Shown here in pieces: positions 1-64,000 of a stretch of DNA of 64,000 nt. Source of the DNA: Flavivirga eckloniae (lineage in GTDB: Bacteria > Bacteroidota > Bacteroidia > Flavobacteriales > Flavobacteriaceae). Numbering within the stretch: the stretch's first letter is position 1; every line of letters begins with the position of its first letter. The position numbers and the translations under genes are program-made. Under the pieces are notes generated by a model that worked only from the letters and a program-made list of their open reading frames with translations, was not told where the DNA came from and did no database searches. The stretch is taken from positions 2,309,001 to 2,373,000 of the forward strand of contig NZ_CP025791.1 in the NCBI RefSeq assembly GCF_002886045.1. Reading direction: 5' to 3'.

Positions 1-2113
1 CAGGCTCAATAGTTACATTTTGAACAGTATTGAATCCTTGATATAGTTTATAGGCGTTTACACCTGTTTGCATTTCGGTTTTTAAACCTTTGGTTTTTCC
101 GTAACCAAATGCCAGTCCAACAGAACCTTTAGCTTGTCCTGGTTGAATCATTACAGGAACAGTAATAGTTGCTCCATTTACCGTAACGTTAGCATAACTA
201 CCATTTAAAGCACCGTTTGCTACATGAGTATTCTCTAACCCTTTTTCGTCTGCATCTGCTTTTGAAATGGTTAGGTAATTATCCCAAGATGCTCTTGTAA
301 TTGGATCTGGAAATTCTTGTAACCATGGGTTGTTGGCTTGTTGTCCATCACCCATACCTACTTTTGTATATAAGGTTAATTCTAATCCGTTACTTTTTGC
401 AGAAGTTGCTAATGCTCTGGCTGCATTTCCAGAAGGCGCTGCTGTTTCGGCAGACTCTTCTGTAGCATCTGAGGCAGAAGCTTCAGAGGCTGGCCCCGCA
501 GTCTCAACAGTTTCAGTAGCAATCGTTCCAACAAATACACCATCGTGTAACGCTTTGTTAAAAGAACCACCGCCTAGTATACCTGTACCCCAAGCATCTT
601 TTATGTAATCATGGTAAGAAACATCATTTCCTGTCCATTTTAATAAAGCTTCTTGAAATTGTCTGGTATCGAATAAAGGACGAATAGTTGGTTGTGTTAA
701 CGCATAATGTCCTTTTTTAATCTCAACATCTCCCCAAGATTCTAAGTAATGAGGTGCTGCTGCAACATATTGTGTTTCTGATGACGTTTCGTCTATTTTC
801 ATAGAAAACGTAACAGATAATTTTGTCTTTTTTAACCCTTCAACAAAATCAGCAGCGTTTGGTAAAGTATAAACTGGATTTACACCACTCATTATAATTG
901 CTCCAACTTTACCTGCTTTCATATCAGTAACTAACGCATCAACTGCCTTATCGTTACCTTGTCTTGTTTTAATAGGGGTATCTTTATCGAAAGCTTTACT
1001 CGCTAATGCTTCGTTTATTTCTAAAGCAACGGTTTGTGCATTTACATCTTGAATTCCTGTAACTACAACACCATTACTTCCTGCTTTCTTAAGCTGCGAA
1101 GCTGCACCTTTAATTGCTGCTTCTACTTTCTCTGGCAAACCATTTACCGAAACATTATTACCGGTAACCAGGCTATATAATTTTGCTAAAGCTAATTTTT
1201 GTTGGGTTGGTGTTAATGGCACACGTTTATCTGCATTGGCTCCAGTTAAAGACATATTAGACTCAAACTGAATATGACGTGACATTTTACCATGATCTGG
1301 CACTCTGTTTTTAGCATATCCAGAATCAAATCCACCACCTTGCCAATCTCCTAAGAAATCGGCTCCAACAGAAACGATAGTCATGGCTTTAGCGAAATCG
1401 TAACTTACTAATCCACGCTCTCCGTATTTAGCTTGGTAAGCATCTAATGCAGTCGATTCTGAAACAGCATCATAAACTACATGACGAACGTTACCATATT
1501 TTTCTTTGAATTCTGAAATTAGCTTACTTGTAGATGGACTTGCATATGTTTGTGTTAATAACACAATCTCCTGACCAGCACCACTTAGTTCTGCTAATTT
1601 CTGGGTTGTTTCAGAATCAAAAGCACTCCAAGAAATAGATTCTCCTGCTTTCTTAGGACTTTGAACTCTTAAACTGTCATACAAACCTAAAACTGATGCA
1701 TTCACTCTGGCATTAGCACTACCATTGGTAGCTGCCATAGTGTTATTTTCAATTTTAATTGGACGACCTTCTCTGGTTTTAACTAAAACACTCGCAAAAT
1801 CGAATCCGTCTGCAATGGTAGTTGCATAATAGTTGGCAACACCAGGAATAATTTCCGTTGGTTGTACAACGTATGGAATAGATTTTTTAACAGGACCTTC
1901 ACAAGCCGCTAATGAAGCAGCTGCAGTACTAAAACCTACATATTTTAAGAAATCGCGACGCGTTGTAGATGATGCTTCTAATGTATCTTTATCACCTAAA
2001 AATTCATCAGTAGGAATCTCTTCTACAAACTCGTTTTGTTTTAGCGTCTCAACAATAGAGCTATTCTCGTTTAGCTCTTCAACACTTTTCCAGTATTTCT
2101 TGTTTGATGACAT
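1..2113 (-). CDS. actB: Alternative complex III subunit B (TAT-variant molybdopterin-oxidoreductase-like), 3' end cut by the window
   Basis: ActB is the large periplasmic subunit of alternative complex III, the quinol:cytochrome c/oxidase reductase of Bacteroidota; its N-terminal half is related to molybdopterin oxidoreductases and its C-terminal half carries iron-sulfur clusters. About 704 residues are visible, beginning with an ATG at 2113. Residues about 48-70 hold a twin-arginine-like signal (TTRRDFLKYVGFSTAAAASL followed by AAC), the variant TAT motif typical of the family, with a possible lipobox. The Fe-S half would lie left of the window. Residues about 528-560 form a Ser/Ala/Glu-rich low-complexity stretch. 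It lies 83 bp behind actA on the same strand, as in known act operons. Confidence 0.93.
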   Translation of the reverse strand, partial: MSSNKKYWKSVEELNENSSIVETLKQNEFVEEIPTDEFLGDKDTLEASSTTRRDFLKYVGFSTAAASLAACEGPVKKSIPYVVQPTEIIPGVANYYATTIADGFDFASVLVKTREGRPIKIENNTMAATNGSANARVNASVLGLYDSLRVQSPKKAGESISWSAFDSETTQKLAELSGAGQEIVLLTQTYASPSTSKLISEFKEKYGNVRHVVYDAVSESTALDAYQAKYGERGLVSYDFAKAMTIVSVGADFLGDWQGGGFDSGYAKNRVPDHGKMSRHIQFESNMSLTGANADKRVPLTPTQQKLALAKLYSLVTGNNVSVNGLPEKVEAAIKGAASQLKKAGSNGVVVTGIQDVNAQTVALEINEALASKAFDKDTPIKTRQGNDKAVDALVTDMKAGKVGAIIMSGVNPVYTLPNAADFVEGLKKTKLSVTFSMKIDETSSETQYVAAAPHYLESWGDVEIKKGHYALTQPTIRPLFDTRQFQEALLKWTGNDVSYHDYIKDAWGTGILGGGSFNKALHDGVFVGTIATETVETAGPASEASASDATEESAETAAPSGNAARALATSAKSNGLELTLYTKVGMGDGQQANNPWLQEFPDPITRASWDNYLTISKADADEKGLENTHVANGALNGSYANVTVNGATITVPVMIQPGQAKGSVGLAFGYGKTKGLKTEMQTGVNAYKLYQGFNTVQNVTIEP

Positions 2114-2164
2114 ATTATATAATTGAATTACTTCTTATTATTTATTGTTTCACTTTCACAAGCA

Positions 2165-2188
2165 CTTCGACTGCGCTCAGTGTGACAT
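2165..2188. repeat. Short dispersed repeat (CTTCGACTnCGCTCAG family)
   Basis: Between actA and actB lies acttcgactgcgctcagtg followed by tgaca. The same core recurs in the tandem units at 23341-23670 (cttcgactccgctcagca) and, inverted, near 63704-63726. It is a small intergenic repeat of unknown function; similar units are common in flavobacterial genomes. Confidence 0.6.
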
Positions 2189-2196
2189 TTAATTGT

Positions 2197-3495
2197 TTAG
2201 TAGTGACATTTACCACATTCCAGACCACCCATTTGAGCAGCTGTTAAATTCTCTACACCATACTTCTTAGATAATTCTTCATGTATCTTAGTATAGTAAG
2301 CATTGTCTTTCACATCAACATTTGTTGTTCTGTGGCACTCTATACACCAACCCATTGTTAATGGCGCGTGTTGGTACATAACTTCCATTTCCTCAACTGG
2401 TCCGTGACAAGTTTGGCACTCAACTCCTGCAACGCTAACGTGTTGCGAGTGGTTAAAGTAAACAAAGTCTGGCAAGTTATGAATACGCACCCATTTTACC
2501 GGTTGAGAGTTTCCAGTATATTTTTGCTCTGCATCATCCCATCCTACTGCTGCGTATAATTTTTTAATTTCTTCGTTATAATCTACTCCAATTGCTTTTC
2601 CTTCTGCCAACGTTTCTGGAGCTACTTCGTAAATAGATTTATGACAGTTCATACAAACATTTAATGAAGGAATACCTGATGTTTTACTTACTCTTGCAGA
2701 AGAGTGGCAATACTTACAATCGATACCGTTATCGCCAGCATGTATTTTATGTGAATAGTGTATTGGCTGTACTGGTTGATATCCTTGATCGATACCAATT
2801 TGCATAAAGTAACCAAAAGCGAAATATGCACTGGCAAGCAAAAAGAATATTGCTGTTACCAACATTAAGAATTGATTCTTAACAAATGCTTTCCATAATG
2901 GGGTTCTTTCTGTATCCGGCAATTCTATATTTTGAGCTGCAGCGAAACGACGTAATGTTTTATTTACTACATACAACCCAATTGCTAACAGAATGAACAA
3001 AATAGCTAAGGCTCCTAAAATAAGCTCGTTTGAAATACCTCCGGTATTAGAAGTTGCCGATCCTGTTCCTGCAGCCGTAGCAGCTGGAACCGCCGGAGCT
3101 GCTTTTTCTTGAGCAGTATAGGCTAAAATATTATTTAAATCATCATCAGATAATTGCGGAAATGCCGTCATGGCCGCACCGCCGAAATCATTATAGATTT
3201 TGTTTGCATATGCATCGCCAGACTTTATTACTCCAGCACTGTTACGAATCCAAGCATAAAGCCACTCTCTGTCTAGACCTTGTTCGTCAGACAAACGTTG
3301 TTCAACATGGCGCAATGCAGGACCTGTCATTTTTTTATCTAATTGATGACAAGCAGCACAATTGGCATTAAATAAAGCTTTCCCTTTTGCTGAATCCCCT
3401 TCCTGAGCAGAAAAGGAGGCTGTAAACGCTAATAAAATAATCAAGCTTAAACCGAAAACGTTTGAGCCCAATTTACGGTGAATCACCTTTCTCAT
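2197..3495 (-). CDS. actA: Alternative complex III subunit A, multihaem cytochrome c
   Basis: This is the membrane-anchored c-type cytochrome of alternative complex III, which passes electrons from the quinol site to the terminal oxidase or a soluble cytochrome. The 432 residues contain a signal peptide (about 1-31), a monohaem cytochrome c domain (CAACH at 46-50), an Ala/Thr-rich linker, two membrane segments (about 157-177 and 209-230), then five further CxxCH sites (260-264, 281-285, 360-364, 384-388 and 427-431). The total is six haem sites, a monohaem domain joined to the pentahaem core. It is the first visible gene of the operon and is followed by actB. A promoter-like TAnnTTTG lies upstream. 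Confidence 0.93.
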   Translation of the reverse strand: MRKVIHRKLGSNVFGLSLIILLAFTASFSAQEGDSAKGKALFNANCAACHQLDKKMTGPALRHVEQRLSDEQGLDREWLYAWIRNSAGVIKSGDAYANKIYNDFGGAAMTAFPQLSDDDLNNILAYTAQEKAAPAVPAATAAGTGSATSNTGGISNELILGALAILFILLAIGLYVVNKTLRRFAAAQNIELPDTERTPLWKAFVKNQFLMLVTAIFFLLASAYFAFGYFMQIGIDQGYQPVQPIHYSHKIHAGDNGIDCKYCHSSARVSKTSGIPSLNVCMNCHKSIYEVAPETLAEGKAIGVDYNEEIKKLYAAVGWDDAEQKYTGNSQPVKWVRIHNLPDFVYFNHSQHVSVAGVECQTCHGPVEEMEVMYQHAPLTMGWCIECHRTTNVDVKDNAYYTKIHEELSKKYGVENLTAAQMGGLECGKCHY

Positions 3496-3578
3496 ATTGT
3501 TGGTTAAATTAACTTCTTAACTTTGGCATGATTTTTCTCATATTATAATAAAAAAAACCATAGTTGTAAAATCTCTGG

Positions 3579-3586
3579 CAAAAGTA
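3579..3586 (-). promoter_or_regulatory. Putative -7 element upstream of actA
   Basis: On the minus strand this reads TACTTTTG, matching the Bacteroidota -7 consensus TAnnTTTG, about 85 bp before the actA start. The expected TTG 19 bp upstream is only weakly matched, so this is a moderate prediction. Confidence 0.4.
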
Positions 3587-3710
3587 ATATTTAAAGTCGA
3601 TTTTAGAAATGTTACAGAAGTGATATTGCTAATTTAGATAGATTCTAAATAACAAAAAGAGCCACATTTAATTTTATAACGTATACATTTGTATAAATAT
3701 ATTTTAAAAC

Positions 3711-4109
3711 ATGAAATCATTGAATCTAAAAATTAGTTTTTTAAGCATTATTTGTTTTGCAATTACTTCCACTTATTGCTTTGCGCAGCAGGGTGAGGCA
3801 ACTATCAATCAGGATAGTAAAATAGCGACTTTACTGGATCTTAAGAAGACAATGAACAAAAAAGAAAACGATTCTAAACGCTATAAAATTCAAATCTATT
3901 CTGGCAATCGTGGTGGTGCCCAAAATGCTAAAAAAGACTTTAGAGAATCGTTTACAAATTGGACTCCTACTATTCAATATGAGTCTCCGAACTTTAAAAT
4001 TTGGGCAGGAAATTTTAGAACTCGATTAGAAGCCGACAGAGCACTAAAAAAAATTAAAAGAAAATTTCCTACAGCTTTTATTTTTAAACCTAAAAAAAAG
4101 AAAAGCTAG
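3711..4109 (+). CDS. SPOR-domain periplasmic protein
   Basis: A 132-residue secreted protein: signal peptide about 1-25 (ending YCFAQ), a short charged linker, then a SPOR-like domain about 57-128 with the usual pattern (YKIQIYSG, a helix, FKIWAGNF, a second helix EADRALKKIKRKFP, and a final strand AFIF). SPOR domains bind denuded glycan strands of peptidoglycan, often at the division site; binding here is inferred from the family. It is divergent from actA. A SPOR protein next to act genes and infB is, from memory, a usual flavobacterial neighbourhood. Confidence 0.8.
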   Translation: MKSLNLKISFLSIICFAITSTYCFAQQGEATINQDSKIATLLDLKKTMNKKENDSKRYKIQIYSGNRGGAQNAKKDFRESFTNWTPTIQYESPNFKIWAGNFRTRLEADRALKKIKRKFPTAFIFKPKKKKS

Positions 4110-4188
4110 TTATTTAATTTATTGAAGAATAAATCCTACGAAACATAATTATATATTTAACACCAAGAAATGGTGACCGTGCTTGAAC

Positions 4189-4492
4189 TTACTCATACGC
4201 ACTATTATTTCTCAAAAACCTAACTTTTTTAGTGTTTTCAGATTCTTTCTTAGGTATATTCACCTCATTAGGATCGATAGATTCCAGACATCCTTGTTGC
4301 ACTAAGCTAATTGACATAGGTTACACCTTCCACCAGTATGTAACGGTGTTCTACCTTTAGATTTGGCAAAGCAAAGGTAGTCCTTCCATCACCATTATAA
4401 GTGATTCCGTTAATCCAACAAATAGAAGATGCCAAATTGCTGCTAATTGAAAACATGAGGAATAATACTAAAATTGAGAGCCTGATTTCCAT
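4189..4492 (-). pseudogene. Decayed phage tail-collar (microcystin-dependent protein) family fragment
   Basis: The first frame (4307-4492, 61 residues) contains NGITYNGDGRTTFALPNL, very close to the hallmark TYGGDGRTTFALPDL of phage tail-collar proteins; the preceding SISSN and an initial EIRL also resemble that family. The conserved middle and end of the family are missing. A second short frame (4189-4317, 42 residues, beginning MSISLVQQG) overlaps it and may be the frameshifted remainder. Intact family members are normally about 150-200 residues, so this is read as a remnant, although expression of the 61-residue peptide cannot be excluded. Confidence 0.55.
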
Positions 4493-4625
4493 AATGATTT
4501 AGAATTTACAATACCAAAATATTGAAATCACCTCACAAAAAAACAACGATCTTTTTCTCTACTTAATTAATGTTGATTTTAACCCCGCTTATCAGCCAAT
4601 AAAACATTTTTTAGTGAATGTACTC

Positions 4626-4778
4626 TTAAAAAAAATCGTCCATCAACCAGTTGTAAATAATATATGCCCCATAAAAAATACCAGCAGTAAAAATTGCTGC
4701 CAAGCCTGTAGTAAACATATCTACATATTTGTTTATAACGTCGTCTTTTTTGCTGTTTTTCCCCTTAAGAAAGTTCAT
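4626..4778 (-). CDS. Small single-pass membrane protein (50 aa), unknown
   Basis: A short open frame with ATG at 4778 and TAA at 4626-4628. The product has a charged N-terminus (MNFLKGKNSKKDD), one hydrophobic segment about residues 22-44 (FTTGLAAIFTAGIFYGAYII) and an acidic end (MDDFF). The composition is protein-like: a lysine-rich cytosolic start, then a membrane span with small residues. No family is recognised. It lies downstream of infB on the same strand but beyond the infB terminator, so it probably has its own promoter. Confidence 0.5.
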   Translation of the reverse strand: MNFLKGKNSKKDDVINKYVDMFTTGLAAIFTAGIFYGAYIIYNWLMDDFF

Positions 4779-5049
4779 TGGATTTGAGAGTTTTAATTAA
4801 TTAAGATAAAATTAAAAAAAACATATATAATTATGGTGTATTATATGTTAACATTGTAGGTATAAAATGACCTTTTAAAAAAACCAAATCTTACGCTTAT
4901 ATTAATATTTTAACATATAAATACAAGCTTATTTAATTCTATAACAATACAACTCAAAACCTCTTATTAATTTAAGTTTTTATATCATAAATACATAATT
5001 AAAAAAGCGGTGAATAATTATACATTATCCAGTATAAATTATAGACAAA
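4779..5049. other. Intergenic stretch without a recognised gene
   Basis: Very AT-rich DNA between the infB terminator and the 50-residue membrane protein. No convincing frame or structured RNA is seen. It probably carries the promoter of the small gene. Confidence 0.5.
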
Positions 5050-5088
5050 AAACACTGGAGCGACCAAAATTTGGTCGCTCCAGTGTTT
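5050..5088 (-). terminator. Strong intrinsic terminator downstream of infB
   Basis: A perfect 19-bp inverted repeat (arms 5050-5068 and 5070-5088, GC-rich centre). On the minus strand it is followed by TTTTTTGTC, as expected for a rho-independent terminator of the rimP-nusA-infB operon, 64 bp past the infB stop. A second, weaker inverted repeat (cggaac 5106-5111, gttccg 5124-5129) lies between it and infB. Confidence 0.85.
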
Positions 5089-5151
5089 AAAACTTCTTTT
5101 TGAGACGGAACACTTAATTAACCGTTCCGCCATCAAAACAAAATATATGTA

Positions 5152-7980
5152 TTATTTAAGTTTCTTTTTAACCTCAACTTCATGGAAGGCTTCAATAATA
5201 TCTCCTTCTTTAATATCGTTGTAGTTTTTAATTTGCATACCACAGTCGTAACCTTTACTAACTTCCTTAGCATCATCCTTGAATCGTTTTAACGATACTA
5301 ATTCGCCAGTATAAACAACTACACCGTCTCTAATTAAGCGAATATTAGATGATCTTAATATTTTACCATTAGTTACCATACAACCTGCAATGCTTCCAAC
5401 TTTAGATACTTTAAATATTTCTCTAATCTCTGCTGTACCAGTAATTTCTTCTTTAAGTTCTGGCGACAACATGCCTTCCATCGCATCTTTAAGATCGTTA
5501 ATGGCATCGTAAATAATAGAATATGTTCTAATGTCGATTTCTTCTTTATCGGCAATCATTCTAGCATTTCCTACAGGACGCACATTAAACCCGACTATAA
5601 TAGCATCGGATGCTGATGCTAACAATACGTCACTTTCCGTAATGGCTCCAACCCCTTTATGCAGGATATTAACTTGAATTTCTTCTGTAGACAGTTTTTG
5701 GAATGAGTCTGTTAATGCTTCTACCGAACCATCCACATCACCTTTAAGGATGATATTTAATTCTTGGAAATCACCAAGTGCTATACGACGACCAATCTCG
5801 TCAAGCGTAATATGACGTTGTGTTCTAACAGATTGTTCTCTTTGCAACTGCGCTCTCTTTGATGCAATTTGCTTAGCTTCACGCTCATCTGCAAACACAT
5901 TAAATTTATCACCCGCTTGTGGCGCACCATCTAAACCTAGAATAGAAACAGGTGTAGAAGGTCCCGCAGCTTCAACATCATTTCCTCGTTCGTCATGCAT
6001 TGCTTTCACTTTACCACTGTGTTGACCTGCTAATACATAATCACCAACTTTTAGTGTTCCTGCCTGTACCAAAATAGTTGATACATAACCACGACCTTTA
6101 TCCAAGAAGGCTTCTACAACTGTACCTACAGCTTGTTTATCTGGATTTGCCTTTAGCTCTAATAACTCAGCCTCAAGCAATACTTTTTCTAATAGTTCTT
6201 TTACTCCTGTTCCCACTTTAGCCGAAATATCGTGGGATTGAATTTTTCCACCCCAATCTTCAACTAAAAGATTCATTTGTGCTAATCCTTCTTTAATCTT
6301 ATCTGGATTGGCATCTGGCTTATCTATTTTATTAATTGCAAAAACAATAGGGACTCCTGCTGCTTGTGCGTGAGATATCGCCTCTTTGGTTTGTGGCATG
6401 ATATCGTCGTCTGCAGCAGCTACAATAATCGCAATATCTGTAACTTGTGCACCACGAGCACGCATCGCCGTAAAGGCTTCGTGACCTGGTGTATCTAAAA
6501 ACGCTATTTTTTGTCCGCCTTCCAGTTCTACACCATAAGCTCCAATGTGTTGGGTAATTCCACCAGACTCACCTGCAATTACATTTTCTTTACGTATATA
6601 ATCCAGAAGCGATGTTTTACCATGATCTACGTGTCCCATTACAGTTACTATAGGTGCACGTGATTTTAAATCTTCTTCTTTATCTTCTACTTCTTCAATA
6701 GACTCTTCGATATCTGCAGTTACAAACTCTACTTGATAACCGAATTCTTCTGCTACGATAGATAATGTTTCGGCATCTAAACGCTGATTCATGGTTACCA
6801 TCATACCTAACGACATACATGCCGAAATAATTTGGGTAACAGATACATCCATCATAGTAGCAACTTCACTTGCGGTTACAAACTCTGTAACTTTAAGAAT
6901 TTTACTTTCTGCTGCTTCTATTTGCTGATCGATCTCAGTTTGTTCTCTATGCTGATCTCTTTTATCTCTTCTGTATTTTGCTCCTTTACCTTTTGAAGAT
7001 TTTCCTTGAAGTTTTTCAAGTGTTTCCCGCACTTGTTTTTTTACATCTTCTTCACTAGGCTCTTCTTTTACAATGTGACGACGACCTTGACCTGGTTTTC
7101 CTTTAAATCTATCGTTTCCTCCAGACCTTCCTCCTTGTCTATTTCCTCCTCCTTGATTGTTCCCAGATTGCGGTCCGCCAGCTTTGCTAATACGTCTACG
7201 TTTTTTCTTATTAGCAGCTCCTGCTTCACCAGCTTTGGCTTCTGGTTTCTTTTCTTCTTTCTTTTTCTTTGGCTTAACAAATTTGGATAAATCTATTTTA
7301 TCGCCAGCTATTTTTGGACCTGTTAGTTTTTTGTACTGTGTTTCTACTCTTTCATCTGGAACAAGTTCTCCAGCTTCGTTTAAAATCTGCTTTTTAGGTT
7401 TTTCTTCCTTCTTTTCTTCAGCTTTTTTCTCTACGACAACTTTAGGTTTCTCTGTTTTAACCTCTTTCTTAACAGCTTTTACTTCTTCTTTTACCGCTTT
7501 GACCTCCTCTTTTTTAACAACAGGCTTCGCAGGTTCCGCTACTTCTTTTTTAACAGCTGGTTTTTCGGGCGTTTTAGGTTCTTCTACCTTTTCTGTTTTG
7601 TTAGAAACTGGTTCTGCTTTTTTCTTTTTTGGATCTAAATCTATTTTACCAACTTTTTTAGGTCCTGAAAGTGCTGCAGCAGCTTTAACTACTTCATCTT
7701 TTCTGGCTGTTACTTTTTGTTTCTCTTCAAGCTCACGCTCGCGTTGCTCTCGCAACACTTCTTTCTCTTTTATCTTAGCTTCACCAACCTCTTTCGATGC
7801 CACTTTTTTGTTAGCATCAACTTGAAATTCATTAGAAAGAACACTGTATATTTCTTCTGAAATTTTTGTAGTGGGTCGTTTCTCTATTTCAATACCTTTA
7901 GAATCTAAAAATTCTACGGCACGATCTAAAGAGATATTAAGCTCGCGTAATACTTTATTTAATCTAATTGTTTCAGCCAT
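5152..7980 (-). CDS. infB: Translation initiation factor IF-2
   Basis: IF-2 is the GTPase that brings initiator fMet-tRNA to the 30S subunit and promotes subunit joining. The 942 residues start with an IF2_N-like domain ([14 protein letters not shown]), followed by a long Lys/Glu/Pro-rich, low-complexity region (about 60-330) with a Gly/Arg/Asn-rich patch, and then the GTPase core: G1 GHVDHGKT at 449-456, G3 DTPGHEAF, G4 NKID, G5 SAK. Domain II and the C-terminal IF2 domains follow. It is the third gene of the operon, 31 bp after nusA, and is followed by a strong terminator. The length is normal for Bacteroidota. Confidence 0.98.
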
Positions 7981-8011
7981 AAATCGCCTTTAAAATACTC
8001 AAATATATATG

Positions 8012-9244
8012 TTATTCTTCGAATTCTTCTTTTAAAATTCTAATAACTTCATTAATTGTTTCTTCTTCTAAGTCTGTTCTTTTTACTAAATCGTTTACTT
8101 CTTGCTCTAAAATACTTTTTGCTGTATCTAATCCAGCCTTACTAAACTCTTCAATAATCCATCCTTCTATTTCATCAGAGAACTCATTTAATTCCACATC
8201 TTCCTCAGCTCCTTCTCTAAACACATCAATCTCGTAACCAGTTAATTGACCAGCTAGACGTATATTATGTCCACCTCTACCAATCGCTTTACTTACTTCT
8301 TCTGGTTTTAATATAACCTCAGCCCTTTTTGCTTCTTCATTCAACTTTATTGAAGTTACTCTTGCAGGACTTAATGCTCTTGTAATAAATAATTGTAAAT
8401 TATTTGTATAATTAATTACATCAATGTTTTCATTACCTAATTCGCGAACGATTCCATGAATTCTAGACCCTTTCATACCAACACATGCTCCAACAGGATC
8501 TATTCTGTCATCGTAAGAGTCTACAGCCACTTTTGCTTTTTCTCCAGGGATTCTAACTACGTTCTTAATGGTAATTAAACCATCGAAAACTTCTGGAATT
8601 TCCTGTTCAAACAATTTCTCCAAAAATACAGGGGAACTTCTAGACATTATAATCGTTGGTTTTGCTCCCTTAAGTTCTACGGCATCAATAACACCTCTTA
8701 CATTATCTCCTTTTCTAAAGAAATCTGAAGGTATTTGTCTGTCTTTTGGCAGTACAATTTCGTTACCTTCATCGTCTAGCAAAATAACCGCTCTATGGCG
8801 AATATGGTGTACTTCTGCTGTGTATATTTCTCCAATTAAATCTTTAAATTGTTTATAAACTATGGTGTTATCGTGCTCATGAATTTTAGAAATTAAGTTT
8901 TGACGTAACGCCAAAATAGCTCTTCTTCCTAAATCAATAAGCTTTACTTCTTCAGACACATCTTCTCCTACTTCAAAATCGGGCTCAATTTTTCGAGCTT
9001 CAGATAATGAAATCTCTTGGTTAGGTTCCTCTACTTCTCCATCTCCAACTACAACTCTATTTCTCCATATTTCTAAATCTCCTTTATCTGGATTTACAAT
9101 AATATCAAAATTGTCATCATCACCATACTTCTTCTTTAAGGCACTTCTAAATACATCTTCTAAAATTGCCATTAACGTTACTCTGTCAATTAGCTTATCG
9201 TCTTTGAATTCTGAAAAAGATTCAATTAACGCGATATTCTCCAT
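8012..9244 (-). CDS. nusA: Transcription termination/antitermination factor NusA
   Basis: NusA binds RNA polymerase and nascent RNA, and modulates pausing, termination and antitermination. The 410 residues show an N-terminal RNAP-binding domain (about 1-125), an S1 domain (about 136-202), KH1 with GMKGSR at 256-261 and KH2 with IGRGGHN at 321-327. The C-terminal acidic AR repeats of E. coli NusA are absent, as is usual outside Proteobacteria. It lies 13 bp downstream of rimP. The hairpin in the leader of this operon would be a natural target for NusA feedback (inference). Confidence 0.97.
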   Translation of the reverse strand: MENIALIESFSEFKDDKLIDRVTLMAILEDVFRSALKKKYGDDDNFDIIVNPDKGDLEIWRNRVVVGDGEVEEPNQEISLSEARKIEPDFEVGEDVSEEVKLIDLGRRAILALRQNLISKIHEHDNTIVYKQFKDLIGEIYTAEVHHIRHRAVILLDDEGNEIVLPKDRQIPSDFFRKGDNVRGVIDAVELKGAKPTIIMSRSSPVFLEKLFEQEIPEVFDGLITIKNVVRIPGEKAKVAVDSYDDRIDPVGACVGMKGSRIHGIVRELGNENIDVINYTNNLQLFITRALSPARVTSIKLNEEAKRAEVILKPEEVSKAIGRGGHNIRLAGQLTGYEIDVFREGAEEDVELNEFSDEIEGWIIEEFSKAGLDTAKSILEQEVNDLVKRTDLEEETINEVIRILKEEFEE

Positions 9245-9257
9245 AACTCTTTTTGAT

Positions 9258-9719
9258 TTAAAATTTAATCATAACTTTAGCTTCTACAATATTTTCGTAA
9301 GCGATATTCGCTTCTTTCTTAACAGTTACTTTACCTTTCCCTATGGGTTTAGGCTCTCTAACTTTCCATTCTAATTTAATATCATTATCAGTTGCTTCTG
9401 TAAGTGTTCCTTCCAATTCATCGGAAGCCATCTTTACTTTAAGCACCCTGTTTAAATTCTTTTTGTACTGTCGTTTGTGAACTAACGGCGATGTTGCTCC
9501 AGCAGACATAACTTCTAAAGAAAAGTCCTGTTCCTCCCTATCAAGATTATGCTCAATGGCTCTGCTTATGAACATACAGTCCTCAACCAAAACACCATTG
9601 TCTCCATCTATTATTACTTTAATTTGATTATCTCCCTGAATAGTAAAATCTATAAGAAATAAATCTGGCCTTTCAATTAACGCAGCCTCCAATAAGTCTG
9701 TAACAGTACTCTTAAACAT
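9258..9719 (-). CDS. rimP: Ribosome maturation factor RimP
   Basis: RimP assists 30S subunit assembly. The 153-residue protein shows the family pattern: an N-terminal alpha/beta domain containing DNGVLVEDCMFISRAIE and LEVMSAGATSPL (the usual region is LEVSSPG), then a C-terminal SH3-like barrel. It is the first gene of the rimP-nusA-infB operon, in the same order as in most bacteria. The ATG follows an A-rich stretch and sits 15 bp after the leader hairpin. Confidence 0.95.
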   Translation of the reverse strand: MFKSTVTDLLEAALIERPDLFLIDFTIQGDNQIKVIIDGDNGVLVEDCMFISRAIEHNLDREEQDFSLEVMSAGATSPLVHKRQYKKNLNRVLKVKMASDELEGTLTEATDNDIKLEWKVREPKPIGKGKVTVKKEANIAYENIVEAKVMIKF

Positions 9720-9729
9720 TTTTTAGTAT

Positions 9730-9755
9730 AAAAAGAGGGGACTTTTCGTCCCCTC
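9730..9755 (-). terminator. Terminator-like hairpin in the rimP-nusA-infB leader (candidate attenuator)
   Basis: On the minus strand GAGGGGAC-GAAAA-GTCCCCTC (arms 9735-9742 and 9748-9755) is followed by five T residues and ATA, just before the rimP ATG. No minus-strand gene lies directly upstream, because the neighbouring stress-protein gene runs the other way, and a promoter-like TATATTTG lies on the far side of the hairpin. It is therefore probably part of the rimP transcript and could act as an attenuator. Confidence 0.6.
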
Positions 9756-9784
9756 ATTTACTTTAATTTCGCCTTACAACGGTG

Positions 9785-9792
9785 CAAATATA
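9785..9792 (-). promoter_or_regulatory. Putative -7 element for the rimP operon
   Basis: The minus strand reads TATATTTG followed by CACC, a match to TAnnTTTG. Transcription would begin near 9780, giving a leader of about 60 nt that contains the hairpin at 9735-9755. No clear TTG is seen 19 bp upstream. Confidence 0.45.
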
Positions 9793-9855
9793 TAATATTT
9801 TATTGATTTTTAAAGGAATATTTCATAAATTTAGATATATCTTACCTGTCGCTTT

Positions 9856-10680
9856 ATGAAAAAAATACTCGTTCCAACCGACTTTTCAACGCAAGCTGAA
9901 AATGCTTTAAAAGTAGCAGCTTTGTTGGCAAAGAAACATCATTGCGAAATTTATCTGTTACACATACTTGAAATGCCTATACAGCAGGTAGACCCTTTAA
10001 GCTCTTACAACAATTTGCCTGAGGCTGTGTATTTTATGAAATTAGCGCATAAACAATTTGAAGAATTAAAAGCCAAAGCATATTTAAAAGATCTAAAACT
10101 ACATGAAACTGTAGAATTTCATGAAATTTTTAAGGGTGTTTTCCATGTTTGTAAAAAACATGATATCGACTTGGTTATTATGGGGTCTAACGGCGTAAGC
10201 GGTTTAAGAGAAATGCTTATTGGCAGTAACACCGAAAAGGTGGTTCGTACGTCTGAAACACCTGTTTTGGTTGTAAAAAACGAGCACGAAACTTTTAAGA
10301 TTAATGATTTTGTATTTGCTTCAGATTTTAAAGACGAAAGCAAAGCTACTTTCGAAAAGGCTATTTACTTTGCCAATATATTGAAAGCAAAAATGCATTT
10401 ACTTATGGTTAATACGCCCAATAAATTTATTACTTCTGCTAAATCGAAAGATAGGATGAAGACATTTGTTGAGGGGTTTGGCTTTTCAAATTATACAATT
10501 AACGTTTATAACGACATTAGTATTGAAAAAGGTATTATGAATTTTTCCCAATCCATAAATGCCGACTTGATTGGTATGAGTACGCATGGCAGACAGGGTA
10601 TTTCTCATTTCTTTAACGGTAGCATTAGCGAAGATTTGGTAAATCATGCCAAACGTCCTGTGATTACTTTTAGAATATAA
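9856..10680 (+). CDS. Universal stress protein, tandem UspA domains
   Basis: A cytosolic protein of two UspA alpha/beta domains in one 274-residue chain. Domain 1 (about 1-145) starts KKILVPTDFS and contains the ATP-binding-type pattern GSNGVSGLREMLIGSNTEKV, ending with PVLVVKN. Domain 2 (about 150-274) carries GMSTHGRQGISHFFNGSISE and ends PVITF. Proteins of this family respond to starvation, redox or envelope stress; ligand and trigger are not evident here. It is divergent from rimP and convergent with the ECF sigma gene, as a single gene. Confidence 0.93.
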   Translation: MKKILVPTDFSTQAENALKVAALLAKKHHCEIYLLHILEMPIQQVDPLSSYNNLPEAVYFMKLAHKQFEELKAKAYLKDLKLHETVEFHEIFKGVFHVCKKHDIDLVIMGSNGVSGLREMLIGSNTEKVVRTSETPVLVVKNEHETFKINDFVFASDFKDESKATFEKAIYFANILKAKMHLLMVNTPNKFITSAKSKDRMKTFVEGFGFSNYTINVYNDISIEKGIMNFSQSINADLIGMSTHGRQGISHFFNGSISEDLVNHAKRPVITFRI

Positions 10681-10739
10681 TATTATTATAACAAGCAACA
10701 AACTACCATCATTAACACCATTTGCTATTTAACTTAAAC

Positions 10740-11276
10740 TTAGCTATTCACTTTCATACAGCTTCTAATTAATCTAAAAGCATTTGTTATATGGCCTTCC
10801 ACGGTTTTAATTGAGATATTCATATTTTCTGCTACCTGACTATACTTCATGCCCTTTATTTTATTTTCCTTAAATACATCTCTGCATTTTTTTGGCAATT
10901 TATCAATACATTTATCAAGCTTTAAAAGGCGTTCATTTTTCTCATCATTATCTAAATTAATAGCACGCATTAGAGCTGTTTGGTAATAAGACGATAACAT
11001 TTCATCTTTTTTCTTACTTTTCCTGTAGGTATCTGTTAGTTTGTTATAAGCAATTCTTATTAAATAATTTTTAAGGGAAGTTGTTATGTTTATTTCTTTT
11101 CTTTTAGACCATAAGGTTATAAACGTTTCCTGAACAATATCTTCTACTTTTGCTTTATCTGACGTATAGCTGAGGAGGTAAAAACAAAGCAATTCGTAAT
11201 GATCTGCATATATTTTTTCAAAGGCATGATCATCCCCATTTTTTAAAGCTGCTAATAAAATATTGAAATCCCCCAT
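10740..11276 (-). CDS. ECF-type RNA polymerase sigma factor (SusCD locus 1)
   Basis: A 178-residue ECF sigma factor with region 2 (ADHYELLCFYLLSYTSDK followed by VEDIVQETFITLW) and region 4 (LPKKCRDVFKENKIKGMKYS, then the helix-turn-helix AENMNISIKTVEGHI). Sigma factors of this Bacteroidota group work with FecR-type anti-sigma factors and turn on SusC/SusD operons when the receptor is occupied. It is divergent from the fecR gene at 11367 with 90 bp between them; the locus-2 pair is arranged the same way. Confidence 0.93.
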   Translation of the reverse strand: MGDFNILLAALKNGDDHAFEKIYADHYELLCFYLLSYTSDKAKVEDIVQETFITLWSKRKEINITTSLKNYLIRIAYNKLTDTYRKSKKKDEMLSSYYQTALMRAINLDNDEKNERLLKLDKCIDKLPKKCRDVFKENKIKGMKYSQVAENMNISIKTVEGHITNAFRLIRSCMKVNS

Positions 11277-11366
11277 TTAATAAACAATATTAAAGGTTTT
11301 TACTTAATATTAAAAAAAACAAGGGTTTTTTGTTAAAACTCCGTCATTTTCATAAATACAATAAAA

Positions 11367-12527
11367 GTGAACAATAAAATAGATAGGTTAATCCTCAAAT
11401 TAATTGAAAATACTATTTCAGATAAAGAGTCTGAAATACTGAAGACCTGGCTTAAGAGCGAAGAAAATTTGGCATATTTTAATGAGTTTATTGAAATAAA
11501 CTATTTAATAAATTCTAAAAACAAATTTGATCATAAGCCTTCATTGGCAAACATCAAAGCATCTTATGTCAATAACAATGATACGTCTAAAAGCAGTAAG
11601 CCAAATAAAATCACCAGGCTATACAAATATGCAGCAGCTGCGTTAGTATTAATTTCTATGGGATATTTCTTTTTAACTAAAAAACATGTAGTTAATGAGA
11701 ATAACTCAATAGTTAAAAACAACATTAGCATAGGTACAGACAAAGCCACTTTAACTTTAGATGACGGCTCTGAAATTGTACTAGAAAAAGAACAAGAATA
11801 TATTGGAAATAATGTAAAAAGCAATGGTAAGGAACTTATTTACGATACTAGTCCTATTACAAAAAATCCAAAAACTGCTTATAATTATTTAACAATCCCT
11901 AAAGGCGGTCAATATTATGTAAAACTATCTGATGGAACTCAGGTTTGGTTAAATTCAGAATCCAAGCTAAAATATCCTGTTCATTTTGATAAAGAAGAAA
12001 CCAGAATTGTAGAATTAATTTATGGTGAAGCTTTTTTTGATGTTACCCCTAGCACTAGTAATAATAACACATCCTTTAAAGTACTTTCCAATAAACAAGA
12101 CATTGAAGTATTAGGAACCGAGTTTAATGTAAGAGCATATAATGATGAAGCATTTAGTTATACTACTCTAGTTGAAGGTAGTGTTGTTGTTGGTAATGCC
12201 ACAAATAGAGAAACGTTAACGCCTTCAAGACAAGCGGTGCTAAATATTGAATCTAATGAGATACATACTACAGAGGCTGATGTATACAGCATAATAGGCT
12301 GGGTAAAAGGAGAGTTTAGATTTAGCAAACAAACCTTAGAAGACATGATGAAAACATTAAGCCGATGGTATGATGTTGATGTCGTTTTTAAAAATTCGGA
12401 TACGAAAAACTTAGTATTCTCTGGTATTTTAAACAGAAGCAATAAAATAGATGTGCTCTTAAATAAAATTCAGAAAACAGGTGAAGTCAAATTTAGTATA
12501 ACAAATAAAACTATAACTATAGAATAG
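11367..12527 (+). CDS. FecR-type anti-sigma factor (SusCD locus 1)
   Basis: An inner-membrane anti-sigma regulator of 386 residues: a cytoplasmic helical N-terminus that would bind the ECF factor, a membrane segment about 86-103, a periplasmic FecR domain (LTIPKGGQYYVKLSDGTQVW, then GEAFFDVTP and IEVLGTEFNVRAY) and a C-terminal DUF4974-like domain (about 310-386). The start codon is GTG (11367), after an A-rich stretch and no Shine-Dalgarno. It is followed by susC after 94 bp, so regulator and receptor are probably co-transcribed. Its signalling partner is the STN domain of the next gene product. Confidence 0.93.
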   Translation: MNNKIDRLILKLIENTISDKESEILKTWLKSEENLAYFNEFIEINYLINSKNKFDHKPSLANIKASYVNNNDTSKSSKPNKITRLYKYAAAALVLISMGYFFLTKKHVVNENNSIVKNNISIGTDKATLTLDDGSEIVLEKEQEYIGNNVKSNGKELIYDTSPITKNPKTAYNYLTIPKGGQYYVKLSDGTQVWLNSESKLKYPVHFDKEETRIVELIYGEAFFDVTPSTSNNNTSFKVLSNKQDIEVLGTEFNVRAYNDEAFSYTTLVEGSVVVGNATNRETLTPSRQAVLNIESNEIHTTEADVYSIIGWVKGEFRFSKQTLEDMMKTLSRWYDVDVVFKNSDTKNLVFSGILNRSNKIDVLLNKIQKTGEVKFSITNKTITIE

Positions 12528-12621
12528 GAAAAAGGAATAAAGCTAATACGTACCAGGCAGAAGCTAAATTCCCTTTAAAGTGAACCAATTAAACAATGTC
12601 TAACTAATTCAAAACAAATTT

Positions 12622-15600
12622 ATGAAAATTAAACTGACCAATGTCTTTGATTTTTACAGTCAAAGATTTTTTAAAGCTATTATGAGAATTTTTGTTTTCT
12701 TATTATGCACAACAGTATTTAGTTTGAGCCCAAAAACTGGGTTTTCTCAAGATGCGCAAATTATCATCAATTCAGACAAGATTATATCTGTTGAGCAAAT
12801 TTTTGAACTTATTAAAGAACAAACTGACTATAAATTTATTTATAGTTATAATTTAATAAAGAATGCACCACCAATTTCTTTAAAAAAAGGTGTTATAAGG
12901 GCAGGAACCTTATTAGAAAAAGGGCTGTCTGCTATTCATTGTACTTATGAATTTACAGATAACACTGTTATTGTTAAAAAGAAAAAAAGAACTGTAATAC
13001 AGGAAACTATTACCATTAAAGGAAGCGTAAAAAACGATAGTGGTGATTTTTTACCTGGTGTGTCTTTATATGTTACAGGTTTAGACCCATCTACAGGCGA
13101 TACGGCCAATGCCACTTTTATTAGAGGAACCACGACAGATTTTGATGGTACTTTTTCTCTAGAAGTAGAAGTAGGTTATTTTGTAACAGTAACAGCTCTT
13201 GGTTATAAATCTATATATCAAAAAATTACAGCAGACCAAACCACTTACAATTTTACATTACAAACGTCCAATCAATTAGATGAAGTATTAGTTGTAGGTT
13301 ATGGTACTACAAGAAAAGAAGATTTAACAGGATCTGTAGGATCAGTTAAATCCGAAGAACTTAAACAAATTGTAACGCAAAGTTTTGATCAGGCATTAGT
13401 AGGTCAAGTAGCAGGGTTACATATTCAAACTACTGGTGGTGCGCCAGGAGGCTCTAAAACTATTGTAAACATTAGAGGTCTAAGTCAGATTAGTGGTGAC
13501 AATCAACCATTATATATTGTAGATGGTGTCCCATTTGTAACATCCCCAGTTACTAATGATGGATTTATTAACTCTGTCTCCACAGAAAACCCATTAATAG
13601 CTATCGATCCTAGTAATATAGAACGTATAGATATTTTAAAAGATGCATCTTCAACTGCCATATATGGTTCTCGTGCTGCAAATGGGGTTATTATTGTTAC
13701 CACAAAACGTGGTAAAAAGAATCAAGCACCAAGAATCTCTTATAACGTTAGCACAACCATACAAAATATTGCCAGAAGAAATGATTTGTTAAATGCCGCA
13801 GAGCATAGAGAACTCGTAACCAATCTTGCACAGGAATCAAGAGATAATTTCCTTTTTTATAGCTTTACCGACGAGGTTCTTGATGATCCAAATTTTTTCG
13901 GCAATGCAGATACTGATTGGCAGGACGTAATTACCAATGAAAATGCAGCTTGGGTTAGACACAACCTTAATATTAGTGGTGGCTCGGAAAACGTAGCTTA
14001 TAGCCTTTCTTTAGGTACCGCCAGTCAAGATGGTGTTTTTATAGAAAGCAATTTTAAACGCTATACATTAGGTAGCAATGTAGATATTGACGTAACCGAC
14101 CGTTTAAAGCTAGGTGTTTCGGTTAATTATAATCATTCGGTTAATAGAAGTAAGGATTTTGATAGTTATGAAAATGTATTTAATTACACGCCAGATCAAT
14201 CTCCTTTTGATGAAAATGGTAATTTTTCTATACAAGACAGGTTCCTCACTTTTGGAAACGATAAACCATTCACACTTTTAGGAGAAGGTAATCAAACCAG
14301 AAATAGAGCCGTAAGTCATAATATATTTGGATCTGTATACGGAGAACTTAAATTAGCTGACGGATTAAAATTTAGATCTTCAATAAACGTATCACGTAAT
14401 GAAAGTAACACGAATAGTTTTAATACCACAGATAGTGAAAGAGTCATACAAAATGCCGCTGATTTTTCCCCTAGACCCGGTGCTATACTTGCGCTTTCTA
14501 ACGTTGAATCAACAACAACAACATTTACAAATAGATTAAATTATACGAAAACAATTAGTGATATACATCGAATAGATGCCGTCGCTGGTATATCATGGGA
14601 TGCAAGCAAAAGAAATGGTATTGAAGAGAGTTACAGAGGCTTTCCAGATGATTATATTTTAATAGCTCCCAGCAATGCTGAATTTAATGATTTTCGTAAT
14701 GATGGATCTATTGAGCAAGGTTTGAATTCTATTTTTGGTAGAGTTAATTACGTATATGATGATCGGTATTTAGCAACGTTCACTATACGTAGAGATGGTT
14801 CATCACAATTTGGACCAGGTAATCAATACGGCGTTTTTCCTTCAGGTGCTTTAGCCTGGAATATACATAATGAATCTTTTTTAGAAAACAGCAAGACCAT
14901 AAACCAACTAAAAGTAAGAACTTCTTTAGGTAAAACAGGTAATGATAACACAGCAAATTTTGCCTATTTAGCCCTTTATAATTCAACTGGTTTTGGAGGC
15001 TCCATTTATAATGGCATCGTAGGCTTATTACCAAATGGGGTTCCTAATCTAAATATTCGTTGGGAAGAAACAGATCAATTAGATCTGGCTACAGAGTTCG
15101 CTTTATTTAATAATAGATTATATGGTGAAATTGGGTATTACGAAAAAAACACTTCCGGTTTACTTTTAAACGTGCCAATAACATTGCAATCAGGTAGTGC
15201 TGTGTTTAATGCTAATGTAGCCGATGTAAGTAATAAAGGTTGGGAGTTCACACTTGGTGGCGACATCTTTAGAAGCAAGGATTTTACATGGTCTTCCTCT
15301 TTTAATATTGCTACAGTAAAAAATAATGTTGATAATCTATACAATGCAGATAGCGGAACAGATGCTGTGTCTGAAGGAAACCCTATAGGCACCATATTTG
15401 GGTTTAATGTTACAAGAATTGCTCAAGAACAACAAGAAATTGACGATTTAAATGCAGCATCTCCAAGCGGTATATACGACGATTTTTTAACAGCCCCAGG
15501 GGATTATATTTTTGAAGACACCAATGGAGATAATGTTTTAAATGATGATGATAGGGTTGCGTTAGGTGGCGGTGGAATTCCAGACTACTTTGGAGGATGG

Positions 15601-16116
15601 AATAACCAAATAAGGTATAAAAACTGGAGTTGTAATATAAACTGGACCTATGCGCAAGGTATAGAAAGAATATTTACCACAGATAGAACAGGATTTGGTT
15701 CTATTGATTTGAGTAAGAATTTCTCTAGAAGAGTATTCGATACCTGGGCTCAAGACAACACGGATGCCTCTCTAGCACGTCTTGGCTCCTTTTCTTATTT
15801 TAGAGGAGTAAGCTCGTATGATGTTGTTGATGCCTCATATATTAAGTTAAGATCTGCTTCTATTTCATATAGTCTACCAAAAGATATCATTAGTAAATTA
15901 GGACTCTCTAATGTGCAATTTACAGTAACTGGTAATAATTTATTTTCAATCACCAATTATCCAGGTTTAGATCCTGAAGATGTAGGCGTAAACATTCCTA
16001 CGAATAGTGTTCCAAGCCAAATTGCACTCAATTCCAGTTCTTCTTTAACAAATGATACTGGAATTAACACTCCTAATACAAGAACCTACACCTTTTCCCT
16101 TAATATAGGGTTATAA
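12622..16116 (+). CDS. SusC-type TonB-dependent outer-membrane receptor with STN signalling domain
   Basis: An outer-membrane active transporter of 1164 residues. The order is signal peptide (to about 40), an STN/secretin-like signalling domain (about 55-115) that contacts FecR, a carboxypeptidase-regulatory-like domain (about 130-212), a TonB-box-like DEVLVVGYG at 220, a plug (with LYIVDGVPF and ASSTAIYGSRAANGVIIVTT) and a beta-barrel ending NTRTYTFSLNIGL. SusC/SusD pairs import glycans or peptides; the substrate cannot be read here, and no glycoside hydrolase or peptidase follows. The following susD gene starts 25 bp later. Confidence 0.96.
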   Translation: MKIKLTNVFDFYSQRFFKAIMRIFVFLLCTTVFSLSPKTGFSQDAQIIINSDKIISVEQIFELIKEQTDYKFIYSYNLIKNAPPISLKKGVIRAGTLLEKGLSAIHCTYEFTDNTVIVKKKKRTVIQETITIKGSVKNDSGDFLPGVSLYVTGLDPSTGDTANATFIRGTTTDFDGTFSLEVEVGYFVTVTALGYKSIYQKITADQTTYNFTLQTSNQLDEVLVVGYGTTRKEDLTGSVGSVKSEELKQIVTQSFDQALVGQVAGLHIQTTGGAPGGSKTIVNIRGLSQISGDNQPLYIVDGVPFVTSPVTNDGFINSVSTENPLIAIDPSNIERIDILKDASSTAIYGSRAANGVIIVTTKRGKKNQAPRISYNVSTTIQNIARRNDLLNAAEHRELVTNLAQESRDNFLFYSFTDEVLDDPNFFGNADTDWQDVITNENAAWVRHNLNISGGSENVAYSLSLGTASQDGVFIESNFKRYTLGSNVDIDVTDRLKLGVSVNYNHSVNRSKDFDSYENVFNYTPDQSPFDENGNFSIQDRFLTFGNDKPFTLLGEGNQTRNRAVSHNIFGSVYGELKLADGLKFRSSINVSRNESNTNSFNTTDSERVIQNAADFSPRPGAILALSNVESTTTTFTNRLNYTKTISDIHRIDAVAGISWDASKRNGIEESYRGFPDDYILIAPSNAEFNDFRNDGSIEQGLNSIFGRVNYVYDDRYLATFTIRRDGSSQFGPGNQYGVFPSGALAWNIHNESFLENSKTINQLKVRTSLGKTGNDNTANFAYLALYNSTGFGGSIYNGIVGLLPNGVPNLNIRWEETDQLDLATEFALFNNRLYGEIGYYEKNTSGLLLNVPITLQSGSAVFNANVADVSNKGWEFTLGGDIFRSKDFTWSSSFNIATVKNNVDNLYNADSGTDAVSEGNPIGTIFGFNVTRIAQEQQEIDDLNAASPSGIYDDFLTAPGDYIFEDTNGDNVLNDDDRVALGGGGIPDYFGGWNNQIRYKNWSCNINWTYAQGIERIFTTDRTGFGSIDLSKNFSRRVFDTWAQDNTDASLARLGSFSYFRGVSSYDVVDASYIKLRSASISYSLPKDIISKLGLSNVQFTVTGNNLFSITNYPGLDPEDVGVNIPTNSVPSQIALNSSSSLTNDTGINTPNTRTYTFSLNIGL

Positions 16117-16141
16117 TATATTTAATATAAAGATTATAAAT

Positions 16142-17647
16142 ATGAAAAAAATAATATATAGTTTTCTACTGGCTCCCCTTATGTTTCTATCAAATTCTTG
16201 TGAGCTAGCAAATGATCTAGACGATTTCCAACCATTACTAAGCTTAGACGCATCAAAGACAATAGTCGATGAAAGAAGCGCAGAAAGTGTATTAGCTGGC
16301 GTTTATGTAGGGTTATATGGAACAGAACAGAACCAAGGCGCATTAGCATATACGCTGCCTGATTTTTTAAGTGGATATATTGCACAAACAACAGCATTTG
16401 ATGACCCCATCAATGTTGATTTTGCTACCATGGCTTCACATAATATTAATACTAATAATCCATTTATAACTACTGCATATCAAAGCTTATATAATGTCAT
16501 TAATAGAGCTAATTGGTTTATTGAAGGTATGGAAAAGATAACCGATACCGATTTCGATAATCCAGAAAGATATGAAGAATTTCTTGCAGAGGCTAAAATA
16601 ATAAGAGCATTAGGGCATTACTACTTGTTGCGTTCTTATGGCCAGTTTTATGATGTCACATCAACTTATGGAATTGCAGTAAGAACAACACCAGCTAAAA
16701 GTGATGAGGCATTTCCAAGAAATACAGTTGCAGAAACTTATACTGCTATTATTTCAGATTTAGACGCGGGTATAGCCAATGCTCCCGATAATAGGTCTAA
16801 ACAATACGCAAACAAAACATTTGCAAAAGGATTAAAAGCAAAAATACTTTTGTATCAAGGTCAATATACAGAAGCTGCTATGTTAGCTAAAGAGGTTATT
16901 GATAGTTCGCCATCAGATTTTTCTTTAACACCTGCTTATTTTGACATTTTTGGAGACCTTACCTCAACAGAGGTATATGAAAGTTCGGAAGTTTTGTTTG
17001 GAACAACACCTGCTGGTGATAGCAATAATGCTTTTAATACCCCGGTAAGATTAATTGGTGGTTTTCCTTTAAATCTTACGAGTAAATTACAAGATCAGGC
17101 CAGCAGTTCTGTAACAATAGGTGGGCAAACCATAACCATTGATGGAACGCAAAGAGCAAGTGCACTTACTGCCGAGGTCTTTTTTCCTGGTTCTGGAGTT
17201 TTTGGAGTTACCAAATATGGCGGGTTTCCTACTGTTGAAATGATCAGGCATATGAGAATGGCAGAAGTTTATTTAATTTATGCAGAGGCAGATGCTAGAG
17301 CAAATAGTACAGTTACTCCAGAAGCATTAGCTGCTTTAAACGCCATTAGAGCAAGAGCAGGTGCAACGATTGGAGGAGATGGTTTTGTTGAATACCCAGC
17401 AAGTATAACTTTAGATGAATTTCTAACTGCTGTACGTTTAGAAAAAGCGGTTGAGTTATTTTCTGAAGGCGGGCAGTCTTGGTTCGATCTAGTTAGATAT
17501 GCTTTTGTAGATGGTGGTTTTAATGCTGGCTTTAAAGTTGAAGATGAAGTTGCAGTAGCAACGAATCCAGACAAATTTATTTTCCCAATACCATTTGCTT
17601 CCATTCAAGTAAGTAATGGTAATGTAGAACAAAACCCTGGTTATTAG
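16142..17647 (+). CDS. SusD/RagB-family surface lipoprotein
   Basis: The lid lipoprotein partner of the SusC receptor, 501 residues. A lipoprotein signal (LMFLSNSC, Cys about 20) is followed by the helical tetratricopeptide-like SusD fold; hallmark stretches are AKIIRALGHYYLLRSYGQFYD and, near the end, EALAALNAIRARAGA and the family C-terminal block RLEKAVELFSEGGQSWFDL followed by VRY. The last segment FPIPFASIQVSNGNVEQNPGY is the usual C-terminus. It lies 25 bp after susC, and a terminator follows directly. Confidence 0.95.
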   Translation: MKKIIYSFLLAPLMFLSNSCELANDLDDFQPLLSLDASKTIVDERSAESVLAGVYVGLYGTEQNQGALAYTLPDFLSGYIAQTTAFDDPINVDFATMASHNINTNNPFITTAYQSLYNVINRANWFIEGMEKITDTDFDNPERYEEFLAEAKIIRALGHYYLLRSYGQFYDVTSTYGIAVRTTPAKSDEAFPRNTVAETYTAIISDLDAGIANAPDNRSKQYANKTFAKGLKAKILLYQGQYTEAAMLAKEVIDSSPSDFSLTPAYFDIFGDLTSTEVYESSEVLFGTTPAGDSNNAFNTPVRLIGGFPLNLTSKLQDQASSSVTIGGQTITIDGTQRASALTAEVFFPGSGVFGVTKYGGFPTVEMIRHMRMAEVYLIYAEADARANSTVTPEALAALNAIRARAGATIGGDGFVEYPASITLDEFLTAVRLEKAVELFSEGGQSWFDLVRYAFVDGGFNAGFKVEDEVAVATNPDKFIFPIPFASIQVSNGNVEQNPGY

Positions 17648-17658
17648 CAATTAAGTAC

Positions 17659-17704
17659 ACCCCAGTTTTTGATATGCAATACAAGTCTAAAACTGGGGTT
17701 TTAT
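17659..17704 (+). terminator. Intrinsic terminator after susD of locus 1
   Basis: Arms accccagtttt (from 17659) and aaaactggggt (to 17699) form a stem of about 11 bp followed by TTTTATTT. It separates fecR-susC-susD from the TlpA gene at 17768, or causes partial termination between them. Confidence 0.8.
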
Positions 17705-17767
17705 TTCATCGCAAAAAGATTGTATACTTTTTTTAAAAACCCCAAACGCTTAAATTAAAAATCAATT

Positions 17768-18787
17768 ATGAAACACACAATTTGGTTAATAGCCATTGTA
17801 TTATTTACATCTTGCAATAAACAAGCTCCTAAAGATTATGTAACCCTTTCGGGAACATTCAAAAACATAGATTTTGATAAACTTATTTTACGAAAGTACA
17901 CATCTAAAGGTGATTCTATAACAACAATCAATTTTAATCCTGACGGCACATTTTCAGACACATTAAAACTAGAAGAAGGCGAGTATTTTTTTTCACAACA
18001 AGGAAAAGATCCTTTGGCAATACTTCTATATTTAAAAAATGGAGACGACATCACTATTAATTATGATGTTAAAGGAAATGAATCTGCAATATTTGAAGGA
18101 ACAGGTATTCAAGGTTCTATATATATGGAAGCACGAAGAAAAAAAGTAAAAGAGTTGATACCTGATGAAGAAAAGTTTATTGCTACCGATTCAATTACCT
18201 TCTATAAAAAAATAGAAGGTTTAAAAAATGAGATAAGAAAATTAGTAGATGAGAATAAAAATTTAGGAACTGCATTTATTGAGCTTCAGGAAGAATTTAT
18301 TGAATTTACTGAAGGCACAATGGTTTATTTGTATAATATGAATAAAGCAAAAAATGATTTAATAGGGAAGCCAGCACCAAATTTTGTTAATTATGAAAAT
18401 CATGCTGGAGGCCTTACATCTTTAGAGGATTTAAAGGGTAAATATGTATATATAGATTTATGGGCAACCTGGTGTGGACCGTGTAAAAAAGAGTTCCCCG
18501 CCTTAAAAGAACTAGAGAAGTCATACCATGGCAAGAACATCCAATTTGTAGGTATCTCAGTAGATGGGCCTTCTAATTATGATCCGTGGAGAGCTCTGGT
18601 TACAGAAGAAGAATTAACAGGGATCCAATTGTTAGCACCAGAAAATCATACAATATATCCAGACTATGCAATTCAAGCCATTCCCAGATTTATTATACTA
18701 GATCCTCAAGGAAATGTAGTAGACCCGGACGCTCCTAGACCTTCCAGCAATGAAATAAAACCATTATTAGATAAACTATTAAAATAA
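17768..18787 (+). CDS. TlpA-family thiol:disulfide protein with DUF4369-like N-terminus
   Basis: A 339-residue lipoprotein-like protein (LFTSC near residue 16). Residues about 23-115 resemble DUF4369, a beta-rich domain common before Bacteroidota TlpA proteins; a helical linker follows. The C-terminal thioredoxin fold has the active site WCGPC (W235, C236, C239) and the cis-proline region AIPRFIILDPQGNVV. Such proteins reduce or exchange disulfides in the periplasm. It follows the locus-1 susD after a terminator, so it could be co-regulated by read-through or be separate. The substrate is unknown. Confidence 0.9.
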   Translation: MKHTIWLIAIVLFTSCNKQAPKDYVTLSGTFKNIDFDKLILRKYTSKGDSITTINFNPDGTFSDTLKLEEGEYFFSQQGKDPLAILLYLKNGDDITINYDVKGNESAIFEGTGIQGSIYMEARRKKVKELIPDEEKFIATDSITFYKKIEGLKNEIRKLVDENKNLGTAFIELQEEFIEFTEGTMVYLYNMNKAKNDLIGKPAPNFVNYENHAGGLTSLEDLKGKYVYIDLWATWCGPCKKEFPALKELEKSYHGKNIQFVGISVDGPSNYDPWRALVTEEELTGIQLLAPENHTIYPDYAIQAIPRFIILDPQGNVVDPDAPRPSSNEIKPLLDKLLK

Positions 18788-18902
18788 TTAGTACCATGGC
18801 TTTTTAATCAAAAAGAATTCCTCCAGATTTTGGTTCGAAGAAAGTTTATATCAAGAAATTCTTTATTGAAATGAATACTTTTTGAGTTAGTCGGATAGTT
18901 AA

Positions 18903-18943
18903 GGCTGTTTTTAAAGAAACCCCCATTTGCTTTTTAAACAGCC
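18903..18943. repeat. Hairpin-forming dispersed repeat (GGCTGTTT...AAACAGCC)
   Basis: The 245-bp gap between the two TlpA genes holds ggctgttt (18903-18910) and aaacagcc (18936-18943). The right side, tgctttttaaacagcc, is identical to 33241-33256, where a longer inverted-repeat element ends, so this is one member of a dispersed family. It might also terminate the upstream transcript, although no long T-run follows. I see no gene in the rest of the gap. Confidence 0.5.
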
Positions 18944-19032
18944 ACTATCATGTCTCACTAATTAATTGCCTTATTTAAACCTTTAAAAATTGTTCTAAAA
19001 AAGAGAACTAATATTAAATAAAACCCCATAAA

Positions 19033-20931
19033 ATGAAAAAAGTCTTATTATACGTATTGATTTCCATTATTGTTTTTACCTCCTGCAAAGCAGAAAAAAA
19101 AGAATTAACGCCACTTACTTTGGGTGATTTTGAAATCTCTACAGATAAGATCACCCATAATGAACCATTTACAATTACATACCATGGGGACGATCCAGAA
19201 ATGGAAAGTTTTTACCATCAATTAAAAGATTATAACGCTTATGCCTACGATATCAATTTTACAAATAAAAAAGCTGTACTAACAATTCCAGATTCTATTT
19301 CAGCAATAGCCTTTACATTTAAGGTAAACGGTGAGTTTGACAGTAATGAAGGAAAAGGATATCTTCTAAAAGTACATGATATTAATGGCAATACGGTATC
19401 AGGAAACAATAGTACCATTGCAAATTACCCATTGACTCATGGATATAGTTATGGTCTAATAGGAAGTGGCTCGCAATTAATTGAAGCTTTGGAAAAGGAC
19501 TTCGAAGCATTTCCAGAGTTTAAAAAGAAAAATGAATTGAGTTACCTATACATACTTAGGACTTACGACCAGGCTAAAATGAAAATAGCCGCGGAGGAAA
19601 AAATAAAGGAGTTAGAAGCTAAAGAAGATCTAGATGAAAATGACTACTCAATATTATTACAAACCTATGAATTAATTGGAAAACCAAAGCTTGCAGATTC
19701 TATAAAAAAAATGGTGATCCGTAAGTTTCCTGATGGTAAAATTAAAATAGAGAATCTAACCTCCGAATTTTATAATACTCAAGATGTCGTAAAAAAAGAA
19801 CAACTATTTAAACAAATACAGGCTAAAACAAACGGAGGTTTCAATTTTGGAATCAGTGCATTAGCTATCGCGTACTATGAAGCTGGAAATATGGATGCTT
19901 TTCACACGTATGTGGATCTCATAGAATCTCCATTTGAAAAAGCGTCATTTTTTAACACTATTGTAAACCAAGCACTGAGCGCAGGAAAAAATGTGGATGG
20001 CTTTATTTCTAATATCGCCAAACAGTCTGTAGAGTTAACAAAAGGAGGCATGTTATCTTCTGGTTATCAAAAACAACTTTCTCTTACCGAAAATGAGAAT
20101 GAAGAGAAATTTAACCAAAAACACGATGCGTTTTTGGAGACTTATATAAACATCTCATTAAAACAGGGAAATCTAAAAGAAGCGATAAAACATCAAGAAT
20201 TATTAATCAGAGATGGGTACAACCTATATCTAAACGATAAGTATATTGAGTATTTAATGGCTGATAATCAATTTAAATTAGTAACAGACAAGGCTCCAGA
20301 ATTCTTAACCAAAGGAACAGGTACCGATCAGATGCTTGTGGCATTTAAAAAAGCATATAAGCATGTTAACCCTAACGGAAACCTTAAAGAGGCTGTTGCC
20401 AACATAGAAAACAAATATGCTGAAAAAGAATTAGAATATCTTAAAAAAACCATGTTAAATGAAGACGCTCCCGATTTTACTTTAAAAAATCTTGATGGCA
20501 AAGAAGTAACAATGGCTTCATTAAAAGGAAAAACAGTTATTCTGGATTTTTGGGCTACATGGTGCGGTCCTTGTAAAGCATCGTTTCCGGGCATGCAAAA
20601 GTTAATAGAAAAATACAAAGATAATGAAAACATCGTTTTTGTATTTATAAACACACTGGATAGTGGCTTTAAAACTTATGAAGACAGGGTAAAAACAGTG
20701 ACAAATTATATGGTAAAAAAGAAGTTCAATTTTAATAATCTTTTTGATACTATGGATGAAGACACTAAGAGTTTTGATCTAGCTTCAAAATATAATATAA
20801 ACAGCATCCCTACTAAAATTGTTATTGCTCCCAATGGAAAAGTAAAATTCAAATCCCTTGGTGGTGGCGCTGGACAAGATAATGCGTTGATTACAAAAAT
20901 GGATTTAATGATTCGCTTGGCAAACCCTTAA
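19033..20931 (+). CDS. Large TlpA-family thioredoxin-like lipoprotein
   Basis: A 632-residue protein with a lipoprotein signal (IIVFTSC, Cys about 19), a beta-sandwich-like N-terminal part (about 30-130), a long helical middle with TPR-like character (about 150-470) and a C-terminal thioredoxin domain (about 475-632). The active site is WCGPC (C511, C514) after KTVILDFWAT, and the cis-proline motif is NSIPTKIVIAPNGKV. It follows another TlpA protein at 17768-18787, giving two periplasmic thiol proteins behind SusCD locus 1. Reductase activity is inferred from the intact motif; the role of the helical part is unknown. Confidence 0.88.
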   Translation: MKKVLLYVLISIIVFTSCKAEKKELTPLTLGDFEISTDKITHNEPFTITYHGDDPEMESFYHQLKDYNAYAYDINFTNKKAVLTIPDSISAIAFTFKVNGEFDSNEGKGYLLKVHDINGNTVSGNNSTIANYPLTHGYSYGLIGSGSQLIEALEKDFEAFPEFKKKNELSYLYILRTYDQAKMKIAAEEKIKELEAKEDLDENDYSILLQTYELIGKPKLADSIKKMVIRKFPDGKIKIENLTSEFYNTQDVVKKEQLFKQIQAKTNGGFNFGISALAIAYYEAGNMDAFHTYVDLIESPFEKASFFNTIVNQALSAGKNVDGFISNIAKQSVELTKGGMLSSGYQKQLSLTENENEEKFNQKHDAFLETYINISLKQGNLKEAIKHQELLIRDGYNLYLNDKYIEYLMADNQFKLVTDKAPEFLTKGTGTDQMLVAFKKAYKHVNPNGNLKEAVANIENKYAEKELEYLKKTMLNEDAPDFTLKNLDGKEVTMASLKGKTVILDFWATWCGPCKASFPGMQKLIEKYKDNENIVFVFINTLDSGFKTYEDRVKTVTNYMVKKKFNFNNLFDTMDEDTKSFDLASKYNINSIPTKIVIAPNGKVKFKSLGGGAGQDNALITKMDLMIRLANP

Positions 20932-20949
20932 AGGCATGTAAAAATACTT

Positions 20950-21156
20950 CTTAGGAAAACACAGATATACTACTCTAACACAAGAGGTGGTCTCAAAAGC
21001 ATAAAAACCCATACGTTATTACGAACTGAATTTTAGCGAGATTCGAGAATCTTTATATAAAGCCGTTTTAGCTTAGATTTCTCGATATGGTGACTTTTGA
21101 GGCTTCCTCTTTTTAATAGTTATTCATTTAAAAACATCCGAAAACAAAGACATAAA
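20950..21156. repeat. Left direct-repeat copy flanking the methyltransferase, interrupted by an insertion
   Basis: Its first part, cttaggaaaacacagatata continuing to about 20981, and its second part (21131-21156, acatccgaaaacaaag...) match the continuous sequence at 22147-22213 nearly base for base. In this copy about 150 bp containing an inverted-repeat element separate the two parts. Confidence 0.6.
20982..21114. repeat. Small inverted-repeat element (MITE-like or intergenic palindromic unit)
   Basis: Terminal arms aagaggtggtctcaaaag (20982-20999) and cttttgaggcttcctctt (21094-21111) are inverted repeats with 15 of 18 matching. The 133-bp element has no coding capacity and contains further internal complementarity (cgagattcgagaatct against agatttctcg). 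It sits inside one of two direct repeats, which supports insertion as a unit. The right end is followed by TTTTTAATAG, so it could also terminate the plus-strand TlpA transcript. Confidence 0.55.
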
Positions 21157-21169
21157 ATATCTTTAAATG

Positions 21170-21904
21170 CTATTTTTTTACTATAAGTACGTTTTCTGGA
21201 GATTCAAAACCAAGGCGAAAATCTTCATTACAAGCTTCGAAGTTTAAAACTGTAACTTTAAACTTTTCTGCTTCTAATCTATCTACCAAACCATTAACAG
21301 AGTAAACCCTAACGTGATCTTCTTGCCCAAAATGTTTTTTTCTCATTTCAGAAGACGTTATGTTTGAATCTTCATATATCTCACCATCCTTAAAAGGTGT
21401 TTGTATAAAAATCCTTCCCTCTGGCTTTAAAACCCTATAAAGTTCAGAAATTGCCTTTTGGTCATCTATTATATGCTCTAACACATGATAACAAATAATA
21501 AAATCAAATTTATCGTCTCCTACTGCTATGCCTGTTATATCAAATTTTTCATCACCCAGAAAATCCCCATCATAAACAGAACTGATATAATTTAGATGTT
21601 TCATTTTTTTAAATTTGCGATACAAGCATCTTGAAGGAGAAAAATGCAATACCTCGCCCTTAATATTTGCGTCTTTTAACAAATCCCAAAGCCGTCTAGA
21701 CTTAGGCAAACTACCACAAGAAGGACATAATTCCCCTCCATAAACTCCCCCAACAAATGACCTTAATTTTTTACCACAAATATTGCACTGATGTCTAGTT
21801 CCAATATAAAACAACGCATAAAATTGACGAAAAAACAACTCGTTTTTAAACAAAAAACTTTTAGGGATAATAGTTCTTGCAATTCTTTTTATATAATTAT
21901 ACAT
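21170..21904 (-). CDS. Class I SAM-dependent methyltransferase with N-terminal zinc-ribbon
   Basis: A 244-residue protein. A four-cysteine zinc-ribbon (C40, C43, C60, C63: CNIC...CPSC) precedes a Rossmann methyltransferase domain (about 85-244) with the Methyltransf_11 type signature YHVLEHIIDDQKAISELYRV then LKPEGRIFIQTPF. Proteins of this architecture often lie in surface-polysaccharide or glycan clusters; the substrate is not evident. It stands alone on the minus strand between two copies of a direct repeat, with long non-coding flanks, which suggests an accessory gene. Confidence 0.82.
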   Translation of the reverse strand: MYNYIKRIARTIIPKSFLFKNELFFRQFYALFYIGTRHQCNICGKKLRSFVGGVYGGELCPSCGSLPKSRRLWDLLKDANIKGEVLHFSPSRCLYRKFKKMKHLNYISSVYDGDFLGDEKFDITGIAVGDDKFDFIICYHVLEHIIDDQKAISELYRVLKPEGRIFIQTPFKDGEIYEDSNITSSEMRKKHFGQEDHVRVYSVNGLVDRLEAEKFKVTVLNFEACNEDFRLGFESPENVLIVKK

Positions 21905-22146
21905 ATATACTTTAAAAAGTGTGCTTAACTAAAAACAAATGTAATTTTTTTATTCATAACAACTATATGGCTTTACAGAAATTACATATGCAAATGTATT
22001 TCTTTAATTTTTTCTATTCCCTATAGAAAGCTTTAAGAGATTGGTGCAAAAGCTCAAATCATTTTCCTAACATCACAAATAGTAAGTAAAACTAGTCCTA
22101 ATCAATTATTTGTTATACCCTACCCTTGATATATTGAAAAACACCT

Positions 22147-22213
22147 CTTAGGAAAACACAGATATACTACTCTAATACATGTTTAACATCTGAAAAACAA
22201 ACACATAAAATAT
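22147..22213. repeat. Right direct-repeat copy flanking the methyltransferase (uninterrupted)
   Basis: cttaggaaaacacagatata continuing through tactactctaatacatgttt and then acatctgaaaaacaaacaca. It matches the interrupted copy at 20950-21156. It lies in the 370-bp gap 21905-22274, where no gene is visible. Confidence 0.6.
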
Positions 22214-22274
22214 TTTATTATTTAACACACCTCTGAGAGCAATAATCTACTAAACGGTATATGGTGTAAAAAAA

Positions 22275-22796
22275 CTATCTGCCTAGTGTTTTATTTTTAT
22301 TATTCCCATTTTCATTTAAAGGAGGAATCGGTGAATAACCAAATAGAACAATATCATAATCTGAGTAATTAAAATAATATTGTATAAAGGACGGCCTTTT
22401 TTTACTGAAGAGACCATTTTCATCAAGCCCTTCTATTATCGAAATATTATTTGAACTACTTATTTTATCTTCTCCGTAAAGACAAAACAAGTACTTATCA
22501 CTTTTGTTATGATATTTAATTTCATATCCTGAGTCTAATAAATCAGGATACTCTTCTAACACATAATAATTTTCAGTAACCCAATTAATCATGTCCTTAA
22601 AATTATCTGAATCGCATAAGTCTTTATTTTCAAATTGACTTACGTAGTTAAATACTGGAATAGATAATGCATTTGATAACTCCTCAACTTTAGGATTATC
22701 AAAATTCTTTCTATAAATATTATATTTGTAATACACATGTATACTTAGAAACAATAGTATTATTAGAGGAATTAATCTTTTAAAATTTATATTCAT
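22275..22796 (-). CDS. Hypothetical membrane-anchored protein (173 aa)
   Basis: An unrecognised protein with one N-terminal membrane segment (about 8-25, LIPLIILLFLSIHVYY) and an otherwise soluble domain rich in Asn, Tyr and Ser. The ATG (22796) lies only a few bases after the stop of the decayed frame 22800-23153 on the same strand, so the two were probably once co-transcribed. A small anchored protein behind the end of a larger gene could be a partner or immunity-type protein, but nothing in the sequence proves this. Confidence 0.6.
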   Translation of the reverse strand: MNINFKRLIPLIILLFLSIHVYYKYNIYRKNFDNPKVEELSNALSIPVFNYVSQFENKDLCDSDNFKDMINWVTENYYVLEEYPDLLDSGYEIKYHNKSDKYLFCLYGEDKISSSNNISIIEGLDENGLFSKKRPSFIQYYFNYSDYDIVLFGYSPIPPLNENGNNKNKTLGR

Positions 22797-22799
22797 TCT

Positions 22800-23153
22800 T
22801 TATCTATATTTATCAAACCATTTTGCCGCATAATTATAATCTTCAGTACTGTTAAAATCTACTCTTAAAACAGGAAAATCAGCTCCCATAATTTGGTTAG
22901 AAAGATAGAAAAATTGCCCTTTAATTGTTCCTCCATTGTTACCCGCATTTAAGACTCATCCTTCTCTCCTATGAGTGTTAAAATAACCAAATGTACTTAT
23001 ATGAGTATGATTTGCTCTTGACAAATATGCATTATAAGAAAGTTCTTTTCCATCTAATACCAAAGTTCCTTTAATTTTTTGATCATGACCTCTTAATATC
23101 CTCTTGATAGTGTTATTTCTTAACAAAAAACCATTATTAAAAATAGTCCACAC
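22800..23153 (-). pseudogene. Decayed gene, C-terminal fragment with in-frame stop
   Basis: One reading frame continues across an internal TGA (22956-22958). Before it is an open 65-residue stretch containing GTLVLDGKELSYNAYLSRAN; after it the same frame reads VLNAGNNGGTIKGQFFYLSN and ends WFDKYR with TAA at 22800-22802. The protein-like composition on both sides of the stop suggests a single broken gene. Upstream (toward 23200) the frame is lost, with FDGVSVDYF readable in another frame. The family is not recognised. The similarity in style to C-terminal modules of polymorphic toxins is only an impression. Confidence 0.55.
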
Positions 23154-23230
23154 TTACTCCATCAAAACTAATACATTGAAACTAAGAACAGCTAAGGTTC
23201 ATCCTTACAATTAATAAGGATTTCTCTTAT

Positions 23231-23670
23231 TTTTTCACAAGGTCTTGCATAAACTTTTCATTTTCTCGCCCAAAATAATTCTACTCCATAAAAAAATCCC
23301 AATCAAATTAATGATCAGGATCTACAATTCTGTTGGCCTACTAGGGCTTACTTCGACTCCGCTCAGCATAAACTTCTCGCCCCAGAGTAATTTCATTTCA
23401 AAAAAAATCCCAACCAAATTAATGATCGGGATTACAATTCTGTTGGCCTACTAGGGCTTACTTCGACTCCGCTCAGCATAAACTTCTCGCCCCAGAGTAA
23501 TTTCATTTCAAAAAAAATCCCAACCAAATTAATGATCGGGATTACAATTCTGTTGGCCTACTAGGGCTTACTTCGACTCCGCTCAGCATAAACTTCTCGC
23601 CCCAGAGTAATTTCATTTCAAAAAAAATCCCAACCAAATTAATGATCGGGATTACAATTCTGTTGGCCTA
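23231..23670 (-). repeat. Tandem 110-bp repeats copying the tRNA-Gln 3' end and terminator
   Basis: Three base-identical 110-bp units lie at 23341-23450, 23451-23560 and 23561-23670, with a diverged fourth unit at about 23231-23340. Each contains, in minus orientation, the last 16 nt of the tRNA-Gln gene including the discriminator base (AGCCCTAGTAGGCCAA), the terminator hairpin AATCCC...GGGATT with its T-run, and a copy of the CTTCGACTnCGCTCAG repeat. The innermost unit ends inside the functional tRNA gene. A partial open frame across the array has no protein-like character. Confidence 0.92.
23619..23653 (-). terminator. Terminator of tRNA-Gln (repeated in each tandem unit)
   Basis: On the minus strand AATCCC (23653-23648) and GGGATT (23631-23626) frame a 16-nt loop, followed by a run of T (8 T in all). 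The same structure recurs 110 and 220 bp further downstream, so the tRNA transcript meets several consecutive terminators. Confidence 0.65.
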
Positions 23671-23735
23671 CTAGGGCTCGAACCTAGACTCTTCTGGACC
23701 AAAACCAGACGTGTTGCCAGTTACACCATAGGCCA
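23663..23735 (-). tRNA. tRNA-Gln (anticodon UUG)
   Basis: The minus strand folds as a complete tRNA: acceptor TGGCCTA paired with TAGGCCA, a D-arm GTGTAACTGGCAACAC, an anticodon arm TCTGG-TTTTGGT-CCAGA with anticodon TTG, a T-arm CTAGG-TTCGAGC-CCTAG and discriminator A. CCA is not encoded. A consensus promoter lies 18 bp upstream. The last 16 nt, discriminator included, are repeated three more times downstream. Confidence 0.95.
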
Positions 23736-23752
23736 ATGTGCAATTGAGGGTG

Positions 23753-23782
23753 CAAATTTAGTACAAAGTTTTATTTGTACAA
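23753..23782 (-). promoter_or_regulatory. Promoter of tRNA-Gln
   Basis: On the minus strand TTG (23782-23780), a 19-bp spacer and TAAATTTG (23760-23753) give an exact match to the Bacteroidota housekeeping promoter. The predicted start lies a few bases before the tRNA 5' end at 23735. Confidence 0.8.
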
Positions 23783-23886
23783 GTATTTTTTAAAAATAAT
23801 TTTCATTACTTAACGTTTCCTTAAAAAGCTAAGGAATAACATATTTATTATTAAATTCGCCATAGCAAATAAATTTATTGATATAC

Positions 23887-26800
23887 ATGGCACATTTCGA
23901 CTTTAAAAAATGGAACACTATTTTAGGTTGGCTCTCTTTTTTAATAGCCCTAATCACCTACACTTTAACAGTTGAACCTACCGTTAGCTTCTGGGATGCA
24001 GGCGAGTACATTTTAACATCTTCTAAGTTACAAGTTGGTCACCCACCGGGAGCTCCTTTATTTCAAATGTTTGGTGCCTTTTTCTCCATTTTTGCTCTAG
24101 AGCCCTCGCAAATTGGTTGGGTCATGAATATGATGAGTGCCGTATCCAGCGCATTTACTATTTTGTTTATGTTTTGGACAATTACCTTATTGTTGAAAAA
24201 ACTTGTTGGCAATAACGAAGATCTTAACAAAAACCAATCTATCACCATTCTTGGAAGTGGCTTAGTTGGTAGTTTAGCTTTTACATTTACAGATTCTTTT
24301 TGGTTTAATGCTGTTGAAACCGAAGTATATGCTATGGCTACGCTAATTATGGCTATTCTTTTCTGGTTAGGTTTACGTTGGGAACAAGACATGGACAAAC
24401 CTCGTGGTAATCGTTGGCTTATTTTAATTGCCTTTGTTATCGGACTGTCTTTTGGAGTTCACTTTATGGGACTGCTTACCATTCCTGCTATTGGTCTTGT
24501 ATATTATTTTAAAAACTATAAAACCATTACAATTAAAAACTTCATCATTGCTAATGCAGTTTCGGTAGCGGTTTTATTATTCATTTTTAAACTTTTAGCG
24601 CCTAATATTCTTAAAATATTTAGTTCTTTCGAAATCTTTTTCGTGAATACTGTTGGACTGCCATTTAATTCGGGTTCCATAATTGCAGGGATCTTATTAG
24701 TGGGGGTTATTTATTATGCTTTACGCTATACCAGACAAAAAAACTTTGTTCATTTAAATACAGGTATTCTATGTATAGCATTTGTTATTGTAGGGTTTTC
24801 TACTTGGTTAATGCTTCCTATTCGCGCTAATGCCAATGTTGTAATTAACGAAAATAACCCGTCGAGTGCCAGAGAACTACTAGCTTATTACAACTTAGAA
24901 CAATATCCTGAGACTCATTTGTTTTATGGTCCTCAGTTTACAGATCAATACGCTTATCTTGATGAAAACAATCCTTACGTAGATGATAAGCCAAAATATG
25001 AAAAAGACGAAGCCAAAGGCAAATATGTCATAGTAAACGATTATAAAAACGCTAAGCAAAATTACAATTCAAAACACGCTTCCATTCTTCCGCGTATGTG
25101 GAGTTCTGAACACGCCGAAAATTATATGATGTTTTCCGGATTTTTAAACTTTAAGTTAAAACCGGAATATCAAATGGAAAACAAATTGAGAACGGCTATT
25201 TCAAATTTTAAAAATGATGTCGTTCAAGGCAATGTAGATTATGAGGATTATCATTCCTTCTTAAAACAATTCCAGCAATATATTGATGTTGAGAAACCAT
25301 CATTAATGCATAATATAGCATACATGTTCGAGTATCAACTTGGTTATATGTATTGGCGTTATTTTATGTGGAATTTCTCGGGTAGACAAGACGATATACA
25401 AGGACGCTATGATAATCATGGAAACTGGATAACTGGTATAAAGTTTATAGACGAAATCCTATTAGGTTTTTCGCAAGATAATTTACCGGGGGATGTTAAG
25501 AATAACAAAGCCAGAAACACATATTATCTTTTGCCATTTCTTTTAGGGCTTTTTGGCTTTTTCTTTTTATTCAATAAAGACAAAAAACTGTTCTGGACTA
25601 TGCTTGTTTTTTTCCTTTTTACAGGAATTGCCATCCAGGTGTATACCAATGTACGTCCATTTGAGCCTCGTGAACGCGACTACTCTGTGGTTGGGTCTTT
25701 TTATGTATTTGCTGTTTGGATTGGTTTTGGCGTATATGCCATTTTCGATGTCTTAAAAAAATACGTACCGGAAAAATTAGCTGCACCTATTATCGCAGCA
25801 GCTTGCTTAATACTTGTTCCAAGTATTTTAGCTGCCAATAACTGGGACGATCATGACAGGTCTGGCAAATATACTGCAAATGCTATGGCCAAAAAGTATC
25901 TGGATTCTTGTGCAGAAAATGGTATTTTATTTACCATTGGCGACAATGACACATTCGCGCTTTGGTACGCTCAAGAAATTGAAGGCTATAGAACCGATGT
26001 ACGCGTTGTAAATACAAGTTTATTCCAAACAGACTGGTATATAGACCAAATGAAGCGTAAAGCTTATGATAGCGATCCTATACCATCGCAACTTACGCAC
26101 AACGATTATAAATTAGGAACAAACGATTATGTTAGAATCGTAAAAATGGCAAATGATACTATAGGGATAAAATCTGCGCTAAATTTTATAACAAGCGAGA
26201 GCCCTAAAACCAGATTTAAATATTATTTGCAGAATTATACCGATGCAGACATCAGTCAATATCCTAGTCAAGAACTCAACGGAAGATATCTTCCGTCAAA
26301 TTATTTACGAATTCCCGTTAACAAAGAAAATGCATTACGTTCTGGAATAGTAAAACCAGAAGATGCCGATAAAATAGTATCTCATATCGATATAAACATC
26401 AAGGGAGGTGCACTTTATAAAAACAGATTACTTATGCTAGACATTGTTGCTAATAACGACTGGAAACGCCCTATATATTTTACAGGCGGTAGTTTTGGCG
26501 ACGATGATTATATCTGGATGAAAGATTACCTGCAACTTGATGGTATGTGCTACAAGTTAGTTCCTATAAGTACACCCATTAATAGAGCAAATCCTTTTGA
26601 TATGGGACGTGTGGATACAGATCTTATGTACGAAAAGGTTAAAAAATGGGATTGGGGAAATAGTGGTAGTCCGGATATTTACCACGATGTGGAAACTCGC
26701 AAAAACTCAATAACTTACAGAGGTAATTTAGCTCGATTAATTGAAAATTTAATTAATGAGGATAAATTGGATAAAGCCGAAGAGATAGCAGATATTGCTA

Positions 26801-27189
26801 TGGCTAATATGCCTGTGGAACATTTTGGTTACTATACGCTTTTAGAGCCTTACATTGGCGCCTATTACGAAGTAGGAAATAAAGAAAAGGCTCAACAGTT
26901 ATTTAAGGATGTAGCAAAAAAATATCAGGAAAACTTAAGTTATTACAGTAGCTTAAAAACATATAATCAAGAACGTTTATTTGAAGATATTTATACGGAC
27001 ATTCAACGCTATAAAGGATTGGTAGATGTTTTAATAAAATATGATATTGAGTTTGCTGAAGCCGAAGGTGATATATTTAACAATTACCTAAGAGCCTTTA
27101 AACATTTTTATGGCGATGAGCCGGAGGTAGAAGAGCCTGTTCAAAAAGTTGATAAAGATGTCCCTACAACAGATAGTACCCCGAATTAA
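23887..27189 (+). CDS. DUF2723 multi-pass membrane protein (glycosyltransferase-like)
   Basis: A large inner-membrane protein (1100 residues from ATG at 23887; an in-frame TTG at 23878 is less likely). The N-terminal half has about a dozen membrane spans and the family block TVEPTVSFWDAGEYI then GHPPGAPLFQM, which resembles GT-C glycosyltransferases with an acidic residue after the first helix. The soluble C-terminal half contains NDTFALWYAQEIEGYRTDVR and ends with TPR-like helices and an acidic tail. DUF2723 proteins are nearly universal in Bacteroidota, and a role in protein or lipid glycosylation is proposed for the family. The deacetylase follows after 9 bp. Confidence 0.88.
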   Translation: MAHFDFKKWNTILGWLSFLIALITYTLTVEPTVSFWDAGEYILTSSKLQVGHPPGAPLFQMFGAFFSIFALEPSQIGWVMNMMSAVSSAFTILFMFWTITLLLKKLVGNNEDLNKNQSITILGSGLVGSLAFTFTDSFWFNAVETEVYAMATLIMAILFWLGLRWEQDMDKPRGNRWLILIAFVIGLSFGVHFMGLLTIPAIGLVYYFKNYKTITIKNFIIANAVSVAVLLFIFKLLAPNILKIFSSFEIFFVNTVGLPFNSGSIIAGILLVGVIYYALRYTRQKNFVHLNTGILCIAFVIVGFSTWLMLPIRANANVVINENNPSSARELLAYYNLEQYPETHLFYGPQFTDQYAYLDENNPYVDDKPKYEKDEAKGKYVIVNDYKNAKQNYNSKHASILPRMWSSEHAENYMMFSGFLNFKLKPEYQMENKLRTAISNFKNDVVQGNVDYEDYHSFLKQFQQYIDVEKPSLMHNIAYMFEYQLGYMYWRYFMWNFSGRQDDIQGRYDNHGNWITGIKFIDEILLGFSQDNLPGDVKNNKARNTYYLLPFLLGLFGFFFLFNKDKKLFWTMLVFFLFTGIAIQVYTNVRPFEPRERDYSVVGSFYVFAVWIGFGVYAIFDVLKKYVPEKLAAPIIAAACLILVPSILAANNWDDHDRSGKYTANAMAKKYLDSCAENGILFTIGDNDTFALWYAQEIEGYRTDVRVVNTSLFQTDWYIDQMKRKAYDSDPIPSQLTHNDYKLGTNDYVRIVKMANDTIGIKSALNFITSESPKTRFKYYLQNYTDADISQYPSQELNGRYLPSNYLRIPVNKENALRSGIVKPEDADKIVSHIDINIKGGALYKNRLLMLDIVANNDWKRPIYFTGGSFGDDDYIWMKDYLQLDGMCYKLVPISTPINRANPFDMGRVDTDLMYEKVKKWDWGNSGSPDIYHDVETRKNSITYRGNLARLIENLINEDKLDKAEEIADIAMANMPVEHFGYYTLLEPYIGAYYEVGNKEKAQQLFKDVAKKYQENLSYYSSLKTYNQERLFEDIYTDIQRYKGLVDVLIKYDIEFAEAEGDIFNNYLRAFKHFYGDEPEVEEPVQKVDKDVPTTDSTPN

Positions 27190-27198
27190 CCTTCTTCT

Positions 27199-27849
27199 AT
27201 GGATGCCTTTATTCCAGTAAAAACACCTTTGCTTTTAAAGAAAGTATTCCCAAATTATATTTGGAATATGGTTTCTAACAGCAAAGAGATATACCTAACA
27301 TTTGATGACGGTCCAACACCTGAGATCACTAATTGGGTATTGGATACACTAAAAGAATACAAGGCAAAAGCTACCTTTTTTTGTATTGGTAATAATATAG
27401 AAAAGCATCCAGATATATTTCTTGATATTCTAGCTGCAGGACATAGTATTGGCAACCACACCTATAATCATCTTAAAGGTTGGAAAACAAAAACAGCCGA
27501 TTATTTAAAAAATGTTTCTAAAACTCAGGACGTTATTGAACGTAAAATCCCGAACTCAGAATTTGGGATTAAGAATTTGTTTCGTCCACCTTACGGACAG
27601 ATAACCCCTAAGCAAGGGAAAAAGTTAATAGGGTTAGACTACAAAATAATTATGTGGGATGTGCTATCGTTCGATTGGAATAAAAAAATCAGCAAAGAAG
27701 CTTGTTTAAACAACATTACAGGCAAAACAACCAATGGTAGTATTATTGTATTTCACGATAGCGTAAAAGCATCAAAAAACATGCAATACGCTTTACCAAA
27801 AGTGCTAAAGCATTTTAGTATGTTAGGCTATAGTTTTAAAGCTATATAG
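27199..27849 (+). CDS. Polysaccharide deacetylase (NodB homology domain)
   Basis: A carbohydrate esterase family 4-type enzyme of 216 residues that would remove N- or O-acetyl groups from a polysaccharide. All key motifs are present: TFDDGP (34-39) with the catalytic and metal-binding aspartates, the metal-binding HTYNH (H87, H91), RPPYG (129-133) and a C-terminal IVFHDS. There is no signal peptide, only a short N-terminal extension, so it may act in the cytosol or at the inner membrane. The 9-bp gap to the DUF2723 gene suggests one transcript and a shared envelope-glycan role. Confidence 0.9.
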   Translation: MDAFIPVKTPLLLKKVFPNYIWNMVSNSKEIYLTFDDGPTPEITNWVLDTLKEYKAKATFFCIGNNIEKHPDIFLDILAAGHSIGNHTYNHLKGWKTKTADYLKNVSKTQDVIERKIPNSEFGIKNLFRPPYGQITPKQGKKLIGLDYKIIMWDVLSFDWNKKISKEACLNNITGKTTNGSIIVFHDSVKASKNMQYALPKVLKHFSMLGYSFKAI

Positions 27850-28089
27850 ATAGATACGAATACTATTTACTAATAAATAATGTTTACTAATTAACAAATA
27901 ACCTGTTGTTGGGTCGAGCGCTATCGAAATCTATTAAATTTGAAGTTATTTAAAATACACTATATATCTAGGCCCACCATGACTAAGGATGTACCACATA
28001 TAAATATTTAGTGCGTGCCGCTATTTAAAGCTTATTTTGAAAAAGGCCCTACCTTATACTGAAACAAGTTCAGCACATATCGCAGGAAT
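27850..28089. other. Convergent intergenic region with dispersed-repeat pieces
   Basis: The 240 bp between the deacetylase and the convergent thioredoxin-like gene carry gggtcgagcgctatcgaaat (27911-27930) and ctgaaacaagttcagca (28059-28075), a small palindrome whose near copy lies at 58417-58433. No gene or clear terminator is seen. Confidence 0.45.
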
Positions 28090-28386
28090 TTATGAGTATT
28101 GCTGAATAATACCTATAAGGGTATTGGCGTCCTGCTCTCCGCTTTGGCGCCATTTCATCTCCCCGTCTTTATAGATAATAAGAGTTGGTAAAGTTTTCAC
28201 TCTTAAGGCTTCAGCAAGTTCTTCGTTCTTTTCAACATCAATCTTTATAACTTTAGCTTTGTCTCCTAGTGCAGCGGCTACATCCCTTAATACAAGGTGC
28301 ATTGCTGTTGATTGATCATTCCATTCTGTATAAAAATCCAACAGAACAGGAATTTCAACATCTATAAGTTCACCAAATTTTGACAT
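28090..28386 (-). CDS. Thioredoxin-fold protein lacking the active-site cysteines
   Basis: A 98-residue cytosolic protein with a full thioredoxin outline: PVLLDFYTEW, then a helix, VIKIDVEKNEELAEALRVKT, the cis-proline LPT (P67) and LIIYKDGE. The active site, normally WCGPC, reads WNDQS (22-26), so both cysteines are replaced (N23, S26), and there is no cysteine anywhere in the protein. Disulfide chemistry is therefore impossible; a chaperone, scaffold or protein-binding role is inferred. It is the last gene of the minus-strand series behind SusCD locus 2, 54 bp after the phosphoesterase gene. Confidence 0.85.
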   Translation of the reverse strand: MSKFGELIDVEIPVLLDFYTEWNDQSTAMHLVLRDVAAALGDKAKVIKIDVEKNEELAEALRVKTLPTLIIYKDGEMKWRQSGEQDANTLIGIIQQYS

Positions 28387-28440
28387 ATTTCAGTAGTTTT
28401 TAGTCAAATCTTCTTATACAAATATAGCATTTCTTAATAA

Positions 28441-29676
28441 CTATGCATTATCTGAGCCCTTTTTAAGTTCTATAACTGTTATTTCTGGCCATATTCCAAC
28501 ACGTCCTGGAAACGCTAAATATCCAAAACCTCTATTTACATTTATATACTGCCCCAGTTCTTCATAAATGCCAGCCCAGTACTTATAACGCCATTTTACA
28601 GGACTCCATTTAAACCAACCGGGTATTTCAATACCAAACTGCATACCATGGGTATGACCGCTTAGTGTTAAGTGGTAGTGGTAATCGTCTTGAATCACCT
28701 TTTTTTCCCAATGCGACGGATCGTGACTCATTAAAATTTTAAAATCATCTTTATCTATAACACTGGAAGCCTTTTTTAAATCGCCTGCCGTTTTAAATCC
28801 TCCAGCGCCCCAGTTTTCTACTCCCACCAAGGCTATACGTTCGCCCTCTTTCTCTAAATATCTACTTTCATTTAGCAATACGTCGAACCCTATGTCTTTT
28901 TGCAGTACTTTTAAATCTTCTAAATTTTGCTTTTTAACTTCTTCAGATTCCCATGCCACATAATCGCCATAATCATGATTTCCCAATACAGAGTACATAC
29001 CGTCTTTTGCCTTTAGCTTACCAAAAACATCTTTATATGGCACTAGTTCTTCTGCTCTATTATTTACGATATCACCCGTAAATAATATCACATCACTTTG
29101 CTGTTCGTTTATTAAATCGACCGCATACTTTACCTTTTCCACATTGTCGAAACTCCCAGAATGGATATCACTAATTTGAGTTAGCTTATACCCATCGAAA
29201 GCTTTAGGCAAATCATCAAAATGCAGGGTATATTTTAATACTTTGTAATTGTATTTTCCTCTAAAAACACCATATAAAATTGAAGCAAAAGGAAGTGCTG
29301 CCAAACCCAATGCTATCTGCGAAATAAACTTACGTCTACCCCCTAAAGTAGTTCCTCCTTCTATAGATGTTCTTACATCGTTTTCTAAACCATAAGAAAA
29401 AAACCTAAATATATCTTCTCCTAATAAAGTAACGGCAATAAAAATTTTAGGAACATAAAATAAAACTAACAAAATTAATGCTAACGAAAACTGGAATTGA
29501 ATTCCGTTGGATCTGTCGAAAGTAAAAATTTGGTAGAAAAAATTTCCTAAAACAACTAATGAAAGAAAAGTGAAAATATATGTTACAATCTGACTCTTAA
29601 AAGTTACTTTAAAAGCTTGAAATGTATAAAAATCTAAAATCAATAAGATTAAGATAAATAGTATCAAACGAAGCAT
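28441..29676 (-). CDS. Membrane-anchored metallophosphoesterase
   Basis: A 411-residue protein with three or four N-terminal membrane segments (about 4-80), a hydrophobic stretch near 115-135, and a calcineurin-like phosphoesterase domain (about 155-405). All dimetal motifs are visible: DIH (170-172), GDIV (201-204), GNHD (232-235) and, near the end, SGHTHGMQFG. YkuE/YaeI-type members hydrolyse phosphodiesters, including lipid pyrophosphates, at the membrane; the substrate here is unknown. It follows the ASPIC/VCBS gene by 63 bp and precedes the thioredoxin-like gene. Confidence 0.9.
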   Translation of the reverse strand: MLRLILFILILLILDFYTFQAFKVTFKSQIVTYIFTFLSLVVLGNFFYQIFTFDRSNGIQFQFSLALILLVLFYVPKIFIAVTLLGEDIFRFFSYGLENDVRTSIEGGTTLGGRRKFISQIALGLAALPFASILYGVFRGKYNYKVLKYTLHFDDLPKAFDGYKLTQISDIHSGSFDNVEKVKYAVDLINEQQSDVILFTGDIVNNRAEELVPYKDVFGKLKAKDGMYSVLGNHDYGDYVAWESEEVKKQNLEDLKVLQKDIGFDVLLNESRYLEKEGERIALVGVENWGAGGFKTAGDLKKASSVIDKDDFKILMSHDPSHWEKKVIQDDYHYHLTLSGHTHGMQFGIEIPGWFKWSPVKWRYKYWAGIYEELGQYINVNRGFGYLAFPGRVGIWPEITVIELKKGSDNA

Positions 29677-29739
29677 ATTTCTTTTTTATCAAAGATAACG
29701 GTATTCTAATTTAATACTTCTCTTGCTCTTTTAATTTAA

Positions 29740-32700
29740 CTAATCGTTAAGAGTTTCGTTAATTTTAATTATTTGTAGTTTTTCATTGTTTGCTGAAACC
29801 AGCAAAGCTTTTTCCTTAGCCGATGAACCCAATTGAATCACTTTTATATCCTTTACATCTCCTCCAATATATAATCCGCTTTGGTTAGAATCTATTGGAG
29901 CAAACCCTCCCGTTCCATCACCCAACAATACAAGCCCTAAGCTTGCATCATTTCTGGGGGTTTCTACCTCAGAGCTGTATAGGTTTCCAGCTATTATAAT
30001 ATCCTGATTGCCATCTGAATTTAAATCGTTGACCACAATACCATTTACAGACGACAACTGTGTTAATGGGGCTAATGATGTTATGTCCCATTTTTTATTT
30101 CTATTATTTTGAATATAGCTACTCGAAAAATTGGTAGCCTTTAAATGAATGGCTTCTTTTAAGTTTTGCTCTCCATAAATATCCGACAAACTAGCAACAG
30201 CAAAAGAGCTATAATCTTTATATTTTAATTCAATAAGCGGAATTTGTTCGGCGGAACATTGCCTTCCTCTTAGTGGATATCGTTCCCCTTCTTGATGATA
30301 ACTAAATACAATATCTAAACTTTTATTATTATCAAAATCTGCCGAATACAGTTCAAAAGGTTCTTCCTTGGTTGTCTGGTATTTGTAATTATCTCCCAGG
30401 TTACCTGCGACATAATCAATATCGCCATCGTTATCGAAATCCCCTTCGGCTAAACTATACCACCAACCGGTATCTCCCTCTAATCCAAAATCATTAGTGC
30501 GTTCTTTGAACGATGTTTGCTTGTTTTCAAAAAACCTAACCGGCATCCATTCTCCAGTTATAACGATATCATCATTACCATCTGCATTAAAATCAGACCA
30601 AAGCATATCTGTAACCATTCCAGCGTACTTCAACTCTGGCGCCAACTGCTCTGTTATATCAACAAACTTTGGAAAACCGTTTTTAACGCCTTCGTTTTTT
30701 AAAATATAACTCCTTCCCGGTAGCGGGTACTTTCCAGGAACTAGTCTGCCTCCAACAAATAAATCCAGATCGCCGTCTTTATCATAATCGCAAGCCTTAA
30801 CGCAACCACTACTAGTATACATTTTCGGTAAGCTTTCTTGTGTTTTAATATAATTGCCTTCGCCGTCGTTTATGTACAAACGATCTTGCAACAATTCAGG
30901 ACGTCTTAAAAATTCGTTACCTCCGCTAACAACATATAAATCTTTATCGCCATCGCCATCTGCATCAAAAAATAAAGCTCCCATGTCTTCAGACAAATTA
31001 TCATCTTTCCAAGGGCCTTCTTTTTCTATAAAGGTATAATCTTTCGTTTGAACATAAAGTACACCGCTGCTTTTATGAGCATTACCAACATAAAAGTCTT
31101 CCAAACCATCCCTGTTGCAATCATCAACAGCAATTCTTGTTCCTAATTTTGATGTTTGATGAGGTAACAGAGGTTCAAAATGAAAATCTCTATAGCTATT
31201 TTCCTCATGCTTAAAAGACACTTTAGTTTGGTCTGTGATATTTTGAAAGTATCGTTGTATTGTATTTGTTTTCAGGTTTATTTTTGTTGCATCTGCATAA
31301 CTACATTCTATAAATTGATTTGCCGCAATATCTTTTAGTTGTTGCTTGCTACCATCTGGCCAGTTAACAAGTACACTATCTACTTTTGTATTTGTATCAA
31401 GCCCGAAATGGACTGTTGGGTCTACAGAAGACTGAAAACCTCTGGTAAGGGTTAATTGCTGATGCTGTTCTTCTTCGTTATAATAAATAGACACTTTTGT
31501 TCCAAGACCTATTCTGTTCTTTTCGGTTCCACTTAACCTCAACTTTAAATAATGTTTATCGCCTGTATCCGAGTTGTTCCTATAAATGCTGGCCTCACTA
31601 TCAGTGTTATTTATAATTACATCCAAGTCCCCGTCATTATCCAAATCGGCATAAGCTGCACCGTGGGAAAACCCTTTTAAGTTTAGCCCCCATGCTTCGC
31701 TTTTTTCATCAAAAGTTAAATCCCTATTGTTTTTAAACACTCTATTTTCAACAGGCTCAGAAGGCATATCTTCATAAATGTGTCCGGTAAAATCTTTACG
31801 GCTTTTAATTTCCTTTTTTAATTTGTTATAGAAATCCCTGTTATTTACTTCTTTTTTAATACCATTGGTTATAAATATATCTTTCCAACCATCATTATCC
31901 AAATCAACCAACAATGGCGACCAACTCCAATCTGTTGTAGCTATTCCAGCTATTCTAGACGTATTACTAAACTTTAATTGATTGTTATTATCTAAGCCTC
32001 TATTAAGTTGCAAAGCATTGTACATATACTGATAATGAAAACCGCTTTCTACGGTGCTCCAAAATGTCTCTGCATTCATACTAGCCATATTTTCTTTGGC
32101 TCTTCGGTTATTTTCAGGAGTCATATCTACTTGAAGTAAATCAAATAACCCATCGTTATTATAATCGGCCACATCACAGCCCATACCAAATAAAGCGGTT
32201 TGAAAAGTCGTTTCCTTTATCGATTCTTTAAACGTGCCATTACCTTGATTTAAGAAAAATCTATCGGGTGTATTAAAATCGTTAGACACATAAATATCAT
32301 CATAACCATTACCATCATAATCTGCTACGCTTACACCTAAACTTAAGCCATAATTGGCTATTCCTATTTCTTGAGATACCTCAGTGAATTTCCCATGACC
32401 CTCATTTCGATATAAATGATCACTTTCTTCATATTCTAAGTTTTTCATTCTACTTAGATAATACGCATTTCCGCTAGATAAAGGTGCGTTGGGGTAATTT
32501 GCTACAAATAGATCTAAATCACCATCTAAATCATAATCTAAAAAGACCGATTGGATGGAACATCCGTTATCATCTATACCATATTGTTCTGCACTTTCTG
32601 TAAATGTTAGGTCTTTGTTATTTATATATAAAAGGTTTCTTTTCTCGTTACCATTTCCTGAAACATTTACATAAATATCGAGCCAACCATCATTATTTAT

Positions 32701-33054
32701 ATCATTTATGGCTACTCCAGTGTGCCATTTTGAACTTTTAATTCCTGAAGTTTTAGTAACATCGTCAAAAACCATATCTCCTTTATTGATATATAGTTTA
32801 TTAGGAACCATATTACCAGTAAAAAAGACATCTACTAAGCCATCGTTATTAAAATCTCCTGTTGCTACACCACCACCAAGATACATGTAAGGGTAGATGT
32901 AGTAATTTAAACTATCGGTTTCTGTAATTTTATTGTTGAAGGTAATTTGGGTATCTTTTGGAGTAAGTAATGTAAACAAATGCTTGGGTTGCTCTTGTTT
33001 TCTACATGAAATAAAAAGACAAATAAAAATTAATATCGTTGATATTTTTTTCAT
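29740..33054 (-). CDS. VCBS/FG-GAP repeat lipoprotein with ASPIC/UnbV domain
   Basis: A surface or periplasmic lipoprotein of 1104 residues (lipobox FISC about residue 17). It consists of many FG-GAP/VCBS-type repeats with Ca-binding-like DxDxDG motifs (for example DYDLDGDLDLFVANYP, DNDGDIDYVAGNLGDN), which build beta-propellers, interrupted about residues 510-575 by an ASPIC/UnbV (CRTAC1-like) domain with GLGTKVSIYY and VNWPDGS. Proteins of this type often accompany SusC/SusD pairs and probably bind glycans or proteins on the surface. It lies 256 bp behind susD of locus 2, with a repeat element in the gap. Confidence 0.9.
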   Translation of the reverse strand: MKKISTILIFICLFISCRKQEQPKHLFTLLTPKDTQITFNNKITETDSLNYYIYPYMYLGGGVATGDFNNDGLVDVFFTGNMVPNKLYINKGDMVFDDVTKTSGIKSSKWHTGVAINDINNDGWLDIYVNVSGNGNEKRNLLYINNKDLTFTESAEQYGIDDNGCSIQSVFLDYDLDGDLDLFVANYPNAPLSSGNAYYLSRMKNLEYEESDHLYRNEGHGKFTEVSQEIGIANYGLSLGVSVADYDGNGYDDIYVSNDFNTPDRFFLNQGNGTFKESIKETTFQTALFGMGCDVADYNNDGLFDLLQVDMTPENNRRAKENMASMNAETFWSTVESGFHYQYMYNALQLNRGLDNNNQLKFSNTSRIAGIATTDWSWSPLLVDLDNDGWKDIFITNGIKKEVNNRDFYNKLKKEIKSRKDFTGHIYEDMPSEPVENRVFKNNRDLTFDEKSEAWGLNLKGFSHGAAYADLDNDGDLDVIINNTDSEASIYRNNSDTGDKHYLKLRLSGTEKNRIGLGTKVSIYYNEEEQHQQLTLTRGFQSSVDPTVHFGLDTNTKVDSVLVNWPDGSKQQLKDIAANQFIECSYADATKINLKTNTIQRYFQNITDQTKVSFKHEENSYRDFHFEPLLPHQTSKLGTRIAVDDCNRDGLEDFYVGNAHKSSGVLYVQTKDYTFIEKEGPWKDDNLSEDMGALFFDADGDGDKDLYVVSGGNEFLRRPELLQDRLYINDGEGNYIKTQESLPKMYTSSGCVKACDYDKDGDLDLFVGGRLVPGKYPLPGRSYILKNEGVKNGFPKFVDITEQLAPELKYAGMVTDMLWSDFNADGNDDIVITGEWMPVRFFENKQTSFKERTNDFGLEGDTGWWYSLAEGDFDNDGDIDYVAGNLGDNYKYQTTKEEPFELYSADFDNNKSLDIVFSYHQEGERYPLRGRQCSAEQIPLIELKYKDYSSFAVASLSDIYGEQNLKEAIHLKATNFSSSYIQNNRNKKWDITSLAPLTQLSSVNGIVVNDLNSDGNQDIIIAGNLYSSEVETPRNDASLGLVLLGDGTGGFAPIDSNQSGLYIGGDVKDIKVIQLGSSAKEKALLVSANNEKLQIIKINETLND

Positions 33055-33110
33055 GAAAATGATTCTTTACCTCTATAATGTTTCTCGAAAATTTATTAAA
33101 TATTGAAAAA

Positions 33111-33256
33111 GGCTGCTTAAAAATGTCATTATGAACAAAATGAACTTACCTGCGGCAGGCAGGAAAACTCTTTAAATTTGTAATATTTTGATTTACAAAA
33201 CAATAAAATTCTTTGTTATGTTCTGAACGGCAAAATATATTGCTTTTTAAACAGCC
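33111..33256. repeat. Inverted-repeat element between susD and the ASPIC gene
   Basis: Arms ggctgcttaaaaa (33111-33123) and tttttaaacagcc (33244-33256) match at 12 of 13 positions. Inside is acctgcggcaggcagg, a second palindromic unit similar to 57465-57486. The right arm with its flank tgctttttaaacagcc also occurs at 18928-18943. The element has no coding capacity and could shape or process the mRNA of the locus-2 operon. Confidence 0.55.
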
Positions 33257-33310
33257 TCTTTGCTAACTAAATTAACTCGAACTAAATAAAACTCATAAAT
33301 ATTTCAAATC

Positions 33311-34822
33311 TTAATTACCCAAATTAGGGTTAATATCTAATTCTTGAGATGGAATTGGATAATCTATCTGGCCTGCATAAGATAAACCTGCATCGGTAAT
33401 TTTAGAAAGGTCATCCCAACGTTTTAAATCTCCCCATCTGTGACCTTCAAAAATTAGCTCAATACGTCTATCTTTCTTTATTTGATCACGTAATGCACTT
33501 TGGTCTGAAGCACTAATACCTGTCATATCCAAACCTGCACGAGTACGTATCCTTTCAAGCTCGGCATACGCTTCTGGTAATTTGTTTTGCTCCACTAAAG
33601 CCTCCGCTTTATTAAGTATGACTTCGGCATATCTAATAACCGGAATATTAATAGCCACGCCTTCTCTAAATCCATCTCCACCTCCCCAAAGGTTATCATC
33701 GTTAGAGATAAATTTTCTCATTTGGTATACCTCGTCATTTAAAATATTCGATCTAAAATCTGGATGGGTATCGGTATCTGGGAACGTTCTTAACTCCCCT
33801 AATGTTTCTGAATATAATTCATCCTGAAATGGAATTAATATAGAAGCTTGTCTTCTAATATCTCCGGTTTCAAATATATCAACGATATCATAGGTACCTT
33901 TACGTCTTGGGTGCATATAATCGCCCCACGCTAGCCTTGGGAATATGTGCATTAATATGGATTGTTCTGTAGCATGCGCATTCCATAAACCGCCAAGTCC
34001 CGATACTAATTGTGTTTCGAATATGGATTCTGAACTGTTTTCCATTCTTCCATCAAACATTTTTACATAATCTTCGCTAGAGACCAAGCTGTAACCTAAA
34101 CCTTCAACCGAACTTGCAGCACTTTCGGCACCAGCGTAATCTTCAGTCCAAAGTCTTACTCTAGATAAAAGCCCAAAAGCAGCTCCTCTTGTTGCTCTTC
34201 CTAGGTCATCTGCACTGTAAGTGGTTGGCAATAACGACGACGCTTCAACTAAATCTGCATCGATTTGCGCCCAAACCTCGCTAGCTGGAGACTTTGTAAT
34301 GTTATTAATCTCATCTGGTGACAATAATGATATAACTAGTGGTACATCACCATAGGCACTCACCAAATTATAATAATACAATGCTCTTAAAAACAAAGCT
34401 TCTCCTCTGAGTTGATCTTCAGATTCATTAGAGAAATCCTGAACTTTATCAAGGTTTTCCAACACAAAATTTGCTCTTGCAATGCCCTTGTAACAACTGT
34501 TCCATCTACGTACGATAAAGGTATTACTACCTTCCCAGTTAAAATTATGTATGTTCACAACATGAGGTCCCCAGCTTCCATCTCCCCAATCATTTTCAAT
34601 ATTATCAGTTGGTGCTTCTCCAAGTATCATGAAACCCCAATTATACATACCATAATGAGTTAATGGGTCGTAAATTGAAGTCACTGCTTCTTTTGCCTGG
34701 CTTTCAAACTGCATAAAGCTTTCAGAATTTAGGCCATTTTTGTCAACCTTTTCGATAAAGTCATCCTGACATGAGATTACTAAAAAAGGAACTGCAATTA
34801 ATATATATAGTACTTTTTTCAT
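33311..34822 (-). CDS. SusD/RagB-family surface lipoprotein (locus 2)
   Basis: The lid lipoprotein of SusCD locus 2, 503 residues, with a lipoprotein signal (VPFLVISC, Cys about 18). SusD hallmarks: GEALFLRALYYYNLVSAYGDVPL, the ELERIRTRAGL block, and the C-terminal DRRIELIFEGHRWGDLKRWD with a final YPIPSQELDINPNLGN. The gap to susC is 23 bp, so the pair is translated from one message. The substrate is not evident. Confidence 0.95.
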   Translation of the reverse strand: MKKVLYILIAVPFLVISCQDDFIEKVDKNGLNSESFMQFESQAKEAVTSIYDPLTHYGMYNWGFMILGEAPTDNIENDWGDGSWGPHVVNIHNFNWEGSNTFIVRRWNSCYKGIARANFVLENLDKVQDFSNESEDQLRGEALFLRALYYYNLVSAYGDVPLVISLLSPDEINNITKSPASEVWAQIDADLVEASSLLPTTYSADDLGRATRGAAFGLLSRVRLWTEDYAGAESAASSVEGLGYSLVSSEDYVKMFDGRMENSSESIFETQLVSGLGGLWNAHATEQSILMHIFPRLAWGDYMHPRRKGTYDIVDIFETGDIRRQASILIPFQDELYSETLGELRTFPDTDTHPDFRSNILNDEVYQMRKFISNDDNLWGGGDGFREGVAINIPVIRYAEVILNKAEALVEQNKLPEAYAELERIRTRAGLDMTGISASDQSALRDQIKKDRRIELIFEGHRWGDLKRWDDLSKITDAGLSYAGQIDYPIPSQELDINPNLGN

Positions 34823-34845
34823 AATTAAATATTTTTTTATTCTTA

Positions 34846-37800
34846 TTATAAAGAAATGTTAACCCCGAAAGTGAACATACGAGCTAAGGGATATACAAAA
34901 TGATCAAGTCCAGACGCCAAATTGGTAGCGTTTCCAGCTGTATTGCCTATTGCATTTCCTACTTCCGGATCTACCCCCGAGTATTTAGTAAATGTAAAAG
35001 GGTTTTGTACACTTGTGTATATTCGAAGGTTGTTAATATGAATCTTTTCCAATACACTTGAAGGCAACGTGTAACCTAACTGAATAAGTCTAACACGCAT
35101 AAACGAACCGTTTTCAACAAAATAACTGGATGATCTTCTGTTATTATTAGGATCTGTTTGAATAGCTCTTGGATACATTGTTGGATTGGATGCTGTCCAG
35201 GGAACAAAATTACCTTTGTTTTCAGCACTTGTATTATCAAGTAATGTAGACTTGGTTAAGTTATAAATTTCATTACCCTGTGTACCATTAGCTTGTACTG
35301 AAAAATCAAAATTCTTGTATTCAAGGTTGATGTTAAATCCGTATGTAAAATCAGGTACCGGACTTCCTATAGATACTCTATCATCATCATTAATAACCCC
35401 ATCCGCTTGGTCTGGTATACCATCACCGTTGGTATCAACAGTAAGCTGATCAACGAACCTAATATCTCCTGCTGCTGTACCTGCATTTTGAGTTGCATGG
35501 CTATCTACCTCGGCCTGTGACTGAAACAATCCATCTGCTTCCCAACCGTAAAATTCGCCTATTTCCCCGCCTTCATAAGTTCTTGTTCTAAAAGCATTGT
35601 TGAAATTAAAGGCAAGAATATCCCCTTTGGCACCTAATTCAGTAACTTCATTATTAATGGTAGCTAAGTTAGCTCCCAAGCTATAAGCAAAATCTCCAAT
35701 TTTATTTCTATAGGTTACACTAAACTCTAAACCACTATTGGTGAGCTCTCCTACATTTTGCAGAATATTACCTTGGGCACCACCGGGATCAGATAAACCT
35801 GTAATGGCTGATTGAGGAACTGCAACCAGCATATCGGTTTGATTCTTGTTGTAGTATTCAGCAGTCAACGTTAATCTGTTGCTAAGAAGTTCAGCATCAA
35901 TACCAAAACCGTATTGTGTAACCGTTTCCCATTTTAAGTCGGGATTAGCAACGCCATTTATTGCCGTACCAATAGCTCTACCCCCTGTCTGGTTACCAAA
36001 ACCATAACCAAAGTTTGAAGTAGCATTGGCTGAGAATGCATAGTTAAGTCCTGCAGTATCATCGTTTCCTACTTGTCCCCATCCTCCTCTTAATTTTAAA
36101 GAGCTAACCACGCCACCTTCCGGGAAAAAATCTTCTTTATGAATATTCCATCCTGCTGATACCGATGGGAATGTTCCCCACTTATTATTTGACCCAAACC
36201 TGGAAGAAGCATCAAACCTAATATTGGCAGTAACTAAATACTTGCCTTTGTAACCATAATTAACTCTACCAAAATAAGATGTTAAGGAATTATCCTGAAA
36301 TTGATTAAATAAGGCTAAATCTGCCGCATCTGTAGTTATTATATCATTTCCTTCCTGGTCGTATTCACCATCAGCCTGCAGTATTTCGAATTCAGATTCC
36401 TGGGCACTTTGTCCTGCAATAACATCAAAGTTATGATTATCTGTTTGGTATCTATAATTAAGCGTATTCTCAATTAACCATGTTGAATTAGTACTTTGAG
36501 CTACTCGAAGCGATTGCAAATTAGACATAGCAGCACCTAAATCATAAATTCGACCTACTTGCCTATTTAACGTGTTTCCATAAGTATATGATCCACTTGT
36601 TTTAAACGTAAGGTTTGGTATGATTTTATACTCCAAGTAAACCGCTCCTCTAAAATTCCTTATTTCTGGTGGTGTGCCACTTAATTGTTCTACATAAAAT
36701 AACGGATTTGGCCTGGCTTTATATGGCGATTCATTTGGCGTTGGAGCATAATTACCGTTACTATCGTATATCGGAAGTGTTGGATAATGCATCGCAACGT
36801 CAAAAAGTGTATTATCGTTTAGCCCTCTAGGGTTTTCCGTAGCAAGTTGTTCTGATCTCGACACTGCAATACTTGTCCCTACTTTGAGCTTATCCGACAT
36901 ATTCATATCCCCGTTTGCGACCAAGGAAATTCTTTTAAACGAACTCCCAATAACAATACCATCCTGATCAAAATATCCTAAAGATAAAAAATAATTACCT
37001 GCTTCGCCACCTCCGGAAAATGATGCATTTAAATCTGATACCGAAGCTGTTCTCGTAACCACGTCTATCCAATCTGTACCAGCACCAAAACTCGACGGAT
37101 TAGAAAAAGGCGCTGTATTTCCGGCATTAGTTGCAGCATCATTTACAAATTGAGCATAAGTACTTGCATCCATTAAATCATAATCGTTTACGATGCTCTG
37201 AAACCCGTGAGACATATTGATGTTTATTGTCGGTTTAAGCCCGGTACCTCGCTTCGTTTTAATCAACACCACCCCATTTGCTGCTCTGGCTCCATAAATA
37301 GCTGCCGAGGCTGCGTCCTTTAAAACACTTATTGACTCGATATCTTTAGGGTTTATAGATGACAGCGGGCTACTATTTTCATTTGGGTTTATACTGATAG
37401 GAATACCATCTACAACATATAATGGCTCACTGCTATTAACACCTCCTACACCTCTAATTCTAACAGACATACCTCCACCCGGAGTAGCACTATTAGCAGA
37501 TACCTGTACCCCTGCTACTTTACCAATCAGGGCATTATCTACCGTAGCTGAGGTGGCTTTAGTTAACTCTTCGGTGTCTACCGATGCAACGGCTCCGGTT
37601 AACTCAGACTTAAGCTGGGAACCATACCCAACTAATACAACTTCATCAAGTCCTGCTGCATCCTCGTCTAATAACACAGAAAAAGAAGTTTTCCCATTTA
37701 CAGCAACCTCTTTTGTTGTATATCCTAAATAAGAAATAACAAGTGTAGCATTTGCATTTGAAACGGCTAAGGAAAATTTACCATCAAAATCCGATTGCGT

Positions 37801-38283
37801 TCCATTGCTCGTCCCTTTTTCAATGATATTAGCTCCCGGTAATGGTACCCCTTTAGCATCTGAAACCACACCCTGAATAATAAAGTCCTGAGTTTTTAAT
37901 GCTGCCTGTTCTTTGGGCTTATTGCCCTTTTTATCTTTTAAAATTATTTGCTTATTACTTACTTTATAAGTCGTTTGTGTTTTTCTGAATAAATCATTTA
38001 GAACTCCTTCTATTGGTTTATTATTTGCTTTTATTGAAATTCTACGTTTTAGGTTCACAAATCTGGTATTATACACAAATCTGTACTCTGTAGTTGCTTC
38101 AATTCTATCAATAATTTTAGCCACAGTTTCATTTTTCACATCCAAATTTATTGGCTGGGAATAACCTGTATTGGCCAGTGAACTAAAAATAGATGCAAAA
38201 ACGAAAAGGCTGGTTAATTTCATTTTTAAATCAAATTTTACAAAAGAGAAATACCCCCTTTTGTTAAGGTGAAATTTTTTCAT
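34846..38283 (-). CDS. SusC-type TonB-dependent receptor with STN domain (locus 2)
   Basis: An outer-membrane transporter of 1145 residues: signal peptide (to about 43, preceded by a longer start), STN domain (about 47-113; IIDRIEATTEYRFVYN), carboxypeptidase-regulatory-like domain (about 132-208), TonB-box-like DEVVLVGYG at 213, plug with LYVVDGIPI and ASAAIYGARAANGVVLIKT, and a barrel ending in ARMFTFGVNISL. The STN domain ties it to the FecR protein encoded upstream. The untranslated gap before it (38284-38463) carries a nested inverted-repeat structure. Confidence 0.96.
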   Translation of the reverse strand: MKKFHLNKRGYFSFVKFDLKMKLTSLFVFASIFSSLANTGYSQPINLDVKNETVAKIIDRIEATTEYRFVYNTRFVNLKRRISIKANNKPIEGVLNDLFRKTQTTYKVSNKQIILKDKKGNKPKEQAALKTQDFIIQGVVSDAKGVPLPGANIIEKGTSNGTQSDFDGKFSLAVSNANATLVISYLGYTTKEVAVNGKTSFSVLLDEDAAGLDEVVLVGYGSQLKSELTGAVASVDTEELTKATSATVDNALIGKVAGVQVSANSATPGGGMSVRIRGVGGVNSSEPLYVVDGIPISINPNENSSPLSSINPKDIESISVLKDAASAAIYGARAANGVVLIKTKRGTGLKPTININMSHGFQSIVNDYDLMDASTYAQFVNDAATNAGNTAPFSNPSSFGAGTDWIDVVTRTASVSDLNASFSGGGEAGNYFLSLGYFDQDGIVIGSSFKRISLVANGDMNMSDKLKVGTSIAVSRSEQLATENPRGLNDNTLFDVAMHYPTLPIYDSNGNYAPTPNESPYKARPNPLFYVEQLSGTPPEIRNFRGAVYLEYKIIPNLTFKTSGSYTYGNTLNRQVGRIYDLGAAMSNLQSLRVAQSTNSTWLIENTLNYRYQTDNHNFDVIAGQSAQESEFEILQADGEYDQEGNDIITTDAADLALFNQFQDNSLTSYFGRVNYGYKGKYLVTANIRFDASSRFGSNNKWGTFPSVSAGWNIHKEDFFPEGGVVSSLKLRGGWGQVGNDDTAGLNYAFSANATSNFGYGFGNQTGGRAIGTAINGVANPDLKWETVTQYGFGIDAELLSNRLTLTAEYYNKNQTDMLVAVPQSAITGLSDPGGAQGNILQNVGELTNSGLEFSVTYRNKIGDFAYSLGANLATINNEVTELGAKGDILAFNFNNAFRTRTYEGGEIGEFYGWEADGLFQSQAEVDSHATQNAGTAAGDIRFVDQLTVDTNGDGIPDQADGVINDDDRVSIGSPVPDFTYGFNINLEYKNFDFSVQANGTQGNEIYNLTKSTLLDNTSAENKGNFVPWTASNPTMYPRAIQTDPNNNRRSSSYFVENGSFMRVRLIQLGYTLPSSVLEKIHINNLRIYTSVQNPFTFTKYSGVDPEVGNAIGNTAGNATNLASGLDHFVYPLARMFTFGVNISL

Positions 38284-38319
38284 ACTTTTAAATGTTTAAT
38301 TAGTGAATGACTTTTAGTT

Positions 38320-38398
38320 AATCACTTAAACCACCGGGGAATGTTGGTAGCATTTTCCGGTTTTTTATTTCCCAAGATAGGAGAAATAAAAAGTGATT
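38320..38398 (+). promoter_or_regulatory. Nested inverted repeats with a plus-strand terminator between fecR and susC (locus 2)
   Basis: Outer arms aatcactt (38320-38327) and aagtgatt (38391-38398) enclose two hairpins: accggggaatg/cattttccggt (38333-38343 and 38351-38361, fully paired on the plus strand if two G-U pairs are allowed), followed by a T-run, and tttttatttc/gaaataaaaa (38362-38371 and 38383-38392). On the minus strand the two G-U pairs become A-C mismatches. A plus-strand RNA antisense to the susC leader, ending here, or a leader structure of susC, would both fit. Confidence 0.5.
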
Positions 38399-38463
38399 GT
38401 TTTAGCTAATTGTATTAGTTATTGAGATGCGTGTTTTTCCATATAGTTAGAGAGTTTTAAGGA

Positions 38464-39612
38464 TTAATTAATATATATAGTGTTATCTTTTATAGTATAA
38501 TTGATATCATAACTATCATTAAAATAACTTAAGATTTTGGTTATGGGTTCATCATTAAAATTGGCACTAAACACCTCACTGTTTAATGTGTTATTGGTAA
38601 CAATGATTTTTACATTATAGTGACGCTCCATTTTTTTAACGATGTTTTTAAATGGCATATTTCTAAAAAATAGTCCACCTTGCCTCCAAGATGTATAAAT
38701 AAAGGTATTTACTTCTTCTGTAGATATACTTTTATTAGCCTTGTTAAGAGCTCCTTTGGTTCCTGGTGTAATAACTGTACCATCTTCCAATGTACTACTA
38801 TCTACATAAAGTCCTACTGAACCTTCAATTAAAACAACATCGGTAGTTGCATCTTCCGGATAGGCAGATACATTAAACTCTGTTCCTAGAACCTCAACAT
38901 TTAAAGTTTCGGAATTTACGATAAAGGGATTACTTGCATTCTTTGCAACAGCAAAATACCCTTCTCCATCTAAGTACACCTTTCTTGTTTCTCCTTTAAT
39001 AAAATTAACAGGATACTTTAATGACGATCCGGAATTTAAATGCACGTTTGTACCATCGGATAATGTAATCTTGAAGCGTTTGCCATACGGTATTGTTAAC
39101 GTGTTATACACCAACGTTTCTTGCTCAGCATCGTTAACATAAAGTAATTCGCTTCCATTTTGAGTTCCTACTACATTTCCTTTTTTATCTACTACTTTTT
39201 TAGACCCGTCTTCGCTAAGAATTTCAATATCTCCATTTTCTAATTCTAATGTTATGCTGTCTCCTGAAATAATGGATTCGGGTGTTTTATTAGTAAAGAA
39301 CCCTTCATTATATAAGTATCCCAACCCTAACAACAAAATAAATAAAGCAGCATACTTCATTATGTTTTTAACCTTACTTAAGGCATACACCTTCTTTTCT
39401 TTATTAATAAATTCAAGAAGTTCTTTTTTAGAGCGGTTCGTATCAAACTCTTTCATATTAAAATCGATGGCATAATTTACCTTCACATAACTTAAAAGCT
39501 CTTTTTCATTATCGCCTTCTTCTAGCCAAATGAGCAACTCATCAAGTTCTGAAGAAGAAGCCTGTTTTGTTAAATACTTTGCAATTATCTTTTCGATTTT
39601 AGGAGATACCAT
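38464..39612 (-). CDS. FecR-type anti-sigma factor (locus 2)
   Basis: A 382-residue inner-membrane anti-sigma regulator: cytoplasmic N-terminus (about 1-80), one membrane segment (about 86-104, NIMKYAALFILLLGLGYLY), a FecR domain (LTIPYGKRFKITLSDGTNVH, EGYFAVAKN, LNVEVLGTEFNVSAYP) and a C-terminal DUF4974-like domain (about 310-382). It is divergent from the ECF sigma gene (ATG at 39735), leaving 122 bp for both promoters, and precedes susC by 180 bp. The architecture is the same as in locus 1. Confidence 0.93.
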   Translation of the reverse strand: MVSPKIEKIIAKYLTKQASSSELDELLIWLEEGDNEKELLSYVKVNYAIDFNMKEFDTNRSKKELLEFINKEKKVYALSKVKNIMKYAALFILLLGLGYLYNEGFFTNKTPESIISGDSITLELENGDIEILSEDGSKKVVDKKGNVVGTQNGSELLYVNDAEQETLVYNTLTIPYGKRFKITLSDGTNVHLNSGSSLKYPVNFIKGETRKVYLDGEGYFAVAKNASNPFIVNSETLNVEVLGTEFNVSAYPEDATTDVVLIEGSVGLYVDSSTLEDGTVITPGTKGALNKANKSISTEEVNTFIYTSWRQGGLFFRNMPFKNIVKKMERHYNVKIIVTNNTLNSEVFSANFNDEPITKILSYFNDSYDINYTIKDNTIYIN

Positions 39613-39734
39613 TATTGAGATATAAATTCATTATTCATATTTATTACGCTATAATTTTAAACAACCCTAGCTTTTTAAATAACTTTTTTTATATTTCGAT
39701 AATTATCCATGCAATTTTTTATCATTTTATCAGT

Positions 39735-40331
39735 ATGAAAACCGTTTTTTTTAATGATTCTGCTCTCATTAATGCATTAAAAAAAGGAGAGTCTAAAGCA
39801 TATACTTTTTTAGCTGAGAACTACCACCATAAACTTTGTGTTTATGCTTATAGTCTCACTAACGACAGTGATTTAGCAGAAGATATTGTGCAAAATGTAT
39901 TCATTAAAGTATGGAAGCGTCGCTCGAATTTAAAGAACAATTTTTCTATTAAAAATTATTTATATAAATCTGTTTATAACGAATTTATTGATCAATACAG
40001 AAAATTTAGACCGGTAGTCTCTTTAGAGAAAAAACATATAGACGCCTTAAGTTATATCGTAGAAAAAGAAGACGAAAAAACTTTAGAAACACTTATAACA
40101 CTGGTTAAACAAGAAATAGAAAACCTACCTCCCAAATGCAAACAAACATTTTTACTTAGTAAACAAGAAGGCCTGACCAACATAGAAATTTCTGAATACC
40201 TGAACATTTCTATTAAATCTGTAGAAGCCCACATAACTAAAGCATTTTCTATACTTCGTAAAACGGTTGGCGAAAAAGTAAGCTTAATTATAAATTTATT
40301 ATTTATAGTAAATAGAAACATTAAGGTTTAA
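39735..40331 (+). CDS. ECF-type RNA polymerase sigma factor (SusCD locus 2)
   Basis: A 198-residue ECF sigma factor. Region 2 is ENYHHKLCVYAYSLTNDSDL then AEDIVQNVFIKVWKRR; region 4 is NLPPKCKQTFLLSKQEGLTN then IEISEYLNISIKSVEAHITK. The frame is open further upstream to a TTG at 39615, but those 40 residues are hydrophobic and unlike the family, so the ATG at 39735 is chosen. It should activate the divergent fecR-susC-susD operon when the FecR protein releases it. Confidence 0.93.
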   Translation: MKTVFFNDSALINALKKGESKAYTFLAENYHHKLCVYAYSLTNDSDLAEDIVQNVFIKVWKRRSNLKNNFSIKNYLYKSVYNEFIDQYRKFRPVVSLEKKHIDALSYIVEKEDEKTLETLITLVKQEIENLPPKCKQTFLLSKQEGLTNIEISEYLNISIKSVEAHITKAFSILRKTVGEKVSLIINLLFIVNRNIKV

Positions 40332-40395
40332 CAAACCTCCCCATGTTTTTAAAAACCAAAACCAGTATAAGCATTATTTTACGATTTACTTTTTG

Positions 40396-40403
40396 TAGAT
40401 TTG
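40396..40403 (+). promoter_or_regulatory. Putative -7 element for polA
   Basis: TAGATTTG matches TAnnTTTG and lies 22 bp before the polA ATG. A good TTG is not found 19 bp upstream. Confidence 0.4.
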
Positions 40404-40425
40404 ATTTTCTTTCAAAACAAAAAAT

Positions 40426-43278
40426 ATGTCAGATCAAAAACGTCTTTTCTTAGTCGATGCCTATGCCTTAATTTTCCGTGGTTATTACGCTTTTATTAAA
40501 AATCCCAGAATTAATTCTAAAGGTGTTGATACCTCTGCTATTATGGGTTTCATGAATTCTCTTTTAGATGTTATTAAGCGAGAAAGACCAGATCATTTAG
40601 CCGTTTGTTTTGATAAAGGTGGAAGCGCAGACCGTGTTGAGATGTATCAGGAATACAAGGCGAATAGAGATGAAACTCCCGAGGCTATTAAAATAGCTGT
40701 TCCTTACATTTACAACATACTCGAAGCCATGCATATTCCCATCATGGTTAAGGAAGGTTATGAAGCCGACGATGTTATTGGAACACTTTCCAAACAAGCC
40801 GAAAAAGAAGGTTATAAAACCTTTATGGTAACTCCAGATAAAGATTTTGCACAATTGGTTTCTGAAAACATTTTTATGTATCGTCCTGTTTTTGGCGGTG
40901 GTTACGAAACTTGGGGTATTCCAGAAGTGCAGAAAAAATTTGAAATTACCGACCCCTTACAAGTTATTGACTTTTTAGGAATGATGGGAGATTCCAGTGA
41001 TAACATCCCTGGGCTTCCCGGAGTTGGAGAAAAAACAGCCAAAAAGTTTTTAGCACAATACGGTAGTATGGAAAATCTTTTAGCCAATACCCATGAGCTT
41101 AAAGGTAAAATGAAAGAGAAAATTGAAGCCAATGGTGAATTGGGGATACTATCAAAAAAGTTGGCTACCATTATGCTGGATGTTCCTGTTGAGTTTAATG
41201 AGAATGATTTTGAAATGTCTCAGCCAGACATTCCAAAAGTTACCGAGATTTTTCAGGAGTTAGAATTTAGACGTTTAATAGACAATTTCAACAAGACATT
41301 TGCTACTGAGGACGATGCTCAACAAACTGCTGAAGCAAATACAAAACAAGCAGAAACAAAAGCGACACCAAAAGAACAAGCTTCTGCTGGTGCTGGACAG
41401 TTTTCTTTGTTTGGAGGTGATGTTTCAGATGTATCAAACACAGAAACCGTATCAGAATATACTCGTAAAACAGCCGAAACTACATCTCATTTTTATCAAA
41501 GCGTAGACTCTGGAATTGCCACCAAACTCTTCATTAAAAATTTAATGAATCAAACTTCCGTGTGCTTCGATACCGAAACTACAGGCTTAAATCCTATCAC
41601 AGCAGAATTGGTTGGCATTGCTTTTTCTTGGGAAGTAGGCAAAGGGTTTTATTTACCATTTCCAGAAGATAAAACTGAAGCACAAGCTCTTATTGAACAA
41701 TTGCGTCCGTTTTTTGAAAACGAAACGATTCAGAAAATTGGTCAGAATTTAAAGTATGATATCAAAGTTTTAGCCAAATACAACATAGAGGTTAAAGGTG
41801 AATTATTTGACACCATGTTGGCTCATTACCTCATCAACCCTGATATGCGTCATAATATGGATGTGCTGGCAGAAACATACTTGAATTACTCACCAATCTC
41901 TATTGAAACGCTTATTGGTAAAAAAGGAAAAAACCAGTTATTAATGCGGGATGTTCCTTTAGATAAGCAAACCGAATATGCTGTTGAAGATTCCGATATT
42001 ACTCTTCAATTAAAAGAGCATTTCGAAAAAGAGTTGGGTGAAGCAAATACCAAAAAACTTTTTGATGAGATTGAAGTCCCATTACTTCGTGTATTGGCGG
42101 CTATGGAATTGGAAGGTATTAATTTAGATAAGGAATTCCTGAATTCCCTCTCGGAAGAATTAAACAAAGACATTGCTTCTTTAGAAACTAAAATTTACGA
42201 AGCTGCTGGTGAAGAATTCAACATTGCATCGCCTAAGCAACTAGGTGTCATTCTTTTCGAGAAATTAAAGCTTGTAGACAAACCCAAAAAGACCAAAACG
42301 GGTCAATATGCAACCTCTGAAGATATTCTATCGTATTTGGCAAAAGAGCATGAAATTATTCAAAATATTTTGGACTTTAGAGGTTTATCGAAACTTAAAA
42401 GCACCTATGTTGATGCCCTACCAGAACAGATTGAAGCATCAACTGGTAGAGTGCACACCGATTACATGCAAACTGTTGCAGCTACTGGACGATTAAGTAG
42501 TAACAATCCGAATCTTCAAAATATCCCTATTCGTACCGAACGCGGTAGACAGGTAAGAAAAGCTTTTGTTCCAAGAAACGAAGATTATACGCTTTTAGCT
42601 GCCGATTATTCGCAAATAGAACTTCGTATTATTGCTGCTTTAAGTAAAGAAGAAACCATGATTTCTGCATTTAAGAATGGTGAAGACATTCACGCATCGA
42701 CGGCCTCAAGAGTATTTAACGTGCCTTTAAATGAAGTAACCCGCGAGCAACGTAGTAATGCCAAAACTGTTAATTTTGGTATTATTTATGGTGTTTCTGC
42801 TTTTGGGTTGAGCAATCAAACAAACCTATCGCGAGCCGAGTCCAAAGAACTTATCGATACTTATTATGAAACCTATCCTAAGCTTAGAAGTTTTATAAGT
42901 GAGCAAGTAGATTTTGCAAGAGATAATGGCTACGTACAAACAGTTTTGGGACGTCGTCGTTACTTAAAAGACATAAATTCCAGAAATGCTGTAGTGCGAG
43001 GCGCAGCCGAACGAAATGCTGTAAATGCACCAATACAGGGTAGTGCGGCAGATATTATTAAAATTGCCATGATTAATATTTACAATAAGCTTTCTGAAGG
43101 AAGTTATAAATCTAAAATGCTTTTACAAGTGCATGATGAATTGGTTTTTGATGTATACAAACCCGAATTAGAAACCATTAAGTCACTTGTAAAAACCGAA
43201 ATGGAAAATGCTTATAAGCTGGATGTTCCTCTTGATGTTGATCTGGATATTGGTGATAATTGGTTGGAGGCGCATTAA
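40426..43278 (+). CDS. polA: DNA polymerase I
   Basis: PolA fills gaps and removes RNA primers. The 950 residues contain a 5'-nuclease domain (about 1-290; LFLVDAYALIFRGYYAF, GYEADDVIGTL, TPDKDFAQLV), a linker of about 60 residues rich in Gln, Ala and Lys, a 3'-5' exonuclease domain that keeps its DxE metal ligands (D382, E384 in CFDTETTG), and the family-A polymerase domain with LLAADYSQIELRI, the O-helix RSNAKTVNFGIIYG and the catalytic LLQVHDELVFD. It is a single gene between the ECF sigma gene and a convergent glycosyltransferase-type gene 16 bp away. Confidence 0.98.
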   Translation: MSDQKRLFLVDAYALIFRGYYAFIKNPRINSKGVDTSAIMGFMNSLLDVIKRERPDHLAVCFDKGGSADRVEMYQEYKANRDETPEAIKIAVPYIYNILEAMHIPIMVKEGYEADDVIGTLSKQAEKEGYKTFMVTPDKDFAQLVSENIFMYRPVFGGGYETWGIPEVQKKFEITDPLQVIDFLGMMGDSSDNIPGLPGVGEKTAKKFLAQYGSMENLLANTHELKGKMKEKIEANGELGILSKKLATIMLDVPVEFNENDFEMSQPDIPKVTEIFQELEFRRLIDNFNKTFATEDDAQQTAEANTKQAETKATPKEQASAGAGQFSLFGGDVSDVSNTETVSEYTRKTAETTSHFYQSVDSGIATKLFIKNLMNQTSVCFDTETTGLNPITAELVGIAFSWEVGKGFYLPFPEDKTEAQALIEQLRPFFENETIQKIGQNLKYDIKVLAKYNIEVKGELFDTMLAHYLINPDMRHNMDVLAETYLNYSPISIETLIGKKGKNQLLMRDVPLDKQTEYAVEDSDITLQLKEHFEKELGEANTKKLFDEIEVPLLRVLAAMELEGINLDKEFLNSLSEELNKDIASLETKIYEAAGEEFNIASPKQLGVILFEKLKLVDKPKKTKTGQYATSEDILSYLAKEHEIIQNILDFRGLSKLKSTYVDALPEQIEASTGRVHTDYMQTVAATGRLSSNNPNLQNIPIRTERGRQVRKAFVPRNEDYTLLAADYSQIELRIIAALSKEETMISAFKNGEDIHASTASRVFNVPLNEVTREQRSNAKTVNFGIIYGVSAFGLSNQTNLSRAESKELIDTYYETYPKLRSFISEQVDFARDNGYVQTVLGRRRYLKDINSRNAVVRGAAERNAVNAPIQGSAADIIKIAMINIYNKLSEGSYKSKMLLQVHDELVFDVYKPELETIKSLVKTEMENAYKLDVPLDVDLDIGDNWLEAH

Positions 43279-43294
43279 CAAATTCATCTAAGAA

Positions 43295-44737
43295 TTACTT
43301 TCTCTTAAATAAAATGTGGTCTTTATGAATCATTGTTTCTTTATAGTTTAAAGTTATAAAAGATTTTAATGATTCAGGAATTATATGATCTTCCCTAATG
43401 TCGAACAATATATATTTAGTTTTGTTTATACGTAAATCTTCAATAATCTCTTTACCAACTTCCTCATTCATAAAATGAGTATAAATATGCTTTGATGGAG
43501 CGGTTATATTAAGGTTAAAGTTTACCCTTAGATATCTACCATTTAATGAATAAAACTGACCCTCGGTATTTTTAACAGAAATGACTTCCTTAGTTAAACC
43601 TTCTAAAAGAGAATTATTAGGTTTATGATAAGATAATGTACTTACAGAATGATAAATTAAAACACCTACTAAAGCAATTAAAAGGAAATTTTTATAATTA
43701 GTTCTTTTCTCATAAAATGAGAAAATAAACATAAATATTATATAAGGAACAAACATAAGAAAATAATGACCATATGTTTTTCCTGAAATTGAAGTAGATA
43801 TTATTTGAAATATAAGAGCTGTAAATAATACTATAAATTTAGGGTCAATGTGCCATTTTTTTTCATCTATTTTTGACAACAAAAGACTAACAGGTGTTAA
43901 TAATATAATAATTAAAAGAACTTTATTCAAATACGCAATAGTAGCAAACCTATATACAACCGCAGCTATTTTAGTTATAAACGATTTATCTTCTATATAA
44001 TTATCAAAATTGAATAAAAACACCTGGTTTATAAAGTCACCATAATTATCCCAATGATTAACAATTAATAAAGTTCCAATAAAAGGAATTAACAGTCCTA
44101 AAGTAAAAAAAGTAATATTTTCTAGAATACTTTTTAAAGTATTGAAACTGAAATTTTTCTTAAACATGAGATAATACCCAGATAATATTACCCCTCCTAA
44201 AACCTCATTCTGTTGCGTAAAAAAAATAATCCCAATTATAAAACCAATCAGGATACTTTTAATTTTCGTTCTTTTATTAGTAAAAATGAGAAATATGACC
44301 CATATAGTTAAAAATGCCGCTATTTGCCTAGTTAAATTGCCTTCTTGTAATATGATATTGCTATTATTTACACAAAAAAAAGCAACACATATAAGCATGG
44401 GTAAAATGAAAGTTTGAAATCTATTTAATGCTGCTTTATAAACAAGTAAGGCGCTAAAAAAGCCCATAAAATTTAAAATAATAAATATACCCCATGTACT
44501 ATTTGGCGTAAATAAACAGCCCAAATAATTCACTAAATATATAATAGGGGGCTTATGATCGAATGCATCTGTATAAGGGTATTTATTATTTTTTATAAGC
44601 ATTCCTATATATTGAAACACTTCTTTATCACTCCCAAGCTTTTCAAAAATGGGCGAATATTGTATAGCGAAAACCAGATAAACAAGAATTAAAACAAAAA
44701 ATATAAGGTATACCTTATAACTCTTTTTTTCTTGCAT
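43295..44737 (-). CDS. GT39/GT87-like polytopic membrane glycosyltransferase (putative)
   Basis: A 480-residue inner-membrane protein with about 10-12 predicted membrane spans. The segment PYTDAFDHKPP (54-64), just after the first span, matches the PY-D...DHKPP signature often seen in bacterial GT-C type glycosyltransferases that use polyprenyl-phosphate sugars; the acidic residues there are the likely catalytic ones. A soluble C-terminal domain follows (about 385-480). Its start overlaps the end of the GT2 gene by 23 bp, so the two form a unit that probably makes and then transfers a lipid-linked sugar. Confidence 0.72.
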   Translation of the reverse strand: MQEKKSYKVYLIFFVLILVYLVFAIQYSPIFEKLGSDKEVFQYIGMLIKNNKYPYTDAFDHKPPIIYLVNYLGCLFTPNSTWGIFIILNFMGFFSALLVYKAALNRFQTFILPMLICVAFFCVNNSNIILQEGNLTRQIAAFLTIWVIFLIFTNKRTKIKSILIGFIIGIIFFTQQNEVLGGVILSGYYLMFKKNFSFNTLKSILENITFFTLGLLIPFIGTLLIVNHWDNYGDFINQVFLFNFDNYIEDKSFITKIAAVVYRFATIAYLNKVLLIIILLTPVSLLLSKIDEKKWHIDPKFIVLFTALIFQIISTSISGKTYGHYFLMFVPYIIFMFIFSFYEKRTNYKNFLLIALVGVLIYHSVSTLSYHKPNNSLLEGLTKEVISVKNTEGQFYSLNGRYLRVNFNLNITAPSKHIYTHFMNEEVGKEIIEDLRINKTKYILFDIREDHIIPESLKSFITLNYKETMIHKDHILFKRK

Positions 44738-45431
44738 AATTGATAATTTCTAAAAAAGAATTAACACTTATTCTGGCTAACTTGGTAATATTAGAGCTTA
44801 ATGAACTAACCTTATTTACACTTGTATTAAACTCAATATCAAAAGAATTCACATTTAATCCTTTCCTTAAAGCCATACCAGAAATTATAATATTAGGCGC
44901 AAATGTATCATCAGGAATATTCATAAAAATGTCTTTAAATACATTTGTCCGCATAAGTCTATAAGGGCAATTAACATCTTTAATACCTTTACCATAAAAA
45001 TATTTGACAACAAGATATGAGAAATATGTCATGATTTTTCTAAAAACTGGGGAATTTCTATTTACTCTTTTACCTATAATAAAATCATAATTATCTTTAA
45101 CTTTCCAAAAATCCTCAAAATAATGCGCCTTAATTTCATTATCAGAATCAACTTGAAAAATCCACTCAGAATCTAAACTTTCTCTATAACTTCTAAGTAT
45201 TGTCGGACCATGTCCGGAATTTTTTTGATCAATTAATTCGATACAATTCGGATAATGATTTTTCAACATTTTAAGTTCTTCCAAGGTCGAATCTGTTGAT
45301 CCATCGTTAAAGATTTTAAGTTTATAACTTATTTTTAGTTTATTGAGTAGTGTTATCCAATCTTCAACCACAGCCTTGATTATTTCTTCCTCATTAAAAA
45401 CAGGTATTACTACATATAATTGAATTTTCAC
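44715..45431 (-). CDS. Family 2 glycosyltransferase (polyprenyl-phosphate sugar synthase-like)
   Basis: A GT-A enzyme of about 239 residues: LYVVIPVFNEEEIIKAVVED, KIFNDGSTDSTLEEL, then the DxD-type region FQVDSDNEI and a C-terminal half with CPYRLMRTNVFKDI. It resembles dolichol/polyprenyl-phosphate mannose or glucose synthases. I chose the GTG at 45431, directly before the first beta-strand; the frame is open to 45557 with an ATG at 45482, but the extra residues do not fit the family. It overlaps the putative GT-C gene by 23 bp, suggesting donor synthesis and transfer in one pathway. Confidence 0.85.
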   Translation of the reverse strand: MKIQLYVVIPVFNEEEIIKAVVEDWITLLNKLKISYKLKIFNDGSTDSTLEELKMLKNHYPNCIELIDQKNSGHGPTILRSYRESLDSEWIFQVDSDNEIKAHYFEDFWKVKDNYDFIIGKRVNRNSPVFRKIMTYFSYLVVKYFYGKGIKDVNCPYRLMRTNVFKDIFMNIPDDTFAPNIIISGMALRKGLNVNSFDIEFNTSVNKVSSLSSNITKLARISVNSFLEIINYARKKEL

Positions 45432-45665
45432 GTTTGAATTTCTTTTAAAAAAGCTTAAAGACTCTCCTATAACATGATACATATCACAAATTATAGCTTT
45501 TCCATTTACCTTAAATAATGATTTTGAAAAATGTATATGAAAAAACGAATATACCAAAAAAAACTTACGACAAAATATAACTTCTGACTAAAAATTATAC
45601 CCTTTTACGTTTCAGATTGATTTAAAACCATTTAACCCTGAAAATATGGCCAATAAATAAAAACC

Positions 45666-47612
45666 TTAACGTCTTCTCTTCTTAGACCTAAACTTAGCCT
45701 TATTCTTTCTTTGATTAAAAGGAACAGCATCATCAAAAGTATGCTTAGGCTTACCTGGTTTGTTTTTTCGCCATTTATCGTTTTCTGGTAATAATACTTT
45801 TAATAAATCCTGACGCCCTAATTTGTTTAAGGTATTTCTAATCCAATCTTTATTTTCTTTTTTATACCAGAAGAAGAATCGGTGTTGCTCGTCTTTTTCC
45901 TTACGTGTTTTTGGTGTCTTTACTTTTTTAAGGGTATAAGGGTGATAGCCGCTATAATAAATCACAGTTGCCACCGTCATAGGTGTTGGTGTAAACCCTT
46001 GTACCTGTTCAAGCTGAAAACCCATATCCTTGGTTTCGGCAGCAAGGTTAGCCATATCTTCGGCTTCGCAAGCTGGATGATTTGAAATAAAATACGGAAT
46101 TAGCTGTAACTTTAAATTCTTCTTAATATTAATCTTGTCAAAACGCTCTTTAAACTTATGAAAATAGGAAAAAGACGGTTTTCTCATTAACTTTAAAACA
46201 GGATCGCTCGTATGTTCTGGAGCCACTTTAAGCCTACCGGATACGTGTTTTGTCATCACCTCTTCGGTGTAATCATCCAATTCTTTTGCATCTGCATTTT
46301 TATTAAACTCCGGTACGAGCATATCATGACGAATACCACTACCTATAAAAGACTTTTTTACTTTCGGGTGACTATCAACTGCTTGATATAATTTGGTTAA
46401 TGGTTTATGTGAGGTATCTAAATTACTGCAAATAACGGGCGAAATACAGGACGGCGCCACACACTTATCGCATATGGATTGTATCTTCCCTTGCATTTTA
46501 TACATGTTGGCACTTGGACCGCCAATATCTGACAAATACCCTTTGAAATCTGGCATATTGGCTACGGTATCGACTTCGCGCAATACCGACTCCTGACTAC
46601 GGGACGCTATAAACTTTCCTTGGTGTGCCGAAATGGTACAGAAACTACATCCGCCAAAACAACCACGATGTACATTTATAGAAAACTTAATCATTTCGAA
46701 CGCAGGTATGGGGCCACGTTTATTGTATTTAGGATGTGGTAAACGTGTATACGGTAAATCGAAGGAAGCATCAATTTCTTTTTCCGTCATAGTAGGATAT
46801 GGCGGATTAATCATCAAGGTCTTTTCACCTACTTTCTGAAAAATTCGGCGTGCATATAACTTATTAGATTCCTGTTCTATAACCTTAAAGTTAGATGCAA
46901 ACGTCTTCTTATTGGTTAAACAAGCTTCATGCGATGCAATTTCAACATCTTCCCAATTACTATTCTTAGGTACTTTAGCTTCTTTATTTAAAAGTACTGC
47001 TGTTTGTTTTATGGTATTAATACTGCTAAAAGGCACTCCTTTTTGTAATAACCTCACAACCTCTCGCAAAGGTTGTTCTCCCATACCATAAACCAACATA
47101 TCGGCTTTAGAGCTTTCTAAAATAGTAGGCATTAGTTTATCGCTCCAATAGTCATAATGTGTTACACGACGCAACGACGCTTCAATACCTCCTATTAAAA
47201 TAGGAACGTTTGGCCATTTTTCCTTTAAAATCTTTGAATAAACTGTCGTGGCATAATCGGGTCTAAAACCAATATCGCCGTTTGGCGTATACGCATCCTT
47301 ATCCCGACGTTTTTTGTTAGCATTATAATTACTAATCATCGGATCCATGCACCCTCCAGTAATTCCAAAAAACAACCGGGGAGCTCCTAACTTTACAAAA
47401 TCCTGAAGATTGTCATTAACATTAGGTTGCGGCACTATAGCGACACGCAAACCATAACTTTCTAAAATACGACCAATCACAGCAGGACCAAACGACGGAT
47501 GATCTACATAAGCATCGCCGCTAAATAAAATAACGTCGAGCGCTTCCCAACCTCGTATTTTAACCTCTTTGTTTGTGGTAGGCAACCAATTTGAAAGTTT
47601 TAACTCTTGCAT
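45666..47612 (-). CDS. YgiQ-family (UPF0313) radical SAM protein
   Basis: A 648-residue protein of the YgiQ family. The N-terminal part (about 1-300) has a B12-binding-like fold (LFSGDAYVDHPSFGPAVIGR); the radical SAM domain binds its cluster through C318, C322 and C325 (CFGGCSFC). Further conserved stretches are GRLKVAPEHTSDPVLKLMRK and GYHPYTLKKV. The C-terminus is basic (KFRSKKRRR). The reaction of this widespread family is not known to me. It is a single minus-strand gene with no obvious partner. Confidence 0.92.
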   Translation of the reverse strand: MQELKLSNWLPTTNKEVKIRGWEALDVILFSGDAYVDHPSFGPAVIGRILESYGLRVAIVPQPNVNDNLQDFVKLGAPRLFFGITGGCMDPMISNYNANKKRRDKDAYTPNGDIGFRPDYATTVYSKILKEKWPNVPILIGGIEASLRRVTHYDYWSDKLMPTILESSKADMLVYGMGEQPLREVVRLLQKGVPFSSINTIKQTAVLLNKEAKVPKNSNWEDVEIASHEACLTNKKTFASNFKVIEQESNKLYARRIFQKVGEKTLMINPPYPTMTEKEIDASFDLPYTRLPHPKYNKRGPIPAFEMIKFSINVHRGCFGGCSFCTISAHQGKFIASRSQESVLREVDTVANMPDFKGYLSDIGGPSANMYKMQGKIQSICDKCVAPSCISPVICSNLDTSHKPLTKLYQAVDSHPKVKKSFIGSGIRHDMLVPEFNKNADAKELDDYTEEVMTKHVSGRLKVAPEHTSDPVLKLMRKPSFSYFHKFKERFDKINIKKNLKLQLIPYFISNHPACEAEDMANLAAETKDMGFQLEQVQGFTPTPMTVATVIYYSGYHPYTLKKVKTPKTRKEKDEQHRFFFWYKKENKDWIRNTLNKLGRQDLLKVLLPENDKWRKNKPGKPKHTFDDAVPFNQRKNKAKFRSKKRRR

Positions 47613-47738
47613 GATGCCCCAAAAGTAGTCAAAAATTAGCTCTTAGCTACAAATGCAAAAATCAACTGTCCGTGTAAATCATTAATCAGTTCCTTTCAAA
47701 CCAGTGATAACTAACTAAACAACTATTAGAATACAGCT

Positions 47739-50159
47739 CTATTGGAATGTAAAATTATAGGTTAAAGATATTAAAGGGCTATTTATAGCCGAAAGCTGAT
47801 ATGTACCTAAAGGACTGTCTCTAAAAATAGGCGAGTTGGTTTTTTCTCCGGTACGCTGTCTATAATAAATATTGAACGGATTTTTTCTGCTATAAACATT
47901 ATAAATAGTAAATGTCCAATCATTCTTCCATCTTTTATTCTTTTTACTACCGCTAAAATGGACATTCCAAGAAAGATCTAAACGGTGATATACTGGAAGA
48001 CGTGCGTTATTTCGATCAATAAATACTGGAACTTGTATTTCATCAACTTGTACTACCGCATTAGCAACGGTATAAGGTCTACCTGTTTGTCCTGTAAAAT
48101 TAAAACTAAAGGTATTGTATTTATCCCCCTCAAGGTTAATGGTCGCATTAACAACATGAGTCCTGTCAAAATCTGATGGATACCATTCATTATTGTTAAT
48201 TCTATCTCCTAAATTCTCATTGAAGGATCTTAATAGACTTTTTGACCATGTATAATTGATCCATCCATTAACATCTCCTCTTGGTTTTTTTAAACTAAAC
48301 TCTACTCCGTATGCTTTGCCAATACCCTGAACCACGTCTCGTTCTAAAAATTCCTCAAGAAAAAAATCTGCCCCGGGCTTATAGCTTAGTACATTTTTTG
48401 TATCTCTATAATACCCTTCCAAACCCATTGTAATGACCCTATCATCTTCTCTAAAATTATGATAAAACCCCATGCCATAAGTTTCTCCAATTTGTGGTTT
48501 AATATTTATATCTGAAGTTTTCCAACGTGATGTCGGTATAGGCGTTGTACTGTTATATACATTTTGAAGATACTGGTTCACTTTAGCGTAACTTGCTTTT
48601 ATAGATGTTTTATCATTTAACTTATAAGAAACTCCAAATCTAGGTTCAATGCCATTATACGATTTCACCAAATCTCCTTTTTTAAATTCTTTAGTATCTA
48701 AAATAGCACCGCTTATTTCATCAAAAGTTACTGACTTGTAAGGCCCTAAGAACATAAAATAGTTATAACGCAATCCTGCCGATAAAGAAAGATTATCTAT
48801 AGGTGACCAATTAGCATTTAAATATCCTGACAACTCATAACTGGTTTCAGATTTCAATGATACAGGAAGCACATTCTCTGCACTACCCGGATTTAATTCC
48901 CCCGGTTCAATTATGTATTTATTGGCTTGTATACCCGCATAATAATTAAATGTATCATTGCCATTTTTCTTCAATTCCGATATAAGACTCAAGTAATTTA
49001 TTCTTGATTGAAACTCGATCTTATTATTATTCTCTACTTCGGGAAAAATAATTTTAGGCGTATATCTACTTCCAACCAAAATTGTTTTTAAACTAGTTTT
49101 GTGGTTAAATGAATGTATCCAATTAAGTGTCCCATTTAGCATTCCAAAATCATATTGGTTGTTTTTGGCATTAACATTTTCTACTTCAGATATTAAATCT
49201 AATTGGTAAAAATCCTTACTATAAAACCCTGTAAAAGTAATTTGGTCTTTATCTGTTGGTAAATACATTAATTTTAATGTCGCATCTCCAAACTTAGCTT
49301 TTGTATTCTTTAATCGTTTAGAAAAAATGGGGAGTAAAAAATCTGTTAAGCCAGCTCTCGTACCAGCAATAAGTGTTAGTTTATCTTTTATTATTGGTGT
49401 TTCAATAGCTAGTCTGGTAGATACTAATCCTAAACCTCCACTTAACTTTAATTTATCTACATATGGGTTTTTAACTTTTACGTCTAAAACAGAAGCCACT
49501 CTGCCTCCATATTTTGAAGGAATGTTTGCTCGATATAAATCTACAGACGATAGTACCTCTGGCGTAAAAACAGAAAAAAGTCCAAATAAATGTGTTGGGT
49601 TAAAAACTGGAGCATAATCATATAAAATAAGATTTTGATCTAACGATCCCCCTCTAACAGAAAGACCATTACTTACGTCTCCAGCGTTATTCACTCCCGC
49701 TAACAAAGTAACTCCTTTCAACACATCAACCTCTCCTAAGGCTGAGGGCAGTTTTTCAATTTCTTCCGATTTTAGTTGTATAGCACCCATTTGGGGCGAT
49801 TCTATATAATCATTTATCTTTTTTGCTTTTAATATTATTTCAGATAATTGCTCTTGATTTTCTTCTAAAGTGACTTCTATAAGCATATCCTTATTCAAAA
49901 GAATTTTATTATTATAGGATTTAAACCCAATGTATGTAATACTTAAATTGTATTCCTTTTCGGGAAGGTTTATTGTAAAAAAACCGTTAGCATCTGTTAC
50001 GCCGCCACAATTGCAGGGTGTGATATAAATTTGAGCACCATCAAGGTTTTTGTCTGTTTTTTGGTTTTTAACTTTAAAAGACAATTCATGCTTTTTAGTT
50101 TGAGCTTCAATACCATGAATTAGTAAAATTGACAGAAAAAGGGGCAAAAGTATTTTCAT
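47739..50159 (-). CDS. TonB-dependent outer-membrane receptor with carboxypeptidase-regulatory domain
   Basis: An 806-residue receptor from ATG at 50159 (the frame opens at 50189, but MKILLPLFLSILLI is the signal peptide). Domains: carboxypeptidase-regulatory-like (about 25-108, with an unusual CNC), plug (about 125-235; LSVRGGSLDQNLILYDYAPV) and a beta-barrel ending LTYNFTF. It is smaller than SusC and has no SusD partner; instead a DUF4249 lipoprotein is encoded 17 bp upstream, a pairing common in Bacteroidota. The substrate is unknown; no signalling STN domain is present. Confidence 0.9.
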   Translation of the reverse strand: MKILLPLFLSILLIHGIEAQTKKHELSFKVKNQKTDKNLDGAQIYITPCNCGGVTDANGFFTINLPEKEYNLSITYIGFKSYNNKILLNKDMLIEVTLEENQEQLSEIILKAKKINDYIESPQMGAIQLKSEEIEKLPSALGEVDVLKGVTLLAGVNNAGDVSNGLSVRGGSLDQNLILYDYAPVFNPTHLFGLFSVFTPEVLSSVDLYRANIPSKYGGRVASVLDVKVKNPYVDKLKLSGGLGLVSTRLAIETPIIKDKLTLIAGTRAGLTDFLLPIFSKRLKNTKAKFGDATLKLMYLPTDKDQITFTGFYSKDFYQLDLISEVENVNAKNNQYDFGMLNGTLNWIHSFNHKTSLKTILVGSRYTPKIIFPEVENNNKIEFQSRINYLSLISELKKNGNDTFNYYAGIQANKYIIEPGELNPGSAENVLPVSLKSETSYELSGYLNANWSPIDNLSLSAGLRYNYFMFLGPYKSVTFDEISGAILDTKEFKKGDLVKSYNGIEPRFGVSYKLNDKTSIKASYAKVNQYLQNVYNSTTPIPTSRWKTSDINIKPQIGETYGMGFYHNFREDDRVITMGLEGYYRDTKNVLSYKPGADFFLEEFLERDVVQGIGKAYGVEFSLKKPRGDVNGWINYTWSKSLLRSFNENLGDRINNNEWYPSDFDRTHVVNATINLEGDKYNTFSFNFTGQTGRPYTVANAVVQVDEIQVPVFIDRNNARLPVYHRLDLSWNVHFSGSKKNKRWKNDWTFTIYNVYSRKNPFNIYYRQRTGEKTNSPIFRDSPLGTYQLSAINSPLISLTYNFTFQ

Positions 50160-50176
50160 AAAGTATATTTTAAGTT

Positions 50177-51349
50177 TTAATCTACCCACCCCTCTGGTCT
50201 AATACTTGTTCTATATCGAGATTCATCACAAGACATGCTCGTAATTGGGATACAATCTGATTGTATCGGAAAACATTCTGAGAAAGTACAAATATCTTCA
50301 CACACCTCTGGCTGTGCAAGAACCCTAGGTTCTACAGCCTTATCTATAATTTGTGATCTATCAATAAAAATAGATTTAATAACTGCAGATGCAGCAGTAA
50401 ATCTGCCTAAAACAAATTCGTTACTATCTTCTGGGTTAAACACATTACCTACAAGTGCGGCTGGTGGTGGTGCATTAAAACCTCCATTATTATCTACGAT
50501 ATCTTTTAAAACTTTGTAATACTTATAAGCAGAAGAAGAAAGTGAATATTGTTGCATTTCTACTACGATATTATTTTTAGTGTACAATATCACATTACCA
50601 ACAGGTAGTCCAGATACAAGTTTACCGTTTGTAAAATCGTCGGAAAAAATTTTTATATCTTCATTATATCGTATTCGCCAACAATCAGTATCACATGCAT
50701 AATTTATAATTTTATTCCTATCAATAGACACTGGGCTAGTTATACATTTCCCATCTCTTAATATTGTTCCATAACATTCACCACAAATACTAATCTTTTC
50801 AAACGAACGAAACTTCCAAAAATAATAATTATCATCTGTAGCAGGATCCTCAAGGTCTAAAGAAACTTTATGACCTGGAACGAAATCTTCTATACTTTCT
50901 CTATAAAATAATTCTTTATCATAGCTTGCCTTTAAATTTGAAAAGCCTACTGGCTCAATTATCGTTTCTGGTTTAGATTTATATTTTCTTCCGTCTGAGA
51001 GTGTAATTAAAAGTTCCCACGTTTCACCCACAGATGCATGAAAATCATTTGGGGGGAAGTAACTTTCTTCCTCTTCTATTAAAAAAACTTCAAGATTAGT
51101 TTCTATATTTCTATAAGAAACAGTTGCATTTTTAACAAACAAATCTTTCAACTTGCCCGATAATAATGTTGTTTCTGTTATAGTTGTATATGACGCTTCT
51201 AAAACTGTTGAAACATAGGCATCTATATATATTAAACCCTCTTTATATTTATATTCTGGGGTAACTGGGTCTGTACAGGAGAAGTTTATAAATAGGCTTA
51301 TAAAACATAGGGGACTAATTATAAAAGAGTAGGTTTTTTTATCAAACAT
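50177..51349 (-). CDS. DUF4249 lipoprotein, cysteine-rich
   Basis: A 390-residue lipoprotein (lipobox INFSC, Cys about 25) with the DUF4249 pattern near the N-terminus (KYKEGLIYIDAYVSTVLEAS). Beyond the lipid-bearing cysteine it has about ten more cysteines, clustered as CGEC, CDTDC and, near the C-terminus, VCEDICTFSECFPIQSDC, which suggests disulfides or metal binding on the cell surface. It is the first gene of a two-gene unit with the TonB receptor and probably acts as its surface partner, as SusD does for SusC (inference). Confidence 0.85.
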   Translation of the reverse strand: MFDKKTYSFIISPLCFISLFINFSCTDPVTPEYKYKEGLIYIDAYVSTVLEASYTTITETTLLSGKLKDLFVKNATVSYRNIETNLEVFLIEEEESYFPPNDFHASVGETWELLITLSDGRKYKSKPETIIEPVGFSNLKASYDKELFYRESIEDFVPGHKVSLDLEDPATDDNYYFWKFRSFEKISICGECYGTILRDGKCITSPVSIDRNKIINYACDTDCWRIRYNEDIKIFSDDFTNGKLVSGLPVGNVILYTKNNIVVEMQQYSLSSSAYKYYKVLKDIVDNNGGFNAPPPAALVGNVFNPEDSNEFVLGRFTAASAVIKSIFIDRSQIIDKAVEPRVLAQPEVCEDICTFSECFPIQSDCIPITSMSCDESRYRTSIRPEGWVD

Positions 51350-51811
51350 TATTTTTATTAAAATGAAAAACCCTATCCATTTAAGATCTAATTTATAAAA
51401 ACACAGTAGGTATGTTTTCGTTAATCTTAAACTATAGAGTCGATTAATTTATAGACACAATACTATCATCTAAACTAATAAAAACTCAGTAAATTCTTAT
51501 ATTTTATAATGTTAAACTATTAAAAAAATAAGCGTTGTAATGCAGAAAAATCGGACTATATGAAAAATTATAATCTGATTATAAATCTGGGATTTTTTGA
51601 ATGTCTATTTGAATAAATTAACGTGAATCTTCTATGTTTAAGAGTTCAAGATGTCATTTCGAGTGATCCCGAAGAAAATCGGGATCACTCAAACTGACAT
51701 AAATTTTCTTATCCAAGTTTCACGTTAAATTAGTAACCATAAAACAATATATCAATATTTCCCATATGTTAAAGTTAGTAAGGCAATGCTTTACGCAACG
51801 ACATCTTATAT
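51350..51811. other. Divergent intergenic region with a nested palindromic repeat
   Basis: About 460 bp between the divergent DUF4249 and outer-membrane barrel genes. No gene is visible. It contains the repeat listed at 51618-51728 and must hold the promoters of both flanking genes; none is a clean match to the consensus. Confidence 0.5.
51618..51728. repeat. Nested palindromic intergenic element
   Basis: Outer arms ttaacgtgaatctt (51618-51631) and aagtttcacgttaa (51715-51728) match at 13 of 14 positions. Inside lies a 50-bp hairpin (51651-51700) with a perfect 12-bp core, gagtgatcccga and tcgggatcactc (51661-51672 and 51679-51690), flanked by atgtca/tgacat. The inner unit resembles dispersed palindromes frequent in Flavobacteriaceae. 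It has no coding capacity. Confidence 0.7.
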
Positions 51812-51829
51812 ATGACAAAAAGATTTACC

Positions 51830-52801
51830 ATGAATTGCAAAAGGCTTTTTTTTGTTACATGTATTTTGGTATTTACTCAAATTGATGCTCAAACCTGCTG
51901 CTCTGGTGGTATTCCCCTATCAAACAATCTGGGGTTATCTCAGGCAGACAAAGGAACCATTCAAGTAGGTTTAAATTACGATTACAACTACTTAAACACG
52001 TTAAACTCTGGAACTGAAACTCTAAACGACAATTCCAGATTACGAATTACACATTCGGTATTGTTGAATGCCAATTATTCTATTTCCAACCGATTTTCAA
52101 TAGAAGGTCTATTCACATGGGTAAATCAACGCCGTAATATTTCTCAATTTGGAAATGAGAACCTAGATCAAACCTCCGGTATTGGAGATGCTGTTTTATT
52201 ATTAAAATATAATTTCCCCGAATTATTAGGCGAAAAAAGCAATATCGCTATCGGATTGGGTTCAAAAATCCCCTTAGGATCCTCTACAGAAACAAACGAT
52301 CAAGGCATTACATTAAATGCCGATTTACAACCCGGCAGCAATGCCTGGGATATTATTTACTGGACTTCTTTTTCCAAGAATTTCGCATTTAGACCAACAT
52401 CAACACTTTCAGCAAGAATTATTTACAGAAGCACCGGAACAAATGATTCCTATTTTGAGAACAGTACTTACAAATTTGGCAACGAATTTCAAGGGTTTAT
52501 AAGCTTTTCAGATCAATTCGTATTATTTAAAACCTTAACCAACCCTAGTCTGTCTTTTAAATACAGAGATGCGAGACGAGACAAAATTAGCGGTTTCGAC
52601 TTGGATAACACAGGTGGCAACTGGGTTTCGGTTATTCCAAACTTTTCCATCAATTTAAAACCTCAACTAGCATTTTCTGCCAAAGCAGAGCTACCTATTT
52701 ATAATAATGTTGATGGCACGCAATTAACGCCTACTTATAGGATCACAACTGGGCTTTTATTAAAAATAAGTCCAAAAAAGAATGTTTTACAATTAAATTA
52801 A
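51830..52801 (+). CDS. Putative outer-membrane beta-barrel protein
   Basis: A 323-residue protein from ATG at 51830 (an earlier in-frame ATG at 51812 is less likely). A signal peptide (NCKRLFFVTCILVFTQIDAQ) is followed by CCSGG and alternating-hydrophobicity strands typical of a barrel, ending in LLLKISPKKNVLQLN. It resembles transporter-like barrels of the phenol-degradation MetA type, but no substrate is evident. The DUF3179 gene starts 5 bp after its stop codon, so the two are co-transcribed. Confidence 0.7.
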   Translation: MNCKRLFFVTCILVFTQIDAQTCCSGGIPLSNNLGLSQADKGTIQVGLNYDYNYLNTLNSGTETLNDNSRLRITHSVLLNANYSISNRFSIEGLFTWVNQRRNISQFGNENLDQTSGIGDAVLLLKYNFPELLGEKSNIAIGLGSKIPLGSSTETNDQGITLNADLQPGSNAWDIIYWTSFSKNFAFRPTSTLSARIIYRSTGTNDSYFENSTYKFGNEFQGFISFSDQFVLFKTLTNPSLSFKYRDARRDKISGFDLDNTGGNWVSVIPNFSINLKPQLAFSAKAELPIYNNVDGTQLTPTYRITTGLLLKISPKKNVLQLN

Positions 52802-52806
52802 ATGCT

Positions 52807-53892
52807 ATGAAAAAAAATATTTTTTACCTATTTGCATGCTGTTTATTACTATCGTCATGTAGCACTAGTAGTGACATTAACAATGGCAATGGCACTATTA
52901 ATCCAGGCGGCAATGAAAACGAAAATTCTAACCAATGGTTAATACCAATTTCAGAAGTTAAAGATGGTGGTCCTGGTAAAGACGGAATTCCATCAATAGA
53001 CAATCCTCGTTTTACTAATGCCAACATTACAGACTTTATAGATGACTATGATCTTGTTGTTGGAATTGTACATAATAATCAAGCCAAAGCTTATCCTCAT
53101 ATTGTATTAGATTGGCATGAGGTGGTTAACGATGAAATAGATGGCGAATTCTTTACATTAAACTACTGCCCGTTAACCGGTACTGCTTTTGCCTGGGAAA
53201 GTATAAGTGATGGAAAAAAAACTACTTTTGGAGTATCTGGACTTCTATATAATGCAAATCTAATTTTATACGATAGAAATACGGACAGTAATTGGTCTCA
53301 ATTAAGACTTGAATGTGTAAACGGACAATTAATTAACGACAAACCTAAATTAATTGATGTTGTAGAAACAAATTGGAAAACATGGAAAGCACTTTATCCT
53401 AATACAAAAGTTTTAACAACTACAACAGGCTTTTCAAGATCATATGGCACGTCGCCTTATGGCGATTATTCCACTAATAACAATCGATTTATATTCACCC
53501 CTTCAATACTAAACTCAGACCTACCTAATAAAGAGCGTGTTTATGCTATAATTAGCGGAGAAAAATCTAAGGTCTATCAATTTTCAGATTTCAAAGGCGG
53601 AGAGGTTATTAGGGATTCCTTTGATGGAGACAACTACTTAATTGTTGGAAACAATGATTTAATCTACGGATATAAACTATCTGGTGACCATGAAAGCTTA
53701 ATATTTGAATACGATTTTAATGGGACTGAAGCTTTTTTTAAAGACAATGAAGGAAACAAATGGTCTATTTTTGGTAAAGCCATTGAAGGTCCCAGAGCTG
53801 GCGAAACGCTAACAGGTGCTAGGTCTGTAATGAGTTATTGGTTTGCAATTGCAGCGTTTTATCCTAATCCGGAGATTTTTTCGCTATTTTAA
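52807..53892 (+). CDS. DUF3179-domain lipoprotein
   Basis: A 361-residue lipoprotein (LLLSSC, Cys about 18), then a Gly/Asn-rich linker and a DUF3179 domain with the usual DYDLVVGI, AKAYPHIVLDWHEVVND and FFTLNYCPLTGTAFAWE. Family members occur in many bacteria; I know of no firmly established function. The conserved Asp/Glu/His and the Cys in NYCPLTGT could form a metal or catalytic site. It ends convergent to the GH86 gene, with a shared terminator. Confidence 0.88.
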   Translation: MKKNIFYLFACCLLLSSCSTSSDINNGNGTINPGGNENENSNQWLIPISEVKDGGPGKDGIPSIDNPRFTNANITDFIDDYDLVVGIVHNNQAKAYPHIVLDWHEVVNDEIDGEFFTLNYCPLTGTAFAWESISDGKKTTFGVSGLLYNANLILYDRNTDSNWSQLRLECVNGQLINDKPKLIDVVETNWKTWKALYPNTKVLTTTTGFSRSYGTSPYGDYSTNNNRFIFTPSILNSDLPNKERVYAIISGEKSKVYQFSDFKGGEVIRDSFDGDNYLIVGNNDLIYGYKLSGDHESLIFEYDFNGTEAFFKDNEGNKWSIFGKAIEGPRAGETLTGARSVMSYWFAIAAFYPNPEIFSLF

Positions 53893-53914
53893 GTAAATCA
53901 TAAAAAAGAAAAGA

Positions 53915-53941
53915 CTGCTGAATTTAATTTAAATCCAGCAG
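53915..53941. terminator. Bidirectional terminator between the DUF3179 and GH86 genes
   Basis: ctgctg (53915-53920) and cagcag (53936-53941) enclose an AT palindrome; A-rich sequence precedes it and ATTTTTCTTCTT follows. The structure can work for both convergent transcripts. Confidence 0.7.
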
Positions 53942-53987
53942 ATTTTTCTTCTTCATATACCCCAGAATTATTCAAGTTATATCTATA

Positions 53988-56876
53988 CTACTCTTTAATA
54001 ACTCTTATTGTTTTAGTACCCCAAGTTCCTTTTTTACCAGAAAGCCTAATTATATAGATATTAGAATTAGTTGCCTTTAAACCAAAATTGCTTAAATCGA
54101 CATGCTTTTGTTTATTCGAAATTTTCTGCTCGTACAACGTTCTTCCATAAAGATCGAATATTAAAGCTTTATTGAATTGATGGTTTTCTGGCAATTCGAT
54201 TTTTAGAATACTTTTAAATGGATTGGGGTATGCTTTTACAACTCTATTATTTACCTGAACAGGCGCTTCCTTTTTATTGGATTGTTTTGCAGAAGAGGTA
54301 ACATTTACTCCTGTTATATTACAACCATCAATATTAGATGTCCATGATGTACCCACAGGTCGTATATTAGCTTTCCACAAATACCCAGAACCTACTGCTG
54401 GAGCATTATTCAAGTTAACCGTAACCGCCGCGGTTCCAGAACCCGCACTTACTGTTGTTTTTCCATTGGACAGCCATCCCGAATTCCAAAACTCTACTAC
54501 AACATCTCTACTTTGAGTGGCCGTATATGACACATTAACGACGTAGGATGTTGATGAAGCAACCGATGTTGGCAACAACCCACAATTTACAGTATCTGCA
54601 TTAGGTGTTGTATTTACAAACGAAAGCGTTTTTAAATTAAGCCCTCCATCTGGAAACTCCAGACGTAATATTTTTCCATTTCCTCCCGATAGGGCAATGT
54701 TGTTTAAAGTAATGGTTTGATAAGTATGCCATGCCCCTGTATTTGGTAACGTAAATGTTCCTAAAGTTGTCCCGTCCAGCTTTACAACAATACGCTTATT
54801 GTTCTGAGGCGAAGAAACCCTTGCACTTATATTATATGTGCCGGCTACTACATTTGTAGTATACTCTAACCATTCGTTGGAAGCCGTCCATCCTATGACC
54901 ACATCGCCATCTCCGTTACCCAGATCAACATCGGTAGATCTGTATAAACCACCAGTATTACCAGAACTTGTATCATGATATGCTACACCTTCTCCTCCAT
55001 TATCGAAATTTTTGCAGAGAATTGTGCCAGGTATGGCATGCGCAACACCATTAGGATAAGGACTCTGTCCGCTCACCATTGTATCATACTTCTCAACTTG
55101 TAAAATTAGAGAAGCTACACGCCCTCCAGAATCTGGAAATGTAAGTGTTACGGTGTTATTTGTCTGGATAAGATTTATAGGAACAGGAATTTCAATAGTT
55201 CCAAAAAAATCGGTTCTGTTGGCCTGATCGTATCCCTTCCAATTATTGGGTACAGAAACCGTAGTTCCATTTACCTTAACGGTAGGCGCTTTAGTAACGT
55301 TATGTTTCCTTCCAATAGACATTCTTAACATCGCTTTTCCAGAACCGCTTGACACACCGTTAAATGAAAACGACATATTCGATCCGCTAGTAATAGATTT
55401 TAAATATGTAGATGCATAGTACTTTGTTCTACGAATGGCGTTATCAAATGTCAAAGAATTAGAAAAGCTATACTCTAGAGTTACTGTTTCCCCTCCTATT
55501 AAAGTAATACTGGATGGGGCATTTGTGCTTAATGTATTCGTAAAAACCGGAGGGCTATTATCGTAAACCTTTAATGCTTTTATTCTAACGTTCTGAAACC
55601 CTGAGAAAGCATCTGCAAAGTTTAAGCTTACTGTTTTCGATGCTGTATCCAAGTTGTTAATAGCAACGTACATTTTTGTTCCATTTACAAATGCCTGTGC
55701 CTGGATGTCGAAATCATTTGAACTTACTTCAACACGTTTACCCTTAAATTCTTTCCATAAATCATAAAAATACACCTTGGGAGTATACACCCATCCAGCA
55801 GGATTAGGCTGCCCTAAGTTAGTCGGTCTTAACAACACTGCCCCATAGGGTTGATAGTTATTTGCCGCTGTTAAAAACCATAGAGACTTATCGGTTGCGA
55901 ATGGTATAGAGATTGCCATTCTATCTTCCCTTTCTAACAGGTTAAACAAAATGTTATTAAACGATTTTACTGTTTGTGAACTTTCGGTATCGGAATAATT
56001 CGGACCATAACCTTTAGCAATACCACCATACTCGGTAATAGCATGGTCTTTAACAAACCCAAATTTAATATGGCTGTATGCTTCTATTAAATCCAATATA
56101 GCTTCAGAGTTGCTTCCAGACCTAAAACTATCCTGTCCTGTTACATTAATACCATCATATAAATGTGTTGAAAAACCATCCATATTGGCACCTGCTCTAT
56201 CTATAAACATTTTCATTCTACTGTTCCAATGGCCAAAATCCCATAATTCCATAGATGGCCAGGCACTGGAATAACCAATAACTTTCATATTTGCCAATAA
56301 TGGTTCGGCATGAATCTTTTTGCCTACTTCGTTATACCAGTCTGCCATTCGAATACGCATTAAATTAGCATCGGGTTGTTGCGCAGCAAAAACAGCATCG
56401 TCTGAATGTACAAAAGGTTCGTTCATTAGTTCGAAAAACTCCGCACGCCCATTGTCGTTAACAAAATCCTTCCAGTATTCAACAGCCCAATTAGCAGCTG
56501 CCACCATATCCAAATTATAACGAATTACATTTTTTGGATGCTCGGTACTAACAAAACTCGATACATTTCTAACACCTCCGGGACCATTTTTATAAGGTGG
56601 GTAATTACCAACCGATCCCGTTTGGCTTTTAGCATAAGAATAAGGTCCCCAGAACCCCCTTCCTCTAGTAACATTGTAATCGGAGTAGAACGTATTCATC
56701 TCCGGGTCTGAGGTTGTATTAGAATGAATTCGAAAATATTTGGTTCGATCTAAGTCGGAGACTGTTCCCAAATAGCGTTGCACGCTTTGATCGATAGTTA
56801 CCGTTTGCGAAAATAGGGGCACCGAGATAACAAAAATAAGTGCCTGCCAGAAACTCATGATATTTAAGTTTTCCAT
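53988..56876 (-). CDS. Secreted GH86 beta-agarase/beta-porphyranase with CBM6-like and T9SS domains
   Basis: An endo-acting enzyme on agar-type red-algal galactans, 962 residues. After a signal peptide (MSFWQALIFVISVPLFS; a start at residue 7 is also possible) comes the TIM-barrel catalytic domain (about 25-480), with the acid/base candidate E153 in ELMNEPFVHSD and the nucleophile candidate E282 in AITEYGG. A beta-sandwich domain follows, then a CBM6-like module (about 625-760), a small beta domain with VVEFWNSGWLSNGKTTVSAG, and a type IX secretion C-terminal domain (KAYPNPF...). Whether agarose or porphyran is cut cannot be told. No SusCD pair or sulfatase is adjacent. Confidence 0.9.
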   Translation of the reverse strand: MENLNIMSFWQALIFVISVPLFSQTVTIDQSVQRYLGTVSDLDRTKYFRIHSNTTSDPEMNTFYSDYNVTRGRGFWGPYSYAKSQTGSVGNYPPYKNGPGGVRNVSSFVSTEHPKNVIRYNLDMVAAANWAVEYWKDFVNDNGRAEFFELMNEPFVHSDDAVFAAQQPDANLMRIRMADWYNEVGKKIHAEPLLANMKVIGYSSAWPSMELWDFGHWNSRMKMFIDRAGANMDGFSTHLYDGINVTGQDSFRSGSNSEAILDLIEAYSHIKFGFVKDHAITEYGGIAKGYGPNYSDTESSQTVKSFNNILFNLLEREDRMAISIPFATDKSLWFLTAANNYQPYGAVLLRPTNLGQPNPAGWVYTPKVYFYDLWKEFKGKRVEVSSNDFDIQAQAFVNGTKMYVAINNLDTASKTVSLNFADAFSGFQNVRIKALKVYDNSPPVFTNTLSTNAPSSITLIGGETVTLEYSFSNSLTFDNAIRRTKYYASTYLKSITSGSNMSFSFNGVSSGSGKAMLRMSIGRKHNVTKAPTVKVNGTTVSVPNNWKGYDQANRTDFFGTIEIPVPINLIQTNNTVTLTFPDSGGRVASLILQVEKYDTMVSGQSPYPNGVAHAIPGTILCKNFDNGGEGVAYHDTSSGNTGGLYRSTDVDLGNGDGDVVIGWTASNEWLEYTTNVVAGTYNISARVSSPQNNKRIVVKLDGTTLGTFTLPNTGAWHTYQTITLNNIALSGGNGKILRLEFPDGGLNLKTLSFVNTTPNADTVNCGLLPTSVASSTSYVVNVSYTATQSRDVVVEFWNSGWLSNGKTTVSAGSGTAAVTVNLNNAPAVGSGYLWKANIRPVGTSWTSNIDGCNITGVNVTSSAKQSNKKEAPVQVNNRVVKAYPNPFKSILKIELPENHQFNKALIFDLYGRTLYEQKISNKQKHVDLSNFGLKATNSNIYIIRLSGKKGTWGTKTIRVIKE

Positions 56877-57406
56877 AATTATAAAAGTTTTGATACAACA
56901 CTAACTTATACAACAGGTCATCATATAATAAGACAACTCGTTATAGCTTGATTAGAAGGAGCCCTTTGAGCCACGTGATTTGTTTTCACAATGGAAGCAA
57001 GATGTGTCTTTAGTGATTAAAACTCACAAAAACAATATACACAGAGAGCTTACTGTTTTGTATATAATTGTTAGATATTTAATCTAATTCTGGAATTAAT
57101 AAAGGTGAGTTGTTTCAGTTCCAGAATATTGAATATTAAATTACAAATAATTCTATTTAGTTTGGATTTTACCTGAAAGAATTGTGGTAAAACCGTAAAT
57201 ATTTCTATATCAAACCAATACATCTGATTTAATTTTCTAGTTAGGAACCTTATACCCATACTTTATCAAAGTATCAATAGTATTTCTCAATACTTTAATG
57301 TTCCAAAATTGGAATTAATAACCACCTTAATATCAAAATATTGATACCTTTTAACGGGTAATTTTGTTAGCCCGTACCATTTAAAGAAATTATATCACTT
57401 CCCTAT
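56877..57406. other. Intergenic region upstream of rplM
   Basis: About 530 bp between the GH86 start and the rplM promoter. AT-rich, with only short unconvincing frames. It should contain the GH86 promoter. I see no repeat or RNA gene in it. Confidence 0.5.
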
Positions 57407-57436
57407 TTGGTAATCAAATATATAATCGTAAATTTG
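57407..57436 (+). promoter_or_regulatory. Promoter of the rplM-rpsI operon
   Basis: TTG (57407-57409), a 19-bp spacer and TAAATTTG (57429-57436) are an exact match to the Bacteroidota promoter. The leader to the GTG start is about 65 nt and contains the palindrome at 57465-57486. Confidence 0.8.
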
Positions 57437-57464
57437 CAAACTCTTTTTGAGAGAGGAATGTTTA

Positions 57465-57486
57465 ACCTGCCTGTCGGCAGACAGGT
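57465..57486 (+). repeat. Palindromic repeat in the rplM leader
   Basis: acctgcctgtcggcagacag followed by gt can form cctgtc-ggca-gacagg or ctgcc-tgtc-ggcag stems. A similar unit occurs at 33149-33164. It lies within the 5' UTR of the L13-S9 mRNA, where a hairpin could affect expression; it may also be only a dispersed repeat. Confidence 0.5.
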
Positions 57487-57506
57487 ATATAAAAAAATTA
57501 ATTAGT

Positions 57507-57962
57507 GTGGATACATTAAGCTACAAAACGATTTCGGCCAATAAAGCTACTGTGAATAAGCAGTGGGTTTTAGTTGATGCCGAAGGTCAAGCACTTGGTC
57601 GTCTCGCTTCTAAAGTTGCCAAACTTTTAAGAGGTAAGCACAAGCCAAATTTCACACCTCACGTTGATTGCGGAGATAATGTTATTATTATCAATGCAGA
57701 AAAAATCAACTTATCTGGAAACAAATGGACTGATAAAACGTACATTCGTCACACAGGTTACCCAGGAGGTCAGAGAAGTTTAACTGCTACAGAATTGTTC
57801 GGGAAAGACCCAGCAAGAATAGTAGAGAAATCAGTAAAAGGAATGTTACCTAAAAACAAATTAGGTGCAAATTTATTCCGTAATTTAACCGTTGTTGTTG
57901 GTTCTGCTCATGCTCATGAAGCTCAAAAACCTAAAACAATTAACTTAAACGAATTCAAATAA
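57507..57962 (+). CDS. rplM: 50S ribosomal protein L13
   Basis: L13 is an early-binding large-subunit protein. The 151 residues start at GTG 57507 ([19 protein letters not shown]); the frame is open back to 57447, but the extra residues run through the leader palindrome and do not fit the family. Hallmarks: [36 protein letters not shown] and [10 protein letters not shown]. The stop codon overlaps the rpsI ATG (TAATG), the sign of translational coupling. Confidence 0.97.
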
Positions 57963-58348
57963 TGGAAGTAATTCACAAAATTGGCCGTAGAAAAACGGCT
58001 GTTGCTCGTGTGTATGTTGCCCCAGGAAAAGGGAACATCACGATTAATAAAAAAGACATAACGTCTTACTTTACTACTGCAACATTACAGTACAAAGTAA
58101 AACAACCTTTAGTTATGACTAACAATGATAGCAACTTTGATATTACAGTAAATGTATTTGGAGGAGGTATTACAGGTCAGGCAGAAGCTGTTCGTTTAGC
58201 TATCTCTCGTGCTATGTGCGAGGTTGATGCTGAAAACAGATTAGTCCTAAAACCAGAAGGTTTATTAACTAGAGACCCAAGAATGGTAGAGCGTAAGAAA
58301 TTCGGACAGAAGAAAGCTCGTAAGAAATTCCAGTTCTCTAAACGTTAA
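57962..58348 (+). CDS. rpsI: 30S ribosomal protein S9
   Basis: The 128-residue S9 contacts P-site tRNA with its basic C-terminal tail (KKARKKFQFSKR). Family motifs are visible: IGRRKTAVARVYVAPGKGNI, VNVFGGGITGQAEAVRLAIS and LLTRDPRMVERKKFG. It overlaps rplM by one base. A gap of 215 bp with a small palindrome separates it from rpsB. Confidence 0.98.
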   Translation: MEVIHKIGRRKTAVARVYVAPGKGNITINKKDITSYFTTATLQYKVKQPLVMTNNDSNFDITVNVFGGGITGQAEAVRLAISRAMCEVDAENRLVLKPEGLLTRDPRMVERKKFGQKKARKKFQFSKR

Positions 58349-58413
58349 TATCCTAAACTTGATTCAGGATCTGTTTATCAGGTTCCTTTATCATATAAAG
58401 AAAATTTAAAAAG

Positions 58414-58434
58414 ATGCTGAAACCAGTTCAGCAT
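58414..58434 (+). repeat. Small palindrome between rpsI and rpsB
   Basis: atgctgaa-accag-ttcagcat, an 8-bp stem followed by ttaaaaaa rather than a T-run. A near copy (ctgaaacaagttcagca) lies at 28059-28075, so it is a dispersed unit. In the 215-bp rpsI-rpsB gap it could act as an mRNA structure; no separate promoter of good quality is seen there. Confidence 0.5.
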
Positions 58435-58563
58435 TTAAAAAACCAGTTATTGTTGTCCTAGTCTAAATAAGGCAGGATTTAGTTTAGCATCTAAATGGTT
58501 AAGGCGATTATAAAAATGACCACTTAATCATTGCTAATTCAACAGAACGTAAACTATTACAAA

Positions 58564-59340
58564 ATGGCAGTAGAAGTAAAAGAATTACTTGAAGCAGGTG
58601 TACACTTCGGTCACCTTACACGTAAGTGGGATCCAAACATGGCTCCTTACGTTTACATGGAGCGTAACGGCATCCATATTATCAACCTTTATAAAACAGC
58701 GGCTAAAATTGATGAAGCAGGTGCTGCATTAAGCAAAATTGCTAATTCTGGTCGTAAGATTTTATTCGTTGCAACAAAAAAACAAGCTAAAGATATCGTA
58801 GCAGAAAAAGCCGGTTCTATTAACATGCCTTACATCACAGAAAGATGGCCAGGTGGTATGTTAACTAACTTCGTAACTATTAGAAAAGCTGTTAAAAAAA
58901 TGGCTTCTATCGATAGAATGAAGAAAGATGGTACCTTCAATACGCTTTCTAAAAAAGAACGTTTACAAGTAGATCGTTTAAGAGCTAAGTTAGAAAAGAA
59001 CTTAGGATCTATTAGCGACATGACTCGTTTACCGGGCGCTTTATTTGTTGTAGACATTAAACGTGAGCATATCGCGATTAAAGAAGCACAAAAATTAAAC
59101 ATTCCAATTTTTGCAATGGTAGATACCAACTCAGACCCACGTCAAGTTGACTATGTTATCCCTGCAAACGACGATGCTTCTAAATCGATCGATAAAATAT
59201 TAACTCACGTTACAGCCTCTATCGCTGGTGGTTTAGCAGAGCGTAAAGCTGAGAAAGAAGCATCTGCTGCTCCTAAAGCAGAGGCTCCTAAAGCAAAAGC
59301 TGCTCCAGCTAAAACAGTTGCAGCCGAAGAAGAAGAATAA
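58564..59340 (+). CDS. rpsB: 30S ribosomal protein S2
   Basis: S2 joins late in 30S assembly. The 258 residues start at ATG 58564 (MAVEVKELLEAGVHFGHLTR); an upstream in-frame start at 58531 adds residues unlike the family. Conserved parts include KWDPNMAPYVYMERNGIHII, ERWPGGMLTNF and IPIFAMVDTNSDPRQVDYVI then PANDD. The C-terminus is extended by about 30 Ala/Lys/Glu-rich residues, as in other Flavobacteriia. tsf follows after 89 bp in the classical rpsB-tsf order. Confidence 0.97.
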   Translation: MAVEVKELLEAGVHFGHLTRKWDPNMAPYVYMERNGIHIINLYKTAAKIDEAGAALSKIANSGRKILFVATKKQAKDIVAEKAGSINMPYITERWPGGMLTNFVTIRKAVKKMASIDRMKKDGTFNTLSKKERLQVDRLRAKLEKNLGSISDMTRLPGALFVVDIKREHIAIKEAQKLNIPIFAMVDTNSDPRQVDYVIPANDDASKSIDKILTHVTASIAGGLAERKAEKEASAAPKAEAPKAKAAPAKTVAAEEEE

Positions 59341-59429
59341 ATTAACAATTACACAATACGATTAAGTCGTTTAATTCTTTTCTTAGCTGGGAAATTATTT
59401 GAACGACTTTTTTTAAATAAAATAAAGAT

Positions 59430-60404
59430 ATGGAATCTACAGTAAAAGTTACAGCAGCAGAAGTAAACAAGCTTAGACAAGCTACTGGTGCAGGGATGAT
59501 GGATTGCAAAAAAGCTTTAGTTGAAGCTCAAGGCGATTTTGACAAAGCCATTGAAGTATTACGTAAAAAAGGACAAAAAGTAGCTGAAAAAAGAGCTGAC
59601 AGAGATTCTTCTGAAGGCGCAGCTGTTTCTAAAATCAATACAGACCAAACTCAAGGTGTTTCTATTGTATTAGGTTGTGAAACTGATTTTGTTGGTAAAA
59701 ACGAAAACTTTTTAGCTTTAGCAAATGAGTTAGCTGAAGCTGCATTGAACTACAATACTAAAGAAGAGTTTTTAGCTGGTGATTTTGGTGGTATGACCGT
59801 TGCTGATAAATTAACAGAGCAAACAGGTGTTATTGGTGAAAAACTTGATATTACTGCATTCGAAAAGTTAGAAGCTCCTTTTGTTGGGACTTATGTTCAC
59901 ATTAACAAAATTGCAGCATTAGTAGGTTTATCTGCTAAAGTTGACAATGCTGAAACTTTAGTTAAAGATGTAGCTATGCAGGTAGCCTCAATGGGTGCCA
60001 CTACTTTATCTTACAAAGATTTCGATCCAGCTTATATTGCTTCTGAAACTGAAGCTAGAATTGCTGTTATTGAAAAAGATAACATCGAGTTAGGACGTTT
60101 AGGTAAAACGCTTAAAAACGTACCTAAATACATTTCTATGGCGCAATTAACGCCAGAAGTTTTAGCGCAAGCTGAAGAAGATGCTAAAGCAGAATTAAAA
60201 GCTGAAGGTAAGCCAGAACAAATCTGGGATAGAATTTTACCAGGAAAAATGGAGCGTTTTGTTTCAGATAACACAACACTTGATCAAGAACAATGTTTAT
60301 TAGATCAAAACTTCATTAAAGATGAAAAAATAAATGTTGCTAAATATGTAACATCTTACGGTGATGTTGAAATTACAGGTTTCAAACGTGCTTCTGTAGG
60401 GTAA
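59430..60404 (+). CDS. tsf: Elongation factor Ts
   Basis: EF-Ts exchanges GDP for GTP on EF-Tu. The 324 residues start with the UBA-like domain (VNKLRQATGAGMMDCKKALV), followed by the core with ADRDSSEGAA and VLGCETDFVGKNENFLALAN, which carries the TDFV motif that contacts EF-Tu, and the C-terminal EQCLLDQNFIKDE block. It is followed by an intrinsic terminator 23 bp later, which closes the ribosomal-protein part of this cluster. Confidence 0.98.
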   Translation: MESTVKVTAAEVNKLRQATGAGMMDCKKALVEAQGDFDKAIEVLRKKGQKVAEKRADRDSSEGAAVSKINTDQTQGVSIVLGCETDFVGKNENFLALANELAEAALNYNTKEEFLAGDFGGMTVADKLTEQTGVIGEKLDITAFEKLEAPFVGTYVHINKIAALVGLSAKVDNAETLVKDVAMQVASMGATTLSYKDFDPAYIASETEARIAVIEKDNIELGRLGKTLKNVPKYISMAQLTPEVLAQAEEDAKAELKAEGKPEQIWDRILPGKMERFVSDNTTLDQEQCLLDQNFIKDEKINVAKYVTSYGDVEITGFKRASVG

Positions 60405-60426
60405 AACAAAAAAGTATTCAAAAGGT

Positions 60427-60459
60427 AACCACTGTAATTTTTATTGCAGTGGTTTTTTT
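60427..60459 (+). terminator. Intrinsic terminator after tsf
   Basis: aaccactg (60427-60434) pairs with cagtggtt (60447-60454), with further A-T pairs in the loop, and is followed by TTTTTTA. Confidence 0.88.
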
Positions 60460-60535
60460 ATACAAAAAATCCAGTTCAGCAAATTAAGATATTGTTTATA
60501 TTTGCTAAACTTTCAAAAGCAAAAACAAATAAGCT

Positions 60536-60607
60536 ATGATAATTACCTGTATTTTAGGCCTATTAAATAGCAAATTGCACCTGCAAACAAGCAGATCCGG
60601 CAATTAA
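60536..60607 (+). CDS. Possible short leader ORF upstream of pyrH (23 codons)
   Basis: ATG at 60536 to TAA at 60605-60607 encodes MIITCILGLLNSKLHLQTSR followed by SGN. It lies between a promoter-like TATATTTG (about 60498-60505) and the pyrH ATG at 60629, so it would be on the pyrH message. A short frame of this size can arise by chance; it is recorded because its position fits a leader peptide. There is no other evidence of translation. Confidence 0.2.
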   Translation: MIITCILGLLNSKLHLQTSRSGN

Positions 60608-60628
60608 AAAAGAAATAGAAATAACTAA

Positions 60629-61336
60629 ATGAAATACAAACGTATACTCCTAAAACTATCGGGAGAAGCATTAATGGGAGATCGCCAATATGGCATCGAC
60701 CCGGAACGATTAGCAGAATATGCAGAAGACATAAAAACCATTACAAACAAAGGTGTAGAAGTTGCCATAGTTATTGGTGGCGGAAACATTTTTAGAGGTG
60801 TTGCCGGTGCTAGCAAAGGTATGGATCGCGTACAAGGCGACCATATGGGCATGCTTGCAACTGTTATAAATGGTTTGGCCTTACAAGGTGCTCTGGAAGA
60901 TGCAGGTATCCCGACACGTTTACAAACGGCCATTAAAATTAACGAGGTAGCTGAGCCTTTTATTAGAAGAAAAGCCATGCGTCATTTAGAAAAAGGACGT
61001 GTTGTAATTTTTGGCGGTGGTACAGGAAACCCTTATTTCACTACAGATTCTGCTGCTGTGCTAAGAGCTATAGAGGTTGAAGCAGATGTTATTTTAAAGG
61101 GAACCCGTGTTGATGGTATTTACAATGCAGATCCTGAGAAAGATAACAATGCTATTAAATTTAATTTCATATCTTTTGACGATGTTTTGCGCAAAGGATT
61201 AAAAGTAATGGATACCACGGCATTTACGCTTAGCCAGGAAAATGAGTTGCCTATTATTGTTTTCGATATGAATAAAAAAGGAAACTTATTAAAGGTCGTT
61301 TCCGGTGAAAAAATTGGTACTGAGGTTAACTTATAA
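60629..61336 (+). CDS. pyrH: UMP kinase
   Basis: PyrH makes UDP from UMP and ATP, a step of pyrimidine nucleotide synthesis, and in bacteria is a hexameric amino-acid-kinase-fold enzyme. The 235 residues contain [15 protein letters not shown] at the start, [51 protein letters not shown] and [15 protein letters not shown]. It has its own upstream region after the tsf terminator and is followed by frr after 135 bp, the usual tsf-pyrH-frr order. Confidence 0.98.
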
Positions 61337-61471
61337 AACTTGGCGTAATTTTTGAACGGGAATTCCCGGATTTGGTTTTTAACCAATACATTAAAATACA
61401 AACGACATCTGTATATACGTTATACCCCTATACAGATGACTATAATATATTGACTCAAAAAGTTTAGTACA

Positions 61472-62029
61472 ATGAACGAAGACATACAATTTATACTAGA
61501 TACGACAAAAGAAGCTATGGATAATGCTATAAAGCATTTAGAAAAACAATTTGTTAATATTAGAGCAGGAAAAGCTAGCCCTGCTATGCTTGGTAGTGTT
61601 ATGGTAGACTATTATGGATCGCAAACACCATTAAGTCAAGTTGCTAATGTAAATACTCCAGACGGACGCACCATTACGGTACAACCTTGGGAAAAAAGTA
61701 TGCTCCAGGAAATAGAACGTGGTATTGCCTATGCTAATCTTGGTTTTAATCCAATGAACAATGGTGAAACTATAATTATAAACGTACCTCCATTAACAGA
61801 AGAACGCAGACGAGACCTAGCGAAACAAGCTAAATCTGAAGCCGAAGATGCGAAAGTGAGTATAAGAACAGCTCGTAAAGATGCTAACAACGACATTAAG
61901 AAACTAGATGACGTATCTGAGGATTTAATGAATAATGCTGAAATTGATGTACAACAAATGACTGACAATCACGTTAAAAAGGTTGATAATCTTTTTGATG
62001 TAAAAGAAAAAGAAATCATGACGGTATAA
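61472..62029 (+). CDS. frr: Ribosome recycling factor
   Basis: RRF splits post-termination ribosomes together with EF-G. The 185-residue protein has the family length and sequence: AIKHLEKQFVNIRAGKASPA, LSQVANVNTPDGRTITVQPW, NPMNNGETIIINVPPLTEER then RRDLAKQAK, and a helical C-terminal half. It is followed two bases after the stop by a strong terminator, ending the cluster. Confidence 0.98.
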   Translation: MNEDIQFILDTTKEAMDNAIKHLEKQFVNIRAGKASPAMLGSVMVDYYGSQTPLSQVANVNTPDGRTITVQPWEKSMLQEIERGIAYANLGFNPMNNGETIIINVPPLTEERRRDLAKQAKSEAEDAKVSIRTARKDANNDIKKLDDVSEDLMNNAEIDVQQMTDNHVKKVDNLFDVKEKEIMTV

Positions 62030-62031
62030 TT

Positions 62032-62078
62032 AAAAAGCGACTTTTAGTTACTGTTCGTAGTCTAAATAGTCGCTTTTT
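62032..62078 (+). terminator. Intrinsic terminator after frr
   Basis: aaaaagcgact (62032-62042) and agtcgcttttt (62068-62078) form an 11-bp stem around a 25-nt loop. The T-run is in the right arm and the A-run in the left, so it could also serve the opposite direction. Confidence 0.85.
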
Positions 62079-62111
62079 CCGTAAATCTTTTAGTCTCTCT
62101 CAACCCTTTAA

Positions 62112-63383
62112 ATGATAAAACACTTTACGCTAACTCTTTGTTTTATTTGTGCCACATATGCGCAAGCACAGAATTCATTAGAAACTATTTTAACCCCCGC
62201 TAAAGATTCCATTAAAAAAAGGGAATTCATAAAACATCTTGGTAACGGGTATCTCCCCACCAGATATTTCAATTTCGATTTAAGATATTTAATAAAATAC
62301 AACCAATACGAGGGTATAAGAACAGGTATTGGTGGTGTTACTAACGATGCTTTCTCAGAAAAATACCGCATAAACAGTTATGGTGTTTATGGCTTTAGGG
62401 ATCATCGTTTTAAATACTCTATTGGAGGTGGTTTTCGATTGGCTAAAAAAACGAACACCTGGGTCAATCTTTCTTACACCAACGACTTAAAAGAAACAGG
62501 AAGCACCAAATTTTTAACAGATGGTAGGTTCTTTCAATTTTTTGAACCTCGTTTATTAAACATCGACCTATTTCATAAGCATATTACCAAGTCTTTAAAT
62601 GTAGAACACGAGTTTAATCCTAAATTATTAGCTGAAGCCGAGTTTGCTGTTAGCAATATAGACCCTACTTATAACTATCAATACATTTTAGATAACAACC
62701 CTATAAGCTCTTTTCATTTAAGTACCGCACAGCTATCGTTACAATGGAATCCTTTTAGCAAGTTTGAAATATCGGAGAAGACATACAAGGAAACTAAAAA
62801 AGGGTATCCACAGTTTACGCTCCAATACACCAAAAGCATTAAAAATGTTTTTAAAAGTGATTTTAACTTTTCTAAATTAGATTTTCGAACGATTTATAGA
62901 ATAGGCAGTGTAAAGGACGGAATGTCTGAAATAACCTTAGTTTCCGGAATAGCAAATGGCAATACGCCTCTAACTCATTTATACCACGCTTATCCTAATA
63001 ATATTACTAAAGAAACCGTCATGCAACGTTTTTCAGTAGCTGGACTAAACAGCTTTGAAACCATGTATTTTAATGAGTTCTTTTCAGATAAGTTTACTAC
63101 AGTTCAACTAAAACATTATTTGAAGCCATTTAATATTTCACAAAAATATAAACCACAGATTGTTTTAATTTCCCGATATGCAGTAGGTGACATGAAAGAT
63201 CCAGAACTACACCAAGACGTAACATTTGGCTCTTTAAGAAAGGGGTATACGGAATCCGGGTTCGAAATCAACAAATTTCTTTTTGGCTTTGGCTTAAGCT
63301 TTACGTATCGCTATGGTGCTTATCACTTACCAGAAATTAGCGATAACATTGCTGTTAAGTTTACATTTAATGTATCTCTGTAA
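62112..63383 (+). CDS. DUF5686-type outer-membrane beta-barrel protein
   Basis: A 423-residue protein with a signal peptide (KHFTLTLCFICATYAQAQ), then a beta-barrel-like region rich in aromatic and charged alternation (FNFDLRYLIKYNQYEGIRTG, YGVYGFRDHRFKYSIGGGFR) and a C-terminal strand NIAVKFTFNVSL. It resembles the barrel part of DUF5686/carboxypeptidase-regulatory proteins, which are usually around 800 residues; the regulatory N-terminal domain is absent here, yet a signal peptide is present, so it is probably a short family variant. The function is unknown. It starts 34 bp after the frr terminator. Confidence 0.72.
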   Translation: MIKHFTLTLCFICATYAQAQNSLETILTPAKDSIKKREFIKHLGNGYLPTRYFNFDLRYLIKYNQYEGIRTGIGGVTNDAFSEKYRINSYGVYGFRDHRFKYSIGGGFRLAKKTNTWVNLSYTNDLKETGSTKFLTDGRFFQFFEPRLLNIDLFHKHITKSLNVEHEFNPKLLAEAEFAVSNIDPTYNYQYILDNNPISSFHLSTAQLSLQWNPFSKFEISEKTYKETKKGYPQFTLQYTKSIKNVFKSDFNFSKLDFRTIYRIGSVKDGMSEITLVSGIANGNTPLTHLYHAYPNNITKETVMQRFSVAGLNSFETMYFNEFFSDKFTTVQLKHYLKPFNISQKYKPQIVLISRYAVGDMKDPELHQDVTFGSLRKGYTESGFEINKFLFGFGLSFTYRYGAYHLPEISDNIAVKFTFNVSL

Positions 63384-63386
63384 ATA

Positions 63387-63620
63387 TTAAAGCACCTTTA
63401 TTTTGATTAAATAGTGCAACTCATTTCCAAGCAAGTAAGGAATTTTAATTTCTGTATTTTCATCTAAGTTAAACCTAACATTAGTAGGGTAATTTACTTC
63501 TACAGGTTCTCTCAACATCATACACTGATTCCATTTTTTAAATGAATTCGGAACGGTTTTTATAATTGGGCGATTACCATCTAGGTGATTTCCTAACGTA
63601 TTAACCTTGAAATATCTCAT
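63387..63620 (-). CDS. Small hypothetical protein (77 aa)
   Basis: A short frame beginning MRYFKVNTLGNHLDGNRPI (ATG 63620; open back to 63686 without family support). The product is soluble, has no membrane segment or signal peptide, and has a protein-like composition with a Pro/Asn/Tyr-rich centre (EPVEVNYPTNVRFNLDEN). It is not recognised. It ends 3 bp from the stop of the convergent DUF5686-type gene. Confidence 0.45.
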   Translation of the reverse strand: MRYFKVNTLGNHLDGNRPIIKTVPNSFKKWNQCMMLREPVEVNYPTNVRFNLDENTEIKIPYLLGNELHYLIKIKVL

Positions 63621-64000
63621 GGGGCTTTTAATTAATATGGTTATAAAAACAGGGTTTATTTTGAGGTAAAATTCAAGGTATAACAATATTTCTGATGAAG
63701 CTTGTACTGAGCAAAGTCGAAGTACCTAATCGACATTTTGTTCCTAATTTAATGGTAAAAGGACCAGTATAAATGGGATTAAACTAAAGACCAAATCCTA
63801 TTTCTAAAATGTGGTCTTTACCTTTTATTCCCTGCTGTAACGTTTCGGATTACAATCCCTTAATTCAAAGTAATTTTTCTTGTTTTTTTATCTTACCGCC
63901 ACTAAACGCAGTTTAGCGGGAGCGGGGTATTTAAATCTTCAATTAATAAAATAATAACACTCTCATTTTTCAACTCCAAAACCATTATTTCTATTACTCA
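63621..64000. other. Right-edge non-coding region with dispersed repeats
   Basis: No gene is visible. It holds ttgtactgagcaaagtcgaa at about 63704-63723 (inverted relative of the repeat at 2165-2188) and ccgccactaaacgcagttta followed by gcggga at about 63898-63923, a palindromic unit of another dispersed type. Confidence 0.5.

Follow-up and report, generated by a model that had tools for sequence, protein, structure and literature searches.

Why does tRNA-Gln of Flavivirga eckloniae carry, directly behind it, repeated copies of its own 3' end? The gene lies in a 64,000-nucleotide stretch of contig NZ_CP025791.1 (positions 2,309,001 to 2,373,000), referred to here as the window. A sequence-only reading had described the locus as three base-identical 110-bp units and one diverged unit, each with the last 16 nt of the tRNA gene, a terminator hairpin and a dispersed repeat, and our analyses bear this description out (Table 1). 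Units 1 to 3 agree at 110 of 110 bases, and Tandem Repeats Finder reports the 110-bp array at 23290-23678 with 98% matches and 0% indels. The part of the tRNA that is repeated runs from A58 in the T-loop to the discriminator A73; since the first unit begins within the tRNA gene, the extra tails number three. Four hairpins followed by a T run occur in 23200-23800, against a shuffle mean of 0.4 (sd 0.6), and these serial terminators are probably a by-product of the array. The dispersed repeat, TGAGCGNAGNCGAAG, is found 50 times in the 5.67-Mb genome (0 times for the reversed control), with 5 of the 50 copies sitting in the Gln and Thr arrays. In units 1 to 3 each terminator is followed by GGGGC-GAGAAG-TTTA-TGCTGAGCGGAGTCGAAGTA and then by the next A58, the left arm being GGGC/GCCC plus flanking pairs. 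Unit 4 ends in a remnant of the left half of the hairpin, GGGCGAGAA..AGTTTATGC (about 23247-23271); its core is lost and no tail lies beyond. Two more hairpin cores in the window have no tRNA part (2163-2182, minus strand, 21.5 bits with the R1 model of Table 1; 63697-63725, plus strand, 18.9 bits).

Table 1. The tRNA-Gln array in the window. R1 is a covariance model built from 50 chosen element sequences.
Feature	Position	Strand	Remarks
tRNA-Gln (anticodon TTG)	23662-23735	-	ARAGORN; Rfam tRNA, 62.9 bits
tRNA-Gln A58	23678	-	last 16 nt checked directly
tRNA-Gln discriminator A73	23663	-	last 16 nt checked directly
Unit 1	23569-23678	-	110 bp: the tRNA's own last 16 nt, trailer, terminator, left arm, GAGAAG, hairpin core
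Unit 2	23459-23568	-	110 bp; second tRNA tail at its start
Unit 3	23349-23458	-	110 bp; third tRNA tail at its start
Unit 4 (diverged)	23247-23348	-	fourth tRNA tail, diverged terminator, hairpin left-half remnant
Element of unit 1 + tail 2	23553-23610	-	GGGGC left arm, GAGAAG, TTTA, core hairpin, A58, tail; R1, 69.3 bits
Element of unit 2 + tail 3	23443-23500	-	R1, 69.3 bits
Element of unit 3 + tail 4	23333-23390	-	R1, 69.3 bits
Terminator-like hairpin, unit 1	23626-23653	-	followed by T run
Terminator-like hairpin, unit 2	23516-23543	-	
Terminator-like hairpin, unit 3	23406-23433	-	
Terminator-like hairpin, unit 4	23294-23323	-	

Assemblies tend to fail at identical repeats, and two relatives, G010 and G024, have contigs that stop within or close to arrays of this kind; on visual inspection, the break in G024 seems to be a further mobile element lying in the array. 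The genome studied here, however, is a single contig of 5,665,358 bases, so that an assembly break at the Gln array is unlikely, the contig breaks in relatives suggest collapse rather than invention of repeats, and arrays of such units occur in many assemblies. That the array is an assembly artefact is therefore extremely improbable.

The arrangement recurs elsewhere in the same genome, at two tRNA-Thr genes, tRNA-Trp and dnaK, and at tRNA genes of related species, which answers the earlier proposal that like units be sought next to other tRNA genes. One tRNA-Thr(TGT) gene has two extra tails 116 bp apart, while the other tRNA-Thr(TGT) and tRNA-Trp have one each (with one mismatch at Trp); all three carry the hairpin type seen at Gln. 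The same-genome check covered 30 loci out of 38 tRNA matches, among which both tRNA-Lys genes score as repeated tails since the whole gene is duplicated.

A contig scan of GTDB genomes, using a pattern that fixes GAGAAG and the core and leaves the left arm free, gave at least 144 matches in at least 120 stretches, some of them from genomes of the same-genus relatives set. Among the matches listed, 121 of 144 have a called same-strand tRNA no more than 1 kb upstream, 114 of 144 (113 within 1 kb) have a second tail of the nearest upstream tRNA with at most 3 mismatches in 15 (exact in 98), and 22 of 144 have no called tRNA upstream in the stretch. At least 17 isoacceptors carry the element among the matches listed, 15 of them with an exact second tail. 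The taxa, taken for 80 of the 120 listed stretches, are mostly Flavobacteriia, with a few other Bacteroidota, one Chlorobiota-labelled metagenome-assembled genome (MAG) and several CPR-labelled genomes, and MAG labels may be wrong. With R1 at E 0.001, matches occur in 21 of the 40 genomes that make up the relatives set (the window's genome counted), many of them to the core only; at E 1e-7 with stricter filters, matches were found in 8 of 247 Bacteroidota genomes (own included) and in 7 of 145 genomes of one CPR phylum, two of which were already known carriers. Among the 34 loci that were new in these Bacteroidota and CPR searches, 22 have a called tRNA at most 400 bp upstream, an association weaker than in the pattern scan; of the other 12, two lie at a recombinase gene, and some show by eye a tRNA tail for which no tRNA was called or which is close to the end of a contig. 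The distribution is patchy. The class of hairpin elements recurs directly behind tRNA genes and rarely behind protein genes, namely dnaK and, in two CPR genomes, the recombinase gene.

Several loci in these sets have individual features. Tamlana nanhaiensis has six elements behind tRNA-Gly(TCC) at 116-bp spacing (L168, 7201-7815), the most per stretch among the matches listed. Genome G244 has an element behind tRNA-Ile(gat) at three places (L363, L370, L374), possibly in repeated operons, and in G018 (L335) two tRNA-Lys genes have repeats with 90-bp spacing and a longer hairpin tip. On contig C10 of G010 (L326, about 700-830), a tRNA-Met tail without a tRNA body precedes a trailer and element, and probably marks the distal boundary of an island that integrated at tRNA-Met.

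Where does the duplicated part begin and end? We compared tail copies in 186 of 226 elements (the 226 defined by GAGAAG with at most 1 mismatch plus a minimum arm score; the 186 having one unit between tails and at most 3 mismatches in 16). Identity between copies is 0.97 at nt 58, 0.61 at nt 57 and 0.10-0.12 at nt 53-56; in the other direction the values are 0.95-0.99 as far as nt 74 and 0.77 at nt 75, then about 0.5 until about nt 115. As the tail copies were found with nt 58-73, the evidence lies in the outer positions only, and single positions higher up agree by composition (0.71 at nt 46, 0.63 at nt 49, 0.84 at nt 52). In tRNAs, then, the duplication opens in the T-loop, between nt 57 and 58, covers the rest of the gene and in many cases extends into the trailer. 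The T-loop, in which the sequence-only reading placed a microhomology for slippage, is the break point, but simple slippage would give another junction than the one seen, because the hairpin remains intact right down to the final base pair that precedes A58; a template switch of a more complex kind is possible.

The element as a whole consists of a left arm complementary to tRNA nt 59-65, GAGAAG, YYTR, a variable hairpin (usually CTGAGCGNAGNCGAAG) and the second tail from A58. In an alignment of 121 distinct sequences, the invariant parts are largely those fixed by the search pattern. The left arm, though absent from that pattern, covaries with the tail: position -1 pairs with nt 59 in 94% of the sequences (78% when shuffled) and -2 with nt 60 in 98% (79%), and pairing reaches 60% (37%) at -5, 63% (50%) at -6 and 49% (41%) at -7. 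Positions -3 and -4 are too invariant to be informative, and past -7 these sequences give no pairing signal except at one marginal position. For the 50 chosen sequences, 88.3% of cells are paired in the drawn structure, compared with 76.8% (sd 1.0) after shuffling and 33-49% in slid versions, and arm-tail covariation is 0.401 against 0.189 shuffled; 0 of 500 shuffles reach the pairing or covariation value, counts that are not probabilities since the sequences are kin. The tip of the hairpin is replaceable: Met, Asn and Lys loci bear different tips on the same base. We also looked for a left arm spanning the whole tail in short-gap forms and set the idea aside: the mean score was 6.1 at gaps of at most 30 and 4.9 at gaps of 51-80, and the arm is near full length in few cases (L163, L177). 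Behind tRNA-Met, a second hairpin lies within the second tail, at the border of T-stem and acceptor (L121, L209, L170).

Matching between arm and tail could reflect a selected RNA, in which hairpin plus tail would act as a T-arm mimic or as a small RNA processed out of the tRNA transcript, in the manner of E. coli rtT. The covarying 7-bp stem corresponds to the T-stem plus two loop bases, one element lies between tRNA-Thr and tRNA-Tyr in what is seemingly one operon, and at a like place E. coli has an annotated small RNA, RttR. Yet where second tails have drifted (47 of the 226 elements), the better match of the left arm is the second tail in 8, the tail of the gene itself in 16 and neither in 23, where the two fit equally, even though the test leaned towards the second tail (the arm was picked as its best fit) and kept rows that are, by eye, out of register or chance (L057, L111, L178, L204, L209, L221, L343). 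Compensatory change between the left arm and drifted second tails was rejected on these counts, and with only 8 of 47 favouring the second tail, selection on the hairpin is not demonstrated. Folding argues in the same direction, since three of four units show no more stability than shuffled sequences (z 0.09 for the window unit, -0.53 and 0.38 for the two others), whereas the unit from G024 does (z -4.41). Like forms also occur at protein-gene ends, which have no T-arm and speak against a tRNA-mimic role. We regard a selected RNA as improbable.

At protein genes the picture is as follows. A dnaK end followed by the hairpin, in the form gene end (stop TAG)-CYTG or TTTG-core, is present in 7 of 12 same-genus genomes (G000, the genome of the window, and G003, G005, G006, G008, G009 and G011). 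A second dnaK end, with mostly synonymous differences, follows in 6 of the 7, G009 being without a second copy. The dnaK end is plain in the other 5 of 12 (G001, G002, G004, G007, G010) and also in G012, G014-G017 and G030; the comparison took in 19 of 30 loci, and G018 was not aligned. In G002 and G004 the flank behind the plain dnaK continues the second copy of G003, so that the first copy plus hairpin is the added part there. Translation of the second dnaK end was considered and rejected, the two ends lying in different frames wherever both are seen in the frames of one stretch. Two CPR genomes show a like duplication at the 3' end of a gene for a tyrosine recombinase (L393, Pfam PF00589; L397, alike in sequence). 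At each locus both tails encode EEKVKLEQL-stop; the left arm is CTTTTTCC, which matches the second copy in L393 and, in L397, matches the first copy better. In both dnaK and the CPR recombinase gene, inspection by eye places the break in or at a loop of 7 nt that closes a small hairpin, much as the T-loop closes the T-arm.

Marks of integration by tyrosine recombinases are a break at a constant point of the T-loop and a restored gene end with mostly synonymous differences, such as separate the two ends in dnaK and the CPR recombinase gene. The sequence-only reading had raised the idea that the units could be stacked attachment-site remnants at the tRNA 3' end. This fits poorly with the size of the units: within a search reach of 900 bp, the second tail lies at most 130 bp from the tRNA end in 178 of 226 elements, leaving no room for a gene between tails. 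The one longer unit that was examined, of 770 bp in G009, holds instead the N-terminal part of an ISAon1-type transposase (L032, 1002-1355, minus strand) and no integrase, and a conserved hairpin with GAGAAG is unexpected for random remnants. Integrase remnants, like a tRNA-mimic role, are thus less supported as an account of the hairpin repeats, and we think them very unlikely.

How the Gln array itself grew can be approached through relatives. Counting the genome of the window, the Gln tail is repeated or has a decayed second copy in 8 of 12 same-genus genomes and is single in G001, G002, G004 and G007; these four average 3.0 R1 matches and the others 13.1, in a comparison that ignores kinship. 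We compared 22 short trailer stretches, leaving out the last trailer of G010. In G003, G006, G008 and G009 the last trailer is closer to single-tail relatives (0.76-0.82) than to the first unit of the same genome (0.58-0.71); their first units find their likeness in those of other genomes (0.66-0.77). The window (0.78) and G011 (0.86) have first and last trailers that are similar to each other, and the last trailer of G005 resembles none (0.43-0.47). Together with the hairpin remnant in unit 4, the likeness in the window and in G011 means that tandem duplication of a pre-existing tail-trailer-hairpin fits there. The three units of the window thus fit plain amplification of a unit with a native-type terminator, and in other genomes a differing unit type stands upstream of the native end. 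The single-tail relatives may be secondary losses, and trailer comparison does not separate insertion at the Gln locus from an old duplication with loss in these genomes.

Could tandem duplication account for the whole class? A REP would then lie behind the terminator, replication would stall at the hairpin and slip to the T-loop through shared TCGA, and quasi-palindrome correction would later match the arms. TCGA is present in both the T-loop (TTCGA) and the REP core (GTCGAAG), the like trailers of G000 and G011 agree with such a history, a left-half remnant of the REP persists in the last unit of the window and of G003, and identity extends some bases into the hairpin in several other last units. 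Arm correction through template switching is described in excerpts of PMC3820800 and PMC8604942. The junction, however, with its whole hairpin to the last pair and then A58, is not the product of a slip at TCGA, and the break in dnaK and the recombinase gene is not at TCGA. A single register across many tRNAs and phyla would require repeated events, and the first trailers of G003, G006, G008 and G009 are not close copies of the last. We consider this account possible, though rather doubtful.

We favour, with moderate confidence, a reading in which a REP-like hairpin inserts or is born at the 3' ends of genes, doubling the gene end as it does so, and the Gln array is one such hairpin amplified locally. 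This reading brings together the fixed start in tRNAs, the form of the element, the matching of its arm and its occurrence at unrelated gene ends. The hairpin would enter or arise by a DNA event, either insertion or a template switch at a hairpin, and this event would duplicate whatever lies between the site of entry and some point within the gene end. As the gene would retain a complete end, the event would be tolerated. Two like tails and trailers would then allow ordinary recombination or slippage to expand or shrink the array, giving three identical units with serial terminators, and the left arm would gain its complementarity either at birth, as a copy of the tail, or afterwards, when imperfect inverted repeats are corrected against each other. 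It is unlikely, in our estimation, that the process is a structure-reading recombination, in which some enzyme joins folded single-stranded hairpin cassettes to the hairpin loops of gene ends, such as T-loop 57|58 of any tRNA and the putative 7-nt loops in dnaK and the CPR recombinase gene, restoring the gene and rebuilding the outer arm from the target. Such a system, if real, would span Bacteroidota, CPR and the E. coli rtT repeats, with tRNA-Gln as a receiving site that holds three stacked cassettes.

Among known systems, integrative elements that target tRNA genes share the break in the T-loop and the restoration of the gene end by an incoming copy, but no recombinase or cargo was seen in the units (tail search up to 900 bp). 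Integron attC sites form a folded hairpin with an outer stem, an unpaired spacer, an inner stem and a variable tip. The element resembles this plan in outline, except that its outer stem follows the tRNA. No Rfam family matched the element at gathering score in the 17 loci scanned or in the window, and an Rfam identity for the unit was rejected, the sole matches lying far below threshold (e.g., NsiR1 on the terminator, and anti-hemB). Among the open-licence papers listed, none describes a tail-duplicating class of hairpins.

REP/BIME sequences and their RAYT transposases are closer, in that the element is a short, dispersed palindrome with a conserved apical part and 50 exact cores in a genome that has PF01797 matches. 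To our knowledge, REPs neither duplicate the end of the preceding gene nor have an outer arm matched to a gene end, whereas Gln-type elements do copy it. Among the 12 same-genus genomes, counts of PF01797 (Y1_Tnp) do not follow element counts (Pearson 0.01, Spearman -0.18), no moving enzyme was found, and RAYT as the mover was rejected on this ground; G016 and G019 have elements and no PF01797 match. Core hairpins lie within about 1 kb of 1 of 4 PF01797 loci in the window's genome, on one side only. Behind a PF01797-type gene (G000:C1:543619-544161, minus strand) there is a core hairpin at about 150 bp, with outer arms of another form. Excerpts of PMC3733652 give a GTAG or CGTC tag beside the palindrome as the REP/RAYT mark, those of PMC12306157 count rttR among REP-holding small RNAs, and neither set of excerpts mentions gene-end duplication.

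The tyrT-tyrV repeats of E. coli (RtT, RF00391, rttR) have the same layout, each unit beginning with a tRNA tail from A58. They were described decades ago and have stood as a curiosity. Three of the four K-12 units read GGGGAAGGAT-GAGAAG-(about 90 nt)-A-ATCCTTCCCC and the fourth begins GGGGAAGGGT-GAGAAC; their 10-nt left arm is complementary to the tail in the same register as in the Gln array elements, and in all four, folding predicts a 10-bp pairing between arm and tail. Like the elements described here, the repeats are sited between and behind tRNA genes and vary in number of places, but they have an inner domain of about 90 nt with dissimilar sequence and, in the region examined, involve only tRNA-Tyr. 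R1 gave no confident match to E. coli rtT (best 9.6 bits, E 0.38), so that the layout is common and common descent is not demonstrated; likewise, no hit of the RtT covariance model to the window units appeared at E values as high as 10, and the Gln array shares only the layout and is not assigned to RtT. Matches to rtT were present in 4692 of 5426 E. coli genomes, at 1 to 10 places anywhere in the genome (median 3). Variation in copy number, suggested earlier for the Gln array, would accordingly be expected by analogy with rtT only, for which excerpts of PMC2658671 also report a tandem-repeat difference of 175 bp between Salmonella serovars. If the E. coli tyrT repeats and the elements described here form one class, tRNA gene ends in distant phyla would be entry points for a short, end-copying hairpin, and the outer arm, matched to each tRNA in turn, would allow the birth of such palindromes to be tested directly.
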